From positions 1-28,760 of the IMG/VR virus record IMGVR_UViG_3300028388_002517: 28,760 nt of DNA. One strand, given 5' to 3'. The position numbers and the translations under genes were made by a program. The notes under the pieces are model-generated. The model worked only from the letters and a program-made list of their open reading frames with translations. It did no database searches and was not told the DNA's origin. Positions 1 to 28,760 of the stretch are shown in pieces. How positions within the stretch are numbered: the first letter of the stretch is position 1; each line of letters opens with the position of its first letter. The DNA is from a virus.

Positions 1-36
1 ACCTTATTCGCTGCCATATGTCGCTTTGCGCGGCAT

Positions 37-62
37 AAAAAAATCCGGCGTTAATCGCCGGA
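37..62 (-). terminator. Rho-independent terminator of the replication/RusA operon
   Basis: Read on the minus strand this is a perfect 7-bp stem (TCCGGCG / CGCCGGA) with a 5-nt loop, followed at once by seven T residues (positions 43 to 37). The stem overlaps the stop codon of the RusA gene. It should end leftward transcription of the operon starting near 2331. Confidence 0.9.
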
Positions 63-461
63 CAAAGACACAACTGCGTTGTGGGGAGGATATTCACTGC
101 TTTTATAGTCCTGTATCGTCACAATTGCAAGACCCTGCTTAATCACTGGTCCCCTTGTAATCGTCAATTGGTCGATCTGGCTATCGTCTTCCCATATCCC
201 GGCGTGTGTCAGCGCGTCTAATAGAGCCTTTGGTATGTTGTCGAGGTCTCGCTTTCGCTTATCTGGCGGATTGACGTAAATATCTACCGCCAACCGGCCT
301 ACATGGGGAAACACATTCGGCAAATATTTCCGTTTTTCCATTCTCGCCAACATGTTCGCAGACTCCCGATATAGCCGACCTTTTTTGCTGATCAACGTTT
401 TGTTGCCGACACGCCGCCAATAGGTGTTTATTGTTGGTGGATAAGGCAATTTAATCTGCAT
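51..461 (-). CDS. rusA: RusA-like Holliday junction resolvase
   Basis: RusA endonucleases cut Holliday junctions as dimers and resolve recombination and replication intermediates before phage DNA is packaged. The protein shows the N-terminal LPYPPTIN motif and the catalytic core RKRDLDN, followed by DALTHAGIWEDDSQI. The three acidic residues expected from E. coli RusA (two in RDLD, one in the DDSQ segment) are all present, and at about 136 residues the length fits the family. I place the start at the ATG at 461, which gives an N terminus like E. coli RusA and overlaps the preceding Cys-rich gene by 11 nt. An in-frame ATG at 485 would add eight residues but has no evident ribosome binding site. 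Last gene of the leftward operon, as in the lambdoid nin region. Confidence 0.92.
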   Translation of the reverse strand: MQIKLPYPPTINTYWRRVGNKTLISKKGRLYRESANMLARMEKRKYLPNVFPHVGRLAVDIYVNPPDKRKRDLDNIPKALLDALTHAGIWEDDSQIDQLTITRGPVIKQGLAIVTIQDYKSSEYPPHNAVVSLSGD

Positions 462-624
462 CGTTTTTTGGTTCCGCGCCTGCATATCGTTCGAAATATT
501 TGCAACTTTGCCCTTTCATTGGGAACCCCCATTCGAATTTACGACAATAGTTCACCTGTAATTCGTTATCGTAAGCGCAAAATATGCAGGCATAGCAGTC
601 GTATTTCTTTTGCTTTCTGTCCAT
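451..624 (-). CDS. Cys-rich microprotein, probable zinc-binding
   Basis: A 57-codon ORF between the HTH gene and rusA. It carries a cysteine pattern CYACIFC near residues 10-16, then single cysteines at about 27 and 41, with aromatic residues between them, compatible with binding one metal ion. It ends inside the start of rusA (overlap 451-461), as expected for a translationally coupled operon member. No specific function is recognised. Small Cys-rich proteins of this kind are common in phage replication operons. Support comes from the overlap, the regular cysteine spacing and the lack of any competing frame; the ribosome binding site is weak (AGAGA). Confidence 0.6.
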   Translation of the reverse strand: MDRKQKKYDCYACIFCAYDNELQVNYCRKFEWGFPMKGQSCKYFERYAGAEPKNDAD

Positions 625-684
625 TAATCTCTAATTATGCGTCACTCTCGATAATGCCACACACCTAACACATTCGGGCATGGG

Positions 685-894
685 TCATGCCGTCAACGCC
701 TGGTGGTGATTTTCGCGCATGACGTCCAGGTGCAGGTCGAGCAATCGCACGCCCACATCGAAACTCGGCTGACGGACTTCGCCGCGCGCCAGGCGGTTAA
801 GGTGGCGCCAGTCGCTGCCGACCTCTTTTGCCACGCGGGACAGCGGCCTGTAGTGCGTGCGCAGGTTGAGGCAGACGCGTTGCCAGTCAATCAC
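685..894 (-). CDS. Small helix-turn-helix DNA-binding protein
   Basis: A 69-residue protein beginning with GTG, overlapping the end of the P-like gene by 8 nt. The middle (LSRVAKEVGSDWRHLNRLARGE, residues about 18-39) reads as a helix-turn-helix of the Cro/XRE type, followed by a conserved-looking PSFDVGVRLLDLH segment. Similar short HTH proteins occur beside replication or nin-region genes in many phages. Its position, between replication genes and rusA, is like that of ninH in lambdoid phages, but I do not claim homology. The GC content of this stretch is visibly higher than that of the flanking Cys-rich gene and the early plus-strand genes. A regulatory or DNA-organising role is inference. 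Confidence 0.7.
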   Translation of the reverse strand: MIDWQRVCLNLRTHYRPLSRVAKEVGSDWRHLNRLARGEVRQPSFDVGVRLLDLHLDVMRENHHQALTA

Positions 895-1231
895 CGGCTT
901 GCCCTAACGCCTTTCGCATTTTGCATAAGCTGTCATTGACGACTTTTTGACGCGCTTTCGGTTTTGGTAATAGCCTCTTAAACGGCTTGTAAGCGTCTGT
1001 ACGCTGCGCCCATCCATCCCGGCATGTTTCCACGAATTTCGGCAGAGAAGGCGGGAAATCGCCGCTGAGAGCGTCTAACCCGCGTTTTATCTCGTTATCA
1101 GTGAGTGAGCTTAATTTGTCTGCCCATTCCGCCGCTATCAGTTTCGACATTTTCGAATCCTGCAACCGATTCGACCAGACAGGGCCATAGTTGGCGCTCA
1201 ATTTTGCAAATACCCACTGTACCCGATCCAT
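887..1231 (-). CDS. Replication protein P-like (helicase loader)
   Basis: The protein (about 114 aa from the ATG at 1231) resembles the central part of lambda P: a helical segment with AKLSANYGPVW, a WADKLSSLTDNEIKRGLDAL stretch, then FPPSLPKFVETCRD, matching the FLPSPGQF-WCRE block of lambda P. P proteins bring the host DnaB helicase to the O-bound origin. It lies directly after the O-like gene and overlaps its end by about 130 nt. The start is uncertain: an ATG at 1327 has a better ribosome binding site (AAAGGGGA) but lies over well-conserved-looking O sequence; an ATG at 1150 would reduce the overlap. The protein is shorter than lambda P (233 aa), so parts of P are missing or diverged. Confidence 0.72.
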   Translation of the reverse strand: MDRVQWVFAKLSANYGPVWSNRLQDSKMSKLIAAEWADKLSSLTDNEIKRGLDALSGDFPPSLPKFVETCRDGWAQRTDAYKPFKRLLPKPKARQKVVNDSLCKMRKALGQAGD

Positions 1232-1961
1232 TGTCTGCCGAGTCTGTTTTCCAGAAATCCGGGTCGGTGAGTCGCTCAATGTTGTCGATAGCGCGGCTCG
1301 CGCTGTTTTCTCGTTGATTCGTCGCATTTTTGGTTTCCCCTTTAACGCGTTTTGCCAACCAGTCGGCCTTTATGCCTTGCCAACCGGCATCGATTGTTTC
1401 GTGAATCGCTTCATCTGGCGTAATGCCAAGTTGGTTTGCCGCTTTGATCGCTGCCGACATTGCCCGGTCGAAGGCGTTTTGCGTGAGCGGCGCTTTTTTG
1501 TTTTTTCTGTGCTGGATAAATTCCAGGGCCGCGGATTTGGATATTGTGCCGGGTAGGCTTTCCAGCCAAATTGAAGTCTTTTCTTTTTTTACTTTTTCTT
1601 TTGTATTTATGGTCTGTTTATTGCGCAGCACCAAATCGGTGCTGGTTTCTGGCGATTTACCAGCACTAAATCGGTGCTGGTTTTGTACCAAATCGGTGCT
1701 GGTTTTTAGCTGGTAATTTGCGCGCTGATTTCTTCCGCCTTTTCCCGATTTTTTTACCCAACCATACGCAGACAATTGATTCGTGATGCCCGATATTTTT
1801 CCAACAGCAATCCCGGTTAGTTCCGCTATTTGTGGTTTGCCTGGATAACAGGCTCCTTTGTCGTCAGAAAAAGCGTATAACGCAGCCAAAACTTTCAATT
1901 CGTTTTTAGTCAATCGTTGATCAGTCAGTGCCTCAATGGGCAGTTTTATAAACTTCCCCAT
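1098..1961 (-). CDS. Replication initiator, lambda O-like, winged helix
   Basis: A 287-residue protein. Residues 1-85 form a winged-helix/HTH domain (ALTDQRLTKNELKVLAALY, then GACYPGKPQIAELTG and a basic wing with KKSGKGGRNQRANY), as in lambda-O-type initiators. A polar, low-complexity central region (about 90-130) is encoded by the iteron and AT-rich DNA. The C-terminal half, with KAANQLGITPDEAIHETIDAGWQGIKADW and IERLTDPDFW, resembles the C-terminal domain of O-type proteins that contacts the loader. It starts with ATG overlapping the stop codon of the zinc-ribbon gene (TAATG). O-type proteins bind iterons as dimers and nucleate the replisome with P and host DnaB. Family assignment is firm; sequence identity to lambda O itself is low. 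Confidence 0.82.
   Translation of the reverse strand: MGKFIKLPIEALTDQRLTKNELKVLAALYAFSDDKGACYPGKPQIAELTGIAVGKISGITNQLSAYGWVKKSGKGGRNQRANYQLKTSTDLVQNQHRFSAGKSPETSTDLVLRNKQTINTKEKVKKEKTSIWLESLPGTISKSAALEFIQHRKNKKAPLTQNAFDRAMSAAIKAANQLGITPDEAIHETIDAGWQGIKADWLAKRVKGETKNATNQRENSASRAIDNIERLTDPDFWKTDSADNGSGTVGICKIERQLWPCLVESVAGFENVETDSGGMGRQIKLTH
1563..1702 (-). other. Replication origin: iterons plus AT-rich tract inside the O-like gene
   Basis: Three copies of an approximately 20-bp element containing AAATCGGTGCTGG occur at 1626-1645, 1661-1680 and 1683-1702. Two carry internal dyad symmetry (CAGCACC / GGTGCTG). Downstream in gene direction (1625-1563) lies a long AT-rich stretch with T tracts on the plus strand. 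Iterons followed by an AT-rich unwinding region inside the initiator gene is the arrangement of lambda ori. The predicted ligand is the winged-helix domain encoded by the same gene. Confidence 0.8.
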
Positions 1962-2119
1962 TAATCTGCTTTCCTTTTTCTTGGTTTGGACATTGGCCTA
2001 ACGATATACAAGGCGCAACCTGTTGCGGTACAGGATTCAACTTGTTGGCGCCAGGTTCCATTTCCCGGCATTGGGTCGTAAATACACTCCTTGCACTTGT
2101 TATTGATAGCCTGTCGCAT
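1961..2119 (-). CDS. Small zinc-ribbon-like phage protein
   Basis: A 52-codon ORF between the Cro-like gene and the O-like gene. The protein has KCKECIYDP near residues 8-16, then GTWRQQVESC (21-30) and TGCALYIVRP (33-42). Two Cys pairs (C9/C12 and C30/C35) would form a zinc ribbon. This KC-x-C-IYDP...GTWRQQVE-C pattern is one I recognise from small hypothetical proteins in replication regions of gammaproteobacterial phages; its function is unknown. The start ATG at 2119 has a good ribosome binding site (AAAAGGG, about 5 nt spacing), and the stop overlaps the O-like start by one base, so translation is probably coupled. Confidence 0.78.
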   Translation of the reverse strand: MRQAINNKCKECIYDPMPGNGTWRQQVESCTATGCALYIVRPMSKPRKRKAD

Positions 2120-2133
2120 GGATACCCTTTTCA

Positions 2134-2331
2134 CTACATCCCCTCCTGTTGCCTAATCGCTTCCGTTACGCGGCGTAATTTGCCAGCACGCCAAGCCATG
2201 CCAATAACGCGGTCAGTCAATGCCTGATCAAGTTCATCCGGCCAAATGGAAATCGCTTGCGGGGTAACACCTGCGGCCTGCGCAGTACCGGCGCGCCCCC
2301 CAAAAATTTCATATACGGTTTTCTTGTCCAT
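2134..2331 (-). CDS. Cro/YdaS-like transcriptional regulator
   Basis: A 65-residue protein with a helix-turn-helix of the Cro/YdaS type: YEIFGGRAGTAQAAGVTPQAISIWP, where the recognition helix contains TPQAISIW. It is the first gene of the leftward replication operon and faces the early rightward operon across a 123-bp control region with repeated half-sites, the position of a Cro-type switch protein. It probably binds those sites to control both directions. No ribosome binding site is visible before the ATG; instead a TAAATT -10-like element ends 6 nt upstream, so the mRNA may be leaderless. No partner CI-type repressor is seen in this window. Confidence 0.8.
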   Translation of the reverse strand: MDKKTVYEIFGGRAGTAQAAGVTPQAISIWPDELDQALTDRVIGMAWRAGKLRRVTEAIRQQEGM

Positions 2332-2454
2332 AGGGTGAATTTAGCATTAAATTGACATAGTGCAAATACCCTTTTTACAAATGCGCAAAAAACCTTGCAC
2401 TCTTTGCGAAAGGTTCCTATAGTGCAGATACACCACAACGAAAGGAAAGCAATA
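2332..2454. promoter_or_regulatory. Divergent early promoter/operator region
   Basis: Rightward promoter: TTGCAC (2395-2400), 17-bp spacer, TATAGT (2418-2423), upstream of AAAGGAAAG and the ATG at 2455. A second rightward candidate has TTGACA at 2352-2357 and TACAAA at 2376-2381. Leftward candidate: TTGCAC (2365-2360), 16-bp spacer, TAAATT (2343-2338), placing the transcription start at or beside the ATG of the Cro-like gene. Half-sites GTGCA(A/G) occur at 2360-2365 and 2422-2427 on the plus strand and at 2395-2400 on the minus strand. TAGTGCAAATAC (2358) and TAGTGCAGATAC (2420) match at 11 of 12 positions. They overlap the promoter elements, as operators would. Confidence 0.6.
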
Positions 2455-2787
2455 ATGACTGATCAAATCACCCGCAACACCATAGCCGCAGACTTGTTTG
2501 CCGATCTCAGCGAGCAAGGCAAAGGCGAGGCTATTTACGAATCAGATTTTTTTAACTTGGTTCTTGCTTCCGTTGTTGCTGCCTATACCGGCAACGAAAC
2601 AGATAAGGCTAATCTTGGCCGTGCGGTGCTTGCCTGCATCGATGATTTTTTGCGGTATCAAGTGGAAGAAGAAATTGCCAGCAATTTGCCGAAAGATTAT
2701 GAGCACGAAGCGGAATCGGCAAGCCGGAAAATTGATCGGGATAATGCGGGCCAAATCAATCACGTTACCAGAGTGTTTTTTGTATAA
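2455..2787 (+). CDS. Hypothetical early protein, first gene of rightward operon
   Basis: A 110-residue protein with no domain I recognise. It is acidic, mostly helical in character, and contains a short hydrophobic segment (FFNLVLASVVAAYTG, residues about 32-46). I choose the ATG at 2455 because AAAGGAAAG precedes it by about 6 nt and the promoter with TATAGT at 2418 lies just upstream; an in-frame upstream ATG at 2395 falls within the promoter itself. As first gene after the early promoter it may be a host-takeover or regulatory factor, but that is inference from position only. Confidence 0.7.
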   Translation: MTDQITRNTIAADLFADLSEQGKGEAIYESDFFNLVLASVVAAYTGNETDKANLGRAVLACIDDFLRYQVEEEIASNLPKDYEHEAESASRKIDRDNAGQINHVTRVFFV

Positions 2788-2822
2788 AAGACCTAAGAGG
2801 ATAAGTAGCGGAGTGGAATTTT

Positions 2823-3059
2823 ATGAACAATCAAACTGAAGCCTACAACCGTCTAACCGACGCGGCTGACCAACTACAAGAGGCGCGTGACAAGATTCTA
2901 CAGGCACGGTTAGCGTTCGATCTCGGTATGGGATACCAGGGCCACAAAATCGCTGTTGACGCTTGTCAATCGATGGCCTGCGTTCTAGAGATAGTGAAAT
3001 ACGTTTCCATCATTGGCGAAACTATGGCACGAAAAAAACAAACGGCTGCGGAATCATAA
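2823..3059 (+). CDS. Hypothetical early protein
   Basis: A 78-residue protein, strongly helical in character, with a possible coiled-coil region (LTDAADQLQEARDKILQA, residues about 11-28) and a basic tail (ARKKQ). It is preceded by GGAGTGG at a suitable distance from the ATG. No family is recognised. It lies in the early operon between the first gene and a SANT-like DNA-binding protein, and its stop codon is only 4 nt before the next ATG. Confidence 0.65.
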   Translation: MNNQTEAYNRLTDAADQLQEARDKILQARLAFDLGMGYQGHKIAVDACQSMACVLEIVKYVSIIGETMARKKQTAAES

Positions 3060-3063
3060 CAAT

Positions 3064-3276
3064 ATGAAATCAGCAAAACGCTATTGGACAGAAAAGGAAT
3101 TAGCAACATTGCGGAAATATTTTCCGCATCGTCCAACGACTGATCTGGTTGAGCTTTTTGATCGGACAGCATCGGCAATTAACACTAAAGCTGAGCGCAT
3201 AGGACTAAGGAAAACGGAAAATTGCCTTAATGAAATTGGGAAATCTAACTCACAAAAACGCTGGCAAATAAAATGA
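3064..3276 (+). CDS. SANT/Myb-like small DNA-binding protein
   Basis: A 70-residue protein. Residues about 7-49 (YWTEKELATLRKYFP, then TDLVELFDRTASAINTKAERIGL) form a three-helix SANT/Myb-like fold in which the third helix (TASAINTKAERIGL) would contact DNA. Small phage proteins with a W-T-x-x-E-x-x-x-L pattern ending in R-IGL are widespread and thought to bind DNA. The start is the ATG at 3064; a longer reading from 3013 overlaps the previous gene heavily. Its last codons overlap the next start as ATGA. Confidence 0.7.
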   Translation: MKSAKRYWTEKELATLRKYFPHRPTTDLVELFDRTASAINTKAERIGLRKTENCLNEIGKSNSQKRWQIK

Positions 3277-3383
3277 AAGATTATAAATATTTGGCAAACC
3301 GCCAAGGCCCTTTTCCGTGGAAATCTGGTTTTATCATTCTGGCATTGTGGATCTTGGTGCTATCAATAGAAGCTTGGATTTAG
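3273..3383 (+). CDS. 36-aa single-pass membrane peptide
   Basis: A 36-codon ORF whose ATG overlaps the stop of the preceding gene (ATGA), suggesting translational coupling. The N-terminal half is polar and basic; residues about 18-36 (GFIILALWILVLSIEAWI) form one transmembrane helix ending at the C terminus. Tiny membrane proteins are common in phage early operons and may act on the host envelope or in superinfection exclusion; no function can be assigned. Coupling and the clear hydrophobic segment are the support. Confidence 0.55.
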   Translation: MKDYKYLANRQGPFPWKSGFIILALWILVLSIEAWI

Positions 3384-3419
3384 CCAAACGCTGATTACGA
3401 CTAGCGAGGATTTTTTATC

Positions 3420-4268
3420 GTGAAGATTAAACCAGGGATTTATGATCGTCATCAACTGACAAACGACGATTACCATGCGGATCGAGATTATCTTTCGTCT
3501 TCAGGAGTCAAGTGCATTATCGATTCATTGGCTCATTTCTACGCGCAATACCTCGATCCATTAGCACCAAAGGCGGAAGAAAAGCCTGCGTTTGTTATTG
3601 GGTCAGCGGTTCATGCGGCAATTTTGGAACCGGATATTTTTGATGCTGATTATCTTCGTGAACCGAAATTAGATCGGCGCACCAAAGCGGGAAAATTGGC
3701 TGCAGAAGAATTCGCCAACGCGTCAAGCGGCAAAATTGTTTTGCCCGATAGCGATTATCAGGCAGTAATTCAAATGCGCGACCAGGTGCTAAGAAATCCG
3801 TTAGCCGCCGATATTGTTAAAGGTGCTATTACTGAACAATCGTTTTTTGCATTGACCGATGACGGCATTGGGGAAAAATGCAGGACTGACGTTTTTCGGC
3901 CAGCGGCAATTGCTGACGTTAAAACAGTGCAAAGCGCGCTGCCACGAGATTTTTTTAGAGACGCGGCAAATTATCGGTATTTCATGCAAGGCGCTTTTTA
4001 CTTGGACGTTGTTAAAGCAGTGACGGGCGACATGCCTGCGGTTTTTGCCTTTATTGCTGTCGAAAAAACGCCGCCGCATCCAATTATCGTTTACACCATG
4101 CGTCCGAATGATGATGCGACGGAATTTGGCCGTATTCAGTACCGCGAAGCGTTGGATAAATATCGACGCGCTAGAGATTCAAACAACTGGCACGAGTTAA
4201 TGCCAATGCAGTTGCCCGATTGGGCAAAAAACCAACTGATCGAAGATGGAGAAAACAATGTCTTCTGA
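3420..4268 (+). CDS. RecE-like PD-(D/E)XK exonuclease (DUF3799 type)
   Basis: A 282-residue protein of the exonuclease VIII/RecE C-terminal family, which resects double-stranded DNA so that the annealing protein encoded next can load. Visible landmarks: N-terminal NDDYHADRDYLSSSGVK (substrate-binding part), GSAVHAAILEP at 61-71, and the nuclease core with E139, KCRTD ending at D157, and ADVKT with D166 and K168, followed by YRYFMQGAFYLDVV. It is a stand-alone catalytic domain, unlike the very long E. coli RecE. The start is GTG at 3420 with GAGG about 10 nt upstream. It overlaps the RecT-like gene by 11 nt, forming a classical two-component recombination pair. Confidence 0.9.
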   Translation: MKIKPGIYDRHQLTNDDYHADRDYLSSSGVKCIIDSLAHFYAQYLDPLAPKAEEKPAFVIGSAVHAAILEPDIFDADYLREPKLDRRTKAGKLAAEEFANASSGKIVLPDSDYQAVIQMRDQVLRNPLAADIVKGAITEQSFFALTDDGIGEKCRTDVFRPAAIADVKTVQSALPRDFFRDAANYRYFMQGAFYLDVVKAVTGDMPAVFAFIAVEKTPPHPIIVYTMRPNDDATEFGRIQYREALDKYRRARDSNNWHELMPMQLPDWAKNQLIEDGENNVF

Positions 4269-5088
4269 ACTTGCACAAGCAACACAAACATTTATGACCG
4301 CAGAAACCGCTGCATTTGAACTGGCGCAGCGCAAAGCAAAAGCCCTTATGTCGGCAACGGTTCTGCCAAAAGAATATACGGGCAACCTTGGCAATACATT
4401 GATTGCCCTTGAGTTGGCAGAACGAACAAACTCGGCCCCGCTGCAAGTCATGCAAAATCTATATATCGTCCACGGCAAGCCTTCTTGGTCGTCGAAGTTT
4501 TTGATTGGCACGTTTAACCAATGTGGTCGATTTTCGGCTATCCGGTATGAATGGAAAGGCGAGCCAGGTGCTGAAGACTACGGTTGCCGGGCGGTTTGTA
4601 CTGAATTGGCAACAGGGGAAAAAATCCAGGGTATCTGGATAACGTGGAAATTAGTTAAAGCGGAAAAATGGGACGCAAAACCCGGTTCCAAATGGTTGAC
4701 GATGCCCGAAAAAATGTTCCAGTACCGCGCCGCCGCTTGGTTGATTGACGTTACTGCGCCGGAAATTGGTTTAGGTTTGCCAACCGCTGAAGACGCAACC
4801 GATATTATTGATGTCGATCCTTCAACAGGTGCAATCCTGTCAAACGATATTGAATCAGCTTTAACGGGTAACACTGTCGATCCTGTCGACGAACACGAAC
4901 AAGAAACGCAAAAACATGAAGACACTGATCCGCCAATCGCAATTGTTTTGGAGTCAATTAAGGATTCACAAAACTTGTCAGATTTGGCTGAAATTGATGA
5001 ATTAATCAAACATTGGGACAAGCGGACAACCGCGTTTAAACAAGTTCATCAGGCTATCGAAAATAAGCGCAACGCAATAAGCGGTTGA
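4258..5088 (+). CDS. recT: RecT-family single-strand annealing protein
   Basis: A 276-residue RecT-type recombinase, which coats single-stranded DNA made by the exonuclease and anneals it to its complement. Typical blocks are SAPLQVMQNLYIVHGKPSWS, FNQCGRFSAIRYEW, the GEKIQGIWITW strand, GSKWLTMPEKMFQYRAAAWL and APEIGLGLPT with trailing acid residues. The last 75 residues are acidic and variable, as is usual for the species-specific C terminus that contacts host single-strand-binding protein. The ATG at 4258 is preferred over the one at 4246 because GGAG lies 7 nt before it. Overlap with the exonuclease gene implies coupled translation. Confidence 0.9.
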   Translation: MSSELAQATQTFMTAETAAFELAQRKAKALMSATVLPKEYTGNLGNTLIALELAERTNSAPLQVMQNLYIVHGKPSWSSKFLIGTFNQCGRFSAIRYEWKGEPGAEDYGCRAVCTELATGEKIQGIWITWKLVKAEKWDAKPGSKWLTMPEKMFQYRAAAWLIDVTAPEIGLGLPTAEDATDIIDVDPSTGAILSNDIESALTGNTVDPVDEHEQETQKHEDTDPPIAIVLESIKDSQNLSDLAEIDELIKHWDKRTTAFKQVHQAIENKRNAISG

Positions 5089-5095
5089 AGATCGC

Positions 5096-5314
5096 ATGTG
5101 TGACCACCGGAAAAGCGCTGTCTATGATTCCCGCCCACGCTACGACGATCAGGGAAACCACTATGTGGCTCGCAGACGTCGATGCATGGACTGTGGCGCA
5201 ACATTCAGCACTGTTGAGATACCACTAGACAGGCTTAAAGCATTAGAGCAACGCGAGGCCGCTGTTCAGGCTGTTATAGCGTTGTCAAATAATCTGATTA
5301 GTGGGGTTAAATAA
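5096..5314 (+). CDS. NrdR-like zinc-ribbon protein
   Basis: A 72-residue protein whose first 45 residues resemble the zinc ribbon of NrdR: an N-terminal MCDH pair, VYDSRP, a basic ARRRRC run, CMDCGATFST and a VEIPLDR segment. NrdR proteins repress ribonucleotide reductase genes, but the ATP-cone domain is absent here, so this is only the DNA-binding type module. Stand-alone versions are frequent in phage early regions and their function is unknown. It ends by overlapping the next start (TAATG). Confidence 0.72.
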   Translation: MCDHRKSAVYDSRPRYDDQGNHYVARRRRCMDCGATFSTVEIPLDRLKALEQREAAVQAVIALSNNLISGVK

Positions 5315-5547
5315 TGGCCTTGTATGCCAACGTCATCGATGGCTCAGAAGTTTATGCTACGTCAAAAGACGATAAATGCGTATGGGTATTGCTCAGCAAT
5401 ACCATCGGCGTAATGACGCGCCAGCAATATGCACATGAACAAATCAAACTGCAGCCATATTTTGGGAAACAGGAAATCTACAACCCGTTGGACGAATTAA
5501 CGAAGCAGGCCCAGGAATTGGATATGGGGTATGGAGTTGCCAAGTGA
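5314..5547 (+). CDS. Hypothetical early protein
   Basis: A 77-residue protein beginning at an ATG that overlaps the previous stop codon. The N-terminal half is beta-rich in character (ALYANVIDGSEVYATS, then CVWVLLSNTIGVMTRQQY) and the C-terminal part is polar. No domain is recognised. The tight overlaps on both sides (TAATG upstream, GTGA downstream) make it a convincing operon member. Confidence 0.65.
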   Translation: MALYANVIDGSEVYATSKDDKCVWVLLSNTIGVMTRQQYAHEQIKLQPYFGKQEIYNPLDELTKQAQELDMGYGVAK

Positions 5548-5825
5548 ATGACTTTAAACCACACCAGCTTGGAAAAGTGATCGGCACATGGCGCGTAGTC
5601 GAGTACCTAGGTCGCCAGGAAGATCCAGCAGGTAAGGAGAGGCATAAGTATCTGTGCGAGTGCGTCAACTGCGGGACAAGGAAGGAAAAGCGACATGACA
5701 CTCTCAAGAGGCACACAAAATATTGCGCGGCATGTCGTCCAGCTCATAGTTATGGCCCTGGGCGTGGCAAGCTGGTGAACAACGTGATCGAGAGCAGCGA
5801 TTTTTTGAGGATGAAATTGCGATGA
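5544..5825 (+). CDS. Zinc-ribbon protein, phage type
   Basis: A 93-residue protein with two Cys clusters: CECVNCG at about 39-45 and CAAC near residue 69. The N-terminal part (GKVIGTWRVVEYLGR) matches the G-x-x-x-G-x-W-x-V motif seen in phage zinc-ribbon proteins and at the N terminus of some homing-type endonucleases; no nuclease domain follows. The start is GTG at 5544 with GGAG about 8 nt upstream, overlapping the previous stop. It is the last clearly phage-like gene before the cassette array, and its stop overlaps the ATG at 5822. Confidence 0.68.
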   Translation: MNDFKPHQLGKVIGTWRVVEYLGRQEDPAGKERHKYLCECVNCGTRKEKRHDTLKRHTKYCAACRPAHSYGPGRGKLVNNVIESSDFLRMKLR

Positions 5826-5881
5826 ATATTCAAGACATTAAAACTATGTTGTTAGGCGAATTCACGGAGACAGAACGATGA
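5822..5881 (+). pseudogene. 19-codon ORF at the array junction, possible truncated phage gene
   Basis: An ORF of 19 codons whose ATG overlaps the stop of the zinc-ribbon gene (ATGA), the usual sign of a coupled phage gene. It runs through the GTTAGGC core site at 5851-5857 and stops at 5879-5881, overlapping the ATG of the first cassette ORF. One reading is that codons up to 5851 are the remaining 5' end of a phage gene that was split by cassette insertion. Another is that it is a short leader coupling translation into the array. Too short to identify. Confidence 0.35.
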
Positions 5882-6090
5882 AAGACGTTATCGAACAGTT
5901 CAAGAAGCATGCACGATCCGCAAGCTACCACTTTGCCGACGATACGGGCGATGAATGGCATCTCGGGAATAAGGAGCAAGCAATTGCGCTGCAAATATTC
6001 GATGACAATCCAGAATTGCATACCGAATTGCGCGAGGCCGCAAAGGGTGAGCTGTGGAGTTTGAGCAGAGAACGGCCAGTTTCTGGCTAA
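5878..6090 (+). CDS. Cassette 1 hypothetical protein
   Basis: A 70-residue acidic protein of unknown function, containing HFADDTGDEWHLGNKEQA and a helical ELHTELREAA segment. No signal peptide or membrane segment. The start ATG at 5878 has GGAG about 8 nt upstream and overlaps the 19-codon ORF before it. The TAA stop codon lies within the 5' end of attC A, as is typical of integron cassettes. It is the first cassette gene after the 5851 core site and is co-directional with the early operon, so it is probably transcribed from the phage early promoter. Confidence 0.65.
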   Translation: MKDVIEQFKKHARSASYHFADDTGDEWHLGNKEQAIALQIFDDNPELHTELREAAKGELWSLSRERPVSG

Positions 6091-6164
6091 CGCCAATGCT
6101 TAGGGGCGACGCCTGAGGCGGCGTCCCAGCGACCAACGGGAGCGCCTAGAGCTACTTGTTAGGT
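6085..6164 (+). other. attC: attC A
   Basis: Begins GGCTAAC at the cassette 1 stop and ends GTTAGGT (6158-6164). The flanks pair as TAAC/GTTA, then GCTTAGG-GCG against CGC-CTAGAGC, with short unpaired bases. The centre carries GACGCC / GGCGTC as a variable terminal stem. Length is about 80 bp. The core AGGTGA also serves as ribosome binding site for the next ORF at 6170. Confidence 0.75.
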
Positions 6165-6169
6165 GATTT

Positions 6170-6457
6170 ATGACAACAATTGTTGAGAAATGCCCAACCT
6201 GCGGAGCAGATGCGATAAACCGACATGACTACTGGGAAGCCAGCCCAGAGAACGGGCAGGAGTATGAGTTAAGAGTGCTGCAAATTGCGAAGGCGCTAAA
6301 CAAATACTATTTGAACCTGGATCAGGGCAGGTCTCAACAGATTGCTGCCAATGAGGCATTTAGACAGATTCAAGTCATCATGGGGATGAAGTATGAGAAA
6401 GGGAAAATGCAGCAATTTTTAGACGACTTTCCAAAGTTAAAGCCTTTATACGCCTAA
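6170..6457 (+). CDS. Cassette 2 hypothetical protein with CxxC motif
   Basis: A 95-residue protein. The N terminus has one CPTCGAD knuckle (residues about 8-14), a half zinc-ribbon; the rest is helical (YELRVLQIAKALNKYYLNL, then RQIQVIMGMKYEKGKMQQF). One CxxC pair alone could bind zinc only as a dimer or with His ligands (one His follows at about 19). The ribosome binding site (AGGTGA) is supplied by the core of attC A, and the stop codon overlaps the GCCTAAC of attC B. No family recognised. Confidence 0.65.
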   Translation: MTTIVEKCPTCGADAINRHDYWEASPENGQEYELRVLQIAKALNKYYLNLDQGRSQQIAANEAFRQIQVIMGMKYEKGKMQQFLDDFPKLKPLYA

Positions 6458-6547
6458 CGACAAAGCTATGCGGCGCTGAGCCGCAGGCGAAGCGTCCGAA
6501 CGAACGACGAAGGAGTGAGTTGAGTGAACTTGACCAACTTGTTAGCT
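6452..6547 (+). other. attC: attC B
   Basis: Starts GCCTAAC, a perfect RYYYAAC box, at the stop of cassette 2, and ends CTTGTTAGCT (core 6541-6547). The 3' part TTGACCAACTTGTTAG is nearly identical to that of attC C. GCGGC...GCCGC forms a central stem. It contains GGAG (6512) and the GTG (6524) that starts the next ORF. Confidence 0.68.
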
Positions 6548-6859
6548 GGCCTTGGCGGCATAGCCGCACTCGTGGGGTTGCTGGTGATGATATACGCGGC
6601 TGGCAACGTGATTGAGTGGTTACGTTTCTGGAGCCAGACGCGGCGGGATAGGCGCGATGGGCGCAGACAATGGGCTGTCTCTGGCTGGAACACCTGCCCG
6701 GAAGACATCGAAGATGGGCAACAGGTGATCGTCCAGTTAGACGGGTGGGGAGTTGAAACAGCTATTCGTCGTGGAACCAGATTAATCAGCAAGAGCGGCG
6801 GCTATAGTGCCCCACTTGATAACTGCCTGGGATGGGTTGAATTTCCTAAGGCCAGATAA
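6524..6859 (+). CDS. Cassette 3 membrane protein with DUF551-like tail
   Basis: A 111-residue protein starting with GTG inside attC B (GGAG 8 nt upstream). Residues about 7-30 form one transmembrane helix (GLGGIAALVGLLVMIYAAG), followed by a basic stretch (RRDRRDGRR). The C-terminal 65 residues, with WNTCPEDIEDGQQVIVQ and ending in LGWVEFPKAR, resemble the DUF551 pattern (a W-x-x-C-P-E-D-G-type start and a W-x-x-x-P end), a family common in phages and of unknown function. The stop codon lies at the start of attC C. Confidence 0.68.
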   Translation: MNLTNLLAGLGGIAALVGLLVMIYAAGNVIEWLRFWSQTRRDRRDGRRQWAVSGWNTCPEDIEDGQQVIVQLDGWGVETAIRRGTRLISKSGGYSAPLDNCLGWVEFPKAR

Positions 6860-6922
6860 CGCCAAGGTAAGCGGCGGCGATAGCCGTCCGAGCCGTAGGC
6901 GAACTTGACCCACTTGTTATGT
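6854..6922 (+). other. attC: attC C
   Basis: Starts AGATAAC at the stop of cassette 3 and ends CTTGTTATGT (core 6916-6922). The 5' GGT-AAG pairs with 3' CTTGACC leaving one unpaired base, the extrahelical base typical of attC. About 69 bp, with GGC...GCC stems in the centre. Confidence 0.75.
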
Positions 6923-6972
6923 GTGCAGAGGTTCGCGTTACTCGTGGCCCGACAGATTAGTATGAAAGCACT

Positions 6973-7137
6973 ATGAGTCCAATTCCACTTATTACTGTCG
7001 CAGTCGTTACGGTTATTCAGATCGTGCATTTCTATAGGAAGCACTTCCCTGATGACATACCAAAAAAATCAATGCTGTTAGCAACAGGATTCAACTTGTT
7101 CTTGTACGGGACGTTGTTGCAGTTTTTCTCTGCATAA
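6973..7137 (+). CDS. Cassette 4 small two-helix membrane protein
   Basis: A 54-codon ORF. The protein has two hydrophobic segments, LITVAVVTVIQIVHFY (about 6-21) and MLLATGFNLFLYGTLLQFF (about 34-52), separated by a short polar, basic loop (RKHFPDDIPKK), so it could span the membrane twice as a hairpin. Its TAA stop overlaps the GCATAAC box at 7132, the typical cassette arrangement. There is no strong ribosome binding site. The 50 bp between the attC C core and this ATG hold nothing else recognisable. Function unknown. Confidence 0.58.
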   Translation: MSPIPLITVAVVTVIQIVHFYRKHFPDDIPKKSMLLATGFNLFLYGTLLQFFSA

Positions 7138-7165
7138 CGACCAAGACGAACTCTATGGTGAAGAA
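7132..7165 (+). other. Degenerate attC D (5' half only)
   Basis: GCATAACGACCAAG overlaps the stop of cassette 4 and matches the 5' end of the other sites (compare ATAACGACAAGG in attC F), but no GTTA-ending 3' arm occurs before the next ORF begins at 7166. Probably a partly deleted attC. Confidence 0.45.
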
Positions 7166-7321
7166 ATGAACGAAGAACGAGATTATGTATCAGTCCTAGC
7201 GGACGCGCTTAGTGCGCTGCGAAATATCCCAGATGATGAATGCAGCGAGGATGTAAGTGAGACACTTGTTGCCGTGGAAGAGGATGTGAGCGACGTGCTG
7301 AAATGGCTGCGCGGCTCATAA
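7166..7321 (+). CDS. Cassette 5 small acidic protein
   Basis: A 51-codon ORF encoding a strongly acidic, helical protein (SVLADALSALRNIPDDEC, then ETLVAVEEDVSDVLKWLRG). No domain is recognised. The TAA stop overlaps TCATAAC, the 5' box of the next degenerate site. Because the attC sites on both its sides are incomplete, this ORF is probably locked into a larger composite cassette (6917-7786). The small acidic, helical character is like that of some inhibitor or DNA-mimic proteins, but nothing specific supports such a role. Confidence 0.52.
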   Translation: MNEERDYVSVLADALSALRNIPDDECSEDVSETLVAVEEDVSDVLKWLRGS

Positions 7322-7339
7322 CGCCAGCGTAACTGGCGT
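7316..7339 (+). other. Degenerate attC E (short hairpin)
   Basis: TCATAACGCCAG at the stop of cassette 5, then a 7-bp inverted repeat ACGCCAG / CTGGCGT with a 5-nt loop, ending directly at the next ATG (7340). It keeps the 5' box of an attC but has no GTTRRRY end. The hairpin next to the start codon could also affect translation of the following gene. Confidence 0.45.
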
Positions 7340-7684
7340 ATGAACAGACAGCAGAAAAGAACACAGGACGCAGGGACTAGAACAACGACTACTACCGAAA
7401 AAGTTATTTTGGGAACTATGGCGGCTCTGCTTGTGCTTATGATTATTGACGTGATGTACACGGCGAACGCCATTAATGAGGCAGGCAAAATGAAGGCTGT
7501 GGTAATCGAAGCAGGCAAAGAAGTTATCGACGAAGACTACATCGAAAATATTTGCGAGGACTTGCGTTGCGCACTGATTAACGTACTCGACAACCCTGGA
7601 GAACAGGACGAATACGACAGGGCGGTTGATGAAATGCGGCACATAGGCGCGACCCTGGATGCAATGATGCCGGATGGTGATTAG
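7340..7684 (+). CDS. Cassette 6 single-pass membrane protein
   Basis: A 114-residue protein with a basic, Thr-rich N terminus (TRTTTTTEK), one transmembrane helix at about residues 24-43 (GTMAALLVLMIIDVMYTA), and a polar acidic C-terminal domain (about 70 aa) with two Cys residues (ENICEDLRCALINVLDN). The orientation could be N-in, placing the acidic domain in the periplasm. No strong ribosome binding site; the ATG directly follows the hairpin of site E. The stop codon lies 2 nt before the box of attC F. Function unknown. Confidence 0.62.
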   Translation: MNRQQKRTQDAGTRTTTTTEKVILGTMAALLVLMIIDVMYTANAINEAGKMKAVVIEAGKEVIDEDYIENICEDLRCALINVLDNPGEQDEYDRAVDEMRHIGATLDAMMPDGD

Positions 7685-7686
7685 GC

Positions 7687-7792
7687 ACATAACGACAAGG
7701 GTAACGCGCCGTAGAAAGCGGCGCACAGGAGATTGATATGAACGACAAAACCGACCCGCTTTCTACGGTCGCTGTTGACCCGCTTGTTAGCG
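7687..7792 (+). other. attC: attC F, with SD and start codon in its loop
   Basis: Begins ACATAAC and ends CTTGTTAGCG (core 7786-7792). A perfect 13-bp inverted repeat (7709-7721 with 7756-7768) forms the upper stem; below it GGGT-AAC-GCG pairs with CGCTGTTGACCC leaving unpaired bases in the same register as attC C. The loop between the arms contains AGGAG (7727-7731) and the ATG (7738) of the next ORF. About 106 bp. Confidence 0.83.
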
Positions 7793-8076
7793 CCTTTTCG
7801 GAGAACGACTGCTTGGCGTGCGGGCCTTTTGATGGCGACTTTGGTTCGCCAGATGACCGGATTCTGAAAGACAAAATGGCGACGGCCCGAAAAAGCGGAG
7901 AGTGTTTCTTGTGTGGGCAGGAAATTCTACCGGGTGAGAGGATCAGGACTATGGCGGCTGTTTTCGATGGCGAATTCATGTCATATCGCTGGTGCAATGC
8001 CTGCTGCGCTGCGATGGCAAAAAGTTGGCTTGACGACGGCGAGGCCTATGAAGAGCGTGCTGCATTAGCGCGCTAA
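7738..8076 (+). CDS. Cassette 7 zinc-binding protein
   Basis: A 112-residue protein. Residues about 46-95 hold a treble-clef or zinc-ribbon-like module: ATARKSGECFLCGQEILPGERI, a FDGEF strand, then RWCNACCAAMAKSW, giving C-x2-C...C-x2-C ligands. Similar modules occur in small phage proteins. The first 18 residues are encoded by attC F itself (start ATG 7738 with AGGAG 6 nt upstream), so this gene is an in-frame fusion of attC-derived codons to cassette codons. An internal ATG at 7876 would give only the zinc module. The TAA stop overlaps the CGCTAAC of attC G. Confidence 0.66.
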   Translation: MNDKTDPLSTVAVDPLVSAFSENDCLACGPFDGDFGSPDDRILKDKMATARKSGECFLCGQEILPGERIRTMAAVFDGEFMSYRWCNACCAAMAKSWLDDGEAYEERAALAR

Positions 8077-8173
8077 CGCAATTCTCAGTGGCGACCGTAC
8101 CGCGCCACAGAACCTGAACGATCACCACAAACACGCGACGCGGTACGGCGTCCACTGGAGCTAATTGTTATGT
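8071..8173 (+). other. attC: attC G
   Basis: Starts CGCTAAC at the stop of cassette 7 and ends ATTGTTATGT (core 8167-8173). 19-nt arms (8086-8104 and 8139-8157) pair at 16 positions with a 3-nt internal mismatch; outside them AATTCT faces AGCTAATT. About 103 bp. The next ORF starts at the ATG inside the terminal GTTATGT. Confidence 0.85.
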
Positions 8174-8412
8174 GTATTTATTATGGCGATTGCCCGTTTA
8201 ATATGCCTGACTGCGAAGAAGATGATGGCCACTACAAATGCCCTCATAGAGTAGTTGGAGATATGGTTAGAATTAGGTATTGGCAACAAGACACGATGGA
8301 AAGCGGTCGGTGGTGCTTGACTGGTTTAATGACAGTTGATTCGGCAAAGAAAATGAACGCTAGTGGCATATTGGATCGGTCTGAAATTGTTGCCGATAGC
8401 GATTACACATAA
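8170..8412 (+). CDS. Cassette 8 Cys-rich hypothetical protein
   Basis: An 80-residue protein with an N-terminal Cys/His cluster (MCIYYGDCPFNMPDC, then HYKCPHR), giving four Cys and one or two His within 28 residues, compatible with a zinc site. The middle reads as beta strands (VRIRYWQQD, then GRWCLTGLMTVDS). The start ATG is part of the GTTATGT core of attC G, an arrangement seen in integron cassettes. The stop TAA is followed by a C, keeping a TAAC box, but no intact attC follows. It is the last ORF of the plus-strand region. Confidence 0.62.
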   Translation: MCIYYGDCPFNMPDCEEDDGHYKCPHRVVGDMVRIRYWQQDTMESGRWCLTGLMTVDSAKKMNASGILDRSEIVADSDYT

Positions 8413-8532
8413 CTAGGGATTAACGGACACATTTGTCGCATAATCCCGTAAACTGAAACCGGGTTGCTGATTTCAAGCGTTGATCAGTAACCCTGCAAAG
8501 CGTTGGTGATGCTCGCTTGGTTTTTTATGTCG
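8413..8532. terminator. Convergent intergenic region with hairpins
   Basis: Three structures lie between the end of the cassette array and the end of the late operon. (a) 8417-8452: GGGATTA...TAATCCC around an inner GACA/TGTC. (b) 8461-8471 with 8483-8493: GGGTTGCTGAT / ATCAGTAACCC, 10 of 11 pairs, usable in both directions. (c) 8498-8526: AAGCG...CGCTT followed by GG and six T, a weak rho-independent terminator for rightward transcripts. No ORF. Confidence 0.55.
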
Positions 8533-10197
8533 TCAGAAATACTGCGGAACATCGTTTCCAACGCCAAACTCGTTTACGGTGCTTTCCTCTGTTACCGGCT
8601 GATAAGACACATACCAAAGCCAGCCTGGTGGTGTTCCTCCGTCCGCATACGCCTCAGTTCGTGATTGCAACGTATTGACGTTGCCGTCGCCTACGCCAAT
8701 AACGGTAGATTCTTCCTGACGGTTTACAAAATCAGGCTTGATGAAATCAGCCACAACGTTAAACGTACCGCTTGACAACATAAAAATTCGCACAGAAGGG
8801 TCGATTTCAGAAAGCAAAGTTCCGTTTGCGTATGACAGTGTGTTGCACGTCACGGATTCAGACGTTGACGAATCAGAAGTGCCGCTAGTTGGACAGCCGC
8901 AGAACGTTGCTACAGATGTGTTTGGTGGGCACATCGGCCCACGCGTGGTGCTGTCTGATGTTTCTTGAATCAGCGCCGAAATGCCAATCACGGTGCCAAA
9001 ACAATCATAATTTTCCTCTAGTCTGTCGATCGCAACAATATTTTCTGCATATTCGATTGTGTTGCTTGACGTACCGCAGCTTTCAAATTCCCAGGCAAGC
9101 CCACCGCCTGGCTGTGAAACTGCTTTCCAAAATGAAGACTGCGAGAAAGATCCAGAATAATTTTGAGAATAATTTGTTGATGTTTCGCGGTGGTAATCGC
9201 GCACGATGTTGCCTTCGTGTCGACGGTAAATAATCGCGCTTGTGTCTGTTTCGGTCACATTCCGCTGAAATGTTGTCGAACCCGATGAAAGCGTGTATTG
9301 CCTCGTAGTCACCATTTCTTCGATGGTGTTTTCTGGAAACTCATTAGCGTCGCCAATTGCAATTGATGGATCTGAATCAACCCAGGGAGACGACCACACC
9401 GGAAACGGATCACTTTCACCGACGACAACAGTGCGAGACAAAACTAAATCTTCGTATTCGTCTGAAACGCTAATCGTCGCGGAAAGCCCTGCACCTGTAT
9501 CAATGTCGCCAGTGCCTGAAACGGCCACATTGATAACGCCGACCAATGCGTACCTTTGCGAATAGTCCAAATGTGCCTGGCCTTCAACATAAACCTCGTC
9601 AATGATGGTTCCGTTTGTGGTGTAGGCGTTGATAATCACGTCTGATCCGTCAGGGTTTGGAACAACGGCCAGCTCTTCATCACATGTGAGGTTATTTGCC
9701 ATCATGTAGGGTTCAACCGTTCCGCTAACATACCAGCTTGGGAAGGTTGGCACCCAATCCAACGTAGCCAGCACAAACGGATCTGGACCGCTGCGGCCAA
9801 AGCGGCCAAAAAGCGATTGGCAAACCACCTCTAAGCGTGTTTTTTGGTTGGTAATGTCTGGCGTATTGTCGATGATGGACTGCTGGATTTTCATCAGCCA
9901 GGTAGATCCTGCAGGGTCGCAATACAACCACGATCCAGTGCCTATCTCTGGACCGCCGTTTAAAGCTCGGTTATAACCACAAAGCAAAGCATAATCGCGC
10001 CATTCAAAACCAAGCGTGCTGTCTCTTGTCTGCTGTCGAATGTTTCTGCGGTTTCCCAACGCCGATGGATGTCTAACAACAGTGCATGGTCCTGTTCCGT
10101 TCACGCTCACCGTTTTTAGGCCTACTGTGGCCTCACCGTTCAGCGCCAAACCGTGATATGGCATGCCAATATCTTGAGGCGGGATAAGCCGGTTCAT
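8533..10197 (-). CDS. Late-operon structural protein, probable tail tip or fibre
   Basis: A 554-residue protein, last gene of the late operon. The N-terminal part (residues 1-170) contains QDIGMPYHGLALNG, LGFEWRDYALLCGYN and a GSWLYCDPAG-WLMKIQQ block; the rest is rich in Ser, Thr, Gly and beta-strand patterns, with several Cys in MCPPNTS-ATFCGCPTS (about 430-455). This composition suits a secreted or virion-surface protein. Position after the tail hub gene suggests a tail tip or receptor-binding role; this is inference. The start ATG overlaps the preceding stop (ATGA). Confidence 0.62.
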   Translation of the reverse strand: MNRLIPPQDIGMPYHGLALNGEATVGLKTVSVNGTGPCTVVRHPSALGNRRNIRQQTRDSTLGFEWRDYALLCGYNRALNGGPEIGTGSWLYCDPAGSTWLMKIQQSIIDNTPDITNQKTRLEVVCQSLFGRFGRSGPDPFVLATLDWVPTFPSWYVSGTVEPYMMANNLTCDEELAVVPNPDGSDVIINAYTTNGTIIDEVYVEGQAHLDYSQRYALVGVINVAVSGTGDIDTGAGLSATISVSDEYEDLVLSRTVVVGESDPFPVWSSPWVDSDPSIAIGDANEFPENTIEEMVTTRQYTLSSGSTTFQRNVTETDTSAIIYRRHEGNIVRDYHRETSTNYSQNYSGSFSQSSFWKAVSQPGGGLAWEFESCGTSSNTIEYAENIVAIDRLEENYDCFGTVIGISALIQETSDSTTRGPMCPPNTSVATFCGCPTSGTSDSSTSESVTCNTLSYANGTLLSEIDPSVRIFMLSSGTFNVVADFIKPDFVNRQEESTVIGVGDGNVNTLQSRTEAYADGGTPPGWLWYVSYQPVTEESTVNEFGVGNDVPQYF

Positions 10198-10511
10198 GCC
10201 TCTGGATCAATGTGCTTCACAACAATGCTACTACCTGCGCCATCGTCGTCGATATATTCAGTTTGATCGCCAAATTCAAAAATGAACAGGCCATCGCTGC
10301 TTGTCAGGCTGTAAAACGTGCTGCCTGTGTAGTCTTGTTCCGCCAATGGCGAAATAATGCCGCTGGAACCATCGTCTGGCGCTTCACCGGATGGCAAAAC
10401 CTCTGAACGGCTTTGCCCTAGCGCCTTGCGTGAAGGAGCCGGCCCTAACCTGCCCTTGCCGCGTTTTGGGTTAGTGAGTGAATTAATCAGTTTGACGAGG
10501 TTATCAGTCAT
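10194..10511 (-). CDS. Hypothetical tail-region protein
   Basis: A 105-residue protein. The N-terminal half is basic and disordered in appearance (NPKRGKGRLGPAPSRKALGQSR); the C-terminal half (about 60-105) reads as beta strands (TFYSLTSSDGLFIFEFGD). No domain recognised. It is locked between its neighbours by overlapping start and stop codons (TGATG upstream, ATGA downstream), so it is translated with the tail-tip genes. Confidence 0.6.
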   Translation of the reverse strand: MTDNLVKLINSLTNPKRGKGRLGPAPSRKALGQSRSEVLPSGEAPDDGSSGIISPLAEQDYTGSTFYSLTSSDGLFIFEFGDQTEYIDDDGAGSSIVVKHIDPEA

Positions 10512-10927
10512 CAGGCGGCGCTCTCCACGCGGCTGGTCAATCCAATGGAAATATCGGGGTAGGTGGCGTTCCCGGTTGAATTATCCCACTGAAACCAAAC
10601 AGCCACCGGGCTGCCGTAATTGATCACGGTTCCAAGGTTCAATGATGCCCCGCCTGTGGCACTGGAAAGCCCTGCCTCGGTCAACGCTAGCTTGATGTGG
10701 CTGGCCTCCACGTCGCTGCCTGGCGTGGCATCGGCTACGCTCACAACGATCTGATCCACTCCTGGGTTGGTGGCATCCTCGATCTTGGTGCCAGTGGTTG
10801 GCGTGCCCACGTAGAAAACACCGGTGCCGCTGCCGCCATTGATCGCCGCGGTGGCCAGGGTGTCGGTGGCATCGTTGAATATTTCAGTCAGCCCGGCATC
10901 TTTATAGACGTGCGCAATCTCAGTCAT
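10511..10927 (-). CDS. Putative minor tail/structural protein
   Basis: A 138-residue protein that reads as an all-beta virion component, with VYKDAGLTEIFNDATDTL, GSGTGVFYVGTPTTGTKIEDA and a C-terminal AVWFQWDNSTG segment. The repeated pattern of a value tied to location terms (KIEDATNPGVDQIVVSV) is like that in tail-associated proteins encoded next to hub genes, but no named family is recognised. It sits immediately downstream of the large hub gene. Confidence 0.6.
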   Translation of the reverse strand: MTEIAHVYKDAGLTEIFNDATDTLATAAINGGSGTGVFYVGTPTTGTKIEDATNPGVDQIVVSVADATPGSDVEASHIKLALTEAGLSSATGGASLNLGTVINYGSPVAVWFQWDNSTGNATYPDISIGLTSRVESAA

Positions 10928-10928
10928 G

Positions 10929-13457
10929 TCAATTACTCAATGTCAATTCATCTTCGGGAATGGCTAGGGTATAGCTTGCCGGCTGTTGCAGCACGGTCGC
11001 ATCCCTGGCCGCCTCTTCGATCTCTGGCATGTTTACCACCATGCGCGTGCGGTAAATTTCACCGCCAGGCACGTGTACTGCTTCGGCCGCGTTAGTAATC
11101 CAGCCGTCCCATTCTTCATTGTCTGGCACAGTGGTAAGGCCGCCGATGTGATAGCCCATGACATAAACCCGATCAGTGGCATCTTCGGTCGCCTGCGCTG
11201 GTTGGTCTGCGGCATCCAATGGCGAATCAACCGCCACACCGCTGCCACCGTGGCGCGACAACGCCAGCGTCAAATCCATATCCAACGCGCCGGTTTCTGT
11301 GTTCCATGTTTCGATAATGCCAAAAACCTTTCCTTTTGCCACCAAGTACGGCGTATTTACGCGCACGGTGCTGGCCAGCGTGATGGTTGGGTCATACACC
11401 GGAGAAACGCTCAAGCGGTTGCGTCTGGCACGGCCAATTATTTCCGCCTTTACTTTCGCCAGCACCACCTCTTGTGCAGCTTCCATTGCGGCTCGGCCGT
11501 CTTCTTCCACGTCTGTGGCTTCCAGCTGATAGTCGTTCGTCTCTACCGACAAACTGGCGCCCTCTGGAACATCAGCAAACGAGGTATCCGCCTCATAATC
11601 GGTAGCGTCGTAGGTGGTTTCTATGCCGTAGTCCTCGCTCAACGCTTGCACGCCAATCGTTTCCGACAAATCCGGCGCGGTAACGGTCAGCGTATACTCT
11701 TCCGTTACAGTCTGCGCCCAACGTCGCGCAGCCTTCCACGAGGCACCCAGACAAAAATCTTGTGCCTCTCCGTTCCAGCCGCGTGCCGGCACGCAATATG
11801 TGCCAGGACCAGGCAAGGGAATAAAAGTGATTTCACCGATACGCGTCCATGCGGTGCTATCGGCGGCGCTGGCCACAACGCTACGCGGTGGCAATGACCA
11901 GCCGTTGTTAAGGTAATGGCAAAACCCATAGGCATCGGGCAAATAAACGCCAATTTCGCGGTGCCGCAGTCGCACAAACCGAAAATCCAAATTAACCGTA
12001 AAATCAGTGATAAGTTCGCGCCGATTAACACGCGTCAGGCTCAAACTGTTGTTAAACCTGCCTGCGTCAGTAAAAGTCACATCTGGCGCTGCCTTCGCCG
12101 CCCAGGGAATAACCCGCAAATGGCCGTACTCATCCACATGCAATTCGGCGGCCTGCGTGCTCAAACGGTCTTTCGCGTATTGCCACCCGTCTGCGCTTTC
12201 TTCGAAAATATGCTTCGACCATTGCCCGCCGACAATCGCATCGATCATATCGCGGCTCAGGTTTTCAAACCTGCCCTGCAAATCTGTTGTGCCTTTAATG
12301 CTCAAAACCCCGGTGTCTGGATTATAGCTTGCGTTTGTGGTAATCCCTGTGAACCTGCGGCGCGTGTATAAGGTACTGCCGCCTGATTTACCCACAAAAG
12401 AAACCTCCAACTGCTTGCGCTCGTAGTCTTCCGGGTCGATAGCGCCGCTGCCTGGTAGCAATTGCAAGTTACACAATGCGCTGGCCGTTTCTTCCTGCTG
12501 AATGCGAACAGTGCCTGTGATCTGGCTGGTAATGTCTGTGCCATCGAGCACGACCAGAGGCGCCCAAGTCGCTACGCCTGCCTGATAATGCGTAGCTGCT
12601 GGTGATTCCAGCAACATCGGCAAGCTGGCTGCAGCATAGGCGGTTTGCCCCGCCAACTGCATCGGTAAACTCGCCGCATCATGCGAAATAAAACCACTCA
12701 ATGACATCGGCAAAGACGCTGCGCCCATATCGGGACCGGAAACAACAGCGGCAGCATGCGCCGCAATTCGCGTACTGGTTAATTTTGAGCGCCATAGGGC
12801 AAACTCGTCCATGACGCCGGTGAAATATTTTTCACTTCCAGGGTCATAGACAGCGCCAATATAGAACGGGTCGCCAAGACTGACAGACGGGAAAAAGGAG
12901 CCAGGCGTTGCCGAGTTCCAGGTGATGGCGCTGCCATTCAAATAACAAACCCAGCTGCGCGCGGTGGTATCCCACACCAAATGCAACAAGTAGGTAGCGC
13001 CAGGCGTTAAAGCGCCATAGTCGCTGTTATAAATCGCCGTGTCGCTGAACGTGCAGGCCGTAAAAACGCGTAGCCGCAATTGGCTCGACAATTCTTCAAT
13101 AAAAACCGTGGTGCCTGTGTTTGTGCTGATGGTGTCATAATCACCACATAATGCGTTTTCTGTTCCGTTGCCAGCTAACGCTGGCGCGACAAATGCCACC
13201 ATTATGGTGGCATCGTGGGAACCCATATCAAAGTTAACGCTTGTGCCAAGTTTTAAAAAACTGGTGTAACCGCTGCTGCCGTTATAGCTCACAGCGTCAT
13301 CATCATCGCCAACTAGGCCAGTAACGCCAAGGGTTACGCCGGCACTGTGCGTGCCGTCTGTGCCATCGCTGCCGTCATCCACGGCCGTGGTGGTAGCGTC
13401 ACCAAGCCTGTAATACCGGTATGGTGAATCGGCTAGTATTTCGTCAACAAACGCCAC
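10929..13457 (-). CDS. Tail hub/tip protein with N-terminal LamG-like domain
   Basis: An 842-residue protein. Residues about 1-240 resemble a LamG/concanavalin A-like lectin domain: start FVDEILADSPYRYYRLGDAT, middle VSYNGSSGYTSF, end YFTGVMDEFALWRSKLTSTRI, the last being the hallmark closing strand and helix of LamG-like jelly rolls. Then come three short AASLPM-x-L units (about 246-290) and a long C-terminal part typical of tail hub or baseplate-like proteins (DITSQITGTVRIQQEE, TGITTNASYNPDTGVLSIKG, ARRNRLSVSPVYDPTITLASTV). The lectin-like domain could bind cell-surface glycans during adsorption. Start GTG at 13457 overlaps the upstream stop. The hub role is inferred from size, order and the Gp27-like C-terminal pattern. 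Confidence 0.7.
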   Translation of the reverse strand: MAFVDEILADSPYRYYRLGDATTTAVDDGSDGTDGTHSAGVTLGVTGLVGDDDDAVSYNGSSGYTSFLKLGTSVNFDMGSHDATIMVAFVAPALAGNGTENALCGDYDTISTNTGTTVFIEELSSQLRLRVFTACTFSDTAIYNSDYGALTPGATYLLHLVWDTTARSWVCYLNGSAITWNSATPGSFFPSVSLGDPFYIGAVYDPGSEKYFTGVMDEFALWRSKLTSTRIAAHAAAVVSGPDMGAASLPMSLSGFISHDAASLPMQLAGQTAYAAASLPMLLESPAATHYQAGVATWAPLVVLDGTDITSQITGTVRIQQEETASALCNLQLLPGSGAIDPEDYERKQLEVSFVGKSGGSTLYTRRRFTGITTNASYNPDTGVLSIKGTTDLQGRFENLSRDMIDAIVGGQWSKHIFEESADGWQYAKDRLSTQAAELHVDEYGHLRVIPWAAKAAPDVTFTDAGRFNNSLSLTRVNRRELITDFTVNLDFRFVRLRHREIGVYLPDAYGFCHYLNNGWSLPPRSVVASAADSTAWTRIGEITFIPLPGPGTYCVPARGWNGEAQDFCLGASWKAARRWAQTVTEEYTLTVTAPDLSETIGVQALSEDYGIETTYDATDYEADTSFADVPEGASLSVETNDYQLEATDVEEDGRAAMEAAQEVVLAKVKAEIIGRARRNRLSVSPVYDPTITLASTVRVNTPYLVAKGKVFGIIETWNTETGALDMDLTLALSRHGGSGVAVDSPLDAADQPAQATEDATDRVYVMGYHIGGLTTVPDNEEWDGWITNAAEAVHVPGGEIYRTRMVVNMPEIEEAARDATVLQQPASYTLAIPEDELTLSN

Positions 13458-13969
13458 TAGACTTGCTCCGCCACCAGTGACCAGGTGTAATTGATGCCGC
13501 TGTCGCCCTTGCTCCTGGCATCGGTAATCACCGCAGTGAACTCAGGATAATAGTGCAACCGGTATCCCGTCGCACCGGATACCGTGGTCAGGGTGAACAC
13601 GTCGCCGGTTTCATCACTGATCGTGGTTTCGACCAAATCGCCATCCACATGCCCCAGCGCATACGGCTCAAAGCCGGTATCGCTGCGCCTAGCCGACGGC
13701 AAAGTTATCACATTGCTTGCACTGTCTACCGCGTGCGGTGCAGCGCATTTTATCAGGTACTGGCCACCACGGAATGCCGCCAGCCCCAAAGGCACCCAGC
13801 CCTTGGCGTTTATCGTGGTGCGCAGTTTTGCCCATCCCAACGTGCGCAACACGCCGCTGCCGTCCGCAACACGCCGGAAATCATCGGCACGAATTTCCTG
13901 GTATTGCTGGTCGTATTCCAACAGCGAGCGGGTTGGGATCGTGATCGAATCAATGACCAAATTGCTCAT
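13457..13969 (-). CDS. Putative minor tail protein (distal tail position)
   Basis: A 170-residue protein following the tape measure gene, the place of the distal tail or minor tail protein in siphoviruses. It has SITIPTRSLLEYDQQYQEI near the N terminus and a beta-rich body ending with FTAVITDARSKGDSGINYTWSLVAEQ. No specific family is recognised with confidence. Its start overlaps the stop of the tape measure gene and its stop overlaps the hub start. Confidence 0.62.
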   Translation of the reverse strand: MSNLVIDSITIPTRSLLEYDQQYQEIRADDFRRVADGSGVLRTLGWAKLRTTINAKGWVPLGLAAFRGGQYLIKCAAPHAVDSASNVITLPSARRSDTGFEPYALGHVDGDLVETTISDETGDVFTLTTVSGATGYRLHYYPEFTAVITDARSKGDSGINYTWSLVAEQV

Positions 13970-15585
13970 TATTTATCACCTCGCTGCTCAACTTCTAACT
14001 CCCAGGCTGCAATCTCGTCCGCTAACCGATCGCTACGTGCCCGCAAACTGGCGGAGATCGCCACCGCCTTTCGCTCTAGCGCATCTAATGCCTGCTCGGC
14101 TGCACTGGTATCAGCACCAACAGGCACGATAATTTGTTGCTCCTGCATTGCCGCTTGCAGCTTTTGCGTTGCCTCGTTCGTAAAACTTGGAATGCCGTTA
14201 TCGTCAATGCTTGGAATAATTTTTAGCGATTTATCATCCAACTGCTGATCAAAAGCGGTGGCTAGGGTGTTTTTCAGCCGTTTGATGGTGTCGTCTGTCA
14301 CCTCACCTGCTGCTTTCAGCTGGTTGATGGCTGCCGCTGCGGCCTCAATGTTCTGCGCTGCCTCTTCACTATTAGGATCAACGCGCACGGAAGATAGAGC
14401 ATCACCCACCAGGCTATACGCGCGCGAGACTTTTCCGGCAGTAGAATCCAGGCCATCAAGCGGGTCTTTTGGCTTTTCTTGAAATAGCTTCTGCGTTTCT
14501 TTGTAAAGCTTCGTTGCGGCGCCGGTCGCCGCTTCCAGCTGCTGGCGTATGCGTGCCACACCGCTGGTCGGTATATCCTGCAAGGATTGTGCTGCCTGAT
14601 CGGTTTTTATCCTCAGATCATCCAGTTGCGCGGTTACGCGGAAAATTTCCGCATTAACATCGTCAGCCTGAATTAACGATAAAGGATCACCGCGCCGTTC
14701 TAACCTATCGCGCTTGTCGATCAGCGCTTGCAGTTGCACCTCAAGATTCCGCACCTTGTCGCCGCCAATATCAAAGCGGGCAAAAAACCGGCTCGCAGCG
14801 CCAGCCATTTCAACCAGCGCGGTTTTGAATCGAAACGAAAGGGTGTCTGATAGTTCATCGAAACGATCGTTAATTTCTTCGGCGCTGCGTAGCAAACGCT
14901 CTTCGACAACCTGCCCCGCATCACGCGCTGCCTGCGCAAATTGATCAAGGCCATCGCTGCCATTGCGGAGCGTATTAACCAGCGCGGCACCTTCGGTATC
15001 GAACGCGGCAAAGGCCAGGCGCAATTGCTCCTGAGGATTTTGCGTGCTGGCGATGGCATCGGCATAATCTCGCAGCACATCTTCTGTGGTGCGCAAATTG
15101 CCCTGCGAATCACGCACAGCAATCCCAAGGCGGTCAAATTCTTTTTTCAGCACGCCAGTGCCTTGGCCGGCTTCCCCAAGCCGGCGGCTGAAACGCTGAA
15201 TCGCAACATCTACCGCATTGATTGCCACACCGGTTCGCTGTCCGGCGAAGCGCAGCTCCTGCAAGGCATCTGTGCTCACGCCAATTTTGTCAGCCTGCTT
15301 GGCAAGTTTGTCGAATTCTTCCGCCGCGTTTTTTGCAGGTATTGCAACAGCGGCAATAGACGCCGCTGCCGTGCCGAAACCGGTCACAATATTGCGGCCT
15401 ACCAGCGCAATTTTGCGCCCCAGCGTGCCGATGCTGTCGTTGGCGCGCTTGTGCGCACGCTCTAGCCTGTCACCTGCCTTTTCTGCCTCGTCGCCAAGCT
15501 CGTTATAACCGGCCGTGATCTTGCGCACCTGGCCGGTGAACTTGTCCTTCAGGCTGTAAAGAATTTCGACGACGCGATTGGCCAT
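13969..15585 (-). CDS. Tail tape measure protein, short
   Basis: A 538-residue protein with the tape measure pattern: N-terminal LKDKFTGQVRKITAGYNEL, long amphipathic helices rich in Ala, Glu and Arg, a hydrophobic segment at about 60-85 (IVTGFGTAAASIAAVAIPA), a KIGVSTDALQELRFAGQRTGV block, and coiled-coil stretches (VRNLEVQLQALIDKRDRLERR). Tape measure proteins set tail length; at roughly 0.15 nm per residue this predicts a tail of about 80 nm, short for a siphovirus. The start ATG overlaps the stop of the gpZ-like gene. No lytic domain is visible. Confidence 0.85.
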   Translation of the reverse strand: MANRVVEILYSLKDKFTGQVRKITAGYNELGDEAEKAGDRLERAHKRANDSIGTLGRKIALVGRNIVTGFGTAAASIAAVAIPAKNAAEEFDKLAKQADKIGVSTDALQELRFAGQRTGVAINAVDVAIQRFSRRLGEAGQGTGVLKKEFDRLGIAVRDSQGNLRTTEDVLRDYADAIASTQNPQEQLRLAFAAFDTEGAALVNTLRNGSDGLDQFAQAARDAGQVVEERLLRSAEEINDRFDELSDTLSFRFKTALVEMAGAASRFFARFDIGGDKVRNLEVQLQALIDKRDRLERRGDPLSLIQADDVNAEIFRVTAQLDDLRIKTDQAAQSLQDIPTSGVARIRQQLEAATGAATKLYKETQKLFQEKPKDPLDGLDSTAGKVSRAYSLVGDALSSVRVDPNSEEAAQNIEAAAAAINQLKAAGEVTDDTIKRLKNTLATAFDQQLDDKSLKIIPSIDDNGIPSFTNEATQKLQAAMQEQQIIVPVGADTSAAEQALDALERKAVAISASLRARSDRLADEIAAWELEVEQRGDK

Positions 15586-16172
15586 TATAGTTTGCTCAAA
15601 GCGAATTGAATTTCACGGTCGAGGTTTTTGGCAAAAACAGGCTCAGTGCGTTTGAGTATTTCAGGAAGGTGGCGGTTTGCGGTTTTCGTGATTGAAGGCC
15701 CATACAAAATTTTCACTGGATAACGTTCGCTGCCTTCGCGCTTCATCACGTGTTCTCTACCGCTCTTTATCCCCTTCGCGATGAATGCCCCAGGGATTAA
15801 CTGCCTGCCCTTGCGCTTGTAGATCGTCACCTTTACGCCGCCACGCGCTGCACCTCGCCGGCGCGTTAGTTTGGTTTGCCTTGGCGTGCGAAACTTGATC
15901 AGCTCCAAGCGCCGATCACGCACCACTAACTTGCCCTCCAAATCAAAAACCATTTTTTTTTCGATGCGATCCTTGATGTCACCAGCACGCAACGCCAAGT
16001 CAGCCCTAATGGCTTTGCTGGTTTCCTTGCGCGCGGTCGTCAGCGTGCGATTTATAGCCCGGCGTGCGCCCTTGCGCATTGCCTTTGGGGTGTCTTCAAG
16101 GCGCTTGTTCAGTGCTTTAAGTATTGGCTTTTGCGCATTGAAGTTAATCAGGTCATAAAACCGCCGGGCCAT
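15585..16172 (-). CDS. gpZ-like minor tail protein
   Basis: About 195 residues, very basic. It matches the prophage minor tail protein Z pattern: a helical N-terminal half with ARRAINRTLTTARKETSKAIRADLALRAGDIKDRI, then strands LELIKFRTPRQTKL, a VTIYKRKGRQLIPGAFIA block and the PVKILYGPSI motif near the C terminus. In lambda, gpZ acts at tail completion and DNA ejection. I use the ATG at 16172; a longer frame from 16187 would start with TTG. Its location between tail tube and tape measure genes is unusual, since lambda places Z before the tube gene and the G/T chaperone pair before the tape measure. Confidence 0.78.
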   Translation of the reverse strand: MARRFYDLINFNAQKPILKALNKRLEDTPKAMRKGARRAINRTLTTARKETSKAIRADLALRAGDIKDRIEKKMVFDLEGKLVVRDRRLELIKFRTPRQTKLTRRRGAARGGVKVTIYKRKGRQLIPGAFIAKGIKSGREHVMKREGSERYPVKILYGPSITKTANRHLPEILKRTEPVFAKNLDREIQFALSKL

Positions 16173-16183
16173 TACTACGCCTA

Positions 16184-16912
16184 TCAAGCCGCCTTAGCCA
16201 CAAAATATTGCGACAGTCCTGCCGCGGTGATGCTGGTATCCTGCAACACGTCACCGGTCAACACCAGTTCAGCAAAGTCATCACCGATCAGGCTCATTTC
16301 TGCGGCGGGTCCAAACTTGGCGCGGTGTACGGTAACGATGAAAGGTGCACCGGATTGTGCCTCGTTCAATCCATCCAACACCAGCTTGTATTCGCCGGCG
16401 GAACTTGTCAGCGCTTCGACCACATCCACCGCTTTTTTGGTGTAGCTGATCAACAGCGCATCATCGGCGCTGATGCTGCCAGTCGAAAGGATTTTGATAC
16501 CTGCAGAGGTAACGGTGTAATCGGTGTCCGCCACGTAGGTGGTTCCAGACGGGTCACTGGTTACGGTCACGGTTTCTGCCGTGTCGATGACGTTCGCGGT
16601 ATCAACCAGCGGATCACCGCTCAGGCTCGCCGGTGCGGTGATGGATTCATCTGTAACCGTGGTGGCGGCTACCGCAGAGGCAGAACCAAAAAGCGCGATG
16701 GCCATGTTTTCGGCGCTGTAATCGCTCATGGTCATTGAAAGTGTGACCGAATCGATGCGGGTCAATGCGTTGTAATTGCCGCCACCGGTCGTGCGTGAGG
16801 TTTTCAGTTCCTTTTTGTCTTCCGCAATGGAAAACGAAAGATTGACCACGTTGCCAACGTCGCGACCGTCGATATACAAAATGCCTTTACCAATGTAGCT
16901 TTTATCTGCCAT
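16184..16912 (-). CDS. Major tail tube protein
   Basis: A 242-residue protein. The N terminus (GKGILYIDGRDVGNVVNLSF) and EDKKELKTSRTTGGGNYNAL are typical of siphovirus tube proteins, and the position before the tape measure gene agrees. Residues about 80-165 (TVTDESITAPASLSGDP to LLISYTKKA) look like an inserted immunoglobulin-like domain, followed by return to the tube fold (LVLDGLNEAQSGAPFIVTVHRAKFGPAAEMSLIG). Tube proteins stack as hexameric rings; the inserted domain would project outward. Preceded by a ribosome binding site AGCTAGAG-like before the ATG at 16912. Confidence 0.84.
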   Translation of the reverse strand: MADKSYIGKGILYIDGRDVGNVVNLSFSIAEDKKELKTSRTTGGGNYNALTRIDSVTLSMTMSDYSAENMAIALFGSASAVAATTVTDESITAPASLSGDPLVDTANVIDTAETVTVTSDPSGTTYVADTDYTVTSAGIKILSTGSISADDALLISYTKKAVDVVEALTSSAGEYKLVLDGLNEAQSGAPFIVTVHRAKFGPAAEMSLIGDDFAELVLTGDVLQDTSITAAGLSQYFVAKAA

Positions 16913-16923
16913 TTCTCTAGCTC

Positions 16924-17394
16924 CTACGCTTTTTCGGGATCACCTGGCTTGCGCAGGTGGGGGATGGAATACTCAACGCGGCCACCAACCACGCTGTTAC
17001 CTACTTCTGGATACAAAACTTCGTCGCGCTGCCACTTGATGCCGCCGTTGCGCACATCAATCAAAGCGCCTATGGAATAATCCTCAGTTTCAATCGCTTG
17101 CTGAATATCAGAAAGCACCGCTATGCCTTGGCCTTCGTCATCAATGCCGGTGCGCGAAACGTAACCTTCGACAACCAAGGTAGATGCGACGATCACCAAA
17201 CCTGCTTGGTTTTCCTGGCCGACTTCTCGCGCATCCAGGTAAACGTGCACGCATGGCACCTCATTTTCTGTTGGCTGCACGCGAGTGCGCCGCACGCTGG
17301 TGCCGATGCTTGTCTGATAATCACCGGTGCCGTCGATCGCGGCAGCGCGCGTTGCAACCGATTCAATTATTCGTTGCAATTTAGACGCGGACAT
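16924..17394 (-). CDS. Tail terminator / gpU-like protein
   Basis: A 156-residue protein with an alpha/beta pattern: a helical N terminus (KLQRIIESVATRAAAIDG), TENEVPCVHVYLDARE, GLVIVASTLVVEGYV, a helix with AVLSDIQQAIE and a late VVGGRVEYSIPH strand. This order is typical of tail terminator proteins that cap the tube and join it to the head. It lies between the head-tail joining gene and the tube gene, as gpU-type proteins do, and its start overlaps the preceding gene by 14 nt. Confidence 0.75.
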   Translation of the reverse strand: MSASKLQRIIESVATRAAAIDGTGDYQTSIGTSVRRTRVQPTENEVPCVHVYLDAREVGQENQAGLVIVASTLVVEGYVSRTGIDDEGQGIAVLSDIQQAIETEDYSIGALIDVRNGGIKWQRDEVLYPEVGNSVVGGRVEYSIPHLRKPGDPEKA

Positions 17395-18559
17395 TCATCA
17401 CCCATTCGTGCTCATTGAATTGTTCGACACGCTCAACAGTGTATGCTTTTCCATATTCAATCACTTGATCACCAACGGCAGGCGCTGACACTTCGTTTTT
17501 GCGCACAAAAATCAAATGATCGTCCGCACGCACGCCAACGCCTGCGGCGCTTAACACATCGATCGGCTCTTGCGTATGCACAACGGTAACGTCTAGCGTG
17601 CCTCCTGCGGTTGGCATATAGCGCGCTGGATCACCTAACCTGTAGGCTGCATTGATCATGCGTAAGGAGGCGGTCATCCATTCCGAGACAACGCCATCGT
17701 CTGTTAGGATGCTGCCGGCGTAGCCCGTGCCTGTGCCTGTGCCTGCATTTCCTTCAAGAATGAAACCAAGCACCAAATGGCCTATGGAACCATCTCCAGT
17801 TCCTGTGCCCGCTGCGCCTTCGCCACGGAATGCTCCATCAACACCAGCAGTCAACTGGCCAGTCTGGCCTACTCCGGTGCCTGTGCCGTCTCCACCTTCA
17901 CCGATGAACGCCGCGCCGATAATTGCGCTGCCTGCTTGCCCTGCACCGGTGGCCGTACCTGTGCCACCGTTCAGCACATGGCCAAGTGAAAGAATGCCTG
18001 ATTGCCCAACGCCAGCTCCGGTGCCTGCAGAACCCTGGACGCTGAACGCGCCGCCAAACTGGCCTGTGCCACCCTGGCCTGCACCTGTGGCCGTGCCTGC
18101 GCGGCCTTCCAGCACAATGCCAGTAATTAACTGCCCGGCCTGCCCTACGCCGCTTGCGTTGCCTGCCGCGCCTTCACCAACAAACGGCACAGCCGTGCCG
18201 AACGTGCCAACACCTGCCTGCCCTGCACCTGTGGCCGTGCCTTGCGTGCCGGTTAAAACATGGCCAAGCGCTTCGCTGCCTGATTGGCCTGCGCCATTAC
18301 CCGTACCAGCAAAGCCGATGCCTTGGAATGGTGTACTACCACTCGTAAACGTCCAGTCAGTGTTCCCGCCGCCGTCTACGTTGCCATCAGCGGTTAGCGC
18401 ATCAATAGGCGAACCCGTACCGCTCGCGGTTGATCCAGTAATCGTGCAGTAATCAACGTATGCCGTGCCGTTCAGCACAATATCAACGTTCGTAATGGCA
18501 CACATGGTGCCGCTTACGCCATTAACGTCCAGCAGTGTTGATATGGTTATCGAGGCCAT
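17381..18559 (-). CDS. Head-tail joining protein fused to glycine-rich repeat region
   Basis: A 392-residue protein in three parts. Residues 1-76 are beta-rich, ending in NTDWTFTSG. Residues 77-284 are nine glycine-rich repeats. Residues about 295-392 (SLRMINAAYRLGDPARYMP, then GVGVRADDHLIFVRKNEV, VGDQVIEYGKAYTVERVEQ) match small head-tail joining proteins of the gpFII type, which alone are about 100 residues. The joining part begins at an in-frame Met (nt 17677) with a GGA upstream, so it could also be made separately by internal initiation. It precedes the tail terminator gene, as expected. The N-terminal addition may be a surface decoration, or the result of gene fusion. Confidence 0.72.
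   Translation of the reverse strand: MASITISTLLDVNGVSGTMCAITNVDIVLNGTAYVDYCTITGSTASGTGSPIDALTADGNVDGGGNTDWTFTSGSTPFQGIGFAGTGNGAGQSGSEALGHVLTGTQGTATGAGQAGVGTFGTAVPFVGEGAAGNASGVGQAGQLITGIVLEGRAGTATGAGQGGTGQFGGAFSVQGSAGTGAGVGQSGILSLGHVLNGGTGTATGAGQAGSAIIGAAFIGEGGDGTGTGVGQTGQLTAGVDGAFRGEGAAGTGTGDGSIGHLVLGFILEGNAGTGTGTGYAGSILTDDGVVSEWMTASLRMINAAYRLGDPARYMPTAGGTLDVTVVHTQEPIDVLSAAGVGVRADDHLIFVRKNEVSAPAVGDQVIEYGKAYTVERVEQFNEHEWVMNVRV
17708..18331 (-). repeat. Nine tandem glycine-rich repeats (22-25 codons)
   Basis: In-frame repeats with core GTATGAGQAG or G-AGTGTGVGQ-G, each followed by a hydrophobic turn (LGH, FGG, LTAG). Two types roughly alternate (VLxG...GTATGAGQ and FxGEGAAG...GVGQ). Unit length is about 66-75 nt. 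The repeats keep frame, so they are coding and not a non-coding satellite. Confidence 0.85.
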
Positions 18560-19746
18560 CAGTCAATCACCGAGGTTCCTGCGGCCATCGTCAACGTCCC
18601 GACTCCGGTGACGTTGTTGCCGTTAATGTCCAGCGTTCCAGCCGTTAATGTAATGTCTTCAGGCGCGGCATTGCCGGTGAGTTGTACCGTGCCGGTGGTA
18701 TCAATAATCCACTCTTCTGTGGTCTGAGAATCCAGGTTAATCGTTTGCGTGGTGTCGCCGTTAAAATTGATGGTGCCTGTTCCTTTTGTGTAATTACCTA
18801 GGTTCGTGATCGTTACATCGCCGCCAAAGTTTATATTTACTGCTTTGGCTGACCCGTTGTAATTCCAGGCGCTCGAAGCATTCGGCAGATTAATAGTGAC
18901 ATTGCCAGGAAACGCGTGAGACCCAGCTGCTATAGGAATTTGGGTTTGCGCGAATTCAAGAAATTCGATTTCATCTGACGTTATAGTTCCGAAATCAATA
19001 TCAGATCCGGGGTTTTTGTAGCCGATAAAAACCATACTTCCGCAACTGATCGTTCCGTTATTAACAAAATCACCGACACCGTTATACCAGCGATGTTCCA
19101 GTCTACGCGGGCCAGTTACTTCGCCTCCAACATCAATTGTTAAATCTCGACCATGAGTGCCAGAATCAGCTCCAACCGATAGCTTTGTTGTCCCGGCAGA
19201 AGTACCTAATGTCAAAGTCCCTTTCACATGAAGCAAATCAGTGACAAACGCTTCATAGCGCGCAGCCCACGTTATGCTCGCGCCGGTGTCTATTACTACA
19301 GTTTTTAACCGGGATGCTGATCCAGCATACCAAGGGTCAAATGTCTTGCTGGTCCCTGTCAGCGTTAAGGTATGGCCAGTATCTACTAACTGGTCTGTTA
19401 GCCGTCCCCAGCCAAAGTCGCCTGAGCAAGTCCAATCCCCTGATCCTAGATCGATAGTTCCTCCGGCAGCGGCAGTGTTGCCTATATCCCAATCAAAGCC
19501 GCCTGTTCCAATCGTGAAATCGTAAGTACCACCATCAAACGTGCCTGTGTACGCTTTGACTAGATTTATACCAGTTACATTGACATTTGCATTAACTGTG
19601 CAATCACCAGTACCGCTGCCGTCAAAATATGCAGTATCTGCAGAGCCAGGAACAGACGCGCCGCCACTACCGCCGCTGGTTGTTGACCAGTTCGCGGTGT
19701 CGTTCCAGTTTCCTGCCGACGATGCTATCCAATAACGATCAGCCAC
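18559..19746 (-). CDS. Beta-rich surface protein, putative virion decoration
   Basis: A 395-residue protein beginning RYWIASSAGNWNDTANWS, then GGASVPGSADTAYFDGSGTGDCT, an opening I know from large phage and bacterial surface proteins with repetitive beta structure. The body is a series of short strands rich in Thr, Gly, Asn and Asp (LTLTGTSKTFD, LHVKGTLTLGTSAGT, TITNLGNYTKGTGTINFNGDT), suggesting a beta-helix or beta-solenoid. It has no signal peptide. Position among head and head-tail genes suggests a virion-surface component. It ends with TAAGTLTM-like strands (GVGTLTMAAGTSVID). Function inferred. Confidence 0.6.
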   Translation of the reverse strand: MADRYWIASSAGNWNDTANWSTTSGGSGGASVPGSADTAYFDGSGTGDCTVNANVNVTGINLVKAYTGTFDGGTYDFTIGTGGFDWDIGNTAAAGGTIDLGSGDWTCSGDFGWGRLTDQLVDTGHTLTLTGTSKTFDPWYAGSASRLKTVVIDTGASITWAARYEAFVTDLLHVKGTLTLGTSAGTTKLSVGADSGTHGRDLTIDVGGEVTGPRRLEHRWYNGVGDFVNNGTISCGSMVFIGYKNPGSDIDFGTITSDEIEFLEFAQTQIPIAAGSHAFPGNVTINLPNASSAWNYNGSAKAVNINFGGDVTITNLGNYTKGTGTINFNGDTTQTINLDSQTTEEWIIDTTGTVQLTGNAAPEDITLTAGTLDINGNNVTGVGTLTMAAGTSVID

Positions 19747-19756
19747 AATTCAGCCC

Positions 19757-20113
19757 TTACGCCTGCGGAATGTCCACTTCGATAGCGTCGAAGATCAGTC
19801 TGTAATTAGCCGTCAACTTGTATTCTTTCTCTGCGGTATCGGCAGGCAATACCGAGTCAGTTTCGAGCAGCGATGGGCCGAAAATACACTTGCACCATAA
19901 AACGCCAGTGATCGCGGAGACCGCTGTTTCAAGCTGGGCAATCTGCGCGTCGCTCAGGTCGATACCGGAACCCACGGCAAGAGTGGTGATATAGTTTCCA
20001 TCTTGACCATCAGGAACCTGAAAAATCCGATTGGCTCGGGTGTAAACGTCCTGTGACTGATTGATAAGCAGGTTGTCGTATGGCTTGCGTTGAACAGTTG
20101 GGTAAGACGACAT
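19757..20113 (-). CDS. Hypothetical structural-region protein
   Basis: A 118-residue protein. It starts SSYPTVQRKPYDNLLINQSQDVY and has a helical segment DLSDAQIAQLETAVSAITGV followed by a FGPSLLETDSVLP region and C-terminal strands (YRLIFDAIEVDIPQ). No family recognised. It lies between a signal-peptide protein and the beta-rich surface protein. It may be an adaptor or assembly factor, but nothing specific supports that. Confidence 0.6.
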   Translation of the reverse strand: MSSYPTVQRKPYDNLLINQSQDVYTRANRIFQVPDGQDGNYITTLAVGSGIDLSDAQIAQLETAVSAITGVLWCKCIFGPSLLETDSVLPADTAEKEYKLTANYRLIFDAIEVDIPQA

Positions 20114-20123
20114 GATTTATATC

Positions 20124-20459
20124 CTATTGCGCTTGATGTCTGAGTTGCCCTGGCGCGTCTTCTGGCGGCCCGGACGTATATGGAAAGCTAAGGGCATTCG
20201 ACGGCCCTGATTCTCCCAGCGAGTTGTAAGCCACCACCACGCAAGTCGTTCGCCCATTGCCAAGCTCGGCATTTGCGAGCAGTACCTCAATCGCAGACCC
20301 TTGCCACACCTGCTGCTGGTCACAGTACAGGCGGAAGCCGTCGATTAGCTCCATTGACTCTTCTGGATAATCCCAGGTCAGCGAGCGGTCAGGCGTGATC
20401 ACCTCTGCGTGTGCAGTGCCGACAATAAAAACCAAGGCCAAAATGATTTTTTTCATCAA
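20124..20459 (-). CDS. Secreted fibronectin type III-like protein
   Basis: A 111-residue protein. Residues 1-18 (MMKKIILALVFIVGTAHA) are a clear signal peptide with an AHA cleavage site. The mature part is one fibronectin type III-like domain: RSLTWDYPEE, DGFRLYCDQQQ, TTCVVVAYNSLGESGPSN, ending NALSF, with two Cys that could form a disulfide in the periplasm. Secreted one-domain proteins are uncommon inside head genes; it may be exported to the host envelope rather than packaged. Start overlaps the stop of the previous gene by 4 nt. Confidence 0.68.
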   Translation of the reverse strand: MMKKIILALVFIVGTAHAEVITPDRSLTWDYPEESMELIDGFRLYCDQQQVWQGSAIEVLLANAELGNGRTTCVVVAYNSLGESGPSNALSFPYTSGPPEDAPGQLRHQAQ

Positions 20460-20914
20460 TCAAACCTCAGTTCATATTGCAGGCCGTAACTGTGGCCGTT
20501 CGGGTTCATGTTCAAATGCGGAACGATTCGCCCTTTCTCACCGCGTGAGAATTCCAGAAACGACTGCGCAGGATCTTCGTCTTGATCCGCCACGTAAAGA
20601 ATCAGCGCCACCGCTGCGACACCAAGGCCAATCTCAGCCCAATCGCGGTCGTCGTCTGACTTGGCTATCTTGTCGCTATCCACAGTAGTGCCAGTCCCAT
20701 CACCGCCAGCACTGTCGCTCCCGCTATCTCCGGTGTCTCCATCGGGATTCCCCTCGCCGTCGTTGCAGTTGTCGCCCTGGCATACAGGGTCGTCCACGTT
20801 ACACCACGCACAACCAAAACCATCGTTCGCATAAAGCTGAGAGGAAAACCCCAACATCAACGCGACCGACAACATCACCAACAAACTCTGCCATATTTTC
20901 ATATCAATGCTCAT
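20456..20914 (-). CDS. Secreted/membrane Cys-rich protein
   Basis: A 152-residue protein with a signal-like N terminus (WQSLLVMLSVALMLGFSSQLYA, residues about 8-29), then CAWCNVDDPVCQGDNC (Cys knot-like), a long Gly/Ser/Asp-rich linker, and a second hydrophobic helix (WAEIGLGVAAVALILYVA, about 92-109) followed by a C-terminal polar domain. It would be anchored in the inner membrane, with the Cys-rich part in the periplasm. Together with the genes on both sides it forms a small envelope-directed cluster. No family recognised; spanin or superinfection-related roles are possibilities only. Confidence 0.6.
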   Translation of the reverse strand: MSIDMKIWQSLLVMLSVALMLGFSSQLYANDGFGCAWCNVDDPVCQGDNCNDGEGNPDGDTGDSGSDSAGGDGTGTTVDSDKIAKSDDDRDWAEIGLGVAAVALILYVADQDEDPAQSFLEFSRGEKGRIVPHLNMNPNGHSYGLQYELRFD

Positions 20915-21269
20915 TTGTGCGATTCAATCGCTGTTCAAGATTATCAATCCTTGCCTCGTTGCGAACGCATTGGTTCTCTAGCGCGCGAATCCTTACCCAT
21001 CGTTCGAGGGCCGCTTTTCGATGCTCGTCATCCAGAATTTGAGAATGCTCTAAACGCTCGATCCTTTCTGCCAAAACCTTGCCTTGTGTCCCGGTGAATG
21101 GATCGCCACGAACATCAGGGTTAGCCTTAATCAGCGTGATACTTCCACCGGCACCCAATACAGAAGCAACAAAAAGCATTGCGATGCGATTCTCTAGGGC
21201 ATAGTTGAGCCTACCCAAAAACCCACCCAGGCCATTGCTACCGCCAGAAGAATCACGTCCATCAACCAT
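20904..21269 (-). CDS. Holin-like membrane protein with coiled coil
   Basis: A 121-residue protein. Residues about 28-48 (IAMLFVASVLGAGGSITLI) form one transmembrane helix; then KANPDVRGDPFTGTQGKVL, a motif found in small membrane proteins of many phages, and a coiled-coil C terminus (RIERLEHSQILDDEHRKAAL, then RALENQCVRNEARIDNLEQR). The arrangement of one membrane helix plus coiled coil fits holin-like or spanin-like proteins in phage lysis or head-tail clusters. No endolysin gene lies next to it in this window, so a lysis role is tentative. Confidence 0.58.
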   Translation of the reverse strand: MVDGRDSSGGSNGLGGFLGRLNYALENRIAMLFVASVLGAGGSITLIKANPDVRGDPFTGTQGKVLAERIERLEHSQILDDEHRKAALERWVRIRALENQCVRNEARIDNLEQRLNRTNEH

Positions 21270-21300
21270 TCTTTTTTTTTGTTTTCAATCCGCATCAGGA

Positions 21301-21762
21301 TTAGGACGGCGTAATGGTTTGCGTAAAAGCGCCATTCGCGGCATTGGCGTCCACATCAAAATCTGATGCGGTGCTGGAAACGTTCGCGTCACCGCCATCG
21401 TTCAGGTCGTAATAGCCGACGATCAAATCCGTGCCAGCTGGTGAAGCACCGGCTTGCTGGATCAGATAGCAGTAACGCGCGCTGATGGTCACATCATCGC
21501 CGAAATTGATCAGCGAATGATCCAGCTTGAACGTGCGGCTGCCGGTATCTGTCCAGGCCAAGCCTGTCACGGTTTCAGGTGCATAGTCGCCATCAGTACA
21601 AACGTTGGCAGAAATGTCCGCGTAGGTGTCTTCTGTCTCTTTGTTCGGCGTGTGGGCATTGTCGATCAACACCGCCACAATGGTGTCGTCTTCCAAGTTG
21701 ATGTCGCACTTGAGGCACGCCAGGAAACCCGGATCGGTAAAGGTGAAAGCGGAAACGGCCAT
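21301..21762 (-). CDS. Putative minor structural protein
   Basis: A 153-residue protein, acidic and beta-rich, starting AVSAFTFTDPGFLACLKCDI and containing IVAVLIDNAHTPNKETEDTYADIS and GLAWTDTGSRTFKLDHSLINFG. The pattern of an AVLID-type strand followed by T-PN-ETxDTxxDIS and later FG-DVTISAR resembles a family of small phage structural proteins found between capsid and tail genes. No signal peptide. Its start is 4 nt downstream of the stop of the small gene at 21766. Confidence 0.65.
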   Translation of the reverse strand: MAVSAFTFTDPGFLACLKCDINLEDDTIVAVLIDNAHTPNKETEDTYADISANVCTDGDYAPETVTGLAWTDTGSRTFKLDHSLINFGDDVTISARYCYLIQQAGASPAGTDLIVGYYDLNDGGDANVSSTASDFDVDANAANGAFTQTITPS

Positions 21763-21765
21763 TGG

Positions 21766-21924
21766 TTAAACCTCTTTGTGTTCTGGCGGCGCTGGCACGA
21801 CAGCACCAAAATTTATAAACGCATAAAAGTGCGCCTTTTTCAGATCTTTATCAGTGGTCAGGTAGTCGCCCGGTTTTAACGCGCGACCACCCAACCTGCA
21901 GGGTTTAACGATCCGAATACGCAC
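21766..21924 (-). CDS. 52-aa basic protein in the head module
   Basis: A 52-codon ORF beginning with GTG at 21924, 8 nt after the DUF2190 gene stop, and ending 3 nt before the next ATG. The protein RIRIVKPCRLGGRALKPGDY (residues 2-21) then has AHFYAFINFGAVVP. The R-I-x-I-V-K-x-x-R-LGG-x-L-PGD pattern recurs in short proteins next to capsid genes in phages, perhaps a small beta-barrel. Tight spacing on both sides and a plausible sequence support it as a real gene; function unknown. Confidence 0.6.
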   Translation of the reverse strand: MRIRIVKPCRLGGRALKPGDYLTTDKDLKKAHFYAFINFGAVVPAPPEHKEV

Positions 21925-21932
21925 GCTTCGGA

Positions 21933-22319
21933 TTAGGATATGGCACTGGTTCCAGGCATTAGCTGCACTTTGACGGTGGTTTCGCCGTTGCCAGCGTCGG
22001 CAAGCGCAACGCCAAAATCGGCAACGTCACCGGTGGCGCTGGTGGCTTGGTTGTCGTCAACCTCGCCAGCCGACGCATCCCAATCAACAGTTTCCCCAGC
22101 TTTGATCACAGCACCGGAAACCTTTGGGAAGGTGTAACAGCCGCCCACGTCAACGGTAATGGTTTCCCCGGATGCGCTCGCCACCTCGCGCGCAACGCCA
22201 ACAGATACAGCGCCGTTGGTGCCAGCAACGAGGATTTCGTCGATCGCCACAGCGGCAGTGGTCAGATAGTCAACGGTCAAAGGCCCGTTGCCGTCTTTCA
22301 AATAAGTAGCAGTAGCCAT
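21933..22319 (-). CDS. DUF2190-type capsid decoration protein
   Basis: A 128-residue protein with the DUF2190 pattern: NGPLTVDYLTTAAVAIDEIL, VGVAREVASASGETITVDVGG, a GAVIKAGETVDWDAS block, and the end FGVALADAGNGETTVKVQL. Proteins of this type follow the major capsid gene and are thought to be capsid decoration or fibre-like proteins. A good ribosome binding site (GAGGGGT) lies 6 nt before the ATG. It lies downstream of a stable hairpin that separates it from the capsid gene. Confidence 0.82.
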   Translation of the reverse strand: MATATYLKDGNGPLTVDYLTTAAVAIDEILVAGTNGAVSVGVAREVASASGETITVDVGGCYTFPKVSGAVIKAGETVDWDASAGEVDDNQATSATGDVADFGVALADAGNGETTVKVQLMPGTSAIS

Positions 22320-22346
22320 TTTTTACCCCTCTAAAATTTAGGTATC

Positions 22347-22364
22347 GCCGGGCTTATGCCCGGC
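22347..22364 (-). promoter_or_regulatory. Stem-loop between capsid and decoration genes
   Basis: A perfect 7-bp stem GCCGGGC / GCCCGGC with a 4-nt loop in the 60-bp gap after the capsid gene. There is no T run on the minus strand, so it is not a full rho-independent terminator. It may stabilise the 3' end of capsid mRNA or reduce read-through. Confidence 0.55.
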
Positions 22365-22379
22365 TTTCAGTGGTTTTGA

Positions 22380-24371
22380 TTAGGCGCCGTCGTTGTAGTA
22401 CAGGCCTCGGAAGTCGGCAGCCGCTGCGGCGGCATCGATGCGAACCTTGTACTCGATGCCGTCAACGTCCCAGCCATCCTTAGATTCCATAGACGGCGTT
22501 TGCTGACCGTTAAGGAAGCCGACAACAACAGTGTTGCGTGCTGCCGCCAGGAACCATCCTGCCGCGTTGAACGTGTCCAAACGATGGTCTGAAACCGCAG
22601 TCACAGTGCCCTGTATCGTGTTCGGGGTCAGCGTGCCAGCGGTTCCGGCAGGGTCATACTGAGCGGCCACCAAGGTGTTCGCGGTGCTGCGCAACGCCTC
22701 CGGGACGATCAGGTATTGCGGGCGAATGCCAAGAGTCACGCCCTGCGGGTCGGTCTGCAAAGCCATCGCAGTGCGCCCAGCCTCTACAGTGGCCACGCTA
22801 GGCGCTGCGCCGCTGGTCACGTAGTTGCTATGAGCGGAAGCAAACAGCTCTACGCCGTCCTGCGTCATCGTTGCGGTTGTGCCGTTGGTCAGGATGGCAT
22901 AGGCCAAATCGCCAACCTTGCGCGCGGCCGATGCGCCCATTGCGCGCGGGATGTCACCGAGTGCGGAAAGGTCATCATTTGCCAGCGCCTGACGGGTAAT
23001 AGCAAAAAGTTTGCCGTAGGTGGCCAGCTGGATGGTTTCCTTGATGTCAGACACGTCTCCATGCTCGTACTGCTGCGCTTCGCGCACTTCGTCAAGGTCA
23101 GAAAAAAGTGACAGGTTCAACAGGCTGGCGGTTTTGAAGTCTGGAATCGATCTGGTTTGGCACCACATCGACCAACTTTCGTCAGCTTGCATGAATCCAT
23201 CATTCATCGACTTGTTAGCCACGTTTTCCAGAACGCTGGCAAAGTGTCCGGTGGTGCCTGACATGCCAGAACGCTTCAGCGCCTGGCCTATGATGTTTTC
23301 GCGGTTGCCGTTAGCGGCTACGCCTTGAATGCGGAGATATTCCCGCGCCATTTCAGTCGGAGACATGCTGATGAGCTCGCCGCCTTGCGCTTCTTGCAGT
23401 TGCTTGTCGTCAACCACTGCGCCGCTGCGAATGGTCAGCGCCAGCTCTGCGCCACGCTGAAACTTGTCTAGCGCATCCTCACCGGCAGTAGCGGCCCCGG
23501 AAAAGCCGGGGGCGCGTTTGCGTTCGAAGCCAGGCACGGATTGGAATGCTGAACCTTCGCTTTGGCGTGCGGAAACATCAACAGAAACGTAACCATCAGC
23601 GATCGCATCAAGAATTGCCTGCTTTGCTTGATCAACGGAAATCTCGGGCGAATCTTCGCAGGCGCGTTGCAGGTCGCCAAACGCATCGCCATAACGTTCA
23701 ACGTAGCGAGAAAACAAGTCGCGAATTTCGCTTCGGCGCTGCGCCTCCGCACGTGCGCCTTCTTTGCGCTCGCGCTCTTTCTGCACAGAAAACAGCTTCA
23801 GTTCGCTGCGTACTTCTGGTTTTTGCTGCTCGGTGTCAGTATCAACGGCAGCCGGTTTATTGTCGTCCGACATGGTTTTGCCCTCTTGAGGTTTGCTGCG
23901 ATTAATGCCGACTCTGGCGTCCGCAGGTACTGTTACGACACTCGCTTCTAGCGGTGTCCATCGAATAACGGAGATTTCCCCGTTGTCATTTTCTTCGTAC
24001 TCGTCGATCGAATAGCCGATAGACATGTCCCGAAGGAATCCGTCGCGCACGTCTTGCCAGATTTCGGCAGCGCGCTTGTTTTTACTGAAACGTAAATCGC
24101 CGCGCATCACGCGGTCCTGATCAAGCCGCACGTTTTCCACTCGGCCGATCGGCGCTTCATGGTCGTGCGACCACAACAGCGGCAACCCATCAATGGCGCG
24201 CTTCATATCGATTGCTTCAGACTCATGCACCAGAATCTCGGTGCCGAAAAAGCGCTCAACCGGCGTTTCGCTTGATAGCGCTGCAGTCAGCGTGCGCGTA
24301 TCTTCGTTAGCGCGTGTGGCGTCAATGGTAAAAGTGCGCTCGATTGCGCCTTGTGGAATCTCACGCTTCAT
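22380..24371 (-). CDS. Prohead protease / major capsid protein fusion
   Basis: A 663-residue fusion. Residues 1-155 are a prohead serine protease (HK97 U35/S78 type): FGTEILVHESEAIDM, LLWSHDHEAPIGRVE with the catalytic His at about 69, and FLRDMSIGYSI with Ser at about 117. A charged helical part (about 185-285) resembles a delta or scaffold domain. The rest (about 300-663) is an HK97-fold capsid protein, with LNLSLFSDLDEV, PQYLIVPEALRSTANTLVAAQYD and the WDVDGIEYKVRIDAAAAAADFRGL tail. The protease is expected to cut itself off during prohead maturation. Protease-capsid fusions are known in some phages. Its start overlaps the portal stop by 11 nt. Confidence 0.88.
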   Translation of the reverse strand: MKREIPQGAIERTFTIDATRANEDTRTLTAALSSETPVERFFGTEILVHESEAIDMKRAIDGLPLLWSHDHEAPIGRVENVRLDQDRVMRGDLRFSKNKRAAEIWQDVRDGFLRDMSIGYSIDEYEENDNGEISVIRWTPLEASVVTVPADARVGINRSKPQEGKTMSDDNKPAAVDTDTEQQKPEVRSELKLFSVQKERERKEGARAEAQRRSEIRDLFSRYVERYGDAFGDLQRACEDSPEISVDQAKQAILDAIADGYVSVDVSARQSEGSAFQSVPGFERKRAPGFSGAATAGEDALDKFQRGAELALTIRSGAVVDDKQLQEAQGGELISMSPTEMAREYLRIQGVAANGNRENIIGQALKRSGMSGTTGHFASVLENVANKSMNDGFMQADESWSMWCQTRSIPDFKTASLLNLSLFSDLDEVREAQQYEHGDVSDIKETIQLATYGKLFAITRQALANDDLSALGDIPRAMGASAARKVGDLAYAILTNGTTATMTQDGVELFASAHSNYVTSGAAPSVATVEAGRTAMALQTDPQGVTLGIRPQYLIVPEALRSTANTLVAAQYDPAGTAGTLTPNTIQGTVTAVSDHRLDTFNAAGWFLAAARNTVVVGFLNGQQTPSMESKDGWDVDGIEYKVRIDAAAAAADFRGLYYNDGA

Positions 24372-25797
24372 CGTCTTGCTTTTCCTCGTTTACTGGTTGC
24401 GCCTGTGTTTCCTGCACCCGCATAACATCAGCGGCCAGTTGCTGATCAACTATGTCAGGGTCATACCCGCGCTCGCGAATCACCTGGTGGCGTGATTTAA
24501 ATCCGGCTTGCACTGCCACCTGGTCAGCTTCGATTTCCTTTTTCGGATCAATCCAAGGCATGCCAGGTGCGCGATAGTCTGCGCGGTTCAAGGTTTCGGG
24601 TTTTGCACTGCGCGGCAGCGTCAGCTGATTTGACTGCACAGCCCAAAACAAAAAACGCTCGTAAATCGGTCGCAGAAAGTTGCTTACAAACTGATCACGC
24701 ATACGGGCATAGCCTGGCGCGCTCTCCACCATTTCCTGGCGCTGTGCCGAATAAGTGCCGTTATAGTTTTTGGTCAGGCTTGAGGCATTCACCCCAATAC
24801 CGCCAGCAATGCGGCGGTGCTGGTCTGCCAAAAATTCGATGAGGTTGGTGTTAGGGCGATCTAGGCCAATGCCTTTTATGTCTTCACCTGGCAACAGGTT
24901 GTCGAAGATCACACCCGGACCCATTTCAAAATAACGGTTGGCGTAGCGGTCTGAAATATCGCCGGATTCGTTCAAGAAGCTGTTTGTATCACCCCCCAAT
25001 AGATCAGGGTTTCGGATGATCGCAGCCGTAAAAGCCGCTCCCACGCGCGCTGCGATGCGCTCTGATTCTTCCATGTCTCGCACGTCATCAAGGCGGTTTA
25101 TAACGCCATGCAAAATTGACACGCCGCGCGTCTGATTCAGGCGCCTGCTGAATTTCAAATGCTCGACACGCTCAGCCGGAACCCTGCGGGTTTGCAGTTG
25201 GCTCGCGTAATGCGAATAAATCGGGTCAGCTATTTCTTCAAGAAAATGATAGGCAGTTGGGATTGCGTCCGCGTCTTTTTCAACACCATGCACAATGCGT
25301 GGATTGTTGCTGTTTTTTTCAAACGGAAGCCAGTCAGGCTCCAATGCGCGAACGCAATATTTCACGGCGCGGCGGTTGTTCGGCTTAACCGGCCCCTCGA
25401 CATGCTCCGCAAACACCTCGCCATCGCGCAGCCAGGTGCGGCAGGCCAGCCGCTGTAATTCTTCCAGAGACATTTCCCCGGTCACGTCTGGTCTGCGCTT
25501 CCAGTCGTTCCAAAGATCCCGGATTCTCTCATTGACACGATCGATTGGGTTTCCTTTTCGATCTGAAACTTGCGGCTCTATCTGTATGCCTGTTCCGACG
25601 ATGTTGTTTACTAGAATATCCAGCGCGCCGATGGTCAGGTCGTTATTCTCGTCCAGCCATCTGGCATAGTCGCGCAAACGGCTGCCTGCACGATTAACAG
25701 AATGATCTGCCGGCCCGGAAGTGTTTGGCACCTTGTGAAAGTCTGACGATTGCGCCGCTTCGTATAAACGGGCAACCTTATGCGCGGACGGTTTCAC
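24361..25797 (-). CDS. Portal protein, lambda gpB family
   Basis: A 478-residue portal, the dodecameric ring through which DNA enters the head. Family landmarks: N-terminal RLRDYARWLDENNDLTIGAL and VNNIVGTGIQIEPQV, CRTWLRDGEVFAEHV, RALEPDWLPF, VEHLKFSRRLNQTRGVSIL, SLTKNYNGTYSAQRQEMVES and the C-terminal GMPWIDPKKEIEADQVAVQAGFKSR. The length is close to that of other gpB-type portals; unlike lambda, no S49 protease gene follows, the protease being fused to the capsid gene. The start is GTG at 25797 with AAAGAGG upstream, overlapping the preceding gene. Confidence 0.92.
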   Translation of the reverse strand: MKPSAHKVARLYEAAQSSDFHKVPNTSGPADHSVNRAGSRLRDYARWLDENNDLTIGALDILVNNIVGTGIQIEPQVSDRKGNPIDRVNERIRDLWNDWKRRPDVTGEMSLEELQRLACRTWLRDGEVFAEHVEGPVKPNNRRAVKYCVRALEPDWLPFEKNSNNPRIVHGVEKDADAIPTAYHFLEEIADPIYSHYASQLQTRRVPAERVEHLKFSRRLNQTRGVSILHGVINRLDDVRDMEESERIAARVGAAFTAAIIRNPDLLGGDTNSFLNESGDISDRYANRYFEMGPGVIFDNLLPGEDIKGIGLDRPNTNLIEFLADQHRRIAGGIGVNASSLTKNYNGTYSAQRQEMVESAPGYARMRDQFVSNFLRPIYERFLFWAVQSNQLTLPRSAKPETLNRADYRAPGMPWIDPKKEIEADQVAVQAGFKSRHQVIRERGYDPDIVDQQLAADVMRVQETQAQPVNEEKQDDEA

Positions 25798-25960
25798 GTG
25801 GAACCTCTTTGGTGGCTTTCCTGTTTCTTGCTTTTAACGCACTGAGCACGGCTTTGTATTCATCAACGTCGAGAATCACATAGGGACGAGTGAAGGCGCC
25901 ATGCTCACCAAGGATTGTTTTTTCTTCAAGCGCCTTGATCAGCGATCTTTCTACCGCCAT
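25778..25960 (-). CDS. Small hypothetical protein before the portal
   Basis: A 60-residue protein with a helical N-terminal part (ERSLIKALEEKTILGEHGAF) and FTRPYVILDVDEYKAVLSALK, then a basic tail (ARNRKATKEVPRETVRA). It overlaps the gpW-like gene upstream by 10 nt and the portal gene downstream by 20 nt, so it is probably translated. No family recognised. Confidence 0.58.
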   Translation of the reverse strand: MAVERSLIKALEEKTILGEHGAFTRPYVILDVDEYKAVLSALKARNRKATKEVPRETVRA

Positions 25961-26169
25961 CGTGGTCTGCTCGTGTTCGGATTTACGCCTGCGTTCCTGC
26001 GCTGATAGGCAAGGATGTCGCGGTTTAATTTGCTGAGTGCCGCCGTCGCCTGTGCGGTGGTTTCATAGGTGATGGTTCTGTCGCCAAGCTGGATGCTTAC
26101 GACACCTGCGCCAGACAGCAAAGACGCTTCTAATTCGTCGCGGAGTGATAAGGCGGCGGCTATGTCCAT
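25951..26169 (-). CDS. gpW-like head-tail joining protein
   Basis: A 72-residue protein like lambda gpW: helix (LSLRDELEASLLSG), strands GVVSIQLGDRTITYETT, second helix (AALSKLNRDILAYQRRN) and a short flexible tail. gpW stabilises packaged DNA in the head and forms part of the head-tail connector. It lies between terminase and portal, the lambda order apart from the inserted Mor-like and small genes. Assigned by pattern, length and position. Confidence 0.8.
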   Translation of the reverse strand: MDIAAALSLRDELEASLLSGAGVVSIQLGDRTITYETTAQATAALSKLNRDILAYQRRNAGVNPNTSRPRWR

Positions 26170-26190
26170 GCCGCAAGATTGGCAAGATTT

Positions 26191-26218
26191 ATTATGACAA
26201 ACTAGGTAAAATTGTCAC
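26191..26218 (-). promoter_or_regulatory. Dyad and promoter-like sequence downstream of Mor-like gene
   Basis: A dyad TGACAA-N11-TTGTCA (26195-26217) coincides with a sigma70-like promoter on the minus strand: GTGACA (26218-26213), 16-nt spacer, CATAAT (26196-26191), five of six matches in each box. It lies at the end of the Mor-like gene and before gpW. It could be the target of the Mor-like protein or an internal late promoter. Confidence 0.45.
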
Positions 26219-26496
26219 TTTTTGCAGATACGCCGAACCGTTCGCTCAGACAAGCAAAACGCTTGCGCGATGCTCCGATAATTTCGGCCTGTGAATTGCC
26301 GTTTTATGCAATCGTCGCGCTGTGTTCGTGAAAACCAAGGCTGATGCTTTGGCAAATACAGTCTTTGTCCACCAATTTCTTTGCTGACTGCTGCGATCGT
26401 TTCCATTGCAACGGCGGCTGCACTCTCAGAATCAACGCCATTGGCTGATAACTGCCGATGCAATGTATCAATCAGTGTTTTGTAAACGTCATTCAT
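26215..26496 (-). CDS. Mor/C-family transcription regulator
   Basis: A 93-residue protein of the Mu Mor/C activator type: an N-terminal helical dimerisation region, the strand motif GGQRLYLPK (42-50) that forms the inter-domain linker strand in Mor, then RTQRDDCIKRQFTGRNYRSI and a helix-turn-helix (SIAQAFCLSERTVRRICK). Mor proteins activate middle or late promoters by binding as dimers near position -35. The ATG at 26496 overlaps the terminase stop (ATGA). A longer upstream reading in this frame is only a shadow of the terminase gene. Its presence inside the packaging module, not in a regulatory region, suggests self-timed control of the genes downstream. Confidence 0.82.
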   Translation of the reverse strand: MNDVYKTLIDTLHRQLSANGVDSESAAAVAMETIAAVSKEIGGQRLYLPKHQPWFSRTQRDDCIKRQFTGRNYRSIAQAFCLSERTVRRICKK

Positions 26497-28292
26497 CGGC
26501 GCGCACCTCGGATAAAGTTGGAGGTTTTCGGAATAAACGATTTTGGATTTTTCTGCTTTTCTGGCTGTGGCGTCGCTTGTTTTTTTGATTTCGTTTTCTT
26601 TGCTGGCTTGCGCTGCGCCAATCGATACGCCGCTAGAGCGTACACCATGCAGTCTAGCGCTTCGTTGCGTGATCGCACCTGCACCCATTCCAAAACCTGC
26701 CTGCCGCCGCGCTTTTTCTTGACCATGATTTCAGCGGCAAGCTGTGCGAAATATTCGTCATCAAAAGCCTGATCAACAGGGAAATGAATATACCCCGGTC
26801 CAGGCTTTTCTAAACGCAATCTGGAATGAATCAACGCCTTCCCCTGGTCTACGCCTATAATTTCAGGATCCGTGCCCCCACGGTTCCTTGATCGCATGCG
26901 CTGTCGTCGTTTTCGTATGTCCTGGATCAAAGGCCTATCCATACCAGAAACGCCCTTGATTTGTAGAATCCAACCGTGTCGCGCGGCAAATTCATAGACC
27001 ATTGTTGCCTGGTAGCCAGAATCTACCGCCGCAAAATCAACACCAGCCGCGCGCATTTCCTCGGCAGCCAATTCATACACTTCCGGCCTTGCCGTATCGC
27101 CTGGAATAATTAGGTGATCTAGCGGCCATGCCTCTTCCCCTTCGGCCCAAAGCGCAACGGTCGCCTCAATACGGTTTTTCTGAATATCTACTCCGGCGGT
27201 GATTACTCCCGCAGGCAATGTGTCAGGGTATTGCTCTGCCCTGCTACTTAGCGCAAGATCACTCACGCCGTCGCCTTCTTCTTCCCATGTCTCACCAAGT
27301 GCCGTATTTACCCAGGTCTTGAATTGCTCTGTGCTCGATTCTCTTGCTTCGACATAAGCAATAGCCATGCGCGCAGGCGTAGACCAAGGGGAGTAAAGCT
27401 CCGACAAATGAAAGCCAGCCACGCCGTTGAATTCACTTTCGCCGCGCCATTCTCCATCGCTAATTGCAGCGAGACGTTCTCGTTCTGACCACTCTGACCC
27501 ACAATGCCTGCAATGCAGACGCGCCTTTTGTGGCTGGCCTTCAGGCCATTTGACTGCATCCCAATTTAAAACTTGTTTTTCGCCGCAATGTGCGCAAGGT
27601 ACATAAAACCGCCTTTTGTCGCTTGCCTCATAACTTTGCTCTATACGCGAAACACCGGCAACGGTTGGCGTGCTGGTCTGCAAAATCTTGCGATTCCAGA
27701 AAGTTGTGGCGCGTTTCTTCGCCAAGTTTACCGGATCCCCCTCGCTGCCGGCGCTTTCAGGGTACCGGTCTACTTCGTCCAGCAGGATTATGCGGCATGG
27801 CCTGCTAGCGAGAGAGGCTGGCGAATTCGAGCCGGCCAAAGTGATATGCCCACCAGGGAAACGCTTGTGTAACACTGTGTTGCCACTGGTGCGGCTTTTA
27901 AAATCGGCAATCTTGCCGCTAAGGCATGGGGTATCCCTGACCATTGGCGCGAGACGATCCTTCGAAAACGCCTCGGCCATTTGTACTGTAGGCTGCACGC
28001 AAAGCATCGGCGCAGGATCGTGCGCAATGTAGTAGCCTATCACCGCTTTTAGTATTGTTGTTTTTCCAACCTGCGCTGACGACATAATCACAACTTCTTG
28101 CACTTCAGAATCATTCAGTGCATCCAAAATGCCGCGCTGAAATCCCGCACGATCAAACGACAACAAACCAGGTTCACTAGAATCTTCTGCAGACAAACGC
28201 ATTTCTGTTTCTGCCCACTCCGATATGCGCAAGTCAGGTGGCGGAAGAAAAACCGCATGCGCCTCAATTACAGTGTTAGTGATAATCGACAT
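26493..28292 (-). CDS. terL: Terminase large subunit, lambda gpA family
   Basis: A 599-residue packaging motor and nuclease. The ATPase has Walker A SSAQVGKT (71-78), Walker B IILLDEVD (168-175) and a coupling motif STPT (about 207-210). Two CxxC pairs (CAHCG about 233, CRHCG about 261) form the zinc ribbon typical of gpA. The nuclease half shows GVDIQ (D368), AVDSGYQ (D423) and the final RNEALDCMVYALAAYRLAQ block. A lysine-rich tail ends the protein. It cuts concatemers at cos and drives DNA through the portal. The ORF overlaps the small subunit by 17 nt. The gpA family implies cos packaging. Confidence 0.95.
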   Translation of the reverse strand: MSIITNTVIEAHAVFLPPPDLRISEWAETEMRLSAEDSSEPGLLSFDRAGFQRGILDALNDSEVQEVVIMSSAQVGKTTILKAVIGYYIAHDPAPMLCVQPTVQMAEAFSKDRLAPMVRDTPCLSGKIADFKSRTSGNTVLHKRFPGGHITLAGSNSPASLASRPCRIILLDEVDRYPESAGSEGDPVNLAKKRATTFWNRKILQTSTPTVAGVSRIEQSYEASDKRRFYVPCAHCGEKQVLNWDAVKWPEGQPQKARLHCRHCGSEWSERERLAAISDGEWRGESEFNGVAGFHLSELYSPWSTPARMAIAYVEARESSTEQFKTWVNTALGETWEEEGDGVSDLALSSRAEQYPDTLPAGVITAGVDIQKNRIEATVALWAEGEEAWPLDHLIIPGDTARPEVYELAAEEMRAAGVDFAAVDSGYQATMVYEFAARHGWILQIKGVSGMDRPLIQDIRKRRQRMRSRNRGGTDPEIIGVDQGKALIHSRLRLEKPGPGYIHFPVDQAFDDEYFAQLAAEIMVKKKRGGRQVLEWVQVRSRNEALDCMVYALAAYRLAQRKPAKKTKSKKQATPQPEKQKNPKSFIPKTSNFIRGARR

Positions 28293-28728
28293 TTTCCGAT
28301 AGTTCGCTCAGTGCCTGCCGAATGATTTTCATTGCCGATGCGCTTACCTCTTCACGCGTCGCATTAACGCAAGTGCCAGCCAATGCGGTTGGCATTGCCA
28401 AAAGACGCGCACGGACATTGGAAAAAATGTTTTGCCACGCTTCCAGCACAACGCCTGCCGGGATTAACTCGCCGGCCTTTACCTTTTCGTCTAGCGCTGC
28501 AATGTTTGCCTGATGGTGGGCAAGTCGGGCTCGTTCTTCAACGAGATCATATTCCGCGTTAGGTGTTGATCGGCCGGCAGCGATCTCGCGAATATGTGCG
28601 CAATATTGCAATCGCGCCCTGTCTATATCTCCGTGTTTCAGGTCGAGTGCGCCCTCTTTGACTAGCGCGCCAATTGATTGCTGTGATAGTCCCACATGCT
28701 CAGCGAATTGTTTTTGCGTAAGCCTCAT
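28276..28728 (-). CDS. Terminase small subunit, Nu1-like
   Basis: A 150-residue protein with an N-terminal winged helix-turn-helix (LTQKQFAEHVGLSQQSIGAL, residues 3-22, then KEGAL), a central helical region (EYDLVEERARLAHHQANIAA) and a C-terminal helical part. Nu1-type small subunits bind cos DNA and recruit the large subunit. An AAGGGGA ribosome binding site lies 4 nt before the ATG. First gene of the late operon in this window; the late promoter and cos site would lie to the right of 28760 and are not visible. Confidence 0.88.
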   Translation of the reverse strand: MRLTQKQFAEHVGLSQQSIGALVKEGALDLKHGDIDRARLQYCAHIREIAAGRSTPNAEYDLVEERARLAHHQANIAALDEKVKAGELIPAGVVLEAWQNIFSNVRARLLAMPTALAGTCVNATREEVSASAMKIIRQALSELSENVDYH

Positions 28729-28760
28729 ACAATCCCCTTATGCGCGTCATAAACTAGACG

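Follow-up and report, generated by a model that had tools for sequence, protein, structure and literature searches.

Integrase-less integron cassette arrays (CALINs) have been known in phages since 2023, when Qi et al. described them in 17 phages and recorded IntI1 activity, as attC x attI1 recombination, at five sites (PMC9892861). The array described here is of this known kind, and its first-pass annotation, which had presented a phage as a new carrier of cassettes, was anticipated in that respect. Like the CALINs of Tetrasphaera phage TJE1, Pseudoalteromonas phage PH101, and Polaribacter phage P12002L, it is an attC cluster with small co-directional cassettes and no integron integrase, but it belongs to another lineage with other cargo, has near-identical relatives that differ by cassettes, and places gene starts and stops inside attC (PMC9892861). 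With the sedentary chromosomal integrons of Gammaproteobacteria it shares one gene per cassette and attC of the type TAACGMCAA...TTGACC-NN-CTTGTTA, whereas it lacks intI, a recognizable attI, and Pc, is short, lies in a phage early region, and has gene ends that overlap the sites far more often. In fused cassettes of class 1 integrons, such as blaGES-1/aacA4, the left end is all that stays behind of a lost attC, and the genes become joined like an operon (PMC4670013); the phage array holds comparable remnants at 7138 and 7321, although with several fusions in a single array and no resistance genes found. A small ORF spanning the left boundary, putatively coupled in translation to the first gene, recalls ORF-11 of attI1 (PMC8876359), but it shows no homology to it by anything tested, and the short ORFs known from class 1 attC sites (PMC8876359) differ from the full-length cassette genes that start inside attC in the phage. 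What appears to be new is that turnover is caught between near-identical phages and that compaction is extreme, with stops in R'' and starts in attC.

We conclude that positions 5851-8413 are very probably a CALIN in a nearly complete phage genome, with cassettes that a host integrase would have supplied. The window analyzed is the whole of IMG/VR virus record IMGVR_UViG_3300028388_002517 (28,760 bp). Because a sister contig (L014), whose large terminase is 97% identical to that of the window phage, connects window base 28760 with window base 1 through 44 intervening bases, the record represents a nearly complete genome that is circular or circularly permuted. Rightward early genes, including an exonuclease VIII-like recE and recT, and leftward late genes (terminase, portal, fused protease/capsid, and tape measure) flank eight short rightward ORFs. 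There is no Phage_integrase match, and no tyrosine recombinase, anywhere in the 28,760 bp, in agreement with the initial reading that no integron integrase was visible, and the record has no intI and no recognizable attI or Pc, as a complete integron would. Promoter-like sites above chance were not found in 5000-8800. Between recT and the array, a small protein is encoded at 5096-5314 in which Pfam recognizes an NrdR-like zinc ribbon (E 9.6e-9). Phages related through recT (L001-L012) have little else in common around the array, and a search with the 842-amino-acid late protein found no relative. Named phages contain no counterpart of the array DNA, for which the sole match was a weak one of 62 bp on Citrobacter plasmids; an Rfam search gave no match.

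Two covariance models were used to locate attC. R1 was built from 12 bacterial attC, at loci retrieved by a DNA pattern derived from two of the window sites, and located 100 attC around integron-integrase genes in proteobacterial genomes; R2 was built from those 100 chromosomal intI-adjacent attC alone. No window site entered R2, which was bootstrapped from R1, itself seeded through the pattern of two window sites. The features of the array are as follows (fold z, folding score).

5822-5881, + strand: 19-codon ORF MNIQDIKTMLLGEFTETER across the left boundary, with ATGA overlaps with the preceding gene and with ORF2 (sequence)
5851-5857, + strand: core of the left boundary, GTTAGGC, where cassette 1 begins (sequence)
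5852-6158, + strand: cassette 1, with ORF2 (5878-6090, 70 aa)
6084-6164, feature on + strand, recombinogenic strand minus: attC1 (R2 30.4 bits, E 1.2e-5; R1 22.0 bits)
6159-6541, + strand: cassette 2, with ORF3 (6170-6457, 95 aa)
6451-6547, + strand: attC2 (R2 20.8 bits, E 0.003); ORF4 has its ribosome-binding site and GTG start (6524) in the loop
6524-6859, + strand: ORF4 (111 aa, hydrophobic N-terminus), first codons from attC2 and remainder from cassette 3 (6542-6916)
6853-6922, + strand: attC3 (R2 33.8 bits, E 1.7e-6; R1 30.3 bits)
6917-7786, + strand: fused cassette 4, with ORF5 (6973-7137), ORF6 (7166-7321), and ORF7 (7340-7684)
7686-7792, + strand: attC6 (R2 30.2 bits; R1 38.4 bits; fold z -3.8); ORF8 has its ribosome-binding site and ATG start (7738) in the loop
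7738-8076, + strand: ORF8 (112 aa, Cys-rich), body in cassette 7787-8167
8070-8173, + strand: attC7 (R2 15.1 bits, E 0.079; fold z -3.7)
8168-8413, + strand: cassette 9, with ORF9 (8170-8412, 80 aa)
8407-8495, no strand assigned: element E at the array end (89 bp, two hairpins, intergenic)

The eight co-directional + strand ORFs (5878-8412) thus make up six cassettes, with three of the genes fused in a single cassette. Much of the architecture first described for the locus is present: the TAA stop lies inside the TAAC box in seven ORFs (ORF7 ends in TAG, with the TAAC box right after it), and a right end of the form TTGACC-NN-CTTGTTA is seen at 6530, 6905, and 7775. The proposal that attC separate the ORFs holds for five complete sites but not for every pair, since ORF5 and ORF6 are followed by R''-only remnants (7135-7138 and 7319-7322), neither of which is matched by the attC model. 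Neither edge of the array is a classical attI or attC junction. The GTTAGGC core at 5851 lies inside the 19-codon ORF, with no recognizable attI or attC around it and no attC model match above background, and the right end falls short of a complete attC, the R'' of ORF9 running into the 89-bp element E.

The integron-type nature of the array, and the covariance-model check that had been suggested for it, were borne out by R2. With filters off, R2 gives five matches in the whole window (33.8 to 15.1 bits), all on one strand within 6084-8173, well above background; the next-best score in the window, at another place, is 9.1 bits (E 2.6). Four of the five have E < 0.01, and attC7 is marginal on its own; the sites all point the same way, with a single small ORF between neighbors except at the three-ORF fusion. 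When 541 kb of other viral DNA was searched up to E 10, matches fell in three contigs only, of which L042 and L043 had been picked by the attC pattern and L032 by its tail gene, not by attC. R2 also recovers two sites in phage TJE1, with scores of 21.0 and 17.2 bits, within the region to which Qi et al. assigned attC; IntI1 recombined two of the attC assigned there (PMC9892861). An intI above the curated cut-off is present in seven of nine bacterial genomes holding the exact attC pattern, most of them Gammaproteobacteria, versus none of 14 control genomes. A narrower attC pattern matched once by chance, within a coding gene of L013, an unrelated phage.

As to a bottom-strand hairpin with an unpaired spacer and an extrahelical base, the arms of the model fit the window sites, and free folding is significant only in attC6 and attC7; unconstrained single-strand folding of attC1 to attC3 gives z values of -0.6 to -1.4. 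A home-made folding finder was dropped for its bad performance, which is explained by the R' box of a site coming from the next cassette. As for the two unrelated phage contigs with attC, L042 and L043 (IMG/VR 3300043395_003969 and 3300045970_000595), their attC loops hold ribosome-binding sites and start codons, and L042 has three sites, in both orientations.

When a cassette is a circle, its R'' box and its first bases derive from one site. Across ten cassettes (six from the window and four from the relative phage described below), 59 of the 80 positions that follow GTT agree with the reverse-complemented R'' of the same cassette, with 35 expected by permutation, a sum reached by none of 200,000 permutations; the match is weakest in cassettes 1 and 4, while in cassette 9 the start, TTATGTGTA, matches the end, TACACATAAC. 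This agreement of own start with own end is a trace of the circular cassette, which terminator-like repeats would not give.

The array is also unusually compact. The TAA stop of the upstream gene lies in R'' in 11 of 16 phage attC versus 5 of 107 chromosomal ones (Fisher p 1e-8), and 6 of 16 versus 3 of 107 have a ribosome-binding site with a start positioned at or ahead of the R' core (Fisher p 1e-4), counts drawn from small samples of sites that are not independent within arrays, with a simple rule for the ribosome-binding site. Starts inside attC are found for ORF4, ORF8, and ORF9 of the window, the last made by attC7, which contributes a GGAG left of the core and, within its R' box (GTTATGT), the ATG, and for genes in L104, L042, and L043. 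Deletions plausibly draw genes together until R''-only remnants are left, as at 7138 and 7321. Because fused cassettes and translation signals in attI and attC are known from class 1 integrons (PMC4670013, PMC8876359), the compaction is a shift in degree and not in principle.

Evidence of cassette gain and loss, which the first-pass annotation had proposed to seek in related phages, comes from L032 and its close variants. L032 matches the window in the tail gene beside the right flank of the array (74%) and in the next gene (92%); the early region that comes after its tail gene is a different one and encodes a CI-type repressor. Its own array occupies the opposite end of the contig (L104) and has five attC and genes other than those of the window, with one cassette family in common, that of ORF7 (52% identity). 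Contigs L111 and L112, from two other metagenomes, are 99.97 to 100% identical to L032/L104 outside cassette-level differences, and L112 places the array just upstream of the terminase gene. L104 lacks 64 bp of attC0 plus the start of the next gene, a segment present in L111 and L112; this loss, with no clear repeat at its ends, is one observed attC deletion comparable to those that would have left the remnants at 7138 and 7321. After the ORF7-type cassette, L104 has a full attC, an extra cassette (D), and another attC; L111 and L112 lack cassette D and its attC and pass from the R'' of the ORF7-type cassette through TAGGGATTAACGG to the terminase gene. The junctions between the variants fall in attC sites. 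Turnover is thus seen in L111/L112 versus L032/L104; none was observed in the window phage, and L014, its near relative, stops short of the array. The comparison of variants favors cassette turnover. Both outcomes that the first-pass annotation had set as counting against a cassette array, an attC model without matches above background and related phages without gain or loss of cassettes, are contradicted. At the contig end, L104 positions 2096-2191 repeat 960-1055 (an attC and the start of the following cassette) exactly over 96 bp, which is either a tandemly duplicated cassette block or a mixed population of variants.

The cassette products, ORF2 among them, are mostly without assignable function, and no resistance gene turned up among them. 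ORF7 is homologous from codon position 7490 onward to an L104 cassette gene (1508-1708; E 6e-22 pairwise and 2.5e-17 by tblastn). Its first part (7340-7489) is a hydrophobic 50-residue N-terminal extension fused in frame and missing from the relative's copy. ORF8 matches PHROG 19515 (E 2.3e-18), with Pfam DUF7576 just under the cut-off; it and one L104 gene match phage protein families. ORF3 has a homologue on a Photobacterium damselae megaplasmid, not visibly within an array, and no match in 398 proteobacterial genomes. None of the window cassettes was found in a bacterial integron.

These observations are best accommodated by a sequence of events in which the cassettes would have arisen in a bacterium, most likely gammaproteobacterial, whose integron was active, and in which the integron integrase of the host most likely recombined them into phage DNA inside the cell. 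The array would be transcribed together with the recE/recT early operon, and expression from the early promoter is plausible given their shared direction. A phage without an integrase of its own would then retain the array as an accessory operon, the sites shrinking by deletion until attC extend into the ends and starts of genes and only an R'' box is left of some, and would edit it mainly by deletion (one clear case) and possibly through further host-integrase events. The hairpins might instead merely look like attC and belong to the usual intergenic terminators or repeats found in a phage early operon, as the short genes, single direction of transcription, and sites that fold no better than shuffles would allow; yet the specific matches to a model of intI-linked sites, the same pattern in intI-bearing bacteria, the agreement of each cassette's start with its own end, and the variant junctions within attC make this highly improbable.

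A more substantial alternative, and a real possibility even though we lean against it, is that the array is genuine but fossil, having been captured once as a block from a chromosomal integron by illegitimate or homologous recombination and later altered only by RecET-type recombination or slippage, with no integrase action in the phage. Such a history agrees with the missing integrase, the R''-only remnants, the 64-bp deletion, the exact 96-bp repeat, and the meeting of the last cassette with element E at TAAC, a microhomology; it fits poorly with two related phages whose arrays differ in both cassettes and genomic location, closure being intact in each, and with cargo that includes genes of phage protein families and none found in chromosomal integrons. 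It is also conceivable, if somewhat unlikely, that cassettes are exchanged continually among phages in hosts with active integrons and that attC are selected as portable translation-start modules, to which the start and stop counts above and the same design in the unrelated L042 and L043 would point. Against this stand the limits already given for those counts, the prospect that the pattern is plain genome compaction, and the attI1 translation signals and short attC ORFs known in class 1 integrons (PMC8876359). Still more doubtful is the fullest form of the idea, in which the phage lineage would use host integron integrases for cassette exchange, attC would have evolved into portable translation-initiation modules giving a ribosome-binding site, start codon, and first residues to any downstream gene, and a conserved 89-bp hairpin element, common to an unrelated phage, would mark the right end of the array. 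Under the favored reading, a CALIN stocked by host integrases, phages would carry integron cassettes without a plasmid or transposon, and integrons would in turn supply phages with small accessory genes. Gene starts within recombination sites would tie cassette shuffling to protein N-termini and translation, and natural phages that are near-identical and differ by cassettes make exchange directly testable.

At the right edge, the R'' of ORF9 passes straight into element E at TAAC/TAGGG. Element E was absent from the named phages and plasmids searched, but a 68.5-kb phage contig that is otherwise without detectable similarity has a copy of 97% identity over 90 bp (L127, 4586-4675), and the L111/L112 array closes with the first 35 bp of the element. 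Element E is possibly a transcription-related hairpin or an integration target, and TTTGTCGCATAA within it is reminiscent of a XerC arm of dif. Top-strand (R'') integrase exchange at the TAAC/TAGGG junctions was considered and set aside, as short-repeat deletion accounts for them equally well. L032 has a diverged copy of element E near 2346-2377. Beside it, positions 2240-2380 resemble the 3' half of a tRNA-Lys gene, whose 3' end, searched in 398 genomes for a host, gave no match; in a phage with a CI-type repressor, this sequence is likely an attachment site.
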